The notes under the pieces are model-generated. The model was not told the DNA's origin, did no database searches, and saw only the letters and a list, made by a program, of their open reading frames with translations. From contig NZ_CP144164.1 of assembly GCF_037478005.1 (NCBI RefSeq), positions 558,001-622,000 on the forward strand: a stretch of 64,000 nucleotides of DNA, read 5' to 3'. How positions within the stretch are numbered: position 1 is the stretch's first letter; the number at the start of each line of letters is the position of its first letter. This DNA is from Alteromonas sp. M12. GTDB taxonomy: Bacteria; Pseudomonadota; Gammaproteobacteria; Enterobacterales; Alteromonadaceae. Shown in pieces: positions 1-64,000 of the stretch. The translations under genes were made by a program, and so were the position numbers.

Positions 1-1811
1 CGCAAGGCTGGAGTGAAGTTGCCCTGACTTTCGTTTATTTGTAACAAACCTTCCATTGCCTGTAAATTATTTATATCTTGCTTCAAAATCGACTGATATA
101 GGTTGCTAGCCCTATCTGTATTAGACATCGCTAAGTTGATTCTGGCTAAACGTAGTTTAACTGCAATATCGCTGGTATTAATACTGAGTAATTTTTCTAG
201 TGTTAGTAGGGCTTCTGGGTAACGCTTTAAGCGACTTTGCACAGTAGCAAGGTTATATAAAGCAGAATAAGACTCTGGGTTTTCTGCTAGAACATTTTGT
301 ATGGCGTCCATTGCTGCAAAATCTTGTCCTTGCATGATCAGCATAGCCGTATTTAGGTTCTTAACGTCCACATCGTTAGGCATTAACTTTTTGAGTGTGG
401 TTAGACTTCGGTCTGCAGAACTAAGCTTCTTTGCATCCATGTTTACCATGCAATGTTCAATTAGGACCTTCTTATTTTCAGGGTAGGCAATCATCAACTT
501 TTCTAATTCAGCCAAAGCGATGTCAGTTTTTCCCCTTGCTATAGCTACCTGAATAGCAAATAGTTTGTATTCCACTTGTTCAGAAAAGTCATCTTCAAGC
601 CTATCTAATAATGCCACAGCCCTATGAGGTTTATGGTTTACCAAATACAGACCGCCTAAAAATAATGACTGGGAAAGATTATTGGTTATTTGTAACTGAT
701 ATTTTTCGAATACGTCTAACGCAGCATCAAAGTCGTAAAGTGCCGAATAGGTTTTAGCTAACAGGTAGGCCGACTGAAACTCACCACCGGAGCGTAAATT
801 GTATTCTGCTAAATCGTCTCTCGCGCTTTGATACTGGCCAAGTAGAAAGGAAACCGTCCCTCTGAGGTATGAAAATGTCGGATACTCATCGATCAAGTAT
901 CTTGGTAAACCATTGAGTCGATTTGCCAATACTTGCATTTGTTTATAACCGTCACTCTGGTTAGCAGTTTTAACCGCTAACCAGTTGCGTGCGAATTGCA
1001 CGTATAAGTCATTGGGAGACTCTACTAATAACTTGTCTGATAAAGAAAATGCTTTATCGAGGTCATTACTGGCAATGTAAGCATCGACGAGGTTACGGGC
1101 GATTGCTGGTTCACGGGGATTGATCTCAAGGGCTCTGTTTAAGAACATGATTGCTTGTTCAATATCACCTTGAGATCGAGCTAGTTGCCCTCTTAAACGC
1201 CAAGTTTCAGCATTTTCTGATGAGATTTTTAAGGCTTTTTCTAATAATTTGTCGACCAGTGAATAGTTTTTTTCGATCAGCGCTATTGTGGCCTGTCCAT
1301 TAATTGAATCAATGTGACCGGCATCAATAGCTAAATTTTGTTGATAAAACTGATTGGAGCATTGGTAATCGCGCAAGTTGATGCAGGCTGTTGCTTTGAA
1401 TATATTCCATTTCATTTGATTTTTTTGCGATAGCCTACCGCTATAGTCGAGCTCTACTAAATATTTATACTTTTTAAGGTTGAGCAGGGTTTCTGCCCAA
1501 TCAGCAAACACTAGGTTAATATCTACATGGGAGCGGATGGCTTCGCCAATCTGTTTTTCTGCATCTTCATATAGTTTGTTTTTTACCAGTAATTTGCTCA
1601 ATAGTACTTTCGCTGATAAATCATTAGGGTTGTCTTGAAGTGCATTTTTAACGTGGATATAGGCTTCTTCATATTGTCCCTGGTCGAAGTTCGAAAGTGC
1701 TTTTTCATAATCAGAGTTATTTGCATTGACAACCTGAGTGAGCGCGCAACCGGCTATCAAAATGATTAATTTAATTTTGTAAAAACGGTACTTCAGGTAA
1801 TTTCTTTTCAT
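1..1811 (-). CDS. PrsT-like TPR-repeat lipoprotein of the PEP-CTERM/XrtA system (3' end outside window)
   Basis: The reverse strand reads without a stop from an ATG at 1811 to the left edge, giving about 603 residues, so the C-terminus is missing. Residues 1-22 form a lipoprotein signal: basic N-terminus, hydrophobic core, lipobox LIAGC with the lipidated Cys at 22. The rest is back-to-back tetratricopeptide-like helices, with recurring patterns such as AxxxxxxALxxxPxxxxA. Long TPR lipoproteins of this kind are known as PrsT in PEP-CTERM/exosortase A gene sets, where they are thought to help exopolysaccharide or protein-sorting complexes. The neighbour at 1958-2878, on the same strand and immediately upstream, has a PEP-CTERM-like tail, which supports the assignment. 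A terminator lies between the two genes, so they are probably separate transcripts. A generic TPR lipoprotein is the alternative. Confidence 0.72.
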   Translation of the reverse strand, partial: MKRNYLKYRFYKIKLIILIAGCALTQVVNANNSDYEKALSNFDQGQYEEAYIHVKNALQDNPNDLSAKVLLSKLLVKNKLYEDAEKQIGEAIRSHVDINLVFADWAETLLNLKKYKYLVELDYSGRLSQKNQMKWNIFKATACINLRDYQCSNQFYQQNLAIDAGHIDSINGQATIALIEKNYSLVDKLLEKALKISSENAETWRLRGQLARSQGDIEQAIMFLNRALEINPREPAIARNLVDAYIASNDLDKAFSLSDKLLVESPNDLYVQFARNWLAVKTANQSDGYKQMQVLANRLNGLPRYLIDEYPTFSYLRGTVSFLLGQYQSARDDLAEYNLRSGGEFQSAYLLAKTYSALYDFDAALDVFEKYQLQITNNLSQSLFLGGLYLVNHKPHRAVALLDRLEDDFSEQVEYKLFAIQVAIARGKTDIALAELEKLMIAYPENKKVLIEHCMVNMDAKKLSSADRSLTTLKKLMPNDVDVKNLNTAMLIMQGQDFAAMDAIQNVLAENPESYSALYNLATVQSRLKRYPEALLTLEKLLSINTSDIAVKLRLARINLAMSNTDRASNLYQSILKQDINNLQAMEGLLQINESQGNFTPAL

Positions 1812-1916
1812 GGGGTCTCTGACGAATCAGGTTGCTATTTATAAGGGAAATACAGGCTTTAATTTACCTCGAAATGGGTTATTTAAAAAGCCACTTTGAT
1901 TAATACTAGATATAAA

Positions 1917-1940
1917 AAAGCCCGCTAATTAACGGGCTTT
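1917..1940 (-). terminator. Rho-independent terminator of the choice-of-anchor A gene
   Basis: Perfect 8-bp stem AAAGCCCG/CGGGCTTT with an 8-nt loop. Read on the minus strand it is followed by a run of T (TTTTTTATA). It lies 17 bp past the stop codon of the upstream minus-strand gene. Confidence 0.85.
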
Positions 1941-1957
1941 GAATTGATATAAAGTGC

Positions 1958-2878
1958 TTAAGATTTGATTCTACGTTTTCTGATCACTAGTAAACCCGAA
2001 AGTAACATCAAACCAAATAAAGAAGGTTCTGCTATCTGCGTTGATGTTGGAGGGGTATAATTGAATGTATAATTATGGAATTCTCGAGCACCAGTGTATG
2101 ACACAGCAGCAAATGAGCCATCAAAAGATGCGCCGCCACTTGTATCTGCATATGGCGCTAAAACAGAACCTTTAGATGCTAAACTATTAAAATCGATATT
2201 AGTTGCTTCAAAGAAATTCCAAACAATATTAGAAAATGCTGTGTCGCCATTAAAACCGTTGTTAAGGTTAACACCGCCACCGATATTAATATCAGTTCCA
2301 GACACATTAATGATAACCGTTTCAGCGCTTCCCCAATTCATTGATAAGTTGCTGTTTTGGGCAAAAACATCGGCAGCAGACACATCAAAAATTGCCAAGT
2401 CTCCTGAGCCAGTATAATCAAAATTACCACTTGAAAAACTACCTGTGCTTGTGAGACCAGCGAAATAGGCTGTATCAGCGTACAACTCAGCTTGGATGTC
2501 AGCAACGGTCAATGATGAATCATGTATTAACTGGCCGTCATTTCCATCGTTCAACTCTACGGCGGTACCGTTTAAATCACCACCATAAACCAAATTATTA
2601 TCACGTAATACACGCACGCGACTCGCGTTGATATCGCCAACAATAGTTACCGCATCAATAGCTGTGTCGGTATTGGTTAGTCTGCTACCAAATTCTACTG
2701 GATTAGATGAATTCAAATCACCACCAATAAACGTTTGTCCTTGGACATCTCCGCCATTGAAATTATAGTCGCCAAGCAATAAAAGATTATATTTGCCAAT
2801 AGTGCCACTGGTTGCAGTGGCTGCGCCCGATATAGAGGCTAGTAATGCAAATGCGAATAATGATTTTACCAATTTCAA
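1958..2878 (-). CDS. Choice-of-anchor A family protein with PEP-CTERM-like sorting tail
   Basis: Secreted protein of about 306 residues. A TTG at 2878 is the best start: it sits behind a strong GGAAGAAG ribosome site and directly begins a signal peptide (KLVKSLFAFALLASISGAATA). An ATG at 2938 would add 20 residues that do not look like an export signal. The mature part opens with a KYNLLLLGDYNFNGGDVQG-type motif typical of choice-of-anchor A domains and is rich in Gly, Asn and beta-prone repeats. The C-terminus has AEPS, a hydrophobic stretch and the basic end RKRRIKS. This fits a PEP-CTERM signal recognised by exosortase A, though the first Pro of the usual PEP is Ala. No exosortase gene is in the window. 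The ligand or role of the exported domain is not evident. Confidence 0.75.
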   Translation of the reverse strand: MKLVKSLFAFALLASISGAATATSGTIGKYNLLLLGDYNFNGGDVQGQTFIGGDLNSSNPVEFGSRLTNTDTAIDAVTIVGDINASRVRVLRDNNLVYGGDLNGTAVELNDGNDGQLIHDSSLTVADIQAELYADTAYFAGLTSTGSFSSGNFDYTGSGDLAIFDVSAADVFAQNSNLSMNWGSAETVIINVSGTDINIGGGVNLNNGFNGDTAFSNIVWNFFEATNIDFNSLASKGSVLAPYADTSGGASFDGSFAAVSYTGAREFHNYTFNYTPPTSTQIAEPSLFGLMLLSGLLVIRKRRIKS

Positions 2879-3157
2879 TCTACTTCTTCCTATAACTAAA
2901 ATATGAATATTTACGCCATACAGACATGTTTCGTACAATTCAAAGCTTAAAGCCTACCTGAGTATTCCGTTCTCAATCTTTAAGCAATAAACAAGCCGAA
3001 GTTTAAGTCTTTGTATTTTATAAAAAATAACTCCATTTAACTGGCCTTCCTGAGTAAAGTGTAAAAAAATCAGACTCGGAGTCGCTTTACGCCAGAAAAT
3101 TCGCGCATAATATAACATATTATCAACTAGCGAGTTACTCAGATAAGCCGAATTTAG

Positions 3158-4096
3158 TTATACTTTAGTAAGGTTGCCCTCACCTTTATCAGATTCTGGC
3201 TTCAAAACTAAAATGTCACAGGGCATTGCTTCTGTTAGGGTCATTGCGGTGTCACCAAAGATCTTATCCATAAAATGTTTATCTTCATTATTACCAATAA
3301 CGGCTACTTCAGCATTCAAACGCGCGGCTTTTTCAGGCAAAACTTCATCTGGAATACCTTCGATAGAATGAAGAACATCATTAGCAAGGGAATATTCTTT
3401 AATATAAAGCTCTAACTTTTCTTGATGTTTTTGTTTCAACGTCGCCTCTCGTTTAAAGCCTCGCTGACTATTATAATCGATGTGAAGTGTGCCTATTTCG
3501 CCATCATAACAATCAATAACATGCATTTGCCCACCGATAGCCTGGGCCAGTTTATCGCTGACGGCTAAAATCCTACGATTCAGTAAATGATTATCGAAAT
3601 CATCGTCTTTCATATCAACACAAGCTAAAACCTCGAGTTGTTTGTCCCACAATCTTGGCTTAACCATCCAAATAGGAAGAGGACAGTTAGCAACGAAATA
3701 GTGATCCAGTCCACTGGTAAACAATCGTTTAAAATCACTTTGCAGATAAGGTGCCTTCAAGACTAAATTAAATGTTGTTTGAGTTAATAAATTCGCTACG
3801 GCTAGAGAAGGTTTCTGCTGCCATGACAAAACAATATCTTCAACAAATTCACTTGCTTCCCATTTTTCCAATATATTTTTAATTGAATTTTGATGATTAA
3901 CCACAACCTTGTTCAGGTCATCTGCTAAGTTGAGATTGGCTTTAGGGTAGAAATAATTGTGCAGGGAAACGAACACCGTCATTTTGCCAGAATAGGCCCT
4001 GCACAAACGAGTAGCTCTAGCCAAAGGTATAGACGGATCTTCATCTGCTTGCAGTACGACTAAAATATGATTAAAGGGGCTGATTTCCATGTTCAT
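3158..4096 (-). CDS. uspE: UspE-like tandem universal stress protein
   Basis: The 312-residue protein matches the length of E. coli UspE (about 316). It has two universal stress protein folds in tandem, roughly residues 8-146 and 150-304. Each starts with a beta strand of the type HILVVLQADED or LEVLACVDMKDDD and ends near a Pro-Cys strand (NCPLPIWMVKP, MPCDILVLKP). Before the last strand is a GNNEDKHFMDKIFGDTAM segment, resembling the nucleotide-contacting loop of USP proteins. UspE proteins are cytoplasmic and linked to stress survival and motility or aggregation. The ATG at 4096 follows an AAGAAGG ribosome site. It appears monocistronic, read away from the ECF sigma operon. Whether it binds ATP cannot be told from sequence. 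Confidence 0.82.
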   Translation of the reverse strand: MNMEISPFNHILVVLQADEDPSIPLARATRLCRAYSGKMTVFVSLHNYFYPKANLNLADDLNKVVVNHQNSIKNILEKWEASEFVEDIVLSWQQKPSLAVANLLTQTTFNLVLKAPYLQSDFKRLFTSGLDHYFVANCPLPIWMVKPRLWDKQLEVLACVDMKDDDFDNHLLNRRILAVSDKLAQAIGGQMHVIDCYDGEIGTLHIDYNSQRGFKREATLKQKHQEKLELYIKEYSLANDVLHSIEGIPDEVLPEKAARLNAEVAVIGNNEDKHFMDKIFGDTAMTLTEAMPCDILVLKPESDKGEGNLTKV

Positions 4097-4604
4097 TATT
4101 GTTTTACCTTCTTACCCTAATTAGTTGAACTAAAATTGTAGACGACTATTTAGCCAATGGTTAGAAAATAAATCTATGAGCAACAAATACCTATGAGGTA
4201 TTGCTCAACCTACGAACGATTGATTTTAGTACTAAATTAAGCCAACATAAGCCGTATAAAAGACTCTTTCACGCTAAGTGTGTCGCTGCTGTTTCGCCCT
4301 TTAACTGCAGCTACCTTATTTGTTGGTTTTCCCACTTCTTTAAATTAGTTTTGGTATTTTAACTTCCCCCTTAGTGGCTTGAAGCCTATTAGGATGTGGA
4401 CAGCGGGGAAGTCATTGTTTTCACTGCGCTTACGTGGCGTTGGATGATACTGTTTTATTATTTTTTTACGTTGATAAGTGAGGAAATATCAGACACTTAT
4501 AGTATGAAATACAAATAATGCTGAAATATAATTTTGGCGGTTTAAACCTTTCTGATCTACTCTGCGACTAACTCTTCAACACAATATAAAAAACGACAAG
4601 CATA
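4097..4604. other. Intergenic region upstream of uspE and the ECF sigma gene
   Basis: About 508 bp with no convincing gene. It must contain divergent promoters. An inverted repeat ACTTCCCC (4372-4379) / GGGGAAGT (4405-4412) brackets 25 bp and could form a long hairpin. At 4544-4550 and 4565-4570 the sequence AAACCTT ... CGACTA with a 14-bp gap loosely resembles the -35/-10 pair of ECF promoters. That would suit autoregulation of the downstream sigma gene, but the spacing is short and I give it low weight. Confidence 0.4.
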
Positions 4605-5171
4605 TTGAATACACAAGGAAATGTTGTTTCTGCTCAACGCGCATTCGAAGATAAGTCTGAGCGGGATTTAATTAAAGCAGTACAACAGGGCGATAAAAAA
4701 GCATATCAAACCCTATATCAAACCTATATTGGTCAGGTATATGGTCTGTGCTTTCGGCTTACTAGTGATAAGTCGTTAGCAGAAGATGCCGCTCAAGAAG
4801 TGTTCATTCAACTGTGGCGAAAAATGGGTAATTATAAAGGAGACAGTAAGTTCTCCACTTGGTTACATACAGTAACTTCAAACATTACCATTTCTTATTT
4901 GCGTAAGCAGCGAGGTTGGGTGAAACGTATGTTCAATATTGAAGATTCAGAGGCAAATTTTTATGCTGCGGAGCAATCCACTGATCTAAGTGAATTAGAA
5001 CGTCATGTCGCCAGATTGCCCGAACGAGCGCGGATTGTTTTTGTGTTGCATGCAATAGAAGGTTACCGCCACGAAGATATTGCTAGCATGATGAATATGG
5101 CGGTTGGCTCCAGTAAAGCACAGTTTCACCGTGCCAAGCAGTTGTTAAAGGAGTGGATGGGTTATGAGTAA
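4605..5171 (+). CDS. ECF-type RNA polymerase sigma factor
   Basis: 188 residues. Region 2 runs from about residue 28 to 95, with the core-binding/-10 signature DAAQEVFIQLWRKM, then FSTWLHTVTSNITISYLRKQR. Region 4 occupies about 125-186, with LPERARIVFVLHAIEGYRHEDIA and a helix-turn-helix ending in AQFHRAKQLLKEW. This is the sigma2-sigma4 architecture of extracytoplasmic-function factors. TTG at 4605 is the only reasonable start codon and lacks a strong ribosome site. The stop overlaps the next gene by 8 bp, so translation is probably coupled to the putative anti-sigma protein. The regulon probably includes this operon, but no consensus can be proved. Confidence 0.88.
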   Translation: MNTQGNVVSAQRAFEDKSERDLIKAVQQGDKKAYQTLYQTYIGQVYGLCFRLTSDKSLAEDAAQEVFIQLWRKMGNYKGDSKFSTWLHTVTSNITISYLRKQRGWVKRMFNIEDSEANFYAAEQSTDLSELERHVARLPERARIVFVLHAIEGYRHEDIASMMNMAVGSSKAQFHRAKQLLKEWMGYE

Positions 5172-5670
5172 TATGAATTTTGAAAAAGATTTACGAGCGC
5201 AAATAGATGCTCTGAGTAACGAAAAACAACCTGAAAGAGATCTGTGGGCTGGGATTGAAATAGCGCTAGCCGAAGAACCTGCGCCTCTTGAGCAAGTTCA
5301 AAAACGTAAAAGTGAGTCGAGCTTCAAGGTGATTGCTATTGCAGCTTCTTTCGCGCTTGTTTGTGTTCTTAGTTGGTTCTCTCTAAACCCCACATCTGAG
5401 CAAATGACGGGGCAAGATCTAGTCGCAGCATTAAGTAGTCAGCATAAAATGCAAAAAGATGCGTTATTGGTGAAATTTCAAGATCAGCCTGCGTTGACGG
5501 AAAATTGGCAAAAGCAATTAACGGAGTTGGATGAAGCAGCTGATGCTATCAAGGCTGCTTTGAAGCACGATTCAAACAATATTGCACTGTTGAAAATGCT
5601 GCAAAACGTGCATCAACAGCAAATTGATTTAATTGAACGAGTTCATGCTCCTAAGTGGAGACAAATTTGA
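5164..5670 (+). CDS. Putative anti-sigma factor, single-pass membrane protein
   Basis: 168 residues: a cytoplasmic, charged N-terminal part (1-50), one membrane span at about 52-72 (FKVIAIAASFALVCVLSWF), and a periplasmic helical part rich in Gln, Lys and Leu. There is no zinc-binding HxxxCxxC motif, so it is not a classical ZAS anti-sigma factor. The assignment rests on the topology and on the 8-bp overlap with the ECF sigma gene. The C-terminal part could sense periplasmic conditions. It is followed closely by an exported DUF4097 protein, possibly part of the same pathway. Confidence 0.6.
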   Translation: MSNMNFEKDLRAQIDALSNEKQPERDLWAGIEIALAEEPAPLEQVQKRKSESSFKVIAIAASFALVCVLSWFSLNPTSEQMTGQDLVAALSSQHKMQKDALLVKFQDQPALTENWQKQLTELDEAADAIKAALKHDSNNIALLKMLQNVHQQQIDLIERVHAPKWRQI

Positions 5671-5759
5671 TGGAACTGCAACAAGATAGCACTCGCACCG
5701 CGTTGCAGTACTGCAAGAATCATCACTGCCAGTCAGTGGATGTAAATAAGGGTATTAGA

Positions 5760-6710
5760 ATGAAACAAATATTGTTTAGTGTTGGTTTTTGCTTGATAAG
5801 CTCTTTTACCTTCGCCGGTGAGAAAGTTGATCAAACGCTAAAAGCCGATAACAACGGTTATGTACAAATTGAACACCTCGGAGGCTATGCCAACATAAAA
5901 GGCTGGTCGAAGAATGAGGTACGAGTCGTGGGTGAATTAGGTGACCGTACAGAGAAGTTTATTTTTGAGCGTGATGGCAATGAAGTCATTATTAAAGTGA
6001 AGGTTAAAAATAACAAAGGTACTTGGAGTTGGGGGTCAGAAGATGGTGATGATCTGGAAATTTACGTGCCATTAGATAGCCATATAAATTATAACTCCAC
6101 AAATGCCAATGTAGAGGTTACACAAGTACGCGGAAGTGCTGATATAGATACCGTAAATGGGAATATTGAAGTCACAAATCTCTCTGGTAGGTTACGTATT
6201 GAAGCCGTTAATGGCGATGTTACGGCTCGATCACTGCAGGGCAATATTAAAATTCAAACTGTAAATGGCGATATTAAAGACAGTGACTCTACAGCAAGTG
6301 AAGCTGCATACGAATCGGTTAATGGAGATATTGACGTTGTTGTTTCAAGTCCGGAAGTAAAAGCGGAAACCGTCAATGGGGATATTGAGTTAACATTAGG
6401 AAAGGTTGAGCACCTGAACTTGAACACGGTAAATGGTAGTGTGCAAGCGAGCATGGCGTTAGCGTCTCAAGGAGATGTTCGGGCTACCAGTGTTGGTGGT
6501 GGCATCAGTCTATATTTTCAGCCAGATGTTTCCGCGCGCTTTGATTTACAAGGTCATGCCGGTGGTCGGATTATTAACAAAATTACCCAAGATAAAGAAC
6601 ATAAAGCCAAATATGGGCCTAGTCGCTGGCTTGAATTTTCCCATAACGGCGGAAACGGTCAAGTTAAGGTGTCTACCGTCAGCGGCAGAATTAAAGTCGA
6701 CAAAAAATAA
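5760..6710 (+). CDS. Exported DUF4097-family beta-strand repeat protein
   Basis: I choose the ATG at 5760 because AAGGG lies 7 bp upstream and the following residues are a signal peptide (MKQILFSVGFCLISSFTFAG). That leaves about 316 residues. A longer frame opens upstream, with an ATG at 5670 coupled to the previous stop, but it would put 30 polar residues before the signal. The body carries at least six repeats of the form xVNGDIxV spaced about 18-21 residues apart, for example TVNGNIEV, AVNGDVTA, TVNGDIKD, SVNGDIDV and TVNGDIEL. This is the pattern of DUF4097 right-handed beta-helix-like proteins. Function is unknown. Such proteins are often encoded beside sigma/anti-sigma pairs, as here. 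Confidence 0.8.
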   Translation: MKQILFSVGFCLISSFTFAGEKVDQTLKADNNGYVQIEHLGGYANIKGWSKNEVRVVGELGDRTEKFIFERDGNEVIIKVKVKNNKGTWSWGSEDGDDLEIYVPLDSHINYNSTNANVEVTQVRGSADIDTVNGNIEVTNLSGRLRIEAVNGDVTARSLQGNIKIQTVNGDIKDSDSTASEAAYESVNGDIDVVVSSPEVKAETVNGDIELTLGKVEHLNLNTVNGSVQASMALASQGDVRATSVGGGISLYFQPDVSARFDLQGHAGGRIINKITQDKEHKAKYGPSRWLEFSHNGGNGQVKVSTVSGRIKVDKK

Positions 6711-6722
6711 TAAACATACTAA

Positions 6723-6958
6723 ACCTGTAGTCGGTGGCTTTAGCCCCGAGATGGATGGGTTAAACCCTGAGAGGAACCCATGGCCTGAAGACCATGCTAC
6801 AACCCCGAAATTGGATTGGGAAACCCCCGAGATGAACCCATGGCCTAAAGGCCATGCTACAACTGTAGTCGGGGCTTTAGCCCCGAGATGATTCCCAATT
6901 AAACGCATCCTGTAGTCGGTGGCTTTAGCCCCGAGGAGATTCCCAATTAAACGAATCA
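6723..6958. repeat. Cluster of REP-like GTAG-hairpin elements upstream of dnaB
   Basis: Three forward elements of the form GTAGTCGG(T/G)GGCTTTAGCCCCGA occur near 6728, 6865 and 6912. A reverse-orientation element, GTAGCATGGCCTTTAGGCCA read on the minus strand, lies near 6840-6860, and a diverged copy near 6780-6812. Each has a GTAG tetranucleotide followed by a GC-rich imperfect palindrome, the layout of REP sequences mobilised by RAYT transposases. Head-to-head pairs resemble BIMEs. Two overlapping frames open through this cluster, but they follow the repeats and are not genes. Confidence 0.75.
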
Positions 6959-7040
6959 ACAACCTCCCTGTACCGCCGAAAAGAATTCGCCAATCGATTC
7001 CAACAAATCCTGATTTGCTGATAAATTTTCACAATACACT

Positions 7041-7069
7041 TTGATGCAGTATCAAACTTAGCGCATAAT
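7041..7069 (+). promoter_or_regulatory. Sigma-70 promoter of dnaB
   Basis: TTGATG at 7041-7046 and CATAAT at 7064-7069 with an ideal 17-bp spacer, ending 33 bp before the dnaB GTG start. Matches to consensus are 4/6 and 5/6. Confidence 0.6.
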
Positions 7070-7102
7070 ACTCGGCCCATTGTTAAAAGATTTAAGAGTG
7101 TT

Positions 7103-8491
7103 GTGAAAGCCGTTCCGGATAAAAACAGAGACGATAAAGTTGAGAAACTGAAAATCCCGCCGCATTCCATGGAAGCTGAGCAATCAGTGCTTGGGAGTAT
7201 GTTAATTGCTCCCGATTCTTGGGACAAAGTAGCGGAAGTCGTTGTTGAAGAAGACTTTTATAACCGTTCGCACCGTACTATTTTCCGCGCAATTGTTCGT
7301 TTGTTATCTGCTAACCAACCTGTTGATATCATCACAGTTTCTGAAGAGTTAGAGAATCACGATGAATTGGAAGAAGCCGGTGGCTTCACGTATTTAGGCG
7401 AACTAGCTCAGAACACGCCAAGTGCAGCTAACGTAGTGGCCTACGCAGAAATCATTAAAGAACGTGCTATCACACGGGAGCTTATTGGTGTTGCACATTC
7501 TATCGCTGATGTTGGGTATAATCCTGAAGGCAGAGATAGTAGTGAGATCCTCGATCTTGCCGAGACACAGGTTTTCCAAATCGCTGAAAAGCGAATGGGT
7601 AGTAATGAAGGGCCCAAAGATGTTGAGTCTGTATTAGGTAAGACAATAGATCGTCTTGAAGCCTTAATCAAAACCAACAAAGAAGTGACTGGGGTGTCTA
7701 CCGGCTATACCGATCTAGATAAAAAAACCAGTGGGTTGCAGGGTTCGGACCTTATTATTGTGGCAGCTCGTCCTTCCATGGGGAAAACAACTTTTGCCAT
7801 GAACTTGTGCGAAAATGCCATGTTATTGGAAGAGAAACCGGTATTAGTGTTTTCCCTAGAAATGCCGGCCGAGCAAATTATGATGAGGATGCTCGCCTCT
7901 TTGAGTCGGGTCGACCAGACCAAAATCCGTACCGCTCAGTTAGACGATGAAGACTGGGCACGTATTTCCAACACAATGGCTATGTTGAAAGACAAAGATA
8001 ATCTGTTTGTTGATGATTCATCTGGCCTAACACCTATGGAAGTGCGTACTCGAGCCCGTAAGTTAGCGCGTGAGCGTGGTGGTATCAGTATGATCATGAT
8101 TGATTACCTGCAGCTAATGCGAGTGCCATCATTAAGTGATAACCGTACCTTAGAGATAGCCGAAATATCCCGTTCATTAAAGGCATTGGCAAAAGAGTTA
8201 AATGTGCCTGTTGTGGCTTTGTCACAGTTAAACCGGAGTTTGGAACAACGGGCTGATAAACGTCCGATAAACTCAGACTTACGTGAATCTGGTTCTATCG
8301 AGCAGGATGCCGATTTGATTATGTTTATCTATCGAGACGAAGTTTATAATGAAAATACTGATCTTAAGGGGATTTCGGAAATAATCTTAGGAAAACAACG
8401 GAATGGTCCTATTGGTACGGTACGTCTTACATTCCAAGGTCAATTTTCCCGCTTTGACAATTATGCTGGTCCCGCTTATTCCGACGAATAA
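7103..8491 (+). CDS. dnaB: Replicative DNA helicase DnaB
   Basis: 462 residues, near the 471 of E. coli DnaB. The N-terminal primase-binding domain starts at PPHSMEAEQSVLGSML. The RecA-like helicase domain carries Walker A ARPSMGKTTFAMN (about residue 230), the MIMIDYLQLM Walker B, and motif H4 with LRESGSIEQDAD and KQRNGPIGTVRLTFQG near the end. It is the hexameric 5'-3' helicase of the replication fork. The start is GTG at 7103 with AAGAG 5 bp upstream. No intein interrupts it. REP-type repeat arrays lie on both sides, so it is probably transcribed alone from the promoter at 7041-7069. Confidence 0.97.
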   Translation: MKAVPDKNRDDKVEKLKIPPHSMEAEQSVLGSMLIAPDSWDKVAEVVVEEDFYNRSHRTIFRAIVRLLSANQPVDIITVSEELENHDELEEAGGFTYLGELAQNTPSAANVVAYAEIIKERAITRELIGVAHSIADVGYNPEGRDSSEILDLAETQVFQIAEKRMGSNEGPKDVESVLGKTIDRLEALIKTNKEVTGVSTGYTDLDKKTSGLQGSDLIIVAARPSMGKTTFAMNLCENAMLLEEKPVLVFSLEMPAEQIMMRMLASLSRVDQTKIRTAQLDDEDWARISNTMAMLKDKDNLFVDDSSGLTPMEVRTRARKLARERGGISMIMIDYLQLMRVPSLSDNRTLEIAEISRSLKALAKELNVPVVALSQLNRSLEQRADKRPINSDLRESGSIEQDADLIMFIYRDEVYNENTDLKGISEIILGKQRNGPIGTVRLTFQGQFSRFDNYAGPAYSDE

Positions 8492-8512
8492 TGTGAGCTT
8501 AAATTGTTTTCA

Positions 8513-9050
8513 AACAGGATAAATCCCGTCCTACAGGGGTTTATAACCATGGGCTTTAGTCTGTCGGTTGCTGTTGTATTTCCATCGGGATAAATCCCGT
8601 CCTGCAGGGGTTTGTAACCATTGGCTTTAGTCTATCGGTTGCTGTTGTATTTCCAACGGGATAAATCCCGTCCTACAGGTGTTTATAACCATGGGCTTTA
8701 GTCTGTCGGTCGCTGTTGTATTTCCAACGGGATAAATCCCGTCCTACAGGGGTTTGTAACCATTGGCTTTAGTCTATTGGTTGCTGTTGTATTTCCAACG
8801 GGATAAATCCCGTCCTACAGGTGTTTGTAACCATGGGCTTTAGCCTGTCGGTCGCTGTTGTATTTCCAACGGGATAAATCCCGTCCTACAGGGGTTTGTA
8901 ACCATTGGCTTTAGTCTATCGGTCGCTGTTGTATTTCCAACGGGATAAATCCAGTCCTACAGGGGTTTGTAGCCATGGGCTTTAGTCCATCGGTCGCTGT
9001 TGTATTTCCAACAGGATAAATCCCGTCCTACAGGTGTTTGTAAACACCGA
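8513..9050. repeat. Tandem array of 71-bp REP-containing units
   Basis: Seven complete 71-bp units plus a partial eighth start at 8516, 8587, 8658, 8729, 8800, 8871, 8942 and 9013, with exactly 71 bp between starts. Each begins with the palindrome GGGATAAATCCC followed by GTCCTACAGG. On the minus strand this reads GTAGGACGGGATTTATCCCG, a GTAG-hairpin REP. The remaining part contains a decayed second element (GGGCTTTAGTCnnTCGG) and CTGTTGTATTTCCAAC. Units differ by only a few substitutions, suggesting recent amplification or gene conversion. No ORF is plausible here. Confidence 0.92.
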
Positions 9051-9081
9051 TGCCAAATCATGATTAAATTTCAGGTATAAA

Positions 9082-9105
9082 AAAAGCGGCTTAAAAGCCG
9101 CTTTT
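9082..9105 (-). terminator. Rho-independent terminator of the OmpA-family gene
   Basis: 9-bp stem AAAAGCGGC/GCCGCTTTT with a 6-nt loop, followed by a T run on the minus strand. It lies 17 bp past the stop codon of the OmpA gene. Confidence 0.88.
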
Positions 9106-9122
9106 AACGTAAATATTGCGTA

Positions 9123-10304
9123 TTAACGTAATACTTTTTCTTTCTTAGTAGCTGTTACAACAGCTTCAATACGACGGTTCACTTTATGTGCTGCTGCAGT
9201 ATTGCTTGTATCTAATAATTGAGTTTCACCAAAACCTTCAGCGCTCAATCTGCTTGCATCAATACCGTAGTCATCGATAAGCAATTGTCTAACTGCTCTT
9301 GCACGCTTAAGTGAAATTGTCATGTTGTAATCCGCACGACCTGGTGCAGAAGCGTGACCTTCAATTGTAGTGTGAGTATTCGGGAAACGATTCAAGAAAT
9401 CAGCGAATTCTTGGAACTTAGGATCCTTCGGATTTTGAATAACACTGCTGTTATTTGCAAAAGTTACTTTAAGTGTTTCACGAACTTCTACTTCTTCAAA
9501 AACACTACAGCCCATTGAATCTACTTTATCTGTAAGAGGCGTGTCAGCACACTGATCTACATTATCAAGAACGCCATCTTGGTCGCTATCAAGTTCTAAA
9601 CTACAACCTTTCGCACCTACAGGTGTACCAGCTGGAGTATTTGGACATTGGTCAATGTCATTCAATACGCCGTCGCCGTCTAAATCTATGCTACAACCGT
9701 TGCTGTCTACTCGTGCACCGATAGCAGTGTTAGGGCATTGATCAAGATTGTCGTTAACGCCATCTTGGTCAGCATCACCAGGAGCTTTAGGACCAGTAGA
9801 ACCAAATGTGTAAGCTAAACCTAGTTTAGCGCTTACGTCATTGTATGCTTGTCCGAAATCATGGTAAGCAGCTACTTCAGTAATTAGCTTAACTTTTTCA
9901 GATAGATCCCAGTGCTTACCAAGACCAAGGTTAGCCATGCTTCCAGAGTCAACCATATCGATATGTTTCAAACCACCAAATATATACATTAGGTCGTCAT
10001 CTAGGAAATACATTGCATCAATACCGAAACGTATTGCGCTGTCATCTTCTAGGTTAGCATCACTTTGTAAGTTAACTTTAGATACTTCGAAACGACCACC
10101 CCAGTGCTCGCTTTCTCTAACACCAACTTCAGCACCTAGTCCTAGGCCAGCATCAAAAGAAGTAAAGTCGAAGCTTTTCTCTTCATCTGGCTTATAAATC
10201 TCAGTAAAGCCGCCTATCCAGTATTTATCTGAAGAATCTTCAGCTGCGAAAGCGTTACTTGAAATAGCAGCTAAAAGACTTGCTGCGATTAATGATTTTT
10301 TCAT
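9123..10304 (-). CDS. OmpA-family outer membrane protein with thrombospondin type 3 repeats
   Basis: 393 residues. A signal peptide (MKKSLIAASLLAAISSNAFA, cleaved about residue 21) is followed by an eight-stranded OmpA-like barrel to about residue 170. Three calcium-binding thrombospondin type 3 repeats follow at about 175-270 (DxDxDGVxDxxDxCPNTxxG). A C-terminal peptidoglycan-binding OmpA domain at 280-385 has the signature TTIEGHASAPGRADYN and RRIEAVV. It is the OprF-like class of major structural porins that tether outer membrane to murein. A GGATGG ribosome site precedes the ATG, and a strong terminator follows. High expression is likely, but not proved. Confidence 0.92.
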   Translation of the reverse strand: MKKSLIAASLLAAISSNAFAAEDSSDKYWIGGFTEIYKPDEEKSFDFTSFDAGLGLGAEVGVRESEHWGGRFEVSKVNLQSDANLEDDSAIRFGIDAMYFLDDDLMYIFGGLKHIDMVDSGSMANLGLGKHWDLSEKVKLITEVAAYHDFGQAYNDVSAKLGLAYTFGSTGPKAPGDADQDGVNDNLDQCPNTAIGARVDSNGCSIDLDGDGVLNDIDQCPNTPAGTPVGAKGCSLELDSDQDGVLDNVDQCADTPLTDKVDSMGCSVFEEVEVRETLKVTFANNSSVIQNPKDPKFQEFADFLNRFPNTHTTIEGHASAPGRADYNMTISLKRARAVRQLLIDDYGIDASRLSAEGFGETQLLDTSNTAAAHKVNRRIEAVVTATKKEKVLR

Positions 10305-10389
10305 GTTTCCATCCCGTGTGTAGTGGTTGTCTAAATTAAAAGTAAATTTTTCAAATTATTGTCAATTCTACGTGTCAAAAATATAGTTT

Positions 10390-10821
10390 TCACACGTCTT
10401 TTTCGAGTCCTTGTAGTGTCGCCACTATATTTCTTTGGGTCCCATGGTCTCGGTGCTCACCTAAGTATATCCCTTGCCACGTCCCCATTTCCAGCTTACC
10501 TGAGCTAATGGGGATATTTAAATTGTTACCAAAAATACTCGCTTTAATATGTGCTGGCATATCATCATCACCCTCAATATCATGCAAGTAATGTTCCGAA
10601 CCTTCAGGAATCATCCGATTTATTTGAGTTTCGAGATCAATTCTTACTGTAGGGTCTGCATTTTCGTTAATTGTGAGGCTTGCACTGGTGTGTTGAATAA
10701 ATAAATTCAACATACCTACAGACATCTCTCGTATTTCAGGCAGCTGTCCAAGGATTTCTTGGGTAATTAAATGAAACCCTCTTGCTTTGACTCTTATTGT
10801 TATTCTTTTCTGTATCCACAT
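10390..10821 (-). CDS. yjbQ: YjbQ family protein (UPF0047, secondary thiamine-phosphate synthase-like)
   Basis: 143 residues spanning the whole YjbQ fold. Family landmarks are HTSASLTINENADPTVRIDLE (split over residues 44-64), YLHDIEGDDDMPAHIK, and GTWQGIYLGEHRDHGTQRNI with the conserved histidines. Members have weak thiamine-phosphate synthase activity in vitro, and the physiological role is unclear. The start ATG lies 7 bp past the cheX stop, so it is cotranscribed with cheX. Confidence 0.88.
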   Translation of the reverse strand: MWIQKRITIRVKARGFHLITQEILGQLPEIREMSVGMLNLFIQHTSASLTINENADPTVRIDLETQINRMIPEGSEHYLHDIEGDDDMPAHIKASIFGNNLNIPISSGKLEMGTWQGIYLGEHRDHGTQRNIVATLQGLEKDV

Positions 10822-10828
10822 TGCGACA

Positions 10829-11293
10829 CTATTTATTAAAGCATATTTCTAAATATGCTTTTCCTGCCTCGCTGGTAAACGGCATAACTAATTTAGCGCC
10901 GTCAACCTGATGATTAATTGTATGGTTTTTACCAAAAACTACAATAGGTGTGGCCATACCAAATTCTTGACTTGTTTCAGCAAGCGTACTTTTCGCGCCA
11001 CCACAAACCATATTTACAACTTCTCCAACCATGTCCTGAACATCGTCATCTACACTTGTTGGTTTTTCGCCTAGCATTTTATTCATTATATCAAGTGCTA
11101 AGGATTCCTCGAAAGTGATCGACAAAGAACCTTTAATATCGTCACCAATCATTCCGATTAAACCTGAAACATCACCGCAAGCCTTAGAGTCGACCTTTTC
11201 TAGTGCTTCTCCTGGCTTCAATTCGGTTTGAGCCATGGTCAACAACACATTTATAAAAGATGCAATAAATGGCTTAATGAATTCGGCGTTCAT
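10829..11293 (-). CDS. cheX: CheX-family chemotaxis phosphatase-like protein
   Basis: 154 residues of the CheC/CheX/FliY phosphatase superfamily. The active-site helix motif (E-x2-N) is visible in DMVGEVVNMVCGGAKSTL, about residues 67-84, with Glu and Asn in place. The family dephosphorylates CheY-P-like response regulators. There are no chemotaxis genes in the window, so the target is elsewhere or non-chemotactic. It sits between zur and yjbQ on the same strand and is probably cotranscribed with yjbQ. Confidence 0.82.
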   Translation of the reverse strand: MNAEFIKPFIASFINVLLTMAQTELKPGEALEKVDSKACGDVSGLIGMIGDDIKGSLSITFEESLALDIMNKMLGEKPTSVDDDVQDMVGEVVNMVCGGAKSTLAETSQEFGMATPIVVFGKNHTINHQVDGAKLVMPFTSEAGKAYLEICFNK

Positions 11294-11377
11294 AGAACTA
11301 GTGTTTCCTTATCCCGTTCTAGCATTTACAGAGGTAAAACAAATTTACCCAGAACTAAATGAAGATGGAATGGATGA

Positions 11378-11809
11378 CTACTGACAAAGTGCGCAGGTTC
11401 CATGTGCTTCAATCGTTTGTTTACTCACTTTGAATCCAACAGAGTTTGCCTGTTTATCCAATGTTTCTTTCAATCCTTCTGACTGAATTTCTTTTACTAA
11501 GCCGCATTTATCGCAGATTAAAAACTGAACTGGATGACTGCAATCAAAATGATGACACGCAACAAAAGCATTGGTGGATTCTAATCTATGAATCAAACCG
11601 AATTCGAGTAAAAAGTCTAAGGTACGATAAACAGTCGCAGGTTTGGCGCCGCTTTCTGTCACTTTTAATTCATCTAATAACTCGTAAGCACCTACAGAAC
11701 TACTTTTGTTCAACAGTAATTCATAGACTTTTTCTCTCAGGCTTGTGAATCGAGCACCCTTACCTTCACAGTATTCTTTAGCTCTAGACAATTGTGCATC
11801 GATATTCAT
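11378..11809 (-). CDS. zur: Zinc uptake regulator Zur (Fur family)
   Basis: 143 residues. A winged-helix domain (1-85, with KPATVYRTLDFLLEFGLIHRL as the recognition region) precedes a dimerisation domain. The structural zinc site has CDKC at about 101-104 and a C-terminal CALC pair. His residues in ACHHFDCSHP belong to the regulatory site. The HGTC-ALC ending and the lack of the Fur-type HHDH motif favour Zur over Fur or PerR. It represses zinc uptake genes when zinc-loaded. It starts 26 bp after the rsd stop. Confidence 0.88.
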   Translation of the reverse strand: MNIDAQLSRAKEYCEGKGARFTSLREKVYELLLNKSSSVGAYELLDELKVTESGAKPATVYRTLDFLLEFGLIHRLESTNAFVACHHFDCSHPVQFLICDKCGLVKEIQSEGLKETLDKQANSVGFKVSKQTIEAHGTCALCQ

Positions 11810-11835
11810 TATAGCTAGTTATGTCCTTTTTAACC

Positions 11836-12291
11836 CTATTTATTCAGGGATTGAAGCAACTGATCTTCTAATTCAAATCGTGCTTCTAGTTGTTGACCTA
11901 AAAACGAAAGCTTATCGTCAAAATTCGCTAAATTCTTATCTGAGGAAACTTCGGCGAATAAATCATTAAACGCTAGTGCTTCTTCAGTTGTCTCTGAAAT
12001 GCGAGGATATATAGACTTTTCAAGACTCTGATCGTTATTATTCTTTTGTGGATCTGAAGCCAGTTTATCATAAACTTCAAAATGCCCAGTGGATACATAA
12101 TCCACTAAGGTTTCGCAGAAGGTCCTGATTTCACTTATTTCCGGCAACCCAGAAGTTTGCTTCTCAAACGGCGGCAAGCCCGCCAATTGACAATATTGTA
12201 CCAGTAATTTTTGACGCTCTTGCAACCATATATCTACAGACTTATGGTAGCCACTCCATTTTTGCTTAGCGAGTTCGACTTTGGTCAACAT
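11836..12291 (-). CDS. rsd: Regulator of sigma D, Rsd/AlgQ family
   Basis: 151 residues, helical. It aligns by eye with E. coli Rsd: VDIWLQERQKLLVQYCQLAG near the N-terminus, FCETLVDYVSTGHFEVYDKL in the middle, and ALEARFELEDQLL-like QQLEARFELEDQLL at the end. Rsd binds sigma-70 and frees core polymerase for alternative sigma factors. The genomic order rsd, nudC, hemE is the same as in E. coli, with rsd divergent here. It leads a minus-strand group with zur. Confidence 0.87.
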   Translation of the reverse strand: MLTKVELAKQKWSGYHKSVDIWLQERQKLLVQYCQLAGLPPFEKQTSGLPEISEIRTFCETLVDYVSTGHFEVYDKLASDPQKNNNDQSLEKSIYPRISETTEEALAFNDLFAEVSSDKNLANFDDKLSFLGQQLEARFELEDQLLQSLNK

Positions 12292-12371
12292 TGTAGATCC
12301 TTACAAGAGTCCATTTCATTGAAACATAGTATATCATTGGCAATAGTGTAACTAAACTATGCTTTAGTCTA

Positions 12372-12385
12372 TTGACGTAGATCAA
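12372..12385. promoter_or_regulatory. FNR-like palindrome between rsd and nudC
   Basis: TTGACGTAGATCAA differs from the FNR consensus TTGATnnnnATCAA at one base. It lies 81 bp upstream of rsd and 124 bp upstream of nudC, so it could act on either gene. Confidence 0.4.
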
Positions 12386-12508
12386 TTGTAACATCTGACT
12401 TTCAAGAAAGGCTAGAAATCGTGTTAAACTAATTTCATCATTCTGACTTCAAATTGTGGTAATTATACCTTGTTTTGGTGTCTCTAAAAGACGACATGTG
12501 TGTGACTT

Positions 12509-13330
12509 ATGCTAATAAATATTAAAGAAATCGGCGTTAATACTGAAGTTCAGTGGATTATTTTTATGGGCGACCGTGTTGTCGCAAATAAGGAACAGCA
12601 AGAGTTGCTAAGAGCCACTTGGCAAGATCTGGCAATGATTCATCATTACGACGATCAAATCATTTCATTGGGTGAGTTCGACGGAACTCCCTGCCTAGCA
12701 GTCGATGTAGGCAATGAGCAGCTGGTTATTGAAGAATACGAAACTATTAGTCTCCGTGGCATTTACCTTGGTAATAATTTTCCTTTGTTCCAGACTGTCG
12801 CCCGTGCTTGGCAATGGATATTGTTTAGACGAACCCATCGTTACTGTGGTCAGTGTGGAAGTGCGATGCAGCAAGTGAATTGGGAAATGGCAACCCAGTG
12901 CTTTAATTGCCAGCATCGCTGCTACCCGCGTGTTTCACCTTGTATAATTGTTGCTATCCGTAAAGGAAATAAAATATTACTAGCACAAGGTAAAGCACAA
13001 CGAGATCGAAAAATGTTTTCTACCTTAGCCGGATTCGTAGAAAGTGGTGAAAGCTTAGAGCAAGCGGTTCATCGAGAAGTATTTGAAGAGGTTGGGATTA
13101 AGGTAAAGAACCTTGAGTATTTTGACAGCCAACCTTGGCCGTTTCCCCATTCTTTGATGATGGGGTATTTAGCTGAACATGACAGCGGAGAAATTGAAGT
13201 TGATGGCGATGAGATTTTAGAAGCTCATTGGTACGAACCTGACCAGCTGCCAATAATTCCGCCGCGAATATCTATTGCTGGGCAATTAATTGAAGAAACC
13301 TTGCGACGCATAGCGCAATCCGATAATTAA
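12509..13330 (+). CDS. nudC: NAD(+)/NADH diphosphatase NudC (RNA deNADding)
   Basis: 273 residues. After an N-terminal domain, a four-Cys zinc ribbon appears (YCGQCGSAM ... QCFNCQ, about residues 111-135). The Nudix box is GFVESGESLEQAVHREVFEEVGI (split; key residues G, E, REVxEEVG). The NudC-specific SQPWPFPHSLM motif that selects NAD follows. It cleaves NADH to NMNH and AMP and removes NAD caps from RNA. The ATG at 12509 lacks a strong ribosome site. It lies between rsd and hemE, as in enterobacteria. Confidence 0.95.
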   Translation: MLINIKEIGVNTEVQWIIFMGDRVVANKEQQELLRATWQDLAMIHHYDDQIISLGEFDGTPCLAVDVGNEQLVIEEYETISLRGIYLGNNFPLFQTVARAWQWILFRRTHRYCGQCGSAMQQVNWEMATQCFNCQHRCYPRVSPCIIVAIRKGNKILLAQGKAQRDRKMFSTLAGFVESGESLEQAVHREVFEEVGIKVKNLEYFDSQPWPFPHSLMMGYLAEHDSGEIEVDGDEILEAHWYEPDQLPIIPPRISIAGQLIEETLRRIAQSDN

Positions 13331-13347
13331 GCTTATTAGAAATAAAA

Positions 13348-13366
13348 AACCCTGCTGAGCAGGGTT
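13348..13366. terminator. Hairpin after nudC
   Basis: Stem AACCCTGC/GCAGGGTT with a TGA loop, 18 bp after the nudC stop. The longer T run is on the minus-strand side (TTTTTTATT). In the nudC direction it is followed only by GTAATATTTT. It probably works as a weak or bidirectional terminator. Confidence 0.6.
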
Positions 13367-13527
13367 GTAATATTTTAGCGTCGAGGGCTCGTTAATCGAG
13401 CTTCTTAATTGTTAGAACTTTTAACATCATTATTTTATAGCAAATGGTGATAACGTAAATCAAGAATTATTTTTAAAATATGTTATAAAAAACTAAAAAT
13501 CGATAAATATACCCTCAACAACACTTT

Positions 13528-13556
13528 TTTACTAAACTATGCCGCAATTTTAAAAT
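13528..13556 (+). promoter_or_regulatory. Candidate sigma-70 promoter of hemE
   Basis: TTTACT at 13528-13533 and TAAAAT at 13551-13556 with 17 bp between, 70 bp before the hemE ATG. Matches to consensus are 4/6 and 5/6. Confidence 0.45.
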
Positions 13557-13626
13557 AATGAGCTTCTCACTAATTCACAAAAATTACTGTTGGCTCGGCT
13601 TAACCCCTTTAATAAACGGATAAATC

Positions 13627-14697
13627 ATGCAGTTAAAAAACGATCGCTATCTACGCGCTTTGCTTCGTCAACCAGTCGATGTCACCCCAGTGTGGATGAT
13701 GCGCCAAGCCGGTCGCTATTTGCCAGAATATAAAGCGACTCGTGCAGAAGCGGGCGATTTTATGTCACTTTGTAAAAATGCCGAATTGGCCTGTGAAGTG
13801 ACTTTACAACCTTTGCGACGCTTTGATTTAGATGCTGCTATTTTATTTTCCGATATTTTGACTATTCCTGATGCAATGGGACTTGGTCTGTATTTTGAAG
13901 CAGGGGAAGGTCCTAAATTTAAACACCCATTAACTAGTCGCTCGCAAATCGAGGCGCTGCCTATTCCTGATCCTGAAGATGAACTGGGTTATGTTATGAA
14001 TGCAGTGCGTACTATTCGACGCAACTTAAAAGGGGAAGTGCCATTAATTGGATTCTCTGGCAGTCCATGGACGCTTGCCACTTATATGGTAGAAGGCGGT
14101 GCTAGCAAAGCATTCACTAAAATTAAGAAAATGGCATTTGCAGATCCTCAGTCATTGCACTTATTGCTAGATAAACTTGCAGATTCAGTGATTTCGTATC
14201 TGAATGCACAAATAAAAGCCGGAGCACAATCGGTAATGGTATTTGATACTTGGGGAGGGGTGCTAACTCCAAGAGATTATCAATTATTTTCATTGCAGTA
14301 CATGCACAAAATTGTTGATGGCCTGATTAGAGAATATGAAGGACAGCGCATACCAGTTACATTGTTTACTAAAAATGGTGGGGCATGGATTGAGAAAATC
14401 GCCGACACCGGATGTGATGGTGTGGGACTTGATTGGACCATTGATATTGCAGACGCTAAGCGCCGAGTAGGCGATAAAGTAGCGTTACAGGGCAATATGG
14501 ACCCGTCCATTCTTTACGCGGATGCTCCTCGCATTGAAGAAGAAGTTAAAACGATATTGGCTGGATTTGGTGAAGGCACTGGCCACGTATTTAATCTCGG
14601 CCACGGTATTCATCTAGATGTGCCACCTGAAAATGCAGGTGTATTTGTGGAAGCGGTGCATAAATTCAGTAAGCCCTATCACCAAACTGCAAAATAA
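13627..14697 (+). CDS. hemE: Uroporphyrinogen decarboxylase HemE
   Basis: 356 residues, full length. The signature [16 protein letters not shown] at residues 20-35 contains the catalytic arginines. [17 protein letters not shown] and the conserved Asp in [12 protein letters not shown] follow, and the C-terminal [17 protein letters not shown] is intact. It decarboxylates uroporphyrinogen III to coproporphyrinogen III in heme synthesis. hemH, a later step, lies at 35.6 kb. The stop overlaps the start of the next gene by one base (TAATG). Confidence 0.97.
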
Positions 14698-15317
14698 TGA
14701 AATCGCCGTTTGTTTTATGGGTTAGTGCTGGATTAATATTCTTTGCTGGATATTGGTTCGGCACTGTTCAATCGGAACATAACGGCGACATTGTGAACAA
14801 CGAGGTATTGGTTGAAATTGAGCAGAAAAGCGAACAGCTGCTAACTGAAAATACGCATACCACTTCGAATCAGCAGACGACCAAAGAAATCGAGATTCAA
14901 ATAAAAGCCAAGGATGAAAACCTTAGCTTGTTAGATGATAAAAATAACCAGCAAGATCAAGATTTAGCTGAGTTAGGTGAAGCATTTCAGCAATCGAAAT
15001 TGTCTCGTCAACTAACAGAATTAAAAGAAGTCGAGTTCGAACAGGGTTACTCTGCCAACCACACCAACTTAACCGCGCAAAATCAAATCAGTGATTTTTT
15101 GTCTTTACACCAAGATGCTAAACTAATTGATCTTTATCGACTTGATTGTGATAACAGCCGATGCCAAATGATCGGTGAATATGCCGGTGAGCATCAAGAT
15201 TGGGCTAAGGTAATATCTGGCATGCGAGGCTCTGATTGGTGGGATTATGTTGGGACGTCGTCATCCACTACAAGCAAAGATGGAAAAACTTATTTCCACA
15301 TTTTTTTAGATAAATAG
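14697..15317 (+). CDS. Hypothetical membrane-anchored protein coupled to hemE
   Basis: 206 residues that I do not recognise. A single N-terminal membrane segment (SPFVLWVSAGLIFFAGYWFG, about 3-22) acts as anchor or uncleaved signal. A polar, Gln/Glu-rich coiled-coil-prone linker (30-110) follows. The C-terminal region (about 125-205) has Cys in DCDNSRCQM, which could form a disulfide. The mostly polar body suggests a periplasmic location. The TAATG overlap with hemE implies translational coupling. A function in heme metabolism is not supported by any motif. Confidence 0.65.
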   Translation: MKSPFVLWVSAGLIFFAGYWFGTVQSEHNGDIVNNEVLVEIEQKSEQLLTENTHTTSNQQTTKEIEIQIKAKDENLSLLDDKNNQQDQDLAELGEAFQQSKLSRQLTELKEVEFEQGYSANHTNLTAQNQISDFLSLHQDAKLIDLYRLDCDNSRCQMIGEYAGEHQDWAKVISGMRGSDWWDYVGTSSSTTSKDGKTYFHIFLDK

Positions 15318-15356
15318 GCCGCTGATCACGCATTAATCAGCCCAACAGATAATCAA

Positions 15357-16508
15357 TCAGGCATCTCTTGGCAGACCTTTTTCCACACTTCTAATTAGTC
15401 GCTTTGTGAGTCTTTGAGTTTGCGCCGTACTGGGCACGGATTGTTGGCGTTCGAGCTGTTGTTGTATAGCCCATTGAATGTGTTCCGAAACCATTTCACT
15501 AGTATCTTTCAATTGTGCTTGTAGTGCGTCCAAAATAGACTGGTCGAATTCTGCGTTACCCATAGCTACCGCTATATTTCTTTGCCATTTTTGGAAACCG
15601 ATTCGACGGATGGCGGATCCTTCCGTATTAGTAAGAAATTGCTTTTCATCCCACGAAAATAACGTAACTAAGTCAGCGCCTTTAATGACTTTTCTACCAT
15701 AAAAATCTTTTTCTTGGGTCAGTTGGGCGTATCGATTCCATGGGCAAATCAATTGACAGTCATCACAGCCATAAATGCGGTTTCCTATGGCTGTTCGGAA
15801 ATGCTCAGGAATCACTCCATCATACTCAATGGTTAAATAAGAAATGCAACGTCGTCCGTCAACAACATAAGGCTCTACAATGGCTTGCGTAGGACAGATA
15901 GTTAGACAGGCTGTGCAACTACCACAATTTTGCTCCACGGGTTGGTCGACGGGGAGCGGAATATTGACAAATAATTCACCTAGAAAAAACCAAGAACCCG
16001 CTTCTTTATTGATCGTTAATGAATGCTTACCGGTCCAGCCTATACCGGCTTTTTCTGCAACCGCATGTTCTAATACAGGCGCAGAGTCCACAAATGGACG
16101 AAATTCTAAATCAACAAATTGTTGTTTGATTTGTTCACCGAGTTTTTTAAGTCGGTTACGCACCAGTTTATGGTAATCACGACCCACAGCATAACGACTT
16201 ATGTAGGCGGTTTTAGAGCGTTTTAAATCTTTTGCAAAACTAGCGTCAGGGGGGAGATAGTCCATTCTTACACTAATCAATCGCAAAGTGCCTTCGAGCA
16301 ACTTGGCTGGATCTGCGCGTTTTTCTTGATTTCGCTCAAAAAACTGCATATCTCCGTTGAAGCCTTTGTCTAGCCAGCTTTCGAGGTGAGCCTGATGTTG
16401 AGATAAATCGGTATCGGTAATTCCCACTTGCTGAAAACCTAGCGCTTTGCCCCACTCCTTGATATTTTTGGCTAACCTATCCAGAAAATCGGGAGATAAT
16501 TGTGTCAC
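15357..16508 (-). CDS. queG: Epoxyqueuosine reductase QueG
   Basis: 383 residues from a GTG at 16508. An ATG at 16550 is possible but adds a hydrophobic stretch inside nnr. The cobalamin-binding N-terminal part contains ISRYAVGRDYHKLVRNRL and FVDSAPVLEHAVAEKAGIGWTGKH, where the Asp of VDSAP is catalytic. Two [4Fe-4S] clusters are marked by CGSCTACLTICPTQAI and CDDCQLICPWNRY. A C-terminal HEAT-like part follows. It reduces epoxyqueuosine to queuosine in tRNA. It overlaps nnr head-to-head by about 7 bp. Confidence 0.95.
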   Translation of the reverse strand: MTQLSPDFLDRLAKNIKEWGKALGFQQVGITDTDLSQHQAHLESWLDKGFNGDMQFFERNQEKRADPAKLLEGTLRLISVRMDYLPPDASFAKDLKRSKTAYISRYAVGRDYHKLVRNRLKKLGEQIKQQFVDLEFRPFVDSAPVLEHAVAEKAGIGWTGKHSLTINKEAGSWFFLGELFVNIPLPVDQPVEQNCGSCTACLTICPTQAIVEPYVVDGRRCISYLTIEYDGVIPEHFRTAIGNRIYGCDDCQLICPWNRYAQLTQEKDFYGRKVIKGADLVTLFSWDEKQFLTNTEGSAIRRIGFQKWQRNIAVAMGNAEFDQSILDALQAQLKDTSEMVSEHIQWAIQQQLERQQSVPSTAQTQRLTKRLIRSVEKGLPRDA

Positions 16509-18013
16509 AGCGGTCCTTAAAAGCAGAATTGTCAGAACAAAGGTTATCACAAAATCTTTATACAGCGCAGTGTGTAAGAGAAGGCGAAGTGGAAGCGGCT
16601 AAACAGATGTCTATTCCTCTTTACGACGTTATGCTGATCGCTGGCGAAAAGTTATTTCAATGGATTCAGAAACATTTCGATCATCAGACCAATATTTTAG
16701 TGGTGGTTGGAACGGGTAATAATGGCGGGGACGGCTATGTTGCTGCCAGTCTGTTATTGGATGATGGTTATAAGGTGTCGCTCGCATCTATCGATCCGGC
16801 TCGACAATTATCTGGCGATGCTGCTTTGGCGCAAAAAAGTTGGGTAGCCAGCGGTGGCGAAGTGGCTGATATTCGATTGTTAGATACCGAACATTTTGAG
16901 CTAATTGTAGACGGACTTTTAGGCACTGGATTAAATGGACCTGTATCATCCGCCTATCAGTCTGTTATTCAGCGAATTAATCAATCGGCGGCTCATATTT
17001 TATGTATTGATATTCCATCGGGTCTTGATGCCAATACAGGCGCAACGCTAGGAGCCAGTATTAATGCAGATACCACCATTACATTTGTTGGTATAAAAAC
17101 CGGATTGGTCACCGCTAACGGCAAACAAAAATCGGCTAATTTAATATTTGAAGAATTGAACATTGGTGAAACCTTTGCGCATCTCACTGAGCCTAAAGCA
17201 CGCTTAGTCGAATACGCTGACTTTGCTCCTTTACCTTCACGTGCTTTATATAGCCACAAAGGAAATAATGGTAAATTGCTGTGTATCGGCGGTAATAATG
17301 GGATGGCTGGAGCGATTCGTCTTACCGCTGAGGCGGCCATGCGCACGGGGGCCGGGCTGGTAAAGGTTTACTGTCATCCCAGTTCAGCGTCATCGATTGT
17401 GCAGGGGAGGGCAGAAATAATGGCTAGCAGTGAAAATTTGTTGCAGCTATTAGATTGGGCAGATTGTATCGTATTTGGTCCTGGTTTAGGTCAAACTACT
17501 TGGAGCCAAGAAACCTTTAATCAATTATTGAGTTATCTGGTTGATCAAGATAAACCACTAGTAATTGACGCCGATGGCTTAAATTTATTAAGTCAGCAAT
17601 TGCACGCGTTGAATTTATCTTATTTGATAATGTCTCCTCATAGTGCCGAAGCGGCAAGGTTGCTAAATATAAGCATCGAAAGTGTGGAAAATGATCGCTA
17701 TCAAGCGGCATCAAAATTGGTCGAAACCTATGGCGGAAATTGTATTCTAAAAGGTGCTGGCAGTATCGTTCATGGACCCTCAGGCACATATGTATGTGCA
17801 AATGGCAATCCAGGTATGTCGACAGCAGGTATGGGGGATGTTCTTTCAGGTGTTTTGGGATCTCTAGCAGCGCAAGGGATGACAGCAACTGATGCGAGCT
17901 TATACGGCACCTGCATTCATTCCGCGGCCGCCGATTTAGTGGCGGACAACTTTGGTCAACGTGGTATGATTGCCAGTGATTTATTTGATTATTTAAGACA
18001 ACTAGTTAATTGA
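16502..18013 (+). CDS. nnr: Bifunctional NAD(P)H-hydrate epimerase / ADP-dependent dehydratase
   Basis: 503 residues. The N-terminal YjeF_N epimerase domain (to about 215) has GTGNNGGDGYVAASLL and GLLGTGLNGPV. The C-terminal ribokinase-like dehydratase domain (about 235-500) has GNNGKLLCIGGNNGMAGAI, VFGPGLGQ, LKGAGSIVHGP and the catalytic GNPGMSTAGMGDVLSG. It repairs hydrated NAD(P)H. GTG at 16502 is used. Its stop overlaps the tsaE start, so it heads the nnr-tsaE-amiB-mutL-miaA series, as in many gammaproteobacteria. Confidence 0.96.
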   Translation: MSQRSLKAELSEQRLSQNLYTAQCVREGEVEAAKQMSIPLYDVMLIAGEKLFQWIQKHFDHQTNILVVVGTGNNGGDGYVAASLLLDDGYKVSLASIDPARQLSGDAALAQKSWVASGGEVADIRLLDTEHFELIVDGLLGTGLNGPVSSAYQSVIQRINQSAAHILCIDIPSGLDANTGATLGASINADTTITFVGIKTGLVTANGKQKSANLIFEELNIGETFAHLTEPKARLVEYADFAPLPSRALYSHKGNNGKLLCIGGNNGMAGAIRLTAEAAMRTGAGLVKVYCHPSSASSIVQGRAEIMASSENLLQLLDWADCIVFGPGLGQTTWSQETFNQLLSYLVDQDKPLVIDADGLNLLSQQLHALNLSYLIMSPHSAEAARLLNISIESVENDRYQAASKLVETYGGNCILKGAGSIVHGPSGTYVCANGNPGMSTAGMGDVLSGVLGSLAAQGMTATDASLYGTCIHSAAADLVADNFGQRGMIASDLFDYLRQLVN

Positions 18014-18474
18014 AAATGAAATATACGCAGTTTTTGCCAGATGAGGCAGCTACACTCAATATTGCTAAACGAATTTCCCAACTGACCACCCAGCATTTAG
18101 TTATTTATTTGTCTGGTGATCTTGGTGCTGGTAAAACCTCGTTTAGTCGAGGCTTTTTGCATGGTTTGGGGCATGTTGGGAACGTTAAAAGTCCCACCTA
18201 TACTATCGTCGAGCCTTATGAAGTGCCACCTTGGAGAGTTTTTCACTTTGATTTGTATCGCTTAGCAGATCCTGAAGAGCTCGAATATATGGGAATTCGC
18301 GATTATTTTGCAGAAGACTGCATTTGCCTAATTGAGTGGCCCGATAAAGGCGCTGGTCTATTGGCAACAGCTGATTTAGAGATTAGTATAGAATTCGAAG
18401 CTGGTGGAAGGCGCATCCATCTAGCCTCCCATTCTGATGTCGGGCAAAAAATTGTAGAGATATTACAAAAATAA
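18010..18474 (+). CDS. tsaE: tRNA threonylcarbamoyladenosine biosynthesis ATPase TsaE
   Basis: 154 residues, the normal length. Walker A SGDLGAGKTSFSRGFL at about residues 37-52, then SPTYTIVEPYE and HFDLYRLADPEELEYMG. The conserved IEWPDKG box lies near residue 112. It powers turnover of the TsaBD complex in t6A37 synthesis. Either TTG 18010 or ATG 18016 could start it. The overlap with nnr suggests coupling. Confidence 0.96.
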   Translation: MKMKYTQFLPDEAATLNIAKRISQLTTQHLVIYLSGDLGAGKTSFSRGFLHGLGHVGNVKSPTYTIVEPYEVPPWRVFHFDLYRLADPEELEYMGIRDYFAEDCICLIEWPDKGAGLLATADLEISIEFEAGGRRIHLASHSDVGQKIVEILQK

Positions 18475-18476
18475 TA

Positions 18477-19817
18477 ATGATGAATACTGTATCTAGACTG
18501 ATAGCTCAAATATTGAGCGGCACTTTGATGCTGCTTATCAGTCATTTCTGTATTGCACAAAATGCAATTGAAGCGTTGCGCCTGTGGCCTTCTCCGGATA
18601 ATACTCGGGTGGTTTTAGATCTCACCGAGCAACCTGAATACTCCTATTTCACCCTTTCAAACCCAGAGCGGTTAGTTATCGATTTGGCAAATACTAAGGG
18701 CGATATTGATCTTGCTGGTTTTGCCAAATCATCCGATTTAGTTAAAAAAATAAGGTACAGCTCTGCCAAAGATGCTTCGTCAGTGCGGGTTGTACTCGAA
18801 CTAAATCGAAAATTGAATACCGAAATCTTTGCGTTACCGCCTACTGCGCCATATAAAAATCGTTTAGTAATAGATTTAAGTGACCACTCGAACAGCACCC
18901 CGCAGGTGGTAATGAGTTCAGAAAGCTCGACTCGAGATCGAGATATTATCATTGCTATTGATGCTGGACACGGTGGAGAGGATCCCGGTTCAATTGGCAG
19001 AGCGGGTACCTATGAAAAAAATATCACACTGAGCGTAAGCAAAAGATTGGCAGATCTGATTAACGCCGAGCCAGGGTTAAGAGCTGTAATGACACGCACT
19101 GGTGATTATTATATTTCGCCTAATGCACGCCCAGATATTGCCCGCAAAAACAAAGCTGATTTATTTATCTCAGTTCATGCTGATGCGTTTACCACTCCCC
19201 AGCCAAAAGGCGCTTCTGTTTGGGTTTTATCTATGGGCAGAGCGAATTCTGTTTTAGGTCGATGGATGGAACGCACTGAACGTCACTCTGAGTTGTTAGG
19301 TGGCGCTGCCGAGGTGATTCAAGATACGGCAAGTGAACGTTATTTAGCTCAAGCGTTGTTAGATATGTCAATGGACCACTCATTAACTACCAGTTACGAC
19401 ATCAGTAAAATGGTTATATCTGAATTGAAACAAGTGACCAGCTTGCACAAAAAAATGCCACAAGCAGCCAGCTTAGCGGTACTCACCTCTCCGGATATTC
19501 CTTCGATACTTGTGGAAGTGGGCTTCATTTCTAATCCAACTGAAGAAAAAAACCTTAATTGGAATCAACATCGCCAAAAATTAGCAAGTTCGGTATTTTC
19601 TGCAATCAAACAACATTTTAGAAAACTCCCGCCAGATGGTACGCTATGGGCGAATAACGCACGTTCTGAAAAACGCACTCACAGAGTCAGAAGTGGTGAG
19701 TCATTATCATTATTGGCACAACGCTATAAAGTGCGAATTAGCGCCATAAAAGAAGCAAATAATATGCGTAATGATACGGTGAGGATTGGTCAAGTATTGA
19801 CAATTCCAAGCACCTAA
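18477..19817 (+). CDS. amiB: N-acetylmuramoyl-L-alanine amidase AmiB/AmiC type
   Basis: 446 residues. Signal peptide to about residue 28 (IAQILSGTLMLLISHFCIAQ), an AMIN domain at 30-130, an Amidase_3 catalytic domain at about 155-380, and a C-terminal LysM domain at about 398-444. Zinc and catalytic residues are visible in AIDAGHGGEDPG, TYEKN, ISVHADAF and ILVEVGFISN. It cleaves septal peptidoglycan under EnvC/NlpD control. The position between tsaE and mutL matches E. coli amiB. It starts 2 bp after tsaE. Confidence 0.95.
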   Translation: MMNTVSRLIAQILSGTLMLLISHFCIAQNAIEALRLWPSPDNTRVVLDLTEQPEYSYFTLSNPERLVIDLANTKGDIDLAGFAKSSDLVKKIRYSSAKDASSVRVVLELNRKLNTEIFALPPTAPYKNRLVIDLSDHSNSTPQVVMSSESSTRDRDIIIAIDAGHGGEDPGSIGRAGTYEKNITLSVSKRLADLINAEPGLRAVMTRTGDYYISPNARPDIARKNKADLFISVHADAFTTPQPKGASVWVLSMGRANSVLGRWMERTERHSELLGGAAEVIQDTASERYLAQALLDMSMDHSLTTSYDISKMVISELKQVTSLHKKMPQAASLAVLTSPDIPSILVEVGFISNPTEEKNLNWNQHRQKLASSVFSAIKQHFRKLPPDGTLWANNARSEKRTHRVRSGESLSLLAQRYKVRISAIKEANNMRNDTVRIGQVLTIPST

Positions 19818-19859
19818 ACAATAAGTTATTCCCGCCCAAAAAATTAATAAAGGTTTCCT

Positions 19860-21725
19860 GTGTCAATTCGAATTCTATCCCCACAACTTGCCAACCAAAT
19901 TGCCGCTGGTGAAGTAGTTGAACGGCCCGCTTCTGTGGTCAAAGAATTGGTTGAAAACTGCTTGGATGCAGGTGCCAGCAGTATTGAAATTGAGATAGAT
20001 AAAGGTGGACATAAACGTATTTCTATTCGCGACAATGGTAAAGGCATCCCGCAGCAAGAGTTAGAATTGGCGCTGAGTAGACATGCAACCAGCAAAATAT
20101 CCAAACTCGACGATTTAGAAAATATTTGTAGTCTTGGCTTTCGCGGAGAAGCGTTAGCCAGTATTAGTTCTGTGTCACGATTAACCTTAACTTCAAAACC
20201 ACAAGAACAACAACAAGCATGGCAAGCTTGCGCAGAGGGAAGGGACATGCAAGTGACACTTCAGCCTGCTGCACACCCCAAAGGTACCAGCATTGAAGTA
20301 CTTGATTTGTTTTTCAACACGCCAGCTAGACGTAAATTTTTGCGCGCTGAAAAAACCGAGTTTAACCATATTGATGAAGTGATAAGGCGAATTGCCTTGA
20401 GTCGATTTGATGTGGCGTTGAACCTTAAACACAATGGCAAGACGGTTAGAAAATATCCAGCGATTAAGGATGACGGGTCGCATATCAAACGGATTGCTGC
20501 GGTTTGCGGTAGTGATTTTGCGGATAACTCTCTTGCTATAGACAGTGAGTATGAGGGGATAAGGCTTAACGGCTGGTTAAGCGCCGCTGGCGCGAGTCGT
20601 ATGCAAAGTGATCTGCAATATGTTTACGTTAATGGTCGCGTGATGAAAGATAAACTAATTAATCATGCAATTAGGCAAGCATATGAAGGTTTGATTGAGC
20701 CTAACACTCACCCAGCATTCGTGCTGTTTCTGTCTTTGGATCCTATGCAAGTTGATGTCAATGTTCACCCAGCTAAACATGAAGTGAGATTTCATCAATC
20801 CCGACTTGTCCATGACGTTATATTTCGCTCTGTTTCAAAAGCGCTGACTGAATCGTTCTCTGATCATACGGAGCATGCTGAGAGCGGCGGACAAGTCACA
20901 CCAACGACATTGCAAGAAGTTGCTCCTAGCCACCAGTATATCCGTCCGTTGAGCAGGGTAATTGATAAGCCAAGCCAGAGTGAACAGCCGTTGCGCTCAA
21001 CCACTGAAATTCATGAGCAGGTCACTAATCAGCAACCTAAAACATTCAGTTATAGTGCTCCGGCTCATTCAAAGTCAGGGGCCAAGCATTACAAAAATTT
21101 AATGACTCCGCATTCCTCTGAACACTCTCAAAGCAACCTGTTGAGTTTTATGCAGGTTGCTGATAATCGTTTATTGATCGAATGTGCAGGGGCGTATTAT
21201 CTGTGTGACGCAGAAAAATTAGCCGCTAAAAAATTACACGATGATGGGCAGTTTAATCAACCAGTGATGCAACCTCTTTTAATGCCCATTTCGCTGGCGT
21301 TGAACCAGATAAAGCTGACGATAGAGCCATCATTAATTCAGAGTATTAAAAGCTTAGGTATTGAGCTTTCTATTGTTAATCAACGTATACTTTTGAAGCA
21401 AGTCCCTTCCGGAACCCGAGCTTTGGATTGGGCCAGTGTGCTGCTGAGTTTGTTTGATAGATTGGAGCTAGCGCTCAATCAAAGTACCAAGGAAAATGCG
21501 ACTCTGCCTATTCGTAAATTTGACCAAGACAGTGACAAACAACTATTACTTGAAAGTTTTTACACTGTGTTAGCAGAGCACCAAATCAAAGGGTTAGCAG
21601 CACAACATACTAATATGAACTTTCTTTGTGAATGGTTAACTAAACAACTCAATGCTGAAGAAATACTTAAATCTTGCGCTAAATTAATCCCATTAAAAAA
21701 TTGGTTATCACAATTTGATGAATAA
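19860..21725 (+). CDS. mutL: DNA mismatch repair protein MutL
   Basis: 621 residues. The N-terminal GHKL ATPase has [37 protein letters not shown] and [15 protein letters not shown]. The C-terminal dimerisation domain ends at NWLSQFDE. No DQHA(X)2E(X)4E endonuclease motif is seen in the C-terminal part, as expected for a MutH-using MutL. The start is GTG at 19860, with AAGG seven bases upstream. The stop overlaps miaA by 8 bp. Confidence 0.96.
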
Positions 21726-22662
21726 AAAACAAACCGAAAACTTACCGCCAGCGATTTTTTTAATGGGGCCAACAGCCTCTGGTAAGACTGATTTGGCATT
21801 AGAAATAAGCAAAAGGCTCCCCTGTGAAATCATTAGTGTAGATTCGGCGCTAATCTATCGTGGTATGGACATAGGCACGGCCAAACCAACTCCCGAAGAA
21901 CTATCTCAAGTTCCCCATCGACTCATTGATATTCTCGACCCTGCAGAATCTTATTCGGTTGCGAATTTCAGGAACGATGCGTTAAATGCGATGAAAGCGG
22001 TAACTGAAAATGGAAAGATTCCTTTACTGGTTGGTGGAACTATGATGTATTTCAAGAGCTTAGTTGATGGTTTATCAACATTGCCAGCTGCCAATGAAGA
22101 AGTTCGTGCGCAATTAACCCAAGACGCACAAAACCAAGGCTGGGACGCATTGCATAACCGATTAGAACAAATCGACCCAATTTCAGCTAAACGTATACAT
22201 CCAAATGACCCTCAGCGTTTGTTAAGGGCTTTAGAAGTATTTGTATTGAGCGGAAAGACGATGACGGAGTTAACTGCGGCAAAGTCCAGTAGTCTCCCAT
22301 ATTCGGTAAAAGAATTTGCCATCATGCCCAGTGATCGGGGTATACTCCATGAGCGTATAGAAAAACGATTTAATGTTATGCTTGATAAAGGCTTTCAACA
22401 AGAAGTCGAAGATCTTAAGCGTCGCGGAGATTTACATCTAGATTTGCCTTCCATGCGGTGTGTGGGTTACCGTCAAATGTGGCAGTATCTCGATGGTGAC
22501 TATAATCACGAGGAAATGGTATTTAAAGGTGTGGCGGCAACGCGTCAATTGGCAAAAAGACAAATAACCTGGCTAAGAAGCTGGAAAAATATAACTTTTT
22601 TAGATGGTATTGAAAAAGACAATTTGACTACCATATTGAATGTCAGCAATACTGTACCCTAA
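21718..22662 (+). CDS. miaA: tRNA dimethylallyltransferase MiaA
   Basis: 314 residues from the ATG at 21718, inside the mutL tail. P-loop [14 protein letters not shown], the substrate loop [34 protein letters not shown], and the tRNA-binding part [15 protein letters not shown] and [14 protein letters not shown]. It prenylates A37 of tRNAs reading UNN codons. hfq follows after 86 bp. Confidence 0.96.
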
Positions 22663-22748
22663 TAGGCAGCTATACAGCCCCATGTTTTACTGTATAATTT
22701 GTATATCAGGTGAAAATCATAATAAAAAGAAAAGGATAAGGAATAGTG

Positions 22749-22997
22749 ATGGCAAAGGGGCAATCTTTACAAGACCCGTTTTTGAATGCGTTAAGAAAGG
22801 AGCGTATTCCTGTCTCAATTTATTTAGTCAATGGAATCAAGTTACAAGGTCAAGTGGAATCGTTTGACCAGTTCGTGATTCTGTTAAAAAACACTGTTAG
22901 TCAGATGGTATACAAGCATGCCATTTCAACTGTTGTGCCTTCTCGGGCCATTAATATGTCAACCGGCGCACAACCTGACTCTGATAACGGTGAATAA
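22749..22997 (+). CDS. hfq: RNA chaperone Hfq
   Basis: 82 residues. The Sm1 motif is present with [21 protein letters not shown], and Sm2 with [11 protein letters not shown]. The C-terminal tail is short and acidic, unlike the longer tail of E. coli Hfq (102 residues). The ATG at 22749 has AAGGA upstream; a GTG one codon earlier is less likely. A perfect TATAAT at 22693-22698, with no good -35 box, may be part of a dedicated promoter. It pairs small RNAs with mRNAs. Confidence 0.97.
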
Positions 22998-23016
22998 AAC
23001 CTTATAGGAGAAAAGC

Positions 23017-24306
23017 TTGTTTGACCGTTACGAAGCAGGCGAGCAGGCTGTTTTAGTTCATATTGATTTTTCTGATGATTCTAGCAAAGAAGATCTGCAA
23101 GAGTTACAAATGCTAGTGTCATCTGCCGGTGTTAATGCAGTTGAAGTGATAACCGCTTCACGGCAAGCACCTCATCCCAAATACTTTACGGGTAGTGGCA
23201 AAGCTGAAGAGATTGCTAATGCTGTGCGTACCAATAACGCAGATGTCGTTATTTTTAATCACCCTCTATCGCCTTCTCAAGAAAGAAATTTGGAAGCATT
23301 GTGCAAATGTCGCGTGTTAGATCGTACCGGTCTGATTTTAGACATTTTTGCGCAACGTGCCCGTACTCACGAAGGTAAATTACAAGTAGAGTTAGCGCAA
23401 CTTCGGCATATTTCAACTCGATTAATTCGAGGTTGGACTCACTTGGAACGTCAAAAAGGTGGAATTGGCCTACGCGGTCCCGGTGAAACTCAGCTGGAAA
23501 CCGATAGACGACTTTTGCGAGTCAGAATTAAGAGTATTCAACGTCGCTTAGCCAAAGTACAAAAACAACGTGAACAAGGCCGCAGAGCTCGTAAACGCGC
23601 GGAAATGCCAACGCTCTCGCTGGTGGGATATACCAATGCGGGTAAATCGACTTTGTTTAATACTATTACTGATGCGGGAGTCTATGCGGCAGATCAATTG
23701 TTCGCCACACTAGATCCAACCTTGCGAAAAATTCAGTTACAAGATGTTGGTAACGCTATATTGGCTGATACAGTTGGATTTATCCGGCACTTACCACATG
23801 ATTTAGTGGCGGCATTTAAAGCCACTTTACAGGAAACTCAAGAAGCAGACCTATTATTGCACGTTGTGGATTATTCGGATGACCAATATCTAGACAATAT
23901 TGATCAGGTGAATGATGTTTTGGAAGAAATTGATGCATCTGAAATTCAACAGCTAATGATTTGCAACAAAATTGACAGAATGGAAGGGGTTGAACCCCAT
24001 ATAGACCGCAATGATGAAGGAATTCCCATTCGAGTCTGGATTTCAGCTCAACAAGATCAGGGCATTGATTTATTATTTAATGCCCTCACTGAATGTTTAT
24101 CGCAAAGCATAGTGCAATTTACATTACGCATTCCGCCTAAAGAAGGTAAACTTCGAGGCGCATTATTTGGAATGAACTGTATCGCTGCAGAATCGTATGC
24201 AGAGGACGGCGATTGGCTGGTGGATGTCAGAATGCCAACCAGTGATTGGAACCGATTGGAAAAAAGATCAGAGATAGACTTATCCAGTTTGGTAGTAAAG
24301 CATTAG
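23017..24306 (+). CDS. hflX: Ribosome-associated GTPase HflX
   Basis: 429 residues. An N-terminal HflX domain precedes a coiled helix (GPGETQLETDRRLLRVRIK). The G domain has G1 VGYTNAGKSTLFN, G3 DTVGFIRHLPHDL, and G4 NKID. A short C-terminal domain follows. It splits stalled ribosomes after heat stress. TTG at 23017 is the start, 6 bp behind a perfect AGGAG. It lies 19 bp after hfq, conserving the hfq-hflX-hflKC order. Confidence 0.96.
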   Translation: MFDRYEAGEQAVLVHIDFSDDSSKEDLQELQMLVSSAGVNAVEVITASRQAPHPKYFTGSGKAEEIANAVRTNNADVVIFNHPLSPSQERNLEALCKCRVLDRTGLILDIFAQRARTHEGKLQVELAQLRHISTRLIRGWTHLERQKGGIGLRGPGETQLETDRRLLRVRIKSIQRRLAKVQKQREQGRRARKRAEMPTLSLVGYTNAGKSTLFNTITDAGVYAADQLFATLDPTLRKIQLQDVGNAILADTVGFIRHLPHDLVAAFKATLQETQEADLLLHVVDYSDDQYLDNIDQVNDVLEEIDASEIQQLMICNKIDRMEGVEPHIDRNDEGIPIRVWISAQQDQGIDLLFNALTECLSQSIVQFTLRIPPKEGKLRGALFGMNCIAAESYAEDGDWLVDVRMPTSDWNRLEKRSEIDLSSLVVKH

Positions 24307-24383
24307 TATATGCAAATTAAGTTAACTTCTGATGGTAGTATCGGGGTTGCGTAGATTTAGACTTAACCTAACGGAGAGTGATG

Positions 24384-25541
24384 ATGGCTTGGAATGAGCC
24401 CGGTGGAAAGAATAACGACCCTTGGAAAAATAAGGGGGGACGTGATCAAGGCCCGCCTGATTTGGATGATATATTCAAAAATTTGTTTGGTAAATTCAGC
24501 AAAGGTGGCGGCGGTGACGGCTCATCTGGCGGTAAAAGCTTAGGTGGAGTTGGCTTAACTGTGATCGCAGTTTTGCTAGTTGTCGTTTGGTTTATTAGCG
24601 GTTTCTACACTATTCGTGAAGCAGAACGTGGTGTGGTATTACGTTTTGGTGAGTTCAGTCAATTCGTAGAGCCTGGTTTACGTTGGAAACCAACATTCGT
24701 AGATGAAGTCATTCCAATTGACGTGCAATCTATTAAGTCGATGTCTTCAGAGGGCAGCATGCTCACAGAAGATGAAAACGTGGTTAGCGTTGAAATGGAA
24801 GTTCAATATCGAATCGTAGAGCCTTTCAAATATAGCTTTGCGGTAACTAACCCAGAACAAAGCCTTAGTCAGGCGTTAAATAGTGCCATTCGTTACGTGG
24901 TCGGACATTCAAAAATGGACGATGTGTTAACCCGCGGTCGTGAATCAGCCCGTCAACAAGTTTGGCAAGAGTTAGAAGGCATTATTAATCCTTATGATAT
25001 GGGTATTTCAATTGTCGACATTAACTTTAAAGATGCTCGTCCACCAGATGCGGTGAGAGCGGCTTTTGATGATGCTATTGCTGCACAAGAAGATGAACAG
25101 CGTTTCATCCGCGAAGCAGAAGCTTATTCTCGTGAAATCGAGCCTCGCGCCCGTGGTCAAGTGAATAGAATGGCAGAAGAAGCACAGGCTTATAAAGAGC
25201 GTGTTACTTTAGAAGCGCGCGGTGAAATCGCACGTTTTGAAGAGTTATTACCTCAATACAATGCGGCACCTGAAGTTACCCGTCAGCGTATCTATCTTGA
25301 AACTATGGAACAGGTGTATCAAAACACTACTAAGATCATGATAGATAATGAGGGAAGTGGCAATATGATGTATTTGCCTTTAGATAAAATTCTAGAGAGC
25401 CAAAATAGTCAAGCACCTAAAGAGAACTCTCGCAGTACGCTTGAAGGACTACAACAAAATAGTATTTCCTCTTCGCAAAGTAGTAATTCCACTCCGAGCA
25501 CAACGTTACGTAGTGATCGAACTAGAACAGGGAGAAATTGA
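24384..25541 (+). CDS. hflK: FtsH protease modulator HflK
   Basis: 385 residues from MAWNEPGG at 24384, the form that matches E. coli HflK; upstream in-frame starts add only M residues. Gly-rich cytoplasmic N-terminus (to about 50), one membrane span (VGLTVIAVLLVVVWFISGFY), then a periplasmic SPFH/band 7 domain (TIREAERGVVLRFGEF) and a long helix. The Ser-rich tail is variable. It forms the HflKC cage around FtsH. It ends overlapping the ribosome site of hflC. Confidence 0.95.
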   Translation: MAWNEPGGKNNDPWKNKGGRDQGPPDLDDIFKNLFGKFSKGGGGDGSSGGKSLGGVGLTVIAVLLVVVWFISGFYTIREAERGVVLRFGEFSQFVEPGLRWKPTFVDEVIPIDVQSIKSMSSEGSMLTEDENVVSVEMEVQYRIVEPFKYSFAVTNPEQSLSQALNSAIRYVVGHSKMDDVLTRGRESARQQVWQELEGIINPYDMGISIVDINFKDARPPDAVRAAFDDAIAAQEDEQRFIREAEAYSREIEPRARGQVNRMAEEAQAYKERVTLEARGEIARFEELLPQYNAAPEVTRQRIYLETMEQVYQNTTKIMIDNEGSGNMMYLPLDKILESQNSQAPKENSRSTLEGLQQNSISSSQSSNSTPSTTLRSDRTRTGRN

Positions 25542-25543
25542 TA

Positions 25544-26428
25544 ATGAAAAATCTAAGTATTGGAGTCGTAGTACTCGTTATCATCGCAGTTTTTCTTTCA
25601 TTGTTTGTTGTGCCTGAAGGCGAAAAAGCAATTAAAATTCAATTCGGAAAAGTTGAGCGAGATGCTTCAGGTGAAACTGTTGTCTTTTCACCCGGTTTGC
25701 ATTTTAAAATTCCATTGATTGACCGCGTTGTTAAGCTCGATGCCAGAATTCAAACGCTGGATGATCCTGCTGGACGTTTTGTTACTTCAGAGAAAAAAGA
25801 CTTAATCGTTGATTCTTATGTAAAGTGGCGGATTAAAGATTTTGCAACTTACTACTTGTCAACTGGTGCTAACAAATTACAAGCAGAATCACTATTAAAA
25901 CAAAAAGTTAATAATGGTTTGCGCTCTGAATTTGGTACTCGTACTATTTCTCAAATCGTATCTGGTGAGCGCTCAGAATTGATGGATGAAGCCATGAAGC
26001 AAGCGTCAACTAGTTCGGATGAGCTTGGTATTGAGATTGTTGATGTAAGAGTTAAACAAATTAATCTACCACCTGAAGTGAGTAATTCTATTTTCCAACG
26101 AATGAGAGCAGAGCGAGAAGCTGTGGCAAAAGAGCACCGCTCAGAAGGTAGAGAGCAAGCCGAAATCATTAAGGCAACAATTGATGCTAAAGTGACGGTT
26201 ATGCTGGCAGACGCAGAACGGAACCTGCGTAAGATTAAAGGTGAAGGTGAAGCCCAAGCCGCACAGATTTATGCTGAAACTTATTCTAAGAGCCCTGAGT
26301 TCTATGCATTTTTAAGAAGTATGGATGCTTATAGAGCGAGTTTCGATAGTAAACAAGACGTTTTAGTTGTTGAACCAGACAGTGATTTCTTTAAATACAT
26401 GAAAGACATGTCAGGTGCTAGAAACTAA
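25544..26428 (+). CDS. hflC: FtsH protease modulator HflC
   Basis: 294 residues from ATG 25544, 9 bp behind GGAG. One N-terminal span (LSIGVVVLVIIAVFLSLFVV) is followed by VPEGEKAIKIQFGKV and an SPFH domain with the helix RAEREAVAKEHRSEGREQA. The C-terminus carries SPEFYAFLRSMDAYRASF, typical of HflC. It is the partner of HflK, and a strong terminator follows. nsrR, which often comes next in enterobacteria, is absent. Confidence 0.95.
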   Translation: MKNLSIGVVVLVIIAVFLSLFVVPEGEKAIKIQFGKVERDASGETVVFSPGLHFKIPLIDRVVKLDARIQTLDDPAGRFVTSEKKDLIVDSYVKWRIKDFATYYLSTGANKLQAESLLKQKVNNGLRSEFGTRTISQIVSGERSELMDEAMKQASTSSDELGIEIVDVRVKQINLPPEVSNSIFQRMRAEREAVAKEHRSEGREQAEIIKATIDAKVTVMLADAERNLRKIKGEGEAQAAQIYAETYSKSPEFYAFLRSMDAYRASFDSKQDVLVVEPDSDFFKYMKDMSGARN

Positions 26429-26442
26429 ATTTAAGTGTTGAT

Positions 26443-26468
26443 AAAAGCGCCGTGAAGGCGCTTTTTTT
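26443..26468 (+). terminator. Rho-independent terminator of the hfq-hflX-hflKC operon
   Basis: Stem AAAAGCGCC/GGCGCTTTT with a 5-nt loop and a run of seven T, 14 bp after the hflC stop. Confidence 0.92.
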
Positions 26469-26503
26469 ATCACTAAAATCGTCATTATTAAGCGAGAGTG
26501 CTT

Positions 26504-27022
26504 ATGTTTGAATTTCATATTAGAGATGCGGTTCAGGATGACTTTTCTGAAATTAAACGCTTAAACGATAAATTTGTACACTTTACCAGCCCAATGGAGC
26601 TAGCTCGCATCGAGCAGTTACATAACCTCAGTGCGTATCACCGGGTGATAGAGCAGCATGACAAACAGACATCTGAAGTCTCCACTGTCGGCTTCCTACT
26701 TGCTATGAAACCCGCCACAGACTACAGCAGTGATAATTACCAATGGTTCGACTTACGTTACAAGCACTTCTTGTATGTGGACAGGGTAGTGATTGATTCT
26801 ACGGCGCAAGGAAAAGGCTTGGGAAAGAAGCTGTATGATGATTTATTTTGTTTCGCACTCAAACATAGAATTGAACTTATTTGTTGTGAATACAATTTAA
26901 TTCCAGCCAATCCCATTTCAGCAAATTTTCATCAATCCTATGGATTTCATCAGGTTGGTCGATTGGATGCAGACGATAAAAGCAAGGTTGTTTCCATGCA
27001 AATTGTAAAATTACCTAATTAA
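26504..27022 (+). CDS. GNAT-family N-acetyltransferase
   Basis: 172 residues from the ATG at 26504 (GAGAG upstream). The acetyl-CoA motif A appears as VDRVVIDSTAQGKGLGKKLYDDLFCFAL, with the Q/GxGxG/A loop QGKGLGKK at about residue 104. Motif B contains NPISANFHQSYGFHQVGRL. The substrate is not predictable. It lies alone between the hflC terminator and the acyl-CoA dehydrogenase gene, 21 bp before the latter, so the two may be cotranscribed. Confidence 0.82.
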   Translation: MFEFHIRDAVQDDFSEIKRLNDKFVHFTSPMELARIEQLHNLSAYHRVIEQHDKQTSEVSTVGFLLAMKPATDYSSDNYQWFDLRYKHFLYVDRVVIDSTAQGKGLGKKLYDDLFCFALKHRIELICCEYNLIPANPISANFHQSYGFHQVGRLDADDKSKVVSMQIVKLPN

Positions 27023-27043
27023 TATTAATTCGGGACCCTTAAA

Positions 27044-28213
27044 ATGACTAAATTCAATTGGCAAGATCCTCTCAATCTAGATTCCTTATTAAACGAAGAT
27101 GAGCGGATTTTAAGAGATAGCGTTCATCAGTTTTGCCAACAACAGTTGATGCCCGGTATCTTGCAGGCTAATCGGACTGAACACTTTGATATCGGCATCA
27201 TGCAGGAAATGGGGCAGTTAGGGTTATTGGGCGCAACCCTGCCCGAAAAATACGGTTGCTCCAACATCAATTATGTTTCCTATGGATTAATAGCAAGAGA
27301 AGTTGAAAGGGTAGATAGCGGTTATCGTAGCGCTATGAGTGTTCAGTCTTCATTAGTGATGCACCCTATTTTTACTTATGGAAGCGAACAACAACGCCAG
27401 AAATACCTGCCTAAATTAGCAACCGGAGAGTGGATCGGCTGTTTCGGTCTTACTGAACCAAACTCGGGGTCTGATCCGGCAAGCATGAGTTCCCATGCTA
27501 AAAAAGTAGCAGATGGCTACCTTCTCAATGGTAGTAAAATGTGGATTACCAATTCACCTGTAGCACATGTATTTGTAGTGTGGGCAAAGTTGGACGGTGT
27601 GATACGTGGTTTCATTTTAGAAAAGGGAATGAAGGGCTTAAGTGCGCCTAAAATAGAAGGTAAATTTTCATTAAGAGCATCCATTACCGGTGAAATTGTG
27701 ATGGATAACGTGTTTCTTCCTGAAGAGAATATCTTACCTAATGTTTCAGGGTTGAAAGGGCCTTTTGGTTGTTTAAACAAAGCGCGTTACGGAATTGCTT
27801 GGGGGGCTTTGGGAGCGGCCGAATTTTGTTGGCATGCGGCTCGACAATACTGCTTGGATCGTCAGCAATTTGGCCGTCCATTGGCTGCCAATCAATTGGT
27901 ACAGAAGAAACTAGCCGACATGCAGACAGATATCTCCCTTGGTTTGCTGGCGTGCGTGCAAGCCGGAAGATTGATGGATGCTGATTTATTGGCACCTGAA
28001 GCCATTTCTCTAATAAAACGTAATTCCTGTGGCAAAGCCTTGGATATTGCTCGTACCGCAAGAGATATGCATGGCGGTAATGGTATTGCGGATGAATACC
28101 ACGTTATTCGTCATGTTATGAATTTAGAAGCGGTAAATACCTACGAAGGTACCCACGATGTACATGCGCTAATTTTGGGCCGTGCACAAACCGGGCTGCA
28201 AGCATTCACTTAA
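27044..28213 (+). CDS. gcdH: Glutaryl-CoA dehydrogenase
   Basis: 389 residues, full-length acyl-CoA dehydrogenase. FAD-contacting segments [17 protein letters not shown] and WITNSP are present. The C-terminal [21 protein letters not shown] carries the catalytic Glu in YEGTHD, characteristic of glutaryl-CoA dehydrogenases. An Arg in the [10 protein letters not shown] region agrees with the dicarboxyl substrate. It oxidises and decarboxylates glutaryl-CoA to crotonyl-CoA in lysine or tryptophan breakdown. Other genes of the pathway are not adjacent. Confidence 0.88.
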
Positions 28214-28250
28214 CTCAGGTTAATTCTAGTTTGCAGCCGAGTTGGCATAA

Positions 28251-30392
28251 TCAGTTTGATTGTTGTTTATCAGAATGTTTCTCTGTTATTAGAAGTTCAC
28301 AAAACTCTTCAAATGGTAGGGGTTTGCTGAATAAATATCCTTGCGCAGTATTACATTTATTATCGAGTAAAAACTTAGCCTGATATTGATTCTCAACCCC
28401 TTCAGCAATAACCCCTAATTTTAAGCTGTGTGCCATGGCAATCACGGCCAAAATAATCGCTTTGTCATTCTCGTTCTGTTCTAAATCAATAACAAAAGAG
28501 CGATCTATTTTAAGGTTATCGATAGGTAACTTTTGCAAATAAGAAAGGGAACTATAGCCAGTTCCAAAGTCATCGATTGAAGTAGAAATACCAATTTTTC
28601 TCACTTGGTCTAATAAGTTTTTAACTTTGTCATAATTATCAATTAATACCCCTTCAGTTAGCTCTAATTCCAAGTTTTTGGATGGAATCCCACTGTGCAG
28701 AATGGCTTGAGTAACAAAATCAAACAAGTGTCTATCGGCAACTTGACGAGGAGATAAGTTGACCGATACTTTTAGATTAGGCTGATGTTGAATAATCACT
28801 TTCAACATATCTGTCGCACGACTAATCACCCATTTGCCAATAGGTACTATTAACCCGGTCTGCTCTGCAAGAGGAATAAACTTATCTGGGCTGGTTATAG
28901 TGCCATCAGCTAAGCGCCAGCGAATTAACGCCTCTGCTTTAGCGATTTTGCCCGTGCTTAAATCGATGATTGGCTGTAAATAGAGTTCAAACTGATTTTC
29001 ATCGATGGCTTTTTTAAGCGCATTTTCTAATTCAAGCCTGTGCATTGATGCTTCTTTAAGGGCTTTTGAGTAAAAACGCAATTTGCTCTTATCTTCTTTT
29101 TTAGCGGAAAACATGGCTAAGTCGGCAAACTTCATTAACTCTTCAGAATCTGACGCATCACTAGGGAAATGGGCCGCACCGAGATTGAGTCCAATCTGCA
29201 CCTTTTGTTTTGATTCGGTATAAAAAGGAAATTCGGTTGCTTCTATTAAACGATTGGCAAACTCAATACAGTCTGATTGCTCTTTAGCTCCGGATAAAAT
29301 AATACCAAACTCATTACCTCCAACCCGTGCACATAAATCCGCTGTAGATAAACATTGTTGGATCCGCTCAGCGAGAGTCACCAATATATGGTCACCAGCT
29401 TGATGACCATGTAATTCATTGATTTGTTTAAAGTGTTTTACATCCAAGTAAACGATGAAAAATGGTTTATCTTTCTCAATTTGGTGTTCTAATTTTTGCC
29501 AGAAAAATTGCCGATTGGGAAGATTGGTAACATTATCATAGAGATTTAACTTTTCATTTCTTTGTAATAGGTATTTGACGCGACTGACATCGCTGAAAAT
29601 GAATATCCAATTTTGCAAATTTTGCATTTCGTCGGTAACTGGATATAACGCTAACTTTAACCACTTGCTAGAATACGGCGGTTTATGCCAAAAAAGCTCT
29701 CCATGCCAGCGACTGCCAGTTTCAAAGACCCGCTCAAACTCAGCACATTGGTGTTTAAACAATTCGAGTAAAATCGTAAAGGGGGAAGCCTCATTGGATA
29801 CTTCAGAGGTTTCGAAAAAACTATAAGAATTTGGGTTTTGGCTAATGATATTTAATTGGGAATCGGTAATTACTACACCAAAGTCGGCATTTTCAATGAC
29901 CTGCTTAATCGGCTCTTGTAATGATTGTAGTGTCTGGTTTTCACGAAGAACTTGATCTAAACGTTCATGAATATACTCGTGTTGGGCGAGGATTTTATCA
30001 TTTGATATCAGCAGTTCGCGGGCCACCTGCAGAGTTTGTTGTTGTTTTTTGTATTCTGCTTGCAAATTGTGAATGACTAAATAAGCTTCGCCCTTTGAAA
30101 CTGCTGCAATGGCTTCTAAACGTAATAAATCATCTTTGGATTGTTCGGACCAAATCCCCGACTGAATTTGCCCATCATTACCAATTTGCCAAAAATCTTC
30201 GGCATCAATAAAAAAGTCTTCTAAGTAGGCGGAGTTACCAATAAATTCGAAAAATTCGCTGCCAATTGCCTCTGGCGCTATAGCATAAAACCAATCTTCA
30301 CTGCAGTGTAATAATTGGAATTTACGATTTTCTACTCGCTTTAAAATCGCGCAGTTAATAATGCCTAAAGCTTGAATAAGTGATTGTTGCAT
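28251..30392 (-). CDS. PAS-GGDEF-EAL protein, probable cyclic-di-GMP phosphodiesterase
   Basis: 713 residues. N-terminal part (1-110) of unknown type, then a coiled segment (about 112-155). A PAS-like domain lies at 163-270 (ENADFGVVITDSQLNIISQN), GGDEF at about 283-440 and EAL at 455-700. The GGDEF motif is GGNEF (358-362), so cyclase activity is probably lost or weak. The EAL domain keeps AEALIRW (487-491 region), VNLSPRQVA, ELTEGVLID, DDFGTGYSSLSYL, KIDRSFV and AEGVEN, so hydrolysis of c-di-GMP is likely. No membrane span is evident. It is the last gene of a four-gene operon, 6 bp after the GTPase. Confidence 0.85.
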   Translation of the reverse strand: MQQSLIQALGIINCAILKRVENRKFQLLHCSEDWFYAIAPEAIGSEFFEFIGNSAYLEDFFIDAEDFWQIGNDGQIQSGIWSEQSKDDLLRLEAIAAVSKGEAYLVIHNLQAEYKKQQQTLQVARELLISNDKILAQHEYIHERLDQVLRENQTLQSLQEPIKQVIENADFGVVITDSQLNIISQNPNSYSFFETSEVSNEASPFTILLELFKHQCAEFERVFETGSRWHGELFWHKPPYSSKWLKLALYPVTDEMQNLQNWIFIFSDVSRVKYLLQRNEKLNLYDNVTNLPNRQFFWQKLEHQIEKDKPFFIVYLDVKHFKQINELHGHQAGDHILVTLAERIQQCLSTADLCARVGGNEFGIILSGAKEQSDCIEFANRLIEATEFPFYTESKQKVQIGLNLGAAHFPSDASDSEELMKFADLAMFSAKKEDKSKLRFYSKALKEASMHRLELENALKKAIDENQFELYLQPIIDLSTGKIAKAEALIRWRLADGTITSPDKFIPLAEQTGLIVPIGKWVISRATDMLKVIIQHQPNLKVSVNLSPRQVADRHLFDFVTQAILHSGIPSKNLELELTEGVLIDNYDKVKNLLDQVRKIGISTSIDDFGTGYSSLSYLQKLPIDNLKIDRSFVIDLEQNENDKAIILAVIAMAHSLKLGVIAEGVENQYQAKFLLDNKCNTAQGYLFSKPLPFEEFCELLITEKHSDKQQSN

Positions 30393-30398
30393 AATTGA

Positions 30399-30890
30399 TT
30401 AATTCAACGTTAGTTGCGCGATAAATTTGAACATTTCTTCAACCTGGTCGCCTGTTTTGGCGCTAGTTGAAAAACTGCGAATAAATTCTTTGCTGTAGCC
30501 ATTGAGCTCATTTTCAGTCCAATGCCAAGCTACATCAAGGTCGCTTTTATTAATAATTAGAATTGCAGGAATATCGCTTATTTCTCTTACCATGCGATGA
30601 ATTTCCATTCCTTCTACAAGACTTTGAGAGCGTGTTTGGTCGGTTACTATTGCGTAAGCTGAGGCCCCTCTAAGGTATTTAGGTTGAAACCCACAGTAGC
30701 GGTCAATCCCTTCTAAATCCCAAATCATAAGTTGCACTTGTTCGACTACTAAATCTACAAGTTTTTTATCAATTTTGACACCAATTGTGGTCAGGTATTT
30801 TTCAGAAAAAATACCTTCAACAAATTGCTTTACCAAACTGGTTTTCCCTACTCCCGAGGGGCCAAGTAGGCAAATCTTTTTTTGCAACAT
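30399..30890 (-). CDS. Rab/Ras-like small GTPase, atypical switch II
   Basis: 163 residues, a single small G domain. G1 is GPSGVGKTS (10-18), switch I contains TTIGV (34-38), G4 is NKSD (114-117) and G5 TSAK (142-145). Switch II reads IWDLEGIDRY (56-65) where Rab proteins have IWDTAGQERF. The catalytic Gln is replaced by Ile and the Ala by Glu, so intrinsic hydrolysis is probably slow. It lacks a prenylation motif. Overall it resembles eukaryotic Rab more than MglA or Era. It sits 20 bp after a membrane OmpA-like protein and 6 bp before an EAL protein, suggesting it switches this complex. Confidence 0.85.
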   Translation of the reverse strand: MLQKKICLLGPSGVGKTSLVKQFVEGIFSEKYLTTIGVKIDKKLVDLVVEQVQLMIWDLEGIDRYCGFQPKYLRGASAYAIVTDQTRSQSLVEGMEIHRMVREISDIPAILIINKSDLDVAWHWTENELNGYSKEFIRSFSTSAKTGDQVEEMFKFIAQLTLN

Positions 30891-30910
30891 AATGCGGTTG
30901 ATGTCCTTAT

Positions 30911-32680
30911 TTAATCAGTCTTAAAATTGATGATATTAAAAATCACTTTACGTAATCCTGAGCCCGACGCTTTATTTTCTACAACACCCAATCCTATGGC
31001 ATTTAAATACTGAGCCTCAATTCCTTGCTCAACTAAAAATTGCCGAGCTGCTAATGCCCGTTTTCGACTTAAAGACTGATTAAATTGCATGGAGCCAGTT
31101 GAATCACTTGCGCCCATAATAATCAAGCCTACATTTAACTCCAATTTTTTAGACAATTCAATCGCTGCTTTAAGGTAACTCGCTAGGGCAGCTAATTGCT
31201 CTTGTGCCTTTTCGTTGAGTTCACTTTGGCCTTGTTCAAATTCAACCTGGGTACTATCTATTTTTGCCCTATTGATTTCGAAAAGTGCCGAGAGTATTTC
31301 TGGACTATCATCATTGATTGTAGCCAATTCTTCGGCGCTGATCCCAGAAATTAACTCTTCCGCATAAGTTAAACCTGGAATGGCATGTATTTCTCTGGCT
31401 AACGCTAAGCGCTGAACGTTTGGCAGTACACCGCTTAAAACAGGTACAGAAGATTGCCAATCAACGCTTATTTGTGGGTATCGGTCTAATAACTTTTTGA
31501 GTCTAGCCTTAACCAATGGTGCTTCTAGGGATAAATATTGTTTTTCAATTACTTGTACACTGCTGGTATCGATTTGCTTTTCAGACATCCATTGCCTTAC
31601 GGTTATGGCCTCGGGGTCACGTAAGATTGACAGCTTGATATCCTGCCATCCTGCTCGTTCTAATTTACTTATGATGATACCCGGTTGTTTACCGATTTGC
31701 GAAACGTTTTCTAGTAGTTGAGTGTGTTGGTAATTGTTAAATCCTAAATAGCCTAATCCGATGAAAATGAGTAACAGCAAACCAATGGCGAGAATCGGTT
31801 TTCTTTTTCGTTTTTTTATTGCTTCCGGGCGCATCTCCGCAACCAAACAATCTCGAAGTTGTTGGGAGGTGGGTTCAAACACAATAGTATCGCCATTGAA
31901 ATTAGCAATTTCTTTGGCATAGAGCTTATGAATATACTCATTGGTAATTTCAAATTTGGTAGATATATCTTGTGGGATATTACCCGTAACAGCAGCGACC
32001 AAAAGCAACCTTGGCCCGCGCTTTATCAGCAACGAAAAATCTTCGGTTTTTATAACCTCTAGATTTTGTTCTGTGGATTCTTGTTGTGAATTAAATGAAT
32101 CAGATACAAAGTCATTTATTGCCGTCAGCATTGCTGAAACAAGATCTCCATCGGCAGATTCATTAACCGATTGAGATACCGAATTAAGTAAAATCCCAGT
32201 TTCCCGGTGGATTAACAAAACTTGCTCAACTTTAAATACGAAAGTTTGACTCGCCACATATTGAGAAAAGCTTACGCCTGATTGCCACGCTTTAAAGCGC
32301 CAGGCCATCCCTTTAAACGTCAGGCTATTTTCAATTAATACATTGGTTTTTTCTAAAAATTCACTTAGAAATGAGGTGACAGATTTACGAACTAAGCGAC
32401 CTACAAGTGGGTATAAATAACCAACAAATTGTTCACTCTGTTCTTTGACTGATTTTTCCACTGACTGCTGCACGACGGGAGTCAGCACGTTGGTGAATTC
32501 GTCATTGCGTTTTTGCCGATCGTGAATCGCTTCAATCACAACCTCGCCGACAATTTCACGCGCATTGTCTTTGAGGACTTGTTTAATTTGTTCTCGATTT
32601 TTCCCCAATAAAAGCTCACGCAGCTGTTGCATGGCTACGTCATCTTCATGTGGTTCGCTGTTATTTGGATGGTCAGCCAT
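30911..32680 (-). CDS. Single-span inner membrane protein: cytoplasmic roadblock-like region, periplasmic OmpA-like domain
   Basis: 589 residues. Residues 1-120 are charged helices. At about 145-260 a compact alpha/beta region reads VFKVEQVLLIHRETGILLN, DGDLVSAMLTAINDFVSDSF and DFSLLIKRGPRLLLVAAVTG. It looks like a roadblock/longin-type fold, the usual partner fold of small GTPases; this is my inference. A membrane span lies at 295-313 after a KKRKRK stop. The periplasmic part has a BON-like stretch (about 340-435) and an OmpA-type peptidoglycan-binding domain (475-589, with GASDSTGSMQFNQSLSRKRA). The N-terminal half is thus cytoplasmic, facing the GTPase encoded next. It starts 11 bp after the coiled-coil gene. 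Confidence 0.78.
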   Translation of the reverse strand: MADHPNNSEPHEDDVAMQQLRELLLGKNREQIKQVLKDNAREIVGEVVIEAIHDRQKRNDEFTNVLTPVVQQSVEKSVKEQSEQFVGYLYPLVGRLVRKSVTSFLSEFLEKTNVLIENSLTFKGMAWRFKAWQSGVSFSQYVASQTFVFKVEQVLLIHRETGILLNSVSQSVNESADGDLVSAMLTAINDFVSDSFNSQQESTEQNLEVIKTEDFSLLIKRGPRLLLVAAVTGNIPQDISTKFEITNEYIHKLYAKEIANFNGDTIVFEPTSQQLRDCLVAEMRPEAIKKRKRKPILAIGLLLLIFIGLGYLGFNNYQHTQLLENVSQIGKQPGIIISKLERAGWQDIKLSILRDPEAITVRQWMSEKQIDTSSVQVIEKQYLSLEAPLVKARLKKLLDRYPQISVDWQSSVPVLSGVLPNVQRLALAREIHAIPGLTYAEELISGISAEELATINDDSPEILSALFEINRAKIDSTQVEFEQGQSELNEKAQEQLAALASYLKAAIELSKKLELNVGLIIMGASDSTGSMQFNQSLSRKRALAARQFLVEQGIEAQYLNAIGLGVVENKASGSGLRKVIFNIINFKTD

Positions 32681-32691
32681 AAAAATTGGCT

Positions 32692-33243
32692 TTAATCTTC
32701 GTCAGATTCTAAATTAACAGCCATGGTTGCAAGTAGTTTGGCCAACGTCTTCCTATCTGTTTTAGTTGAACTGAGTTCTTTGGTAACCTGATCCAACCTT
32801 TCCAACGCTTCGGCAAATCGAGCGTCATATTTCTCGGTGAGCATGGCAACTTCTTTATCAACTCTAGTATGCAGTTCGTCAGTCTCTTGACGGCCATTGG
32901 TGTCTGACATTTCTAATTCAGAAGATAGTTTGTCGGCATAGGCGTTAAGTTCAGAGGTTTTATCTTCGTACACTTTGTCCACTGAGTTAACTTTAAGCTG
33001 TAAATCTTCAAAGCCATTGTGCATGGATTTATTCAGGTCTTTGACGTGTTCTGCTAACTTTTGTTCAGCTTGTTGGAAGCGTTCTAACATTCGGCTTTCT
33101 AAATCTGACAACCTATGTTCAATATCTGCTTGTGCAGCACCGAACACTATTTGTCGTAAAGTAGCTAGTTCTGATGGGGTTTCGCTACTGATATTGGGGG
33201 TCTCATCGACTACGGTTTTATTGTCTGACTTGTTATTCGCCAC
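32692..33243 (-). CDS. Coiled-coil protein, first gene of the GTPase operon
   Basis: About 183 residues from a GTG at 33243, which is 6 bp behind AAGGAAG. An ATG at 33267 would add eight residues. It has no signal or membrane segment. Residues from about 35 to 165 show heptad-like repeats (HRLSDLESRMLERFQQAEQKLAEH... pattern), so a long coiled coil is expected. The acidic tail ends NLESDED. I do not recognise a family with a known function. Its place ahead of the membrane protein and GTPase suggests a scaffold or adaptor of the same complex. Confidence 0.75.
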   Translation of the reverse strand: MANNKSDNKTVVDETPNISSETPSELATLRQIVFGAAQADIEHRLSDLESRMLERFQQAEQKLAEHVKDLNKSMHNGFEDLQLKVNSVDKVYEDKTSELNAYADKLSSELEMSDTNGRQETDELHTRVDKEVAMLTEKYDARFAEALERLDQVTKELSSTKTDRKTLAKLLATMAVNLESDED

Positions 33244-33267
33244 TTTCACTTCCTTCTGCTTAAACAC

Positions 33268-33894
33268 CGATAATCAATCATAGCCCAAATAAACAACTTT
33301 ATGCACGGGAAATAATCGATGCTAATTACTTTTTCTATCCATTATTTTCGCGCCTAGTAAATCTTTAAACCGCTGATATATGGTTATTTCCGGTTAATTG
33401 GATAAACCTTATTACCGCCGCACATACTGAAACGTCTCCTTTACCGCTTTCTACAATCTCTACATGAGTATCTTGTGCTTTGTTTTATCAATTTCGTTTT
33501 AAGGCGGTTTAGTGACGTAACAATATCGCCCACAAGTTTGATCGTGTTTTCTATTTTTGCGGCGATTAACTTAGGTTTGCTGCCTTTCGAAATTAAAATA
33601 TTGATCTAATAACACCTGCACAATTAGAGTAAAAGTTGGAAAAAACATTAAATTCTGGGGTTAATGGCGAAGTTATGTCGATTGAAGAAAATGTGCAACT
33701 GCAAAAGATTCGTTACAGCAAGCTGTAAATGTAGAGGCTTAATCGGCTAACGATAAGTATATGCCGCGAATGATTGAAAGCTTTAACCTTGTATAAGCAA
33801 CCACCCTAAATCTGTCTACAACTGCTTATTTGTGTCATAGACTGCACTTTGCGGATTTATTTCGCTATCATATGCAAAAAAATAATAAGGACTT
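33268..33894. other. Intergenic region between the GTPase operon and abgT-like gene
   Basis: About 627 bp holding the divergent promoters. No good gene. At 33603-33728 one frame reads as a protein-like stretch broken by a stop and ending in the 17-codon piece MSIEENVQLQKIRYSKL (33675-33728). It may be a decayed gene fragment, but I cannot name its parent. No repeats or terminators were seen. Confidence 0.35.
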
Positions 33895-35541
33895 ATGCCC
33901 AATGGAGTTGGTGATAAAGTCCGTAAAGACAGAGGAATAGTTTTGGTACAAGATCAGACAAACAATAAGTCTTCAGATGAACAAAATACGGGATGGTTTT
34001 CACGGTTTCTGGCAACAGTAGAATGGCTTGGTAATTTACTCCCGCACCCTATAACCCTATTCGCCTTACTGGCACTTTTCATTGTTATTCTCAGCGGTAT
34101 TCTTGGTTATTTTGATGTTGCCGTTTTAGACCCGCGTCCGTTAGGGGCCAAAGGGCGAGATCCGGATGGATTGATTGAAGTCATTTCGTTATTTAATGCC
34201 GAAGGACTACAACGGATTGTCACGGGGTTAGTGACGAACTTTACAGGGTTTGCACCGCTAGGCACTGTGTTGGTTGCTTTACTTGGCGTATCAGTTGCAG
34301 AACATTCAGGTTTACTCTCAACGGCGATGCGAGCAATGGTAATGAATGCCTCCGAACGCATGGTTACTATTACCGTAGTATTGGCCGGTATTTTATCGAA
34401 TACGGCATCTGAACTTGGCTACGTTGTGTTGATTCCACTAGCGGCAATGATTTTCCATTCCCTTGGCCGTCATCCATTAGCGGGCTTGGCCGCAGCTTTC
34501 GCAGGTGTATCTGGCGGCTACAGCGCGAATTTGTTGTTAGGCACAGTAGACCCGTTATTATCTGGTATTACTGAATCAGCAGCACATATGATTGAACCTG
34601 ATTACATGGTTGGTCCAGAAGTAAACTGGTACTTTATGATTGTAAGTACCTTCGTGGTTGCCGCTATGGGGGCGTTTGTAACTGAGAAAATAGTAGAACC
34701 GAGACTAGGCAAATATGATCCTAGTGAAGCTTCGGTTGAGTTAGAAAAACAAGAAATGACAGCACCCAGTGCATTAGAAAAGAAAGGTCTTAAAATGGCC
34801 GGTCTGTCCTTTGTTATTTTATGTATTTTATTGGCGCTTACGATCGTGCCGGAAAATGGCATCTTACGACATCCTGAAACGGGACTTGTTGCCTACTCGC
34901 CATTTTTGAAAGGCATTGTGGCCTTCATTTTTATCACGTTTGCAATACCGGGTTTCGTGTACGGCAAAATCGTTGGCACCATGAAAAATGACAAAGACGT
35001 AATCAATGCGATGTCTAAAAGCATGGGGTCGATGGGTCTTTACATTACCTTAGTATTCTTTGCTGCACAGTTTGTAGCATTCTTTAAATGGACTAATCTA
35101 GGAACAGTTTTAGCGGTTAAAGGTGCATCCTTGTTAACTGTGCTTGGCTTAGATGGCCCAGAAGTGTTTATTTTATTTATATTGATGTGCGGCATAGTGA
35201 ACTTGTCGTTGGGTAGTGCCTCGGCCCAGTGGGCAGTAACGGCGCCTATATTTGTACCTATGTTAATGCTAATTGGTTATTCTCCTGAAGTGATTCAAGC
35301 TGCCTATCGAATTGGTGATTCTGTCACCAATGTCATTTCGCCGATGATGAGTTACTTTGGATTGATTTTGGCCATTGCAGCCCGTTATAAAAAGGATTTG
35401 GGCATGGGGACGTTAATTGCAACAATGTTACCCTATTCAATCACCTTTTTTGTCGGTTGGACGTTACTTTTCTATGTTTGGGTATTTTGGTTAGGGATGC
35501 CTGTAGGACCAAATGTAGAAACGCTATATAATGGAGGCTGA
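33895..35541 (+). CDS. AbgT-family transporter
   Basis: 548 residues, about 12 membrane spans. Family hallmarks include WLGNLLPHPITLFALLAL near the start, ILSNTASELGYVVLIPLAA, AAAFAGVSGGYSANLL with LLGTVDPLLSGITESAA, and the C-terminal NLSLGSASAQWAVTAPIFVPM and YRIGDSVTNVISPMM. AbgT proteins import p-aminobenzoyl-glutamate or export sulfonamides by proton exchange. No abgAB hydrolase is nearby, so the substrate is open. The ATG at 33895 gives a 40-residue polar leader. Confidence 0.9.
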   Translation: MPNGVGDKVRKDRGIVLVQDQTNNKSSDEQNTGWFSRFLATVEWLGNLLPHPITLFALLALFIVILSGILGYFDVAVLDPRPLGAKGRDPDGLIEVISLFNAEGLQRIVTGLVTNFTGFAPLGTVLVALLGVSVAEHSGLLSTAMRAMVMNASERMVTITVVLAGILSNTASELGYVVLIPLAAMIFHSLGRHPLAGLAAAFAGVSGGYSANLLLGTVDPLLSGITESAAHMIEPDYMVGPEVNWYFMIVSTFVVAAMGAFVTEKIVEPRLGKYDPSEASVELEKQEMTAPSALEKKGLKMAGLSFVILCILLALTIVPENGILRHPETGLVAYSPFLKGIVAFIFITFAIPGFVYGKIVGTMKNDKDVINAMSKSMGSMGLYITLVFFAAQFVAFFKWTNLGTVLAVKGASLLTVLGLDGPEVFILFILMCGIVNLSLGSASAQWAVTAPIFVPMLMLIGYSPEVIQAAYRIGDSVTNVISPMMSYFGLILAIAARYKKDLGMGTLIATMLPYSITFFVGWTLLFYVWVFWLGMPVGPNVETLYNGG

Positions 35542-35640
35542 TAACCGTTAGCGGTTTGCATTGTTTAGCTTTAAGTTTTGTGCGCTAATCCAATTACGTG
35601 ATTAGTGCGTAAAACTTATAAAATTGAGACCAAGTCATTA

Positions 35641-36720
35641 ATGAAATATACAGGCAGTCCGAACTTTAAGCACAACCAGCCAGATAAAATAGGTGTATTG
35701 ATAACCAACTTAGGTACACCGGAAGCGCCGACTAAGAAGGCTCTTAAAACTTATCTAAAAGAATTCTTATCCGATCCGCGAGTGGTTGAAATTCCCCGAT
35801 TGTTGTGGTGGATGATTCTCAATTTAGTGATTCTAAATATTCGTCCCAAGCGCTCAGCTAAAGCCTATGCAACTGTGTGGGAAGATGAGGGCTCACCTTT
35901 GATGATCCATTCAATAAACCAAGCTGCGGCACTGAAAAAGACAATACAAGCAAAGTATGGCGAAGGAGTGATAGTTGACTTTGCTATGCGCTACGGCTCA
36001 CCTAGCATCTCAGGCACGGTTGAAAAGATGATGCAACAGGGTGTACGTAAGTTAGTGGTTTTGCCTTTGTATCCGCAATATAGTGCTTCTACCTCAGCAT
36101 CTACATTTGATGCCATAGCCGCAGATTTTGAAAAACGTCGTTGGATACCTGATCTGAGGTTTATTTCACAATACTGCGATCACCCTGAATACATACAAGC
36201 AGTCGCGGACAAAATCCGTCAGCATTGGCAACAACATGAACGTGCTGACAAATTAATATTTTCCTACCACGGCATTCCTGAACGTTATTTAACTAATGGT
36301 GATCCCTACTTCTGCCAGTGCCACAAGACCTCGCGCTTAATTGCTGAAAACTTAGGGTTGCAAAAAGATCAATTTCTAATTTGTTTTCAGTCTAGATTTG
36401 GTCGCGAAGAATGGTTAAAACCTTATACCGATCATACCTTGCAAAGCCTTCCAAAATCCGGTGTTGAGTCAGTCCAAATCGTCTGCCCTGGATTCTCTGT
36501 TGATTGTCTGGAAACGATAGAAGAAATTGGCGTAGAAAATCGTGACTATTTTTTAGAGGCCGGAGGAAAACGTTACGAATATATTCCTGCCCTTAATGAT
36601 GATCCTGCGCACATCGATATGATGGCATCTATCATTGACAGTAATCTTCATGGTTGGGATTTGGCAGCAGACAATTCTTCTCGAGCAAATTTAGCTAAAG
36701 CTAAGGGTGCAACAATATGA
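35641..36720 (+). CDS. hemH: Ferrochelatase HemH
   Basis: 359 residues from ATG 35641. An upstream in-frame ATG at 35605 would add 12 residues with no conservation expected. Motifs: GVLITNLGTPEAPT, MRYGSPSI, LPLYPQYSASTSAS, the catalytic-His FSYHGIPERY, and FQSRFGREEWLKPYTDHT. The CPGFSVDCLETIEEI region closes the family pattern. It inserts Fe2+ into protoporphyrin IX. PYFCQCHKTS has cysteines, but a cluster is not claimed. It overlaps the DUF4112 gene by 4 bp. Confidence 0.95.
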   Translation: MKYTGSPNFKHNQPDKIGVLITNLGTPEAPTKKALKTYLKEFLSDPRVVEIPRLLWWMILNLVILNIRPKRSAKAYATVWEDEGSPLMIHSINQAAALKKTIQAKYGEGVIVDFAMRYGSPSISGTVEKMMQQGVRKLVVLPLYPQYSASTSASTFDAIAADFEKRRWIPDLRFISQYCDHPEYIQAVADKIRQHWQQHERADKLIFSYHGIPERYLTNGDPYFCQCHKTSRLIAENLGLQKDQFLICFQSRFGREEWLKPYTDHTLQSLPKSGVESVQIVCPGFSVDCLETIEEIGVENRDYFLEAGGKRYEYIPALNDDPAHIDMMASIIDSNLHGWDLAADNSSRANLAKAKGATI

Positions 36721-37151
36721 ATGGTAACGCCGCAGCTTCTATTGCCGCGCCAAAAGCTTTGGTACTGGCGCAAAAGCTAGCCAATATGTCGGATACGGCG
36801 GTACGGATACCGTTTACTAAAGTAAAATTCGGCCTCGACTTTATCATTGGATTGATTCCTGGGATTGGCGACATGGTCATGTTAATCGTGGGCGCTGTGA
36901 TCATTATATTGGGCAAAAGTATTGGTTTACCCGGCCCGCTAATTTTAAAAATGTTAAAGAATAGTGTTATTGATTTTGTGTTAGGTTTAGTGCCCTTTAT
37001 AGGCGATATTGCAGACATTTTTTACAAATCAAATCAATCGAATGTACGAATAATGGAGCGCTGGTGGCTGAGTCAAAACAAAGCAGCTATTGATGCTCAT
37101 ACCCAACAAACATTGGCAAATTGGCAGGATACTAAAAATGAAGATTTATGA
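36717..37151 (+). CDS. DUF4112 family small membrane protein
   Basis: 144 residues. Two hydrophobic segments (about 41-65, LDFIIGLIPGIGDMVMLIVG, and 82-100, SVIDFVLGLVPFIGDIADI) each carry a PxIGD motif, the mark of DUF4112 proteins. The function is unknown. The ATGA overlap with hemH and the downstream overlap with the GST gene (14 bp) indicate a cotranscribed trio. Confidence 0.82.
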   Translation: MNGNAAASIAAPKALVLAQKLANMSDTAVRIPFTKVKFGLDFIIGLIPGIGDMVMLIVGAVIIILGKSIGLPGPLILKMLKNSVIDFVLGLVPFIGDIADIFYKSNQSNVRIMERWWLSQNKAAIDAHTQQTLANWQDTKNEDL

Positions 37152-37746
37152 CACCCATACAGCGCCGACACCTAGAAGAGTAAGAATATTTCTAGCCGAA
37201 AAAGGCATTGATATGGAATACGTGCAAGTGGATTTAGCAAAAGGTGAAAATATTAGCCCCGAAATGCGCTTGAAAAATCCCATCGGAAAAGTTCCTATCC
37301 TTGAATTAGACGACGGCACTTGTATTGGTGAATCTGTGGCAATTTGTCGATATTTCGAAGCATTACAACCTGAGCCTGCGTTAATGGGCACGACTCCACT
37401 ACAACAGGCACAGATTGAAATGTGGCAGCGCCAAGTTGAATTCGCTTTGTTTATGCAGGTAGGTATGTGCTTTCAGCATACCACAGGCTATTTTAAAGAC
37501 CGCATGACCCCTGTACCAGAATACGGGGAAGTAGCAGGGATTTCTGCGAGTAAATACCTCAATGTGCTTGAGAAACGCTTGGGGCAAAGTGAATATGTAG
37601 CTGGAGATACTTTTTCCATTGCTGATATTACCGCTATGTGTGCAATTGATTTTGCGCGAGTGGTAAAAATCAAGCTCAAAGATGACCAAGTTAACTTGCA
37701 GCGTTGGTATGACTCGGTCAGTGCTAGGCCCAGCGCCAGTGCGTAA
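37138..37746 (+). CDS. Glutathione S-transferase family protein
   Basis: 202 residues from ATG 37138, inside the DUF4112 tail. An upstream frame start at 37090 lacks support. The N-terminal thioredoxin-like domain (KIYDTHTAPTPRRVRIFLAEKG, NPIGKVPILELDDGTCIGES) binds glutathione. The C-terminal helical domain contains AGDTFSIADITAMCAIDF, the N-capping motif. Substrate is unknown. Closest in pattern to the beta/YfcG-like bacterial GSTs. Confidence 0.88.
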   Translation: MKIYDTHTAPTPRRVRIFLAEKGIDMEYVQVDLAKGENISPEMRLKNPIGKVPILELDDGTCIGESVAICRYFEALQPEPALMGTTPLQQAQIEMWQRQVEFALFMQVGMCFQHTTGYFKDRMTPVPEYGEVAGISASKYLNVLEKRLGQSEYVAGDTFSIADITAMCAIDFARVVKIKLKDDQVNLQRWYDSVSARPSASA

Positions 37747-37754
37747 TCACTGAC

Positions 37755-38648
37755 TTAATTTAAATTAAGCCAGAGAGAATTGTCTTGTATGGGCGTGGAA
37801 TTCGACATGATTGGATTTTCTAGCCTAAATATAATCCGGTTATCAACAGGAATTTGCTGCAACGCTTTTGAATGACCAGGATAGGCATAAAAATGTGTAT
37901 CGAATGAACCATCTGCTAGCGCTGCTTTTAAGCCGAATTCGATACGTTCGGCTAATTGCTTATTTTGTTTAGTGACGAAAAAATAGATCGCGCTGGGGTA
38001 AACTAATAGGTGATGCGGATCGATTATTAAACTGTCGTCACCATTGCTCTCCATTTCCTCAATCACTTCAAGCAAAGATCGGGGAAAGTAGTCGACAATA
38101 TTGCCTGCAACTAATTTATACATCGAACTGTGGGATATGGTCTTTTCGACTTTTAATCCGGCATTCTCTAAAACATAAACGTCCGGCCAATCGTGTCCCT
38201 GAATGGCGCTAAGCTCCGCCAGTTGAGCAAGACTCTTAATGTTTGCAAAGCTGGCTTCTTTGGTCTTATTAATTACCAATACTCTGTGCCCAATGAGCCC
38301 TTTTAAAAGAGGAATGCGTATGGCTAACGCGTTTTCTTCTCGACGAGTTGATGTGACTGTCCACATTAGGTCAATTAGCCCCGACTCGATGCTCTTGAAC
38401 TGTCTTTCTTGACGCATTGCAACAGGTACGCCCTCGATTGCATAGTCACCGTATTTCACTTTGGATTTTTCGAGCGCCAACTTCAATACGCTAATAAAAT
38501 AAGCGCCGTGTTTGTCTACACTATCTGTATTGTCGATATATTTGATTGGTTGCGCATTTAATGACATTGAAGTCAATGAAGAGAAAAAGAATACGACAAA
38601 GGTCAGCGGCCTAATAAAAATCATTATGCTAGGTTTGATTGGAGCCAT
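37755..38648 (-). CDS. Periplasmic substrate-binding protein-like (SBP_bac_3 type)
   Basis: 297 residues with a hydrophobic signal (IFIRPLTFVVFFFSSLTSMSLNAQ). A later ATG nine codons in is also possible. The body resembles type II binding proteins, with the RQERQFKSIESGLIDLMWTV segment and a C-terminal lobe with LIIDPHHLLVYPSAIYFFV. It lacks the strongly conserved amino-acid-binding signature, and no permease or ATPase lies nearby. So it is likely an orphan binding protein or sensor partner. It follows aguB on the same strand after 97 bp. Confidence 0.65.
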   Translation of the reverse strand: MAPIKPSIMIFIRPLTFVVFFFSSLTSMSLNAQPIKYIDNTDSVDKHGAYFISVLKLALEKSKVKYGDYAIEGVPVAMRQERQFKSIESGLIDLMWTVTSTRREENALAIRIPLLKGLIGHRVLVINKTKEASFANIKSLAQLAELSAIQGHDWPDVYVLENAGLKVEKTISHSSMYKLVAGNIVDYFPRSLLEVIEEMESNGDDSLIIDPHHLLVYPSAIYFFVTKQNKQLAERIEFGLKAALADGSFDTHFYAYPGHSKALQQIPVDNRIIFRLENPIMSNSTPIQDNSLWLNLN

Positions 38649-38745
38649 AAACGACCTTTGTCTTTTACTTAATTTTCGTCGACCTAATAATAGTCAATTG
38701 CGCAAAAATAAGAAGGAATCAAATGCAATTCTGAACTTTTATCGC

Positions 38746-39639
38746 TCAATCTCGCCATCTACGGGTGATGTCTTGATACTCATCGATGCGTCTGTCTCTA
38801 AAATAAGGCCAAATTCGTTTAACTTTTTCTGTTCTTGCTAAATCTAACTCTACCATCAGGGTTTCTTCTTTGTCGCTGCTAGCTTGAGCAAGTACTTCGC
38901 CTTGAGGTCCAGTGATAAAGCTCTGTCCCCAGAACTGAATACCAGGATCACCGGCTACCGGAGATGCTTCGAATCCTGTGCGATTAGCCACAATAACAGG
39001 AACTGAATTGGCCACGGCATGAGAGCGTTGAATCGTTTGCCATGCATTAAATTGACGTTCTCTTTCGTCCGCAGTGTCGGTGTTGTCCCAGCCAATTGCG
39101 GTAGGGTAAAACAGCATATCTGCTCCTGCCATCGCCATTAATCGAGCTGCTTCTGGATACCATTGATCCCAGCAGACCAATACGCCTAGTCGACCAACAC
39201 TAGTGTCAATGGGTTCAAAGCCTAAGTCTCCAGGGGTAAAATAGAATTTTTCATAAAACCCGGGATCATCTGGAATATGCATCTTGCGATACTTTCCAAC
39301 CATACCCGCTTGGCGATCAAACACCACGGCAGTATTGTGATACAGACCGGAACCACGCTTTTCAAATAATGACGTAACTAAAACAATATTATGTTTAGCG
39401 GCCAACTCTGCAAAGTAATCGGTTGCAGGACCTGGAATCGTCTCTGCTAAATCAAAGTAATCGGTATTTTCTTCTTGGCAGAAATAAAGGGTACTGTGCA
39501 GCTCTTGTAACAGCACCAACTCACAACCATCAGCTGCAAGTTTGGCAACTTGCTTGGCACTTTTTTCCCAATTTTGGTTTTTGTCGTTGCTAGCAACCGC
39601 TTGTTGCACCAAGCCAACTTTTAACTTGTTTTTATTCAT
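38746..39639 (-). CDS. aguB: N-carbamoylputrescine amidohydrolase AguB
   Basis: 297 residues from ATG 39639, directly after the aguA stop with a 1-bp gap. Nitrilase superfamily triad Glu (LLQELHST), Lys (KYRKMHIPDDPGFYEKFYF) and Cys (VLVCWDQWYPEAAR). IPDDPGFYEKFYFTPGD and the RDRRID ending are typical of the plant/bacterial CPA type. It hydrolyses N-carbamoylputrescine to putrescine, NH3 and CO2, completing the agmatine route with AguA. Confidence 0.95.
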   Translation of the reverse strand: MNKNKLKVGLVQQAVASNDKNQNWEKSAKQVAKLAADGCELVLLQELHSTLYFCQEENTDYFDLAETIPGPATDYFAELAAKHNIVLVTSLFEKRGSGLYHNTAVVFDRQAGMVGKYRKMHIPDDPGFYEKFYFTPGDLGFEPIDTSVGRLGVLVCWDQWYPEAARLMAMAGADMLFYPTAIGWDNTDTADERERQFNAWQTIQRSHAVANSVPVIVANRTGFEASPVAGDPGIQFWGQSFITGPQGEVLAQASSDKEETLMVELDLARTEKVKRIWPYFRDRRIDEYQDITRRWRD

Positions 39640-39640
39640 T

Positions 39641-40705
39641 TTATGCATCACATCCATAAACAGTTAAGCCATCGCTAAGGTTGTCGAGCACCTCAGGTTT
39701 TAATGTCCCCTTCGGGATCTGCATACTAATACAGTGCACACTGCCAAATTGTTGAACTAAAGGCAAACTATCTATGGGCACTATTGTGTAATCTGGATAG
39801 GCACTTGCGATTATATCCAGAGCCAGTTGATCTTCAGGTTGACGATATATAGGGCACAATACCTGATGATTTGAAATAAGGTAATTTGCATAAGATGCAG
39901 GTAAGCGCTCACCAACTTCATTGACTATATTTGGTAGGGGTAGCTCAAAAATTTCATGTTGAGGTAACAGTACTTTTAATTCATTCACAAGGGCATTTAG
40001 TCCGCTAAAATGAGTGTCCTCTGGTCGGTTAAAACAGGATTGAATTACAACACCATTGTCTTCAGTGAATCGCACTATGGTATCAATATGTCCATCTGTA
40101 TCGTCGCCTTCTAAATGGCCATTTTCTAGAATGCTAACGCGACTAGCGCCCAAGTGTTTAATAAACATGGATTGATAGGCGGCAAGCGACAAATCGCCAT
40201 TACGTTGTGGGTTTTGTAAACACAAAGCGGTTGACAATAAATGGCCGTGTTGATCTATTTCTAGCGCACCGCCTTCTGCTACTAACTCAACACTTTTAAG
40301 GGGCTCTTTACACAGCTTTGCCAACACATTTGCGTTAACCTTGTTGTCTAAAGATGCATCAAACTTATTGCCCCAACCATTAAAGGTAAACTCAATGGGC
40401 TGCATTTTTTTATCGTGTTGCAATGTTAAGAAACAATAATCTCTACACCAGGTATCGTTATAGTTAGTAATCACAAACATTAATTTGCAACAATTTTTGA
40501 GGAGCTCCTTAGCAGTATCTACTTCTTGCTCTCTAATCAGTAAGATCACCCCTGTATTATTTTGGGTTATGGCTTCAATTAGTTGCTTATAAGTATTTCT
40601 GACCTCTTTTAACCAAGGTTTCCAATCGGTTCTTTTGTCTGGCCACGCTAAAATAATGGCTTCTTGGGCATGCCATTCAGGCAACAATTTAAATTCTGGA
40701 TTCAT
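39641..40705 (-). CDS. aguA: Agmatine deiminase AguA
   Basis: 354 residues of the PAD-Porph family. Motifs: WHAQEAIILAWPD, NYNDTWCRDYCF, FNGWGNKF, VAEGGALEIDQHG, GHLEGDDTDGHIDT and the catalytic-Cys GSVHCISMQIP. It converts agmatine to N-carbamoylputrescine. It is the first gene of the aguA-aguB pair. Confidence 0.95.
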   Translation of the reverse strand: MNPEFKLLPEWHAQEAIILAWPDKRTDWKPWLKEVRNTYKQLIEAITQNNTGVILLIREQEVDTAKELLKNCCKLMFVITNYNDTWCRDYCFLTLQHDKKMQPIEFTFNGWGNKFDASLDNKVNANVLAKLCKEPLKSVELVAEGGALEIDQHGHLLSTALCLQNPQRNGDLSLAAYQSMFIKHLGASRVSILENGHLEGDDTDGHIDTIVRFTEDNGVVIQSCFNRPEDTHFSGLNALVNELKVLLPQHEIFELPLPNIVNEVGERLPASYANYLISNHQVLCPIYRQPEDQLALDIIASAYPDYTIVPIDSLPLVQQFGSVHCISMQIPKGTLKPEVLDNLSDGLTVYGCDA

Positions 40706-40877
40706 GAGTTATTTGGGTAATTAGATTCTGCGGAAATTATAACCTCAACCAATAATGTAACGGTACATTTTTATCTGTAGTCAATAAAACCAGATCCGTG
40801 GTCTTTTGATTAAGCCAATGGACTTTACCAATGAGCATGTTAAGTTAACCGCAATATTATCAACTTTGGAGCAAATT

Positions 40878-41627
40878 ATGGCGCAATGGCATGATGGAAA
40901 AATTGTGAATCGAGTTGATTGGAATGATCATTTGTTTAGTCTGCAATTTCAATGTGACCAGTTTCCTAAATTTGTGGCAGGTCAGTTTACCAAAGTGGGT
41001 CTCACTCAAGCCGATAATACAGTTCTATCTCGACCATATTCATTGGTCAACTCGCCGAACGACGAGTATTTGGAAATAATTGCAGTTCCCGTTGAACAAG
41101 GCAGTCTCTCCCCTAAATTACATGAATTAAAAATAGGGGATAGCGTGAAAGTGATGTCACCTGCAACTGGATTTTTGGTTTTAAATGAAGTGCCACAAAG
41201 CGACATATTGTTTCTGATCGCCACTGGAACGGGGATCGGCCCCTTTCTATCGATATTAGAAAGTGATGAAATTTGGACAAAGTATAAGCATGTGGTGCTG
41301 GTTTATGGTGTAAGACACAATAGCGATTTAGCCTACCAACAGAAAATTCAAAAATGGCTCGAGCTTAAGTCTACGCAGTTTCATTTTGTGCCTATTGTTA
41401 GCCGCCAGCAGTGCGCTGATGCATTGACAGGACGTATTCCTGAGTTAATTAGAAACGGTGATATACAACGAAGTTGTGGATTTGAATTTGATCCCATCAC
41501 TTGTCAGGTTATGTTGTGTGGCAACCCTGAGATGATTAAAGATACATTAGAGGTTCTTTCGGCTTTTGGTCTGAAAAAGCACCTGCGTCGTTCGCCTGGA
41601 CAAATTAGTGTAGAGCGGTATTGGTAA
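40878..41627 (+). CDS. fpr: Ferredoxin/flavodoxin-NADP(+) reductase Fpr
   Basis: 249 residues from ATG 40878, six bases behind GGAG, matching the 248 of E. coli Fpr. A longer frame from 40806 has no support. FAD domain with LSRPYSLVNSP and QGSLSPKLHELKIGD. NADP domain with FLIATGTGIGPFLSIL, VYGVRHNSDLAY and the CGNPEMIKDT motif. The C-terminus ends VERYW, as in subclass I/II Fpr. It regenerates flavodoxin or ferredoxin, typically in oxidative-stress regulons. Confidence 0.93.
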   Translation: MAQWHDGKIVNRVDWNDHLFSLQFQCDQFPKFVAGQFTKVGLTQADNTVLSRPYSLVNSPNDEYLEIIAVPVEQGSLSPKLHELKIGDSVKVMSPATGFLVLNEVPQSDILFLIATGTGIGPFLSILESDEIWTKYKHVVLVYGVRHNSDLAYQQKIQKWLELKSTQFHFVPIVSRQQCADALTGRIPELIRNGDIQRSCGFEFDPITCQVMLCGNPEMIKDTLEVLSAFGLKKHLRRSPGQISVERYW

Positions 41628-41682
41628 GTTGCTCAGTATTAACGAATTGTGACGCAACAGTATATGTTTAAGGATAAAGTGA

Positions 41683-42873
41683 ATGAAAAGACAGCCATTG
41701 AAAACCATTGGACTCTTAGCAATGTTAATTGGGTTGGGAGCTTGTCAAACTGCTAATGTAGTGACGTCTGATGATTCATTGCAAAATAAACATGAACCTA
41801 AAGTGTCTTTGAGTTGGCAATCTACTTTATTTACGCCTAGAGAAGTCGCTTCTGTCGATGATATTTTTCAGTTGACACAAAAGCAGCAAGAGGACTTCGA
41901 AGCCTATTATTTTGCCGAAAAAAACGCTCATATTGAAGGACATGAACGTCTCTACAACTATTTAGATATGATTCTGTATGGTTTTGATTACCGAGGGGAT
42001 ACTTATACTGCATCTGATGCCCTAACTAAGCACAGTGGTAACTGTCTTTCATTGGCGATTTTAACCACAGCATTGGCAAATTTAGTGGATTTAGACATTC
42101 GTTACCAGCGCGTAAATGCTGCGCCAATTTATCAGCGCTACCATAACGTGATGACCTTATCGTCGCACGTAAGAACCCATGTCTTTGCGCCGGAAACGGA
42201 GGTTAAGGAAAACGAAATTGTTGTTGCTAGAAAAAAAATGATAATCGATTACTTCCCAGAAAAGGGAAATGTAAGAGGTGACTTTCTGAATGAATCGCAA
42301 TTCTTATCAATGTATTACCAAAATTTAGCGGGCGATAGTTTAATCGCTAAAGATTATGACCTTACCTATTCGCTGCTAGCTAAAGCAATGGAAATCAACA
42401 GTGAAGATCCAGAAACGTTAAACACGCTTGCGGTTTTATACAAAAACCTGGGTGACTTAGCGAGGGCTGAGAAAATTTATCATTACGCTTTAAATAACAC
42501 CTCGGGCTCAGTCAATATTTTAAGCAACTATGCAATGCTACTAACAGAGCAAAACCGACAAGATGAACTATCACGTTTGCAGGAAAAGCTATCGTCCATT
42601 GAGGATGATAATCCCTATCGTTGGTACGATATCGCTAATCGACATTTTGATAGAGATGAGCTTATCTATGCTTTGCGATATTTTAAAAGGTCGGTTAAAG
42701 CTGCTCCATACTTGCATGAAGGTTATTTCGGTTTAGCAAAAACCTACTATCAAATGGGCAAAATAGAATCAGCCAAGCAGAATATGGATACAGCGGTGGA
42801 ATTAACCTTTACCCCTCAAGATAAAGTCTTGTATCAGGCAAAATTGAAGGTATTAGCCATAGAAAAAAACTAG
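41683..42873 (+). CDS. Lipoprotein with transglutaminase-like and TPR domains
   Basis: 396 residues. Lipobox LGAC at 19-21 after a signal peptide. A transglutaminase-like fold at about 75-190 is suggested by HSGNCLSLAIL (possible catalytic Cys) and SSHVRTHVF (His), though an Asp partner is not certain. TPR repeats follow from about 215 (AKDYDLTYSLLAKAMEINSEDPETLNTLAVLYKNLGDLARA, split). Such proteins are exported lipoproteins of unknown role. A good ATG start and AAGGA ribosome site lie at 41675-41683. Confidence 0.7.
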   Translation: MKRQPLKTIGLLAMLIGLGACQTANVVTSDDSLQNKHEPKVSLSWQSTLFTPREVASVDDIFQLTQKQQEDFEAYYFAEKNAHIEGHERLYNYLDMILYGFDYRGDTYTASDALTKHSGNCLSLAILTTALANLVDLDIRYQRVNAAPIYQRYHNVMTLSSHVRTHVFAPETEVKENEIVVARKKMIIDYFPEKGNVRGDFLNESQFLSMYYQNLAGDSLIAKDYDLTYSLLAKAMEINSEDPETLNTLAVLYKNLGDLARAEKIYHYALNNTSGSVNILSNYAMLLTEQNRQDELSRLQEKLSSIEDDNPYRWYDIANRHFDRDELIYALRYFKRSVKAAPYLHEGYFGLAKTYYQMGKIESAKQNMDTAVELTFTPQDKVLYQAKLKVLAIEKN

Positions 42874-42886
42874 TTTCTAAAACCCG

Positions 42887-43243
42887 TTAATTTAACTGTT
42901 TTTTTAACAACTGGCCGTTACGTTCAATTACATCAATCAGCGGAATGAAACCCGCCGGTGTAGATAGGTTTGCAAAACCGTTTGCCATCTCCACCAAAAC
43001 GTCTCCAAATTTAGATTGTCTGCTAGGCTCTGGCGCGTAATCCACAGATAAATTATCGACATTTACCCATGCGGTTGGTCCACCAGATGCAGCAAAAGCG
43101 ATATCTAATTCTGAGTGTTTAACCCGTGTTGCTAACTGATATAAATGAATATTCTGGATGACTGTAGAAATGAGTACTCTTTCGTTTTCCACATTAGCCA
43201 GCAAGTCCATTAGTTTATCTTGTGCGTGAAAAACATAGATCAT
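42887..43243 (-). CDS. Hypothetical protein
   Basis: 118 residues without a recognised domain. Begins MIYVFHAQDKLMDLLANVENERVLIS and contains GGPTAWVNVDNLSVDY. There is no signal or membrane span. ATG at 43243 has GAGG upstream, so translation is plausible. It follows the small Cys-rich gene on the same strand by 21 bp. Confidence 0.55.
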   Translation of the reverse strand: MIYVFHAQDKLMDLLANVENERVLISTVIQNIHLYQLATRVKHSELDIAFAASGGPTAWVNVDNLSVDYAPEPSRQSKFGDVLVEMANGFANLSTPAGFIPLIDVIERNGQLLKKQLN

Positions 43244-43264
43244 GATTGCCTCGATATCGGTTTG

Positions 43265-43453
43265 TTATCCCATTACAATCACATTTTTATCATTATCGAC
43301 ACCATTGGCAATGATAATTTCAAAACTAGACTTGCATTTTTGACAACCCATGGTTTGCGGTTTGTTCATGATTTTGGTTTGATGATTATCGAGGCTATTT
43401 GCGGATAAGCAAATAGGGCACAAACATTCCAATAAAGCTTCTGTTTTAAGCAT
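43265..43453 (-). CDS. Small zinc-ribbon-like protein
   Basis: 62 residues. Two CxxC pairs (CPICLS and CQKC, about residues 12-15 and 37-40) suggest a zinc knuckle. AAGGA precedes the ATG by a proper distance. Function unknown. It precedes the 118-residue gene and the two may form an operon. Confidence 0.55.
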   Translation of the reverse strand: MLKTEALLECLCPICLSANSLDNHQTKIMNKPQTMGCQKCKSSFEIIIANGVDNDKNVIVMG

Positions 43454-43704
43454 GACATTTCCTTTTGTCTTGTTGGTTTTAAATTTGAATCAGAACAGAG
43501 AACCAACTGCGTGCATATTTTGACGGTATTAATTTTTGATGCAAGTGTTTTTGTTGGAATTATGTTCAACTCGGGGCAAGATAACACTCATCAGTCCAGT
43601 GAAAATCCCTTTTTACCCTCTTTTTGAAGGGTTTTCGAGGACTAGTAGCCCCATGAAATGTGATAACTTAAAATTTAATACCATTTTCAGCGAGCAAATT
43701 TAGT

Positions 43705-43932
43705 ATGCCAATTATGGATACATTCATCGCTTTTTCCATTGCCTCCATAATAATGAGTGTGTCACCAGGCCCGCCAAAGCTGTATATATTGGCCAGAACC
43801 ATGGCTGATGGACATAAATCTGGTATTGCGGCTGCCTCTGGAATGGCAATAAATTCATATGTAGTAGTTCATTCCTCTAACTTAAGGGACCAAGCTAGAG
43901 GAATGCTGAAGGTTGCGCTTAGTGGAGCTTAA
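43705..43932 (+). pseudogene. LysE/RhtB-family transporter remnant
   Basis: 75 residues. The first 55 match the N-terminus of LysE exporters: FIAFSIASIIMSVSPGPPKLYIL, ARTMADGHKSGIAAASGMAI. The SPGPN motif is SPGPP here. Normal length is about 200, and the frame ends with SNLRDQARGMLKVALSGA, which could be the rest of the gene after an internal deletion. The 3' end overlaps ndh. Probably non-functional. Confidence 0.6.
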
Positions 43933-45211
43933 GTTTAGGGCCCACAATATTGCTCACTTTGCGACTTAGTAAAACCAAAATCGCCTTTAACCAGCCGTGC
44001 ACCGCAAATTGATGCATGTTGTACAGTGAAATATAAACCAGTCTTGCCAATCGTCCTTCAATAAACATACTACTACTTACTAGGCTGCCCATCAGACTAC
44101 CCACGGTACTGTATTTGCTGAGGTGGACTAATGAACCATAATCCACATATTTGTAGTCTTTCATCACATTGCCGCGGACTATGCCAATGATATTAGCTGC
44201 GACTGTATCGGCCATTTGATGGGCTGATTGTGCTCTAGGTGGTACCCATTTACCGTTGTCCTGTATAAAGCCACAGCAGTCGCCTAAAACAAAAATGGTT
44301 TCACAGGTCGTGCTTTGCAAATGTTTATTAACTAAGATTTGCTGCGCTCTGTTGGTCTCAAATACACCTAATTGTTGAATGAAATCGGGGGCTTTTACAC
44401 CTGCCGCCCAAACCAGCAGATCAGCTTCAATAGGCTTGTCGTCTGAGGTGATGAATGCGCCTTTCCTAGCACTTGAAATTCGTGTATTTTCCAACACATC
44501 GACACCCAGCTTTGTTAGTGCGATACGAGCAGAGGTGGCAATACGTTCTGGTAGAGCAGGCAAGATACTTTCACCGGCTTCAATAATACTTATTTTTAAT
44601 CGTGAAGCTGACATTTCAGGCATACCATAATTTTTAGCTAAATTTGCCACATGATGTAATTCGGCAGCTAATTCAGTACCTGTTGCACCGCCTCCAACAA
44701 TGGCAATACTCAACTTTGCTGAATCAGACTTTTCTTGATTAATTCGTAAAAGCTGATTTAACAGTGCTTTATGGAAACGTTCCGCTTGAGATAGAGAATC
44801 TAAGAAGAAACTGTGCTCGGCAACACCTGGGGTGCCAAAATCATTACTAACGCTACCAACGGCTAGCACTAAATAGTCGTAGTTGATGGTTCGTTCTTTT
44901 AGCAATAACTCACCAGCATCGTCATACAAGGGGTCAAGATAAATAGTTTTATTCTCAGCATCCACGTTACTCATTGTGCCTAACTGAAAATGATAGCCAA
45001 ATCGAGCTGCATGCATTCGGTAATCCACACCATCTGAGTTTTTATCAATCACTCCAGCGGCCACCTCATGCAACAAGGGTTTCCATAGGTGTGTTTGGTT
45101 TCGATCAACCAAGGTGATGTGGGCTAATCCTTTCTTGCCTAACTTTTTACTTAACTTACTGACAAGTTCGAGTCCGCCGGCGCCTCCGCCAACAATGACA
45201 ATTCTTAACAT
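43919..45211 (-). CDS. ndh: Type II NADH:quinone oxidoreductase
   Basis: 430 residues from ATG 45211 (AGGAA upstream); an ATG at 45247 would add 12. FAD fold with VGGGAGGLELVSKL, and a second Rossmann motif VGGGATGTELAAELHH for NADH. The DRNQTHLWKPLLHEVAAG and GDCCGF segments and a quinone site (PRAQSAHQMA) fit Ndh-2. A membrane-proximal C-terminus (MHQFAVHGWLKAILVLL) is hydrophobic. It feeds electrons to quinone without proton pumping. It lies 146 bp beyond soxR on the same strand and may be read with it. Confidence 0.9.
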   Translation of the reverse strand: MLRIVIVGGGAGGLELVSKLSKKLGKKGLAHITLVDRNQTHLWKPLLHEVAAGVIDKNSDGVDYRMHAARFGYHFQLGTMSNVDAENKTIYLDPLYDDAGELLLKERTINYDYLVLAVGSVSNDFGTPGVAEHSFFLDSLSQAERFHKALLNQLLRINQEKSDSAKLSIAIVGGGATGTELAAELHHVANLAKNYGMPEMSASRLKISIIEAGESILPALPERIATSARIALTKLGVDVLENTRISSARKGAFITSDDKPIEADLLVWAAGVKAPDFIQQLGVFETNRAQQILVNKHLQSTTCETIFVLGDCCGFIQDNGKWVPPRAQSAHQMADTVAANIIGIVRGNVMKDYKYVDYGSLVHLSKYSTVGSLMGSLVSSSMFIEGRLARLVYISLYNMHQFAVHGWLKAILVLLSRKVSNIVGPKLKLH

Positions 45212-45357
45212 ATTGATTCCTAAATAGTATTTTGAAATTGGTGGCAAACAAAAAAGACGGTATTGAAGTCAGAAGAAGAGCGCCAAAGCGTGACATGAAT
45301 GAGCTGATTACCGGAAAAATGCCTTACCTGAATCATGCCAAATAAAGCGTAAAAAGT

Positions 45358-45825
45358 CTATGTATTATCCTTCAGATCAGATGATCTCTGGCGGTCTAAG
45401 AGCACGGGGCCAGGACCTTCAATGGCGAGGTTATCTTGGGGGTTATATATAGGGCAAGATTTCATCGATAAGCACCCGCAGCCGATACAGCCGTCTAACG
45501 AATCTTTTAGTTTTATCATGCTTTGAATGCGCGCTTCTAACTGTTGTTGCCAATTCCGAGATAGCTTGGCCCAATCTTGTTTTGTCGGCGTTCTTGACTG
45601 AGGTAAGGTTGCAAAAGTGAGTTTAATGTCTTGTAGACTGATGCCTATTTTTTGGGCGGCTTTTATCACCGAGACTCGTCTTAAAACATCCGCTTTATAA
45701 CGTCGTTGATTTCCTGAATTACGCCAACTTTGAATGAGACCCTTTTGTTCGTAGAAATGCAGCGTTGATACTTTTACACCGCAGCGTTTGGCCACAAACC
45801 CAACGCTTAGCTCTCTTTCGGCCAT
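45358..45825 (-). CDS. soxR: Redox-sensitive transcriptional activator SoxR
   Basis: 155 residues, MerR family. Winged HTH with VAKRCGVKVSTLHFYEQKGL. The [2Fe-2S] ligands are Cys113, 116, 118 and 124 (CIGCGCLSMKSCP), with the same spacing as E. coli SoxR. The ATG has AAAGGAA upstream. Divergent from a promoter with a perfect SoxR operator at 45876-45893. No soxS is visible in the window, so SoxR probably controls targets directly, as it does in most bacteria outside the enterics. Confidence 0.95.
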   Translation of the reverse strand: MAERELSVGFVAKRCGVKVSTLHFYEQKGLIQSWRNSGNQRRYKADVLRRVSVIKAAQKIGISLQDIKLTFATLPQSRTPTKQDWAKLSRNWQQQLEARIQSMIKLKDSLDGCIGCGCLSMKSCPIYNPQDNLAIEGPGPVLLDRQRSSDLKDNT

Positions 45826-45870
45826 GATGATTCCTTTTGTCGTTTTTTTTTAAGAATATGAAAAAAAGTC

Positions 45871-45902
45871 CTTTACCTCAAGTTAACTTGAGGATTTATT
45901 CT
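45871..45902 (+). promoter_or_regulatory. SoxR-controlled promoter with a perfect operator
   Basis: The palindrome CCTCAAGTTAACTTGAGG (45876-45893) is identical to the E. coli soxS operator. -35 TTTACC (45872-45877) and -10 TATTCT (45897-45902) are separated by 19 bp, the overlong spacer that MerR-type activators correct. It reads rightward into the 48-codon gene at 45943 and lies 46 bp from the soxR start. Confidence 0.9.
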
Positions 45903-45942
45903 GTGCTCATAGACAACAAAACATATAACTTTGGAGAGCATC

Positions 45943-46089
45943 ATGCAGACACCTCAAGAAAATCAATTACCAACAAAACAACAGCAAACTCGAAAACTAT
46001 TACAGTTCAAACCTTGTATAGCCAAAACATCAACTATTCGTTTAGACAACTTTTTAAGTTTGTTTAATAACACAATGAAATTAAAGTGA
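45943..46089 (+). CDS. 48-residue orphan protein under the SoxR promoter
   Basis: Starts at an ATG with GGAGAG at a good distance. Composition: polar, Gln-rich N-terminus (MQTPQENQLPTKQQQTRK), one Cys, and a C-terminal LDNFLSLFNNTMKLK helix-like part. It is the first gene after the SoxR promoter, 40 bp from the -10 box, and is followed after 9 bp by a VOC gene. No family recognised. It is too short for standard annotation but well placed. Confidence 0.55.
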   Translation: MQTPQENQLPTKQQQTRKLLQFKPCIAKTSTIRLDNFLSLFNNTMKLK

Positions 46090-46098
46090 GGTATGCAA

Positions 46099-46521
46099 AT
46101 GATCCGTTTAGAACATATCAATATTGTCGTCAAAGACATGCAAGAAACATTAAATTTTTATCAAGCCGCGTTTCCACACTGGTCTATTCGCCACCAAGGC
46201 AATGCTAATTGGTATGGAACCCAAAGAAATTGGCTACATTTTGGCGATGAATATAACTATCTTACGTTCAACGACAATGGAAGTGGTGAAAATAGGGACT
46301 TAAAAGGTAGTCAATTAGGGCTGGCCCATATGGCGTTTGAGGTAAGGGATATTTCGGCACTTTTAACTCGAATGCAAAGTGCTGGTTTCGAACCCCACAA
46401 CCTAGGCGCTAAAAATCAATTTAGAAAAAACATGTATTTTATTGATCCGAGCGGCTTTGAAATAGAATTTGTCGAATATCTATCAGACATACCCGGTCAA
46501 AGGAATAACGCCGACGATTAA
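46099..46521 (+). CDS. VOC family protein (glyoxalase/bleomycin resistance fold), SoxR-controlled
   Basis: 140 residues from ATG 46099, preceded by GAGG with 8 bp spacing. Two beta-alpha-beta-beta-beta modules: IRLEHINIVVKDMQETLNFY and LAHMAFEVRDISALLTRM, with the terminal FIDPSGFEIEFVEYL. Metal ligands His5/His and Glu are plausible (EHIN, HMAFE, EIEFVE). The substrate is unknown; redox-cycling drug or dioxygenase functions are possible because SoxR controls it. It faces another VOC gene on the opposite strand. Confidence 0.8.
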   Translation: MIRLEHINIVVKDMQETLNFYQAAFPHWSIRHQGNANWYGTQRNWLHFGDEYNYLTFNDNGSGENRDLKGSQLGLAHMAFEVRDISALLTRMQSAGFEPHNLGAKNQFRKNMYFIDPSGFEIEFVEYLSDIPGQRNNADD

Positions 46522-46557
46522 CTAAGTGGAAAAGTTCGCAGGCATAGGTTGATGGAT

Positions 46558-46583
46558 GTGACACGGGGGCTAACCCCCTTATC
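46558..46583. terminator. Hairpin between convergent VOC genes
   Basis: GGGGG-CTAA-CCCCC core (46565-46578) extended by GTGA/TCAC around an internal loop. It lies between two convergent genes, so probably terminates from both sides. No long T run, so confidence is moderate. Confidence 0.5.
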
Positions 46584-46586
46584 ACT

Positions 46587-46976
46587 TTAATCTTGGTACA
46601 CTTCCAATGGTAAGTTGTCAGGATCGGCGAAAAAGGTAAACTCCCGGTTTGTATATTCATCTATTCGAATCGGCTCGGGAATAATACCTTTGGTCCGCAA
46701 ATAATCGCAAAAATCACTTACCGAATCGACTTTAAAAGCCAAATGTCTGAGTCCCTGAGCTTCCGGTCTAGAGGGCCGTTGAGGGGCTCCGGGAAATGAA
46801 AACAGTTCGATTTGGCTGCCATCAGGAAGTGCTAAGTCGAGTTTGTATGAGTCTCGCTGAGCACGATAATTCTCTGCCACTATTTGAAATCCTAAAATGT
46901 CAGTATAAAAGGCTTTAGAATGCGCATAGTTGCTACAAATAATGGCCACATGATGAAAGCCTTTTAATTTAGTCAT
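46587..46976 (-). CDS. gloA2: VOC family protein, YaeR/GloA2-like glyoxalase
   Basis: 129 residues matching E. coli YaeR (GloA2) in length. KGFHHVAIICSNYAHSKAFYTDILGF, LRHLAFKVDSVSDF and DPDNLPLEVYQD give the His/Glu metal sites. GloA2 is a putative lactoylglutathione lyase. It starts 17 bp after the amylase stop on the same strand, so it is the third gene of an aldo/keto reductase-amylase-glyoxalase operon. Confidence 0.85.
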   Translation of the reverse strand: MTKLKGFHHVAIICSNYAHSKAFYTDILGFQIVAENYRAQRDSYKLDLALPDGSQIELFSFPGAPQRPSRPEAQGLRHLAFKVDSVSDFCDYLRTKGIIPEPIRIDEYTNREFTFFADPDNLPLEVYQD

Positions 46977-46993
46977 ACTCGTCTCTGAATAAG

Positions 46994-49108
46994 TTAATTG
47001 ATGTGGTTGATAGTACGTTCAACATCTGTATTTTTTTCAAGGGAAAAAGTGTGTACTACGCTTTTTCCTTGCCAATCGCTAATCGAAACTCGAATATCCT
47101 TGGCTGCCAGCCGGATAAATTTTTGTTTATCAATAATGGCTGAATATGGCGGGGTGTTATCTTTGGCGACTAATTCATATTCGCCTTGTTGATTGCTAAT
47201 TTCAGTGGTTACTTCAAACAGTGGTAATGGGCTTGAAACTTGTTCAGCAAGTCGGTAGTCAAAACGTATTACACGCCCTTGAGATTCCGTTCCTAAAAAT
47301 TCCAGTTCTACTAACTCGGTATTCTCAATGGCTGAATTCGCTTTTAAAACTGTATAGCTAAGAGCTGGCAAGGTAATTAGTATGTCATTGCTATCCATAC
47401 TAAATTTTCTGCTACCATCTATCCATTGATAGCCGTCACTGCTGGCTTTTAACCTAATAGTTTGCGGCTGATTAGTTGGATTGAAGGCCAGTAAATATTC
47501 TGTAGAGTCTTGTTTATCCACTCTGGATATTGCAAAAGCATATTCACTACCTTCGCTTGCGCGGTTAAAGGCGAATCCACGACGCAAAGTAGGGTGATCC
47601 ATACGCAGTTGTGCTAGTTTTTGCAAAGCGCGATATATTGGGTGGTTTTGATCAAAGTTCTCCGTTGCCGTTGTTGCTTCTGTGCCAAGTAAATCCAATT
47701 CATTATAGGCAGCTACTTTTGAAGGAAACATATCTTCTCGTGCGCCAACATCGCCCCCAGTGCCAACAAAGCCTTGTTCATCACCATAATAGACCACCGG
47801 AATGCCACGAGATAAGTACATGAAAGCATGAGAGAGTATATCTCGCTTGAGCTTTTCTTCTGCACTGGCATTAGGCAAACTTTGATTGATAAAAAATCCG
47901 GCCCTTCCCATATCGTGATTTCCTAAAAAATTCATTAATAAATCAGATTGACTGTCATTGTCGTTGTAAAAGTCATCATTTTCAAAAAGCTGATAGATTT
48001 CTTGAGCCGGCTTATTTCGATAAAATACATTGGCGGTCGCGTCCTGAAATCCAAAGTCGAGGACCGAAGGCATTTTACCCAAAGTTGTATAGCTACTTAG
48101 TTCTATAGGATCCGCGCTGTATACTTCACCAAAAATATGAAAGTTAGGTATGCCTTGTTGTTTTGCATGGTTTAAAATTGCCGGACTAAACGAAGACCAA
48201 AACACCATATCCACGTGTTTTACGGTGTCGATTCGAAAACCATCAGGTTTGAATTCGCTAATAATGTTTTTATAAATTTCGATCATACCGGCAATCACTT
48301 GTGGATCTTTTGTATTTAAGTCGTCAAGCCCTGCAAAGTCACCGTTAATTGCGCTCTCGCCTTGCCATATACTATCACCTTGATTGTTATAGTATTTAGG
48401 GTCATTCAGCCACGCGGGAACTTTCACATTTTCGTTGCCTGCAGGCACAAATGCTGTGTACTTGTCGCCACTTTCTAATTGCGCTTTGGATTTATAAGGG
48501 CAGGTCCTTTCGTCTATAAAACTGCCGTCTGAGTTATGACACTCTTGATAACTGATAACATCCGCAGTGTGATTAGTAATGATGTCGAAAAATATTTTGA
48601 TACCCTTATCATGAGCAGCGCTTATTAAATCCTTAAGGTCTTGGTTGCTGCCAAAATGCGGATCGATTTGGGTAAAGTCGAGAATCCAGTAACCGTGATG
48701 AGCATAACCATCGGATTGAATTGCTTTGTTGCGTAAAATCGGTGTCATCCAGATTGCACTGATCCCGAGTTCCTTCAGGTAATCTAATTTTTGCTCTAAT
48801 CCTTTGATATCACCGCCATGAAATCCTTTAATGTCATCAATACTATATCCACCTTGGGAGATTGGAATGGATTTTGAACCCATATCGTTATCGGGATTGC
48901 CATTGTAAAAACGGTCAGGCATAACGAAGTAAAAAATATCGTCGCGCACATCTCGATTTAAATAGTCGTCGTAAATATCAGGGAAAGATAAAGTTATTGG
49001 ATCTGATATGACTTTTTGCGTACCTGATGAGGGCAGCTCTTGCTTGGAACAAGCAAATAAAAGAGAGCAGCTGAATATCAGAGTAAGTAGGGTATTTAGG
49101 TATTTCAT
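46994..49108 (-). CDS. Secreted alpha-amylase family lipoprotein (GH13)
   Basis: 704 residues. Lipobox LFAC with Cys20. GH13 catalytic barrel to about residue 480: DIITNH (175-180), nucleophile Asp294 in GFRIDTVKHV, acid/base Glu328 in HIFGEVY, and Asp399 in FLGNHDMGR. A C-terminal beta domain follows from about 540, with a further Ig-like domain. VAAREDMF-type loops around 460 suit a maltodextrin/cyclodextrin enzyme. It is likely on the outer membrane and may supply alpha-glucan fragments. It lies 18 bp after the aldo/keto reductase gene. Confidence 0.88.
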   Translation of the reverse strand: MKYLNTLLTLIFSCSLLFACSKQELPSSGTQKVISDPITLSFPDIYDDYLNRDVRDDIFYFVMPDRFYNGNPDNDMGSKSIPISQGGYSIDDIKGFHGGDIKGLEQKLDYLKELGISAIWMTPILRNKAIQSDGYAHHGYWILDFTQIDPHFGSNQDLKDLISAAHDKGIKIFFDIITNHTADVISYQECHNSDGSFIDERTCPYKSKAQLESGDKYTAFVPAGNENVKVPAWLNDPKYYNNQGDSIWQGESAINGDFAGLDDLNTKDPQVIAGMIEIYKNIISEFKPDGFRIDTVKHVDMVFWSSFSPAILNHAKQQGIPNFHIFGEVYSADPIELSSYTTLGKMPSVLDFGFQDATANVFYRNKPAQEIYQLFENDDFYNDNDSQSDLLMNFLGNHDMGRAGFFINQSLPNASAEEKLKRDILSHAFMYLSRGIPVVYYGDEQGFVGTGGDVGAREDMFPSKVAAYNELDLLGTEATTATENFDQNHPIYRALQKLAQLRMDHPTLRRGFAFNRASEGSEYAFAISRVDKQDSTEYLLAFNPTNQPQTIRLKASSDGYQWIDGSRKFSMDSNDILITLPALSYTVLKANSAIENTELVELEFLGTESQGRVIRFDYRLAEQVSSPLPLFEVTTEISNQQGEYELVAKDNTPPYSAIIDKQKFIRLAAKDIRVSISDWQGKSVVHTFSLEKNTDVERTINHIN

Positions 49109-49126
49109 AATGGGCTCTCTTTAAGG

Positions 49127-50098
49127 TTAAGGTAATTCACAACCACGGGCTGTTACAAACAGTGAATACCAATGTTCCCTTGTTAGTTCAAATTGTGACG
49201 CTTGGCTACAGGCTTGAATTCTCAGTGGATTGGTTGTGCCAATAATGGGTTGGATTTTCGCTGGGTGGCGCATTAAAAAAGCCAACAAAATCGCCTCTGC
49301 AGAGGTTTGGTAATCTGCTGCTAGTTTACTGACTAAATCTGCGGTCTGCTGAATATGATGTGGTTGATTTGTTAAACTCTTGCCAGACAAGGTGCCTTGG
49401 CAAAGGCTTCCCCAGGCTTGTACTTGAACATTGTTGAGTTGGCAATATTCCATAGTACCGCTAGGAAAGGATAGGTCTTTTGCCTGAGGATGGTTAGCCA
49501 GCACAACATCCTCTAAGAAATCTAAATGGGTTAGATTCAATTCAATTTGGTTGGCAACCAAAGGCATGTCTAACGCCGATTGCAATAGTTTCATTTGATG
49601 GGAATTTTGATTGGATACACCAAATTGTTTTACTTTGCCACTGGCTTTGAGTATCGAAAATGCCTCGGCGACTTCATCGGCTTGCATCAATGGATCTGGG
49701 CGGTGCAGCAGGAAAATATCAATATATTCAGTATTGAGTCGGTTGAGGATCCCGTCTACAGATTTTAAAATGTAGTGTTTTGAAAAGTCGAATCGTTTTG
49801 GGCCTTTTTCATCTTCAAAAACAATTCCACATTTAGATTGCAGTAGGATATTTTCGCGTAATTCAGGGCGTGCTTTTAATACTTCACCAAAAACCTGTTC
49901 TGCTTTTCCCATGGTGTAAATATCAGCATGATCAAAACTGTTAATTCCACAATCTAATGCCGCGTCAACCGCAGTATGTGCCTGTGTAACATGTTTAGAT
50001 TCAAATGGAGCTGTGCCCCAAGATCCACCTAATCCCATACAGCCTAGGGATATCGGACTCATGCTTGGAAAATACGAATTCAACGGTATTTGTTTCAT
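49127..50098 (-). CDS. Aldo/keto reductase (YdhF-like)
   Basis: 323 residues. Catalytic tetrad: Asp in NSFDHADIYT, Tyr in DIYTMGKAEQVFGEVL, Lys in LQSKCGI, His in LLHRPDP. NADPH site includes GVSNQNSHQMKLLQ and the C-terminal PIIGTTNPLRIQAC. It reduces aldehydes or ketones; natural substrate is unknown. Together with the glyoxalase-like gene it could handle reactive carbonyls arising from sugar metabolism, but this is inference. Confidence 0.87.
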   Translation of the reverse strand: MKQIPLNSYFPSMSPISLGCMGLGGSWGTAPFESKHVTQAHTAVDAALDCGINSFDHADIYTMGKAEQVFGEVLKARPELRENILLQSKCGIVFEDEKGPKRFDFSKHYILKSVDGILNRLNTEYIDIFLLHRPDPLMQADEVAEAFSILKASGKVKQFGVSNQNSHQMKLLQSALDMPLVANQIELNLTHLDFLEDVVLANHPQAKDLSFPSGTMEYCQLNNVQVQAWGSLCQGTLSGKSLTNQPHHIQQTADLVSKLAADYQTSAEAILLAFLMRHPAKIQPIIGTTNPLRIQACSQASQFELTREHWYSLFVTARGCELP

Positions 50099-50176
50099 GC
50101 CAACGTCTTTTAAAATGAAATAATTCAGTCATTCTAATCAGTTTACAAAAAGATTACATTGAATACGTATGCGTTA

Positions 50177-50206
50177 GGTCAATTCACACTCGTCGGTGAA
50201 TTGACC
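50177..50206. terminator. 11-bp hairpin between cydB and the aldo/keto reductase
   Basis: Perfect inverted repeat GGTCAATTCAC/GTGAATTGACC with an 8-nt loop. No T run follows on either strand, so it may be a transcript-stabilising hairpin or a binding site rather than a true terminator. Confidence 0.5.
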
Positions 50207-50280
50207 ACTCATTTTATAAGCGCTGCAATGAAATTCAGCTATTTATCAGCGTGAACCTAAGTAAGCTGAAAATGGCTATT

Positions 50281-51279
50281 CTAATGGTATTCCAAATCTC
50301 TTACTTTTCCCCAGAACACACGGTATGAGAACAAGGTGTAAGCAAAAATACAGGGAATAACAATAAGTGCGCCATACAAAATAACCCGTAGAGACTCAGG
50401 TGCACTTGCTGCTTGCCAGATATTCAATTCGCCTGGCACCACAAAAGGATAAAAACTAAATGCTAAGCCGACAAAACTGAAGGTGAAAATGGCTGTACAG
50501 AGTACAAAGGGTAACCAGCAACCAGCGTCATCTTCTAACGGTAATCTTTGCAGCGTGAAATACCCAATCACAAAAAAGGCAAAACATAATATTGGTACCA
50601 ACGCGATAAAATAGGCTAGCGGAGGTTGCGTCCAGCGTTCGAACACAAAGGGATTAATTAACGGGTTGATAATACACACAGCAAGGATCCCCACTAAACA
50701 TACTTTCCCCGCATTCTTTGCCCATTTTACCGATCTAATTTGTAACTCGTCTTCCGTTTTCATGATTAGCCAGCACGCGCCAATGAGCGCATACGCCATT
50801 GCTACACCTGCGGCACTGAGTAAACTGAAGCCAACGGCTTCTATACTGGTTTCAAATCCCATCACAAACATGCCCAACATATAACCTTGAGAAGCGGCCG
50901 CAATGAAAGATCCTAATTTAAATAGCTTGTCCCAACGGTCTTTTTTATGAGCGATTACCTTGGCTCTAAAATCAAAGGACACTCCTCGAATTATTAACCC
51001 AATCAATAACATGGCGGTAGGCAAATAAAGTGCTTTCAAAATAATACTGTGGGCACTAGGAAAAGCGACTAACATCAACCCGACTGCTAACACTAACCAA
51101 GTTTCATTCGCATCCCAAAATGGGCCAATTGAGGCGATCATTTTGTCTCTTTGTTGTTGATTGTCCATAGGTAAAAGCAAACCAACGCCGAGATCGTAAC
51201 CGTCGAGAATCGCATAAACTAGTACTGAGAACGCCATTAAACCGGCAAAAATAATAGGTAAATCGTGGTCTAAGAACAT
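50281..51279 (-). CDS. cydB: Cytochrome bd-type ubiquinol oxidase subunit II
   Basis: 332 residues with eight or more membrane segments. Opening IFAGLMAFSVLVYAILDGYDLGVG is the CydB signature. Shorter than E. coli CydB (379), as in cyanide-insensitive oxidases. The start overlaps the cydA stop by one base (TAATG). No cydX-like small gene was seen downstream. Confidence 0.94.
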   Translation of the reverse strand: MFLDHDLPIIFAGLMAFSVLVYAILDGYDLGVGLLLPMDNQQQRDKMIASIGPFWDANETWLVLAVGLMLVAFPSAHSIILKALYLPTAMLLIGLIIRGVSFDFRAKVIAHKKDRWDKLFKLGSFIAAASQGYMLGMFVMGFETSIEAVGFSLLSAAGVAMAYALIGACWLIMKTEDELQIRSVKWAKNAGKVCLVGILAVCIINPLINPFVFERWTQPPLAYFIALVPILCFAFFVIGYFTLQRLPLEDDAGCWLPFVLCTAIFTFSFVGLAFSFYPFVVPGELNIWQAASAPESLRVILYGALIVIPCIFAYTLFSYRVFWGKVRDLEYH

Positions 51280-52640
51280 TAGTTGGCCTCCGCAGTCGCT
51301 GTGGTGCGAGCTGGTGTGTACTCAGCCGCATCGTATTCTTCAATTTCTACTGACTTTCTTGCCATGTAAAACAAAGTTTTTATGTATGCAAACAGTAAGA
51401 AAGCATACAGCGTCAAATACATCGCCAAGCTGACCCCAACGTTTTCTGGCGCAATATCAGTTACCGCATCCGCCGTGGTTAATATGCCGCTTACTAAATA
51501 AGGTTGGCGACCTATTTCGGTAACGTACCATCCCGCTAAAGTTGCAACCCAACCTGAAAATGTCATCCCAATGAAGAATTTCAGCATCCATGGTGAAAGT
51601 GACTTTTTCCGCCATAAGTAGAAGCTCGCTAACCAACTACTGAATAGCATGAGCATTCCTAGTCCAACCATGATTCTAAAGCCATAGAACACCGGCTTAA
51701 CGGGGGGATGTTTGCCTTCAAATTCGTTTAGACCTCTAATTTGTCCGTCTGGATCATGGGTTAAGATAACGCTGGCCATCTTTGGAATGGCTATTTCTAA
51801 ATGGTTAGTGCGCTGCTCTTCATCAGGGACAGCAAATAACAGTAGTGGTGCGCCATTTGTTGTTTCCCAAACGCCTTCCATTGCTGCAACTTTTTGAGGC
51901 TGATGCTCAAACGTATTAAGCCCATGCATGTCACCCATAATCACTTGTAATGGTGTGAGTATTGCGGCTAGGAAGATAGCCGTTTTTAAAGCTAAATTAG
52001 GGGCTTTTTTGTTATCGCCTCGAAGGATTCGGTAGGCTGAAATTCCGGCAATTAAAAAACAAATGGTTAACCCTGATGCTAACAGCATGTGCCCTAATCG
52101 ATATGGAAATGATGGATTAAAAATAATCTCAAACCAGTCAACCGCATAAGCTACGCCATCGCGCATCTCAAAACCTGTTGGGGTATGCATCCACGAGTTA
52201 AGGGCTAAAATCCAAAACGCTGAAAGTGAGGTTCCTATTGCAACTATAAAGGTAGATAAAGTATGGAGCCAAGGCGGCACGCGGTTAATACCAAATAACA
52301 TCACGCCTAAGAAGGTTGCCTCTAAGAAAAACGCAGTCATTATTTCGTAGGCCAAGAGTGGCCCCGCAATATTACCTACCGTAGCCATAAAACCTGGCCA
52401 GTTGGTGCCAAATTGAAATGACATTGTAATGCCACTCACCACACCCATTGCAAACGTGAGGGCGAATACCTTTACCCAAAAACGGTAGATTCGCATCCAC
52501 ACTGGATGTTTACTAATGTGAAAACGAACGCGGAAATAGAAAAGCATCCAGCACATAGCAATGCTTATGGCTGGAAATAAAATATGAAAACTAATGTTAG
52601 CTGCAAATTGAATGCGAGAAAGTAGCATTACATCTGCCAT
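51279..52640 (-). CDS. cydA: Cytochrome bd-type ubiquinol oxidase subunit I (cyanide-insensitive type)
   Basis: 453 residues. Heme ligands His19 (NISFHILFP) and His184 (RLGHMLLA) are in place, with Glu99 and Glu107 (AYEIMTAFFLEATFLG) of the proton channel. GWYVTEIGRQPYLV near residue 375 is the other hallmark. Protein is shorter than E. coli CydA (522) because the Q-loop is short, which points to the CioA subfamily. It is the quinol oxidase for low oxygen or respiratory inhibitors. An upstream regulator gene and an FNR palindrome suggest oxygen control. Confidence 0.94.
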   Translation of the reverse strand: MADVMLLSRIQFAANISFHILFPAISIAMCWMLFYFRVRFHISKHPVWMRIYRFWVKVFALTFAMGVVSGITMSFQFGTNWPGFMATVGNIAGPLLAYEIMTAFFLEATFLGVMLFGINRVPPWLHTLSTFIVAIGTSLSAFWILALNSWMHTPTGFEMRDGVAYAVDWFEIIFNPSFPYRLGHMLLASGLTICFLIAGISAYRILRGDNKKAPNLALKTAIFLAAILTPLQVIMGDMHGLNTFEHQPQKVAAMEGVWETTNGAPLLLFAVPDEEQRTNHLEIAIPKMASVILTHDPDGQIRGLNEFEGKHPPVKPVFYGFRIMVGLGMLMLFSSWLASFYLWRKKSLSPWMLKFFIGMTFSGWVATLAGWYVTEIGRQPYLVSGILTTADAVTDIAPENVGVSLAMYLTLYAFLLFAYIKTLFYMARKSVEIEEYDAAEYTPARTTATAEAN

Positions 52641-52744
52641 TGAAACCCCCTAGCGGCGCTGATTTTAGCCGTTGTTTATTTAAATTTAAAACTCGATGAA
52701 TTTAACCCTGCGTACGGCGATAATCTGCTTTTTGCATGTTTGAT

Positions 52745-53290
52745 TTAACTGCTTTTTAGGAACTTATCCTTCATATCTAAGACCTTTCCGACGCCTGAAC
52801 CTAACTTCATTAAGGTTGCCATTTTTTCAGGACTCAGACGTTGCAGTTCTTCACTCCACTGTGTGACGTTTTCTAATAAGTCATGGATCTCTTGTAACTG
52901 TCGTTGCGCATATTCTTCTTGTTGATTTGCCGGTGTAACCAAAAGAGTATCTCGAAGCACGCTCATAGTGGGTTCAATTTCCCGTTTTCGACGCTCTTCA
53001 AATACTTTATTGGCCATATCCCAAATGCTGCCTAAAGATTTAAAATAGTCTTTTCTATCTCCGGGAACATGATGCATTTGCACTAGTCGCCACGACTGTA
53101 ATTCTTTCAATCCCATACTGACGTTACCGCGAGAAACATTCAGGGCCTCTGCAATATCATTTGCGCTTAAAGGCTCTTCACTTATTACTAAAAGCGCATA
53201 CATTTGACCAACAGTTCGATTAAAACCCCATCGACTACCCATTTCACCGAAATGCATAACGAAGGTTTCTATCATGGGTGTCATTTTCAT
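52745..53290 (-). CDS. GbsR/MarR-family transcriptional regulator
   Basis: 181 residues from ATG 53290. Winged-helix core: GQMYALLVISEEPLSANDIAEALNVSRGNVSMGLKELQSWRLVQ, with RGNVSMGLKEL as the recognition helix and HVPGDRKDYF as the wing. The long C-terminal helices are typical of GbsR proteins. It lies 104 bp upstream of cydA on the same strand, so it may be in the same transcription unit and regulate it. Confidence 0.88.
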   Translation of the reverse strand: MKMTPMIETFVMHFGEMGSRWGFNRTVGQMYALLVISEEPLSANDIAEALNVSRGNVSMGLKELQSWRLVQMHHVPGDRKDYFKSLGSIWDMANKVFEERRKREIEPTMSVLRDTLLVTPANQQEEYAQRQLQEIHDLLENVTQWSEELQRLSPEKMATLMKLGSGVGKVLDMKDKFLKSS

Positions 53291-53311
53291 AATCAAGACT
53301 CTTTTCTGAAG

Positions 53312-53329
53312 TTTCAGTAATTTCTGAAA
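53312..53329. promoter_or_regulatory. Inverted repeat upstream of the GbsR-family gene, candidate operator
   Basis: TTTCAGTAATTTCTGAAA has 6-bp arms. A further TTCTGAA half site lies at 53304-53310. It begins 22 bp before the regulator start, so autoregulation is plausible. Confidence 0.5.
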
Positions 53330-53343
53330 ATTATAAACGCTAA

Positions 53344-53357
53344 TTGATGCAGATCAA
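53344..53357. promoter_or_regulatory. Perfect FNR box
   Basis: TTGATGCAGATCAA matches the FNR consensus TTGATnnnnATCAA in all fixed positions. It lies 54 bp upstream of the regulator that precedes cydAB. It is about 420 bp from the bufferin operon. Confidence 0.75.
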
Positions 53358-53775
53358 ATATTATTTTATTTATTTGTGTTTGCTATTGGCGGAATGGTTA
53401 AGAGTTTCGGTGAGGATTTTTGTATGAAATATGCTTTTTGTACTGAGCGAAGAATAATATTTAAACCAAATTAGCAGCGTTTATTGCGATTAGATCCCTA
53501 CTTAATCGCAATAAAGGGTGTCTTTTTGGATGTTTTTTTCAACACATTTTAGCCGTTAAAAAGCGAACTGGCGATGGAGGCAGCTAATTGATATTCATAA
53601 AAATTTTATACTTTTTCATTTTTTGCTAATCCACTTCTTAAACAAAATAATTTTCTAAATAAAATATTTTTTTGAAATTTTAACGAAAGGCTAATGGTCT
53701 TTAACTTACATAATGGACTACATTGTTCAAAAAGTAGCCCGTTTTTCACAACTAAATATTTTGAGGATACGATTT
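53358..53775. other. Intergenic region between the FNR box and the bufferin operon
   Basis: About 418 AT-rich bp. No gene. It must contain the promoter of the bufferin operon, but no clear -10/-35 pair, ECF motif or copper-regulator box was recognised. A longer in-frame start for bufA1 at 53713 is not preferred. Confidence 0.4.
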
Positions 53776-54129
53776 ATGAAACATAACAATTCGATTAAAA
53801 CTGCTTTACTTATTGGTGCCACTCTTGCCGCTTCTCAAGTCGCCGTTGCTAAACCAAATGATCAATTATCATTAGCAGATGCGACACCTGAAAAAGTGAA
53901 AGTCGCTTTCCAAGAATGGAAAGATGGCAATAGACTACGTGGACGTAAAGACAAGTGTTATGGGATTGCTTTAGCCGGTGAGAACGATTGTAAAGCTGGC
54001 GCTGGCACAAGTTGTGAAGGGACTTCTACCGTTGATTTCCAAAAAAATGCATGGACTTATGCACCTAAAGGTTCATGTGAATACATAATCACACCAAATG
54101 GTGCTGGTTCTAAAGACCCAATTGCTTAA
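53776..54129 (+). CDS. bufA1: BufA1-family bufferin precursor (DUF2282)
   Basis: 117 residues from ATG 53776, behind GAGGA. Sec signal cleaved near AVA (26). Mature part holds four Cys at 61, 72, 80 and 101 in the order [18 protein letters not shown] and GSCEY, the DUF2282 pattern. These are RiPP metallophores whose Cys are turned into thiooxazoles by an MNIO enzyme, exported to the periplasm and thought to buffer copper. Followed 15 bp later by the MNIO gene. Confidence 0.9.
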
Positions 54130-54144
54130 GCGTTTCATTTCCGA

Positions 54145-54993
54145 ATGATAAAGCTAACTGAATTGCCCGCAGATGCGGGCATTTGTTTAAAACCAGAACA
54201 TTTTGACGCTATACCAAGTAAGGTTGATGGTCATTTATGGTTCGAAGTTCATGCAGAAAACTACCTGATGCAGGGTGGTCCTAGACTTGCAAAATTACAG
54301 GAAGTTGCACAGCGATTTCCGTTAAGCATTCATGGTGTTGGGGCTTCGCTTGGTGGACCAAACCCACTTAATCCCGAGCATCTCAAGCGATTGGTTCGTT
54401 TAGTCAATTCGGTTCCTACCGCAGCTTTTTCTGAACATATAGCTTGGTCAGGTGCTGACGGAAATTATATGGGCAATTTAATGCCTACACCAATTACCAC
54501 TCAATCCCTTCTTCGTACTGCCGAGAATATTGACCAGTTACAAAATGCAATTCAACGGCCCATACTGATAGAGAATCCTGCTAATTATCTCAACTTTAAA
54601 TCTGACATGTCCGAAGCGGAATTTATGATGTCTTTGGTGAATAAGACTAGCTGCGGTATTTTGCTGGATGTTAACAATTTATTTATAAGCGCGAACAACA
54701 CTGGGATTGACCCACAGCAATACATTGGCAATCTTGAAGCTACAGCTATCGGTGAGATTCATGTGGCTGGTCATTCGGTTGACCCTATCGAGAAAGATTT
54801 GTTAATTGACTCTCATGATAGTGATGTGTCGAATGCGGTTTGGGCACTTTTAAATGATGCTTTAAGTCACATTGGTCCTTGTCCTGTGCTGATAGAGCGA
54901 GATGCAAATTTACCGCCGTTTGCTGAACTGCTGGCAGAACGCAATATTGCACGAGAGCTAATCCAAAGTAGTAAAGTTGTTAGCTATGAGTGA
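54145..54993 (+). CDS. bufB: MNIO-family bufferin maturase (DUF692)
   Basis: 282 residues forming a TIM barrel. Metal-binding segments: WFEVHAENY, LSIHGVGASLGG, AFSEHIAWS, LIENPANY, ILLDVNNLF, EIHVAGHS, LIDSHDSDV and LIERDANLP. These fit the His/Asp/Glu ligands of the multinuclear non-heme iron centre. It modifies Cys of the bufferin precursor. The stop overlaps the start of bufC. Confidence 0.93.
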   Translation: MIKLTELPADAGICLKPEHFDAIPSKVDGHLWFEVHAENYLMQGGPRLAKLQEVAQRFPLSIHGVGASLGGPNPLNPEHLKRLVRLVNSVPTAAFSEHIAWSGADGNYMGNLMPTPITTQSLLRTAENIDQLQNAIQRPILIENPANYLNFKSDMSEAEFMMSLVNKTSCGILLDVNNLFISANNTGIDPQQYIGNLEATAIGEIHVAGHSVDPIEKDLLIDSHDSDVSNAVWALLNDALSHIGPCPVLIERDANLPPFAELLAERNIARELIQSSKVVSYE

Positions 54994-55726
54994 TTTTCAT
55001 TTCGCCTTAATGGGCTATGTACAAACTGGAGACATACAAGATGTCACCGAACATCTTGATGATGGACAAAATAAACGTCGCTTGGCGGTATATCGGAACA
55101 CCTTTATTAGTAGTTGTATTGATGCGTTGCAACGCAAGTACCCAAGTGCTGAGAAGTTATTAGGTGAGGACTTCTTTAAAACCTTAACTCGACAATTCTG
55201 TTTAACTAACCCGCCCACATCACCTGTTTTGGCAGAATATGGTGAAATTTTTCCTGAGTATTTAAACGATTTTTTGCAACATAATCATCCTGAACTTAGG
55301 TATTTATGGGATATATGTAAATTGGATCGAGCTTGGCATCATGCCTATTTTGCCGATGATAAACCTTCTCTTGGTCAAGATGAAATTGAATCCCTAATTG
55401 AAGATATCGAATCGAAATCACTGTCTTTGCACCCCAGCGTGCAGTTAATCAAAAATGATTGGTCGGTATCGTCTTTATGGGCACAGTTAAGAGTCAGTAA
55501 CCTAAGCGAACAAGTCGCCATCGAGAATACAACTGAAAACCTTCTATTGTGGCGAGACAATAGCAGCATTTTGCATCGAGTCATTTCTGAATCAGAGAGC
55601 CTATTTATTTCTAGTATTTACGCAGGCCGAACTTTAGGTGAAGCCGCGGATGTGGCGATGCAAAATGGTGAAATAGACATAAGTGAAATATTTAGTCAGT
55701 TACTACTTAATAAATTACTAACATAA
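54986..55726 (+). CDS. bufC: BufC/HvfC-type MNIO partner protein (DUF2063)
   Basis: 246 residues from ATG 54986, overlapping the bufB stop. N-terminal DUF2063 with KRRLAVYRNTFISSCIDALQRKYPSAEKLLGEDFF, FCLTNPPTSPVLAEYG, and DICKLDRAWHHAYFADD. The family delivers the precursor peptide to the MNIO enzyme. A C-terminal winged-helix-like region is less conserved. Confidence 0.92.
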   Translation: MSDFHFALMGYVQTGDIQDVTEHLDDGQNKRRLAVYRNTFISSCIDALQRKYPSAEKLLGEDFFKTLTRQFCLTNPPTSPVLAEYGEIFPEYLNDFLQHNHPELRYLWDICKLDRAWHHAYFADDKPSLGQDEIESLIEDIESKSLSLHPSVQLIKNDWSVSSLWAQLRVSNLSEQVAIENTTENLLLWRDNSSILHRVISESESLFISSIYAGRTLGEAADVAMQNGEIDISEIFSQLLLNKLLT

Positions 55727-55738
55727 GAGAAAAAAAAT

Positions 55739-56269
55739 ATGAAAGCCCTAATGAACCTATATGCTGACATCACGGCCAAAGTCAGCTTGTATTTGACCGA
55801 CATAACATTACTTCTTGCTAGGCTATTAGCAGCAAGTGTGTTTTTTCAATCAGGATTAACAAAGTGGAATGGGTTTCTTAGTTTTAATCCGGATAAATAT
55901 GATTTATTTTTATATGAATTTTTCTGTCCAGATCCAGTTCGTGAGGGGGCGTTACTGCTGTGTGATCCTAATACGTTAGATTACGTCGAAGGGTCTACTA
56001 TTGTGTCCTTTATTGAAACACTTGCTGTTTCTGCTGGGGTGGCTGAAATCGTGCTTCCGGTGATGCTCGCTTTTGGCTTTCTGACTCGTGTTGGAGCTGC
56101 TGGCTTAATTGGTATGACGTTATTTATTCAATTAGCTGTATTCCCTTCGTGGGATCACTGGTGGAATCCTGCAGTTTGGTGGTTTATTGTATTGTTGGCC
56201 GTACTTAGTATGGGGCCAGGAAGGATATCTCTCGATAAATTATTGGGCTTAGAAAAAAGCCGAGCATAA
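55739..56269 (+). CDS. DoxX-family membrane protein of the bufferin operon
   Basis: 176 residues, four membrane segments. LLLARLLAASVFFQSGLTKW is the DoxX opening, with FGFLTRVGAAGLIGMTLFIQ later. In buf/hvf operons the DoxX gene is the fourth one. Its role is thought to be in quinone or redox handling for maturation, but this is not established. It follows bufC by 12 bp. Confidence 0.88.
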   Translation: MKALMNLYADITAKVSLYLTDITLLLARLLAASVFFQSGLTKWNGFLSFNPDKYDLFLYEFFCPDPVREGALLLCDPNTLDYVEGSTIVSFIETLAVSAGVAEIVLPVMLAFGFLTRVGAAGLIGMTLFIQLAVFPSWDHWWNPAVWWFIVLLAVLSMGPGRISLDKLLGLEKSRA

Positions 56270-56797
56270 TGTATCCCTTGCTAAGTTAGTTAGCCAGAGT
56301 TTGGGTTGACTAAAGTATCCTTATATATAGGCGCCTACATCAAAAGTAGTGCGTCTATGCCATTTATTCCACTGCTTCCGATAAAACTCGATATTTAGCA
56401 CTCATCTTCAATTTATATTTTCCTACGCAGTACATGAGATAAATATTCCTGCTCTGTCCTTAGTCGCTTCGAGCAAGCTTTATTTGCCGCCTTTAGTGCA
56501 GCGCAAAGCGCCATCTATTAATAATCAATTAAACTAACTCATGAATTACAGTCATGCATTAATGAAATAATATCATTTTTATTCATGAGTTGAACCGCGT
56601 ATAAAACCCACTCTGCTTCGACTTTAGATTTTTACTTTACACATATTGCCGTTGATTCTTGATAGTTCGTTAGGCCCAAACCCTGAGGCTGTGAAAGCGA
56701 TGGCCGACAAGGAAGGCCGCAAAATAAAGTTGCAAAGTCTAAAACGAGCTAACAATAAATTTAGGTTTTATCTCAGATAAATTGGATACAAATCACG
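56270..56797. other. Intergenic region with a possible GST-like fragment
   Basis: About 528 bp between bufferin operon and mesX. A 44-codon frame from TTG 56646 to 56780 reads MPLILDSSLGPNPEAV then KAMADKEGRKIKLQ, reminiscent of the N-terminus of a glutathione S-transferase, but it ends soon. It may be a gene remnant or chance. It has no ribosome site. No terminator was found after the DoxX gene. Confidence 0.35.
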
Positions 56798-57772
56798 ATG
56801 ACTAAAGATTTTATATTTACTATTAACAAGGTTGCTTTTGATGAAAATTATCATCCCTCAGACAACACTCGTATCACGACCAATTTTGCTAATTTAGCAA
56901 GAGGACAGAGCCGTCAAAAGAACTTACGCAACGCTTTAAATATGATTGACAATAGTTTTAATGGCATGGCCTGTTGGGATAATCCCAATGGAGATCGTTA
57001 TTCGGTAGAACTTGATATCATCACCGTTGATATTGACATTGAAGGCAGTGGTCGTAGCTTCCCATCGATTGAAATTTTAAAAACCAATATTGTTGACCAT
57101 AACACCAACAAACGCATAGAAGGCATTGTCGGCAATAACTTTTCCTCTTATCTGCGAGATTATGATTTCAGCGTATTGTTGTTAGAGCATAACAAGAATC
57201 AACCGAAATTTAGCATTCCCGATAATTTTGGCGACCTCCACGGGAAACTGTTTAAATCTTTTATTAATTCAGATGCCTATAAACAGCACTTCAAAAAACT
57301 CCCGGTTATCTGTCTCAGTGTTTCGGATAACAAAACCTATCACCGGACTGAAAATCAACATCCGATATTAGGTGTTGAATACCAGCCAAATGATTCATCG
57401 TTGACGGAACTATATTTCAAAAAAATGGGATTACAGGTTCGTTATTTTATGCCGCCCAATAGTGTCGCGCCTTTGGCTTTTTATTGTTGCGGTGATTTGC
57501 TTAATGATTACACAGCGCTTGAGTTGATAAGTACCATCAGCACCATGGAAACATTTCAAAAGATCTATCGACCTGAAATCTATAACGCCAATGCAGTTGC
57601 GGGAAAATGCTATCAACCAAATTTGCAAAATCAGGATCATTCACTGACTCAAATCGTGTATGACCGCGAAGAACGCAGCCAGTTGGCTAATGAGCAAGGA
57701 AGATTTGCTGAGGAGCATTTCATTAAACCCTACCAAAGAGTCCTTGAGCAGTGGTCTGCTAATTACGCTTAA
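56798..57772 (+). CDS. mesX: MesX-type putative oxygenase (DUF1852)
   Basis: 324 residues, the DUF1852 length. N-terminal KDFIFTINKVAFDENYHPSDNTRITTNFANLARG and HPILGVEYQPNDSSLTELYFKKMGLQVRYFMPPN are family landmarks. DUF1852 proteins (MesX) are required for the MesD methionine synthase and are proposed to be oxygenases. It is 31 bp upstream of mesD, in the usual mesX-mesD order. Confidence 0.9.
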   Translation: MTKDFIFTINKVAFDENYHPSDNTRITTNFANLARGQSRQKNLRNALNMIDNSFNGMACWDNPNGDRYSVELDIITVDIDIEGSGRSFPSIEILKTNIVDHNTNKRIEGIVGNNFSSYLRDYDFSVLLLEHNKNQPKFSIPDNFGDLHGKLFKSFINSDAYKQHFKKLPVICLSVSDNKTYHRTENQHPILGVEYQPNDSSLTELYFKKMGLQVRYFMPPNSVAPLAFYCCGDLLNDYTALELISTISTMETFQKIYRPEIYNANAVAGKCYQPNLQNQDHSLTQIVYDREERSQLANEQGRFAEEHFIKPYQRVLEQWSANYA

Positions 57773-57803
57773 CATTTAACTCCAATATAAGACTTTATTT
57801 ATT

Positions 57804-58832
57804 ATGAAAACACTATTACCTACATCAACTGCCGGCAGTTTACCTAAACCCTCTTGGCTTGCGCAGCCTGAGACACTTTGGTCACCTTGGAAATTACAAG
57901 ATGAAGCGCTAATTGAGGGGAAACGAGACGCTTTACGCTTGTCATTACAAGATCAACAGCAAGCAGGAATTGATATTGTCAGTGACGGTGAGCAAACCCG
58001 TCAGCATTTTGTGACAACTTTCATTGAACACCTTGATGGTGTCGATTTTGAAAAACGTAAAACCGTTAAAATTCGTGATCGTTATGATGCCAGTGTACCC
58101 ACTGTCGTTGGTGCTGTTGCTCGTCAAAAGCCAGTTTTTGTTGAAGACGCCAAATTTTTACGTCAGCAAACCAATCAACCGATTAAATGGGCCCTACCAG
58201 GTCCTATGACGATGATAGATACCCTGTATGATAACCATTACAAAAGCCGTGAGAAATTAGCTTGGGAATTCGCCAAAATTCTCAATCAAGAAGCCAAAGA
58301 ATTAGAAGCAGCTGGTGTTGATATTATTCAATTTGACGAGCCTGCATTTAATGTGTTTTTTGATGAGGTAAACGATTGGGGAATTGCTGCTTTGGAAAGG
58401 GCAATCGAAGGGCTTAAATGTCAAACTGCTGTACATATTTGTTATGGTTATGGCATAAAAGCTAATACAGATTGGAAAAAGACGTTGGGCTCTGAGTGGC
58501 GACAATATGAAAAAGCCTTTCCCAAATTGCAAACATCTAATATCGATATTGTTTCACTGGAATGTCAAAACTCTCGTGTTCCTATGGACCTGATTGAACT
58601 TCTTAGAGGTAAAAACGTGATGGTAGGGGCGATTGATGTCGCAACCAATAAAATAGAGACAGCAGAGGAAGTGGCTAGTACCTTAAGAAAAGCCTTAGAG
58701 TTTGTCGATGCTGACAAGCTCTATCCTTCAACCAACTGTGGCATGGCTCCTTTATCACAACAAGTGGCACGAGCTAAACTTGCTGCTTTGAGTGCAGGGG
58801 CAGAAATACTGCGAACAGAACTCTCTAGTTAA
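57804..58832 (+). CDS. mesD: Folate-independent methionine synthase MesD (core MetE domain)
   Basis: 342 residues, only the catalytic C-terminal half of MetE. TSTAGSLPKPSWLAQPETLW at the start, DIVSDGEQTRQHFVTTFIEHLDG, the zinc ligands in VHICYGYG and ECQNSR, and PSTNCGMAPLSQQVARAKL at the end. MesD is one of the folate-independent core MetE enzymes and needs MesX and oxygen in other species. A hairpin covers the stop codon. Confidence 0.92.
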   Translation: MKTLLPTSTAGSLPKPSWLAQPETLWSPWKLQDEALIEGKRDALRLSLQDQQQAGIDIVSDGEQTRQHFVTTFIEHLDGVDFEKRKTVKIRDRYDASVPTVVGAVARQKPVFVEDAKFLRQQTNQPIKWALPGPMTMIDTLYDNHYKSREKLAWEFAKILNQEAKELEAAGVDIIQFDEPAFNVFFDEVNDWGIAALERAIEGLKCQTAVHICYGYGIKANTDWKKTLGSEWRQYEKAFPKLQTSNIDIVSLECQNSRVPMDLIELLRGKNVMVGAIDVATNKIETAEEVASTLRKALEFVDADKLYPSTNCGMAPLSQQVARAKLAALSAGAEILRTELSS

Positions 58833-58839
58833 GAGAGTT
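58819..58839 (+). terminator. Hairpin over the mesD stop codon
   Basis: AACTCTCT/AGAGAGTT with a 5-nt loop, including the TAA stop. No T run follows, so it may be weak or only stabilise the 3' end. Confidence 0.45.
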
Positions 58840-58921
58840 CGACTTAACAATATTTACCTATAAGTTCGCAACCTAATTTTAATTGAGTGTTAAAAACAAA
58901 AAGGCAGTGAACCTAAAATAT

Positions 58922-59776
58922 ATGAATATCATTAAGTATTTAGTTTGTTTGCAAGTTTTCTTGGCAACAGAGGTTTTAAGTGGGGAGACATCGTTATTTT
59001 TAGATAATGGTGAATATCAAATCCCCGCTATTTACTCCGCTCCATCTGGTATGGACAAATATCCCGCGATAATTTTACTCCACGGTACTGCATCGAATAA
59101 AAATGAAGTAGGTGATTTATATGCGATATTAGCCAAAAGGCTAAGAGACAATAATATCGCATCGATTAGAATTGATTTTGCGGGTACTGGCGATAGTGAA
59201 GTGGACTATAGTCAATACACATTAGCCAGTGCAGTGCGTGATGCAGATATGGCAAGGGGGTTTTTAATCGAACAGCCGCAAATTCTAGCCGATTCTCTGG
59301 CGGTACTGGGATTTAGTCAAGGCGGGTTGATTGCGCAATTGTTGGTGATAGAGCATCCCGAACTCGCTGCACTGGTAACTTGGTCATCGGTTGCGGGCGA
59401 TGGTGGTGAACCGTTTTCAAGCCAGTTTGGGCAGTATTATGCTGAAGCTAAAAATAACGGCGTGGCTGAATTAACATTCGAGTGGCGCGCACCGTTAAAT
59501 TTAAGTGTGCAATGGTTTGAGCAGGTTAAAAAACAGAAGTCATTAACTGAGCTGGCGAATTATCCTGGTGCAGTTTTAGCCATTGCTGGTGGTGCAGATA
59601 CTATTGTTGACCCTATATCTTCGCTTAGATTGATACAGGCAGCAGGCTCTGAGGATGCTCAAGCGGTAGTATTGAAAGGGGCGGATCATGTATTTAATGT
59701 TCTCGACCCAACGGCAACAGAAGACGAGGTTTTACTTAAAATTACTTTGCAATGGTTACTGGAAAAGTTACATTAA
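58922..59776 (+). CDS. Exported alpha/beta hydrolase
   Basis: 284 residues from ATG 58922, which starts directly at a signal peptide (MNIIKYLVCLQVFLATEVLSG). A TTG at 58883 gives a longer N-terminus. The hydrolase fold includes the oxyanion LLHGTASNKNE, nucleophile elbow GFSQGG with Ser, and the C-terminal GADHVF His. Asp in GGADTIVD is the likely acid. Substrate not predictable (ester or peptide). Confidence 0.82.
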   Translation: MNIIKYLVCLQVFLATEVLSGETSLFLDNGEYQIPAIYSAPSGMDKYPAIILLHGTASNKNEVGDLYAILAKRLRDNNIASIRIDFAGTGDSEVDYSQYTLASAVRDADMARGFLIEQPQILADSLAVLGFSQGGLIAQLLVIEHPELAALVTWSSVAGDGGEPFSSQFGQYYAEAKNNGVAELTFEWRAPLNLSVQWFEQVKKQKSLTELANYPGAVLAIAGGADTIVDPISSLRLIQAAGSEDAQAVVLKGADHVFNVLDPTATEDEVLLKITLQWLLEKLH

Positions 59777-59837
59777 ATTCACACTTAACCTTTGATTAGG
59801 TGCATTTTAACTAAAATAGACTGAGTGAATTTAACCG

Positions 59838-60299
59838 TTGGAAAATATAAGTATACGAAAAGCGATAATAGGCGACCTTGAAAAGTTAATAGAATTAGAG
59901 CAAAAGTTGATTGCGGCCGAACGTCCCTTTAACTCGATTTTAAAAGCAAAAGATGCAACTTATTACGATATTGAAAATTTAATAACCAGTCCATCGTCAT
60001 ATTTGGCGGTAGCTGAATTCGAGGGCGAGATAATAGCCACGGGTTATGCGCAAATTCGAGAGTCGAAACGAGCCCATAAACACGATCATCATGTTTATTT
60101 AGGCTTTATGTTTGTAGCTCAAGAGTATCGTGGTCAGGGGATTAATAAACGAATTATGCAAACATTAATTGCTTGGGGCAGGGAACAAAATTTGGATGAT
60201 TTTTATCTGGATGTTTACGCCACTAATGAATCAGCGATCAAAGCTTATCGAAAAGCGGGGTTTGCTGAATCCACTTTTGAAATGAAACTAAACTTTTAG
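59838..60299 (+). CDS. GNAT-family N-acetyltransferase
   Basis: 153 residues. Motif A: YLGFMFVAQEYRGQGINKRIMQTLI with the RGQGINK loop; motif B: YLDVYATNESAIKAYRKAGF. TTG at 59838 starts it and has no strong ribosome site. Substrate unknown. Confidence 0.82.
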   Translation: MENISIRKAIIGDLEKLIELEQKLIAAERPFNSILKAKDATYYDIENLITSPSSYLAVAEFEGEIIATGYAQIRESKRAHKHDHHVYLGFMFVAQEYRGQGINKRIMQTLIAWGREQNLDDFYLDVYATNESAIKAYRKAGFAESTFEMKLNF

Positions 60300-60412
60300 A
60301 TAAACGCTACCTTTTGAATTAAATTTTTAATCAATGTAAGTGATACAAATAAGCTATTTGTGCGTTAAAACTACTAGGTTTAGACATTTTTAGTTAATTA
60401 GGTTTGGTATTT

Positions 60413-60937
60413 ATGAAATTTAAGCTCGGTTTTCTTTTAATCATAAGTTTGTTCGTTGCTTCATGCACATCGATTCCTCAGGGAATAGAACCGGTCAAGA
60501 ATTTTGAGTTGAATAAATATTTAGGGACTTGGTACGAAATCGCTCGTTTTGACCACAGTTTTGAAGAAGGTTTAGAAGCTGTCTCTGCGCAATATTCCCT
60601 ACTCGAAGATGGTGGTGTCAGTGTTACCAATCGGGGATTTAACCCTGAAGAAGGTGAATGGGAAGAAGCCAAAGGCAAGGCTTATTTTGTTGATGATGAA
60701 TCAGTAGGACATTTAAAAGTATCTTTTTTCGGTCCTTTTTACTCTAGCTATGTCATATTTTTCCTCGATAGTCGTGATTACCAATATGCCTTGGTAAGCG
60801 GACCGAACCGAGAGTATTTATGGATATTGAGTAGAGACAAAAATTTACCAAAATCGGTTGTAGACATGTTAATTACTGAAGCCAGTGCAGCTGGCTATGA
60901 TACTTCCAAATTAATCTTCGTAGACCATGAACAGTGA
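60413..60937 (+). CDS. blc: Outer membrane lipocalin Blc-type lipoprotein
   Basis: 174 residues from ATG 60413. Lipobox VASC at about residue 18. Lipocalin signature GTWYEIARFDHSFEEGLE, then VTNRGFNPEEGEWEEAKGKAYF and YQYALVSGPNREYLWILSR. Blc binds lysophospholipids or fatty acids at the outer membrane. Monocistronic by appearance. Confidence 0.93.
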   Translation: MKFKLGFLLIISLFVASCTSIPQGIEPVKNFELNKYLGTWYEIARFDHSFEEGLEAVSAQYSLLEDGGVSVTNRGFNPEEGEWEEAKGKAYFVDDESVGHLKVSFFGPFYSSYVIFFLDSRDYQYALVSGPNREYLWILSRDKNLPKSVVDMLITEASAAGYDTSKLIFVDHEQ

Positions 60938-61038
60938 CTAATAAAAGACATCATTCAAAAAAATTGAAATTATTATTTATGAATGAAGGTCTTAGCTAAA
61001 AACAAATCTCTGAATGAGAAGAAAGCGGAAGGAATAAC

Positions 61039-61566
61039 ATGCTCGAAAGTCAGCTTGAAGTAGTGCGCCAAGCCAAGCAATTTTTAACTTACACTGATAT
61101 GACTGAATATCAGCAGATCTTAAAACCTCATCTCTCAGGCAGTGCAGGTATGCACATGCGGCATATTCTCGATCATTATTTGGCGCTAAAAAACGGACTC
61201 GCCATAAAATCAATTGATTATGATAAACGAAATAGACATTCGGAATCAGAAAGGTGCCCCAAAGCCGCACTAAAAGAGTGGCAGGAAATCGAAACTTGGT
61301 TAGATTCTGTTTGCCAAAAAGATCTTGATGTTAACTTATTAGTTAGCTGTGAAGTCAGTGCAAACAAGGTTGAACAGGTTCAAGTTCAATCCACTTTAGC
61401 GCGCGAGTTGGTATTCATCTCAAGTCATGCCATTCATCATTTTTCATTACTTAGTGTGATCCAGTCACTTAGAGGGCAAAGTACCCCAGAAAACTTTGGT
61501 GTTGCCCCTGCAACAGTTTCTTTTCAGCGGGAACAGACGCGAAAAACCGCAGTTTCCAATGCTTAA
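61039..61566 (+). CDS. DinB-like protein
   Basis: 175 residues, four-helix bundle expected. His triad likely from MHMRHILDHY (about residue 35-45) and SHAIHHFSLL (about 135). DinB-like proteins are metal-binding enzymes of thiol transfer or unknown reactions. Central linker VSCEVSANKVEQ. ATG has AAGGAA upstream. Confidence 0.72.
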   Translation: MLESQLEVVRQAKQFLTYTDMTEYQQILKPHLSGSAGMHMRHILDHYLALKNGLAIKSIDYDKRNRHSESERCPKAALKEWQEIETWLDSVCQKDLDVNLLVSCEVSANKVEQVQVQSTLARELVFISSHAIHHFSLLSVIQSLRGQSTPENFGVAPATVSFQREQTRKTAVSNA

Positions 61567-61594
61567 TTAAATCTAAAATCCTAGCCTAATGTGT

Positions 61595-61621
61595 AAAAAC
61601 CATAGAAATTTTATGGTTTTT
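61595..61621. terminator. AT-rich hairpin, weak terminator
   Basis: AAAAACCATA/TATGGTTTTT with a 7-nt loop, 29 bp after the DinB-like gene. T runs on both sides make a bidirectional terminator possible. Confidence 0.5.
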
Positions 61622-61666
61622 ATGGATAATATCGCCGCTTAAATTCCATTCCACAAAGGTTTTAAC

Positions 61667-62230
61667 ATGTCTATAGAACAAACTCTTCTATCTCGCAGCA
61701 ATCAAACGTGCGAATTGTGCGGCGCAACTGACTCACTTGTCGTATATGAAGTCCCGCCAGAAGAGGCGCATGCAGATAAATGTATTTTAGTTTGCGGCAC
61801 ATGCCAGTCTCAAATTTCGGGCGAGGCTGAACTGGACATGACTCACTGGCGTTGTCTAAACGACAGCATGTGGAGCCAAGTCCCTGCGGTGCAAATAGTT
61901 GCCTGGCGAATGCTTAAAAAGTTATCTTTTGAAGGTTGGGCGCAGGATTTGTTAGACATGTTATATCTGGACGAAGATATGCTTAAGTGGGCAGAGTCTG
62001 GTCTTGTTGAGCACAGTGACGAGCCAACATTAGATTGTAACGGTACAGTTCTGCAGGCGGGTGATACCGTTACCCTTGTGAAAGATTTAAATGTGAAAGG
62101 CGCTAACTTTACCGCTAAACGAGGTACTGCAGTGCGTGGAATTGGCCTTAGTAGCAATCCAGAACACATCGAAGGCAAAGTCAATGGTCAGCGAATTGTG
62201 ATCATCAGTGCATATACCAAAAAATCATAA
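61667..62230 (+). CDS. phnA: PhnA-domain protein
   Basis: 187 residues. N-terminal zinc ribbon (CELCGA and CGTCQ), then the PhnA domain at the C-terminus (LDCNGTVLQAGDTVTLVKDLNVKGANFTAKRGT, split). Longer than E. coli YjdM/PhnA (111), as is common in marine bacteria. Despite the name a role in phosphonate use is not supported; function unknown. Confidence 0.88.
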   Translation: MSIEQTLLSRSNQTCELCGATDSLVVYEVPPEEAHADKCILVCGTCQSQISGEAELDMTHWRCLNDSMWSQVPAVQIVAWRMLKKLSFEGWAQDLLDMLYLDEDMLKWAESGLVEHSDEPTLDCNGTVLQAGDTVTLVKDLNVKGANFTAKRGTAVRGIGLSSNPEHIEGKVNGQRIVIISAYTKKS

Positions 62231-62455
62231 TAATAGTTTGGGCTTCAGCCCGAATAGGCGCTAGCATTTCACTCGTTAGCAGCAGCGATTGGTAAATATC
62301 CATGGGCTAAAGCCTCATGCTACGGGTGTATTGTAGTTTGGGCTAAAGCCCGAATAGGCGCTAGCATTTCACTCGTTAGCTGCAGCGATTGGTAAATATC
62401 CATGGGCTAAAGCCCATGCTACGGGTGTATTGTAGTTTGGGCTTCAGCCCGAATA
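62231..62455. repeat. REP/BIME-like repeat cluster between phnA and the acyltransferase gene
   Basis: Two repeats of about 100 bp start at 62234 and 62334, with a third partial at 62433. Each has a TAGTTTGGGCT(T/A)(C/A)AGCCCGAA hairpin and a convergent CATGGGCTAAAGCCCATGCTAC. Read on the minus strand, the latter is GTAGCATGGGCTTTAGCCCATG. Thus paired GTAG hairpins in opposite orientation, the BIME layout. Related in core to those at 6723-6958. Confidence 0.88.
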
Positions 62456-62465
62456 AGTCGATTAA

Positions 62466-64000
62466 CTAACCTTCAAAGGACGCATATTGTTTCCAAGCGT
62501 CTCCTAAATACAGCTTCAATAATTTTTCAGGGGCTTTAGGAAGTTCAACACTTAGCAGCAATCCTGGCGTGTCATTGAAGTTTCCGTCAATTCCCAGACA
62601 GTGAAATTTAGCACCGAGTTTCAGATAATGTTTAGCCAAAACAGGGATATCTTTGCCGTCACTTTCTATTGCTGCCAATAAGGTAGTTAAATGTGTCGAT
62701 AAATCATATTCTTTTGCAAAATCTGAGATTTCCGGATGCAGCGCAAAGTCGAATTCTTTATGAGGGGTTACTGATTCAGTTGGCGACACAAGGGCTTGCT
62801 GTATTAATGCAACTGAGCGTGGGTTATATAGTTTACTTAACGAAACCGTGCCGTATAAAGTGCGATAGTGGGGGAATTTACAGACGAATGCGCCAATCCC
62901 TCGCCATAATAAAAATAATCCTTGGAAGCTTTTTTGATATTCGGGTACTAAAAACGACCGACCTAGCTCAAGGCAGGGCTGCTGTTGGTTCACAAATCCT
63001 GGGGAAAAATTAAACATACGTGCCAAATACAGTTGCGTTATATCACCTTGTTCCAGCAACTTGTCGGTTTGCCCCATTCTATAAGCGCCAATAATATTTT
63101 GCTTTTCGTTGTTGACTACAAATAGTTGAGTGTAAGTGGCATCAAAGGCGTCGGTATCTATTGGCTCACCGCTGCCTTCATTATGTTGGCGAAATACTAA
63201 TTCCCGTAAACGCGCAATTTCGAACACAGTTTTGGGGAGTTGATGCTGGAAGCCGTAATAAACTGAAAACTGTTTATGCACCAATAAACATTGCTCTTGA
63301 GGAAGCAAAGCCAATTCATTTGCAATTTCTTGCCAAGGGGTTTGGTCTGCTATAGGTGCTTGTTGAACAGATTGATTATCGGGCCAATCCATTCTCCAAA
63401 GGGGATCCTGAGAATAACTCTGAATTCTACATAATGCAGCGTGTTGCTTACTATCTTTCACTTTATAAGTGTTGGGTTTGACCAATGAACCACAAGTAAT
63501 CTTAATTTGACTGTTATTTTTGTTGAGTAACTCTCTTGCCAACATGAGCAGCCTAAAACGAAAATAAACTCGCCCTAGTCGATAGAATAACGGACTATTT
63601 TGACCGCTTACAAAGATTGGCAAAAAGTGCGCTTGGGAAGAGTCGATAAGTTTCCCAACTATGCGGTTCCAATGATGTTCACTAATGCGTTTTTTATCTC
63701 CCTGATAGTATGCGACTCGACCCGCGGGGAAAACTAACAAAGCACCGCCTTGTTTAACATGTTTCAAGCTGGCGCGGATAGAGGGCGTATTTTTAGGATC
63801 ACGCTCAGATAACGGATTAGTAAAGATAAAATAGTCTTTGAGCTCAGGGAAAAGCTTTAAACCTTGGTTGGCCAAAACTTGCAGATCTGGGCGTATTTGG
63901 CCAATGAGTAAACACAATATCACCCCTTCTATGCCCCCAAAAGGATGATTACTAGCAATAACTAAGGGACCAGTCTTTGGAATGTTTTTTTGTACAGAAT
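62466..64000 (-). CDS. LPLAT-GNAT fusion acyltransferase, OlsF-like (5' end outside window)
   Basis: The frame stays open to the right edge, so the start lies beyond 64000; 511 codons are visible. The first domain is an LPLAT acyltransferase: IASNHPFGGIEG (catalytic His of NHPxG) is encoded at about 63936-63968, then the LLVFPAGR block. The second is a GNAT N-acyltransferase of the OlsB/hemolysin class (VFEIARLRELVFRQ, CLELGRSFLVPEYQ). This LPLAT-then-GNAT order is that of OlsF, the bifunctional ornithine (or glutamine) lipid synthase. A GTG at 63923 could be taken for the start but would drop the active site. Confidence 0.75.
   Translation of the reverse strand, partial: SVQKNIPKTGPLVIASNHPFGGIEGVILCLLIGQIRPDLQVLANQGLKLFPELKDYFIFTNPLSERDPKNTPSIRASLKHVKQGGALLVFPAGRVAYYQGDKKRISEHHWNRIVGKLIDSSQAHFLPIFVSGQNSPLFYRLGRVYFRFRLLMLARELLNKNNSQIKITCGSLVKPNTYKVKDSKQHAALCRIQSYSQDPLWRMDWPDNQSVQQAPIADQTPWQEIANELALLPQEQCLLVHKQFSVYYGFQHQLPKTVFEIARLRELVFRQHNEGSGEPIDTDAFDATYTQLFVVNNEKQNIIGAYRMGQTDKLLEQGDITQLYLARMFNFSPGFVNQQQPCLELGRSFLVPEYQKSFQGLFLLWRGIGAFVCKFPHYRTLYGTVSLSKLYNPRSVALIQQALVSPTESVTPHKEFDFALHPEISDFAKEYDLSTHLTTLLAAIESDGKDIPVLAKHYLKLGAKFHCLGIDGNFNDTPGLLLSVELPKAPEKLLKLYLGDAWKQYASFEG

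Follow-up and report, generated by a model that had tools for sequence, protein, structure and literature searches.

Organization of the locus

Four minus-strand open reading frames at positions 28251-33243 of the window, the 64,000-nucleotide stretch of Alteromonas sp. M12 DNA analysed here, encode a coiled-coil protein, an OmpA-type membrane protein, a small GTPase and a PAS-GGDEF-EAL protein. An initial annotation had placed four genes at these positions on one strand, and both the positions and the intergenic gaps of 11, 20 and 6 bp were confirmed. In gene order, the genes are as follows.

32692..33243, minus strand: coiled-coil protein gene (ATG start, 183 aa), with an LRxIVFG motif in the N-terminal part
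30911..32680, minus strand: membrane protein gene (589 aa), with a cytoplasmic helical region, a predicted longin-like domain, a transmembrane (TM) helix, a periplasmic part and an OmpA domain
30399..30890, minus strand: Rab/Ras-like small GTPase gene (163 aa)
28251..30392, minus strand: PAS-like/PAS/GGDEF (GGNEF)/EAL protein gene (713 aa)

An alternative GTG start at 33267 would give a coiled-coil protein of 191 aa. The host genome (5.01 Mb, one contig) contains a single copy of the set. Pfam and hydropathy analyses agreed with the annotation in identifying a Rab-like GTPase, a single-span OmpA-type protein and a GGDEF-EAL protein. Its domain picture was right for the parts that it named and overlooked two others, the predicted longin-like domain and a further PAS-like domain at the N-terminus of the EAL protein.

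The small GTPase

The GTPase matched the Pfam Ras family (94.8 bits, E = 5.5e-27) and carries the motifs expected of the Ras superfamily, with GPSGVGKTS as G1, WDLEGID as a DxxG-type G3, NKSD as G4 and TSAK as G5. The closest solved sequences were Rab35, Rab23 and Sec4, and the best named match was in a contig of Aliiglaciecola lipolytica, with 100% identity over 163 residues. For comparisons, the best 80 of 174 GTPase relatives found in one contig scan were taken as loci (L numbers); as these were picked by GTPase similarity and include close relatives, they are not independent. The G1 motif GxxxVGKTS, NKxD and the W, D, G and D of WDxxGxD were kept in all 81 GTPases (window plus 80 loci), and SAK was kept in 80, one sequence being short. 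Residue 62, the glutamine position of Rabs, as seen in the alignment to solved Rabs, was I in 40 sequences, E in 17, V in 12, N in 7, T in 3, A in 1 and S in 1, with Q in none of the 81. The WDLEGID motif of the window accordingly lacks the catalytic G3 glutamine, as do Group 1 Rup GTPases, for which the available text of PMC4316618 suggests that a glutamine may be supplied in trans.

The membrane and coiled-coil proteins

The membrane protein was divided into four parts.

32243..32647, minus strand: N-terminal helical region, residues 12-146, mostly modelled at low confidence, with invariant residues
31829..32239, minus strand: predicted longin-like domain, residues 148-284
31730..31795, minus strand: TM helix, residues ~296-317, hydropathy 2.58 over 19 residues
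30920..31309, minus strand: OmpA/Pal-like peptidoglycan-binding domain, residues 458-587 (Pfam OmpA, 8.5e-11)

The stretch at residues ~296-317 is the only strongly hydrophobic one and is preceded by KKRKRK; the N-terminus of the protein should, therefore, lie inside the cell. Residues such as P68, P91, G94, R98 and R128 are invariant in the helical region, yet this region alone gave a mostly low-confidence fold, as if a partner were needed.

The predicted model of the cytoplasmic domain has a longin fold, a call made from a single model with a pTM of 0.40. Ten-residue means of pLDDT were 53 to 65 at model residues 171-210, which form the central helix of the domain and the loop following it, and 81 to 92 in the remainder of the domain. 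No Pfam longin family matched the membrane protein at E <= 1, and the domain is, therefore, named longin-like rather than filed in a longin family. All of the Foldseek matches listed (top 50 of 1052) were OmpA-domain chains, as judged by their titles. A beta-beta-alpha-beta-beta-beta pattern seen by eye had raised the idea of a Roadblock/MglB domain; this identity was rejected, as the probability was 2.6% when its profile was compared locally against 19 PF03259 stretches and no Roadblock entry was present among the 50 structure matches listed for the predicted model. The model thus favours longin over Roadblock, and the longin-like domain is proposed as a candidate GTPase binder or exchange factor. 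The available part of PMC10933270 places longin domains in SNAREs too. With this predicted domain on the cytoplasmic side, a GTPase platform at the peptidoglycan-anchored protein is plausible.

Three relatives have an enlarged periplasmic part between the TM helix and the OmpA domain (L161:4652-7723, L158:4333-6765 and L100:5823-8000), their membrane proteins being 725 to 1023 aa compared to 589 aa here. Repeated profile matches were detected in the expanded part of L158 and L161.

The coiled-coil label was assigned from weak Pfam matches to coiled-coil proteins and from inspection. Near the N-terminus of this protein is an [LI]RxxxFG motif, with R in 77, F in 78 and G in 78 of 80 rows, and a similar LRxxxxG motif occurs in the membrane protein (R in 71 and G in 65 of 81 rows). 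When 13 loci were set side by side, the pattern used for the motif missed a clear coiled-coil motif in L125 and L127 and a membrane-protein motif in L127. The occurrence of a short motif in both sequences suggests that the two proteins dock to the same partner or share an origin. This pair of neighbouring genes, one for a coiled-coil protein and one for a domain-TM-OmpA protein, is also that found beside Group 1 Rup GTPases.

The EAL protein

Three features of the EAL protein were considered further.

30063..30353, minus strand: N-terminal PAS-like domain, residues 14-110, the part common to other Rup outputs
30027..30029, minus strand: Gln122, on the helix after the PAS-like domain (LQxAR motif), candidate in-trans catalytic glutamine
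28320..29024, minus strand: EAL domain, from Pfam and motifs, with EAL and DDFGTG intact

Pfam detected GGDEF (5.4e-40) and EAL (3.9e-73) domains; a PAS_9 match of 19.5 bits was under the 27-bit cut-off. The motifs of a c-di-GMP phosphodiesterase are present, with EAL at residues 487-489 and DDFGTG at residue 607. Among 36 aligned relatives, DDFGTG was found in all and EAL in 30, the others having EVL (4), ETL (1) or ESL (1). The GG(D/E)EF motif of diguanylate cyclases is replaced by GGNEF here, and an exact GGDEF was present in 10 of the 36 aligned proteins. The combination of an intact EAL motif and GGNEF fits c-di-GMP breakdown as the output.

The PAS call for the N-terminus was based on the order of strands and helices and on alignments with DosP having an rmsd near 36; the large rmsd indicates that the domains are placed differently. 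The position of Gln122 was Gln in 73 of the 73 readable rows of output N-termini, so that the window encodes an output enzyme with an invariant N-terminal glutamine, and Gln122 is taken to be the invariant output glutamine of PMC4316618. The conserved residue could instead serve the signalling helix rather than the GTPase. In L053 and L105 (same contig), a second 713-aa EAL-like frame lies directly upstream of the coiled-coil gene; that operon may, therefore, encode two EAL proteins.

Conservation and distribution of the gene set

Conservation of gene order in relatives had been set beforehand as a refutation test for one functional unit, and this idea passed it. Using part profiles, the coiled-coil protein, membrane protein, GTPase and output N-terminus were found in this order on one strand in 67 of the 80 loci. 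Seven loci had the first three genes only (L085, L117, L120, L121, L127, L129 and L130); L136 also has these three in order and was scored as GTPase-only through an over-long reading frame. The coiled-coil gene was missing from L135, at a contig edge. Only the GTPase and output were present in that order in L115, L122, L124 and L134. The coiled-coil and membrane-protein genes adjoin on the opposite strand in L115 and L124, a membrane-protein gene and an additional output gene lie farther upstream in L134, and both the coiled-coil and the membrane protein went undetected in the L122 locus.

In four Acidobacteriota loci, the first three genes were kept but no output N-terminus was recognised. 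L085 (Alteromonas profundi) has apparently lost only the output: the EAL gene is gone, the other three are kept and the GTPase gene is followed by the 280-aa gene that comes after the EAL gene in other Alteromonas loci. L163 contains membrane-protein and coiled-coil genes (L163:5944-8117) with no GTPase match within the 14 kb read. The parts are, therefore, not strictly interdependent.

A flank control was performed on 52 loci with full flanks (L057-L062 were left out), scoring a match to >40% of the query anywhere in the locus. Matches were obtained in 46 loci for the EAL protein, 48 for its N-terminus, 51 for the N-terminal part of the membrane protein and 45 for the coiled-coil protein; the GTPase scored 52 of 52 by selection. 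Nine flanking-gene queries matched in 0 to 13 loci. The four-gene association is more than chance.

Within the host order, the GTPase was detected in 14 of 295 genomes, one match (G237) being weak and in a 1017-aa frame. The membrane-protein query matched 230 of the 295, nearly always through the OmpA domain alone. Matches over its length were obtained in 13, the same genomes as those with GTPase matches other than G237, and adjoin the GTPase in each (as two frames in G292). A search of 398 genomes of the host phylum detected the N-terminal part of the membrane protein in 51, and the GTPase adjoins in 14 of the 15 phylum loci that were opened (cut by the contig end in L167), the exception being L163. 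Membrane-protein or EAL genes were in several frames in L108, L098, L078 and L046/L074, representing either draft errors or decaying copies.

A patchy spread, with a GTPase in only those 14 genomes of the order (one weak), and the splitting of genes into several frames in some draft loci would be expected of an accessory island in which the four genes travel together without forming one pathway. We consider this explanation very improbable, as the first three genes stay ordered from Alteromonadaceae to Acidobacteriota while their flanks turn over, and all four products have invariant or nearly invariant residues.

Exchangeable outputs in relatives

The N-terminus of the EAL protein precedes other catalytic domains in relatives. 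Histidine kinase domains follow it in L115, L122, L124 and one of the two outputs of L134, the other L134 output (172 aa) matching no family; hybrid kinases follow it in L119, L131 and L135, and an HD_5 domain, as in HD-GYP proteins, in L125 and L126. SpoIIE-type phosphatases were found directly after the GTPase in all three loci scanned (L127, L129 and L136), and their N-terminus had no match to the EAL-type one. A sample of nine proteins beside or over the GTPase end in the host phylum comprised six class III cyclases (Pfam Guanylate_cyc), two proteins with kinase domains (L165 and L170) and one (L166) without any match. The L166 frame was rejected as an output gene: it lies on the opposite strand over the GTPase, has no matches and probably does not represent a gene. 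The frame of the L170 kinase overlaps the GTPase, so that its start is uncertain.

The N-termini of the cyclases, the phosphatases and the L165 kinase resemble each other and also run into a Gln helix. The column matching Gln122 was Gln in 11 of 11 rows (seven cyclase-type, of which L159 is a putative one, three phosphatases and one kinase); this alignment was made from 14 proteins, with kinases L117, L120 and L170 left out. A single sequence family for all output N-termini was only weakly supported, and the N-termini are treated as two types. The EAL/kinase/HD and cyclase/SpoIIE types align over the last strand and Gln helix only, with an hhalign probability of 7.5% and, for one cyclase, a HMMER domain E value of 0.0012. 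Kinases upstream of the coiled-coil gene in Acidobacteriota (L117, L120, L121 and L130) were not counted as Rup outputs; these are hybrid kinases with ordinary PAS domains, unmatched by the output N-terminus profile.

The glutamine data bear on the direction of signalling. The output could act chiefly as a GTPase-activating protein (GAP), its PAS-like domain sensing and its Gln helix switching the GTPase off, with the c-di-GMP activity being secondary or a reporter. Such an arrangement would fit the lack of Gln at residue 62 in every one of the 81 GTPases and its presence in all alignable output N-termini (73/73 and 11/11), and the idea of an in-trans glutamine is already in the available text of PMC4316618. 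Exchange of the catalytic domain (EAL, HD, kinase, SpoIIE or cyclase), however, looks like the behaviour of an effector and not of a plain GAP, and a recognised output N-terminus is absent from the four Acidobacteriota loci. We regard this reverse direction as quite unlikely.

Proposed mechanism and significance

The reading that we favour, and think somewhat probable, is that this Group 1 Rup operon connects envelope sensing, through the longin-like domain and the GTPase, to c-di-GMP breakdown. The periplasmic part of the membrane protein would read the state of the wall or envelope, and the single TM helix would relay the signal to the longin-like domain. The latter would bind the GTPase and set its nucleotide state in the manner of longin-fold exchange factors for Rabs. 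The coiled-coil protein would perhaps help in GTPase binding via the LRxxxxG motif common to both proteins. The loaded GTPase would then dock on the EAL protein at its PAS-like domain, altering local c-di-GMP breakdown, and Gln122, on the helix after this domain, may reach into the active site of the GTPase and end the signal. In other bacteria, the same chassis would drive other enzymes.

An unlikely alternative is that the longin-like membrane protein and GTPase act as a spatial organizer, placing the enzyme at one site, such as the pole or septum, with its activity unchanged. The OmpA domain and coiled-coil protein suit such a role, as does the polarity precedent of MglA, which positions motility machines at cell poles. 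Nothing in the present data, however, points to a polar or septal site, and outputs with diffusible products, such as the cyclases, would presumably gain less from placement alone.

A wider form of the envelope-sensing reading, to which we give slightly less than an even chance, is that bacteria of several phyla possess a plug-in chassis in which a Rab-like GTPase and a longin-fold, wall-anchored receptor drive exchangeable second-messenger and phospho-signalling enzymes. These enzymes would comprise two kinds of c-di-GMP phosphodiesterase, class III nucleotide cyclases, histidine kinases and PP2C phosphatases. If this were true, regulatory pairs of a Rab and a longin protein would not be confined to the archaeal-eukaryotic line, and in bacteria a Ras-like switch would control a class III cyclase. 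Such a pairing, usually considered in archaea and eukaryotes, would also run bacterial envelope-to-second-messenger signalling. Rup GTPases belong to the Ras/Rab superfamily as prokaryotic members, and the longin-like partner predicted from this operon is a concrete guess at a Rup regulator with a directly testable interface. The exchangeable outputs provide a natural series for locating the GTPase docking site.

Comparison with known systems

Group 1 Rup GTPase genes neighbour three others (Wuichet and Sogaard-Andersen 2014, PMC4316618, available text): one for a coiled-coil protein, one for a protein in which a TM helix and OmpA domain often come after an unknown domain, and one for the output. 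Outputs are typically histidine kinases or diguanylate cyclase/phosphodiesterase fusions, and their N-terminal region carries an invariant glutamine. The same text describes these GTPases as lacking the G3 glutamine. Judged by its gene set, G3 motif and output glutamine, the locus is a Group 1 Rup signalling operon, sharing the four kinds of gene, the missing G3 glutamine and an output with an N-terminal glutamine. It differs in that the membrane-protein domain, called unknown in that text, is here predicted to be longin-like, and in that SpoIIE, HD-domain and class III cyclase outputs, unnamed in that text, are added. Relative to what is available of PMC4316618, the four-gene set was already known in 2014, and the longin-like prediction and extra output types go beyond that text. 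The initial annotation knew of no well-described pathway with such a set. This holds in that no Rup protein had been characterized by 2014, according to the available text of PMC4316618, but the four-gene neighbourhood and a hypothetical model were published there. A limited literature search returned neither a later Rup characterization nor a published link for the present reading. Taken as a whole, the interpretation given in the annotation, local c-di-GMP control by a GTPase that could recruit or activate the EAL enzyme at a peptidoglycan-anchored site, is partly supported, with recruitment or activation as a putative step.

MglA/MglB and the actinobacterial conservons likewise comprise a small GTPase of bacteria and its regulators. 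The fold of MglB is Roadblock, a relative of longin according to PMC3521125 and PMC10933270 (available parts). An MglA-type system was rejected, as the partner MglB/Roadblock was lacking: PF03259 had no match in the host genome at E <= 0.001. The GTPase here also differs from MglA in having Rabs as its best solved relatives, and the proposed regulator differs in sharing one chain with a TM helix and an OmpA domain.

The longin fold is used by many Rab regulators of human cells, and longin-fold exchange factors load Rabs. The resemblance of the locus to the eukaryotic regulators of this type (TRAPP and Fuzzy-Inturned) lies in the predicted fold and the adjoining Rab-like GTPase gene; in contrast to these, the protein here is a single-span, OmpA-bearing bacterial protein that no longin family matched by sequence. 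Finally, the EAL protein is distinguished from DosP and other PAS-GGDEF-EAL proteins by its first domain, a member of the family that accompanies Rup GTPases, and by the Gln helix that comes after it.
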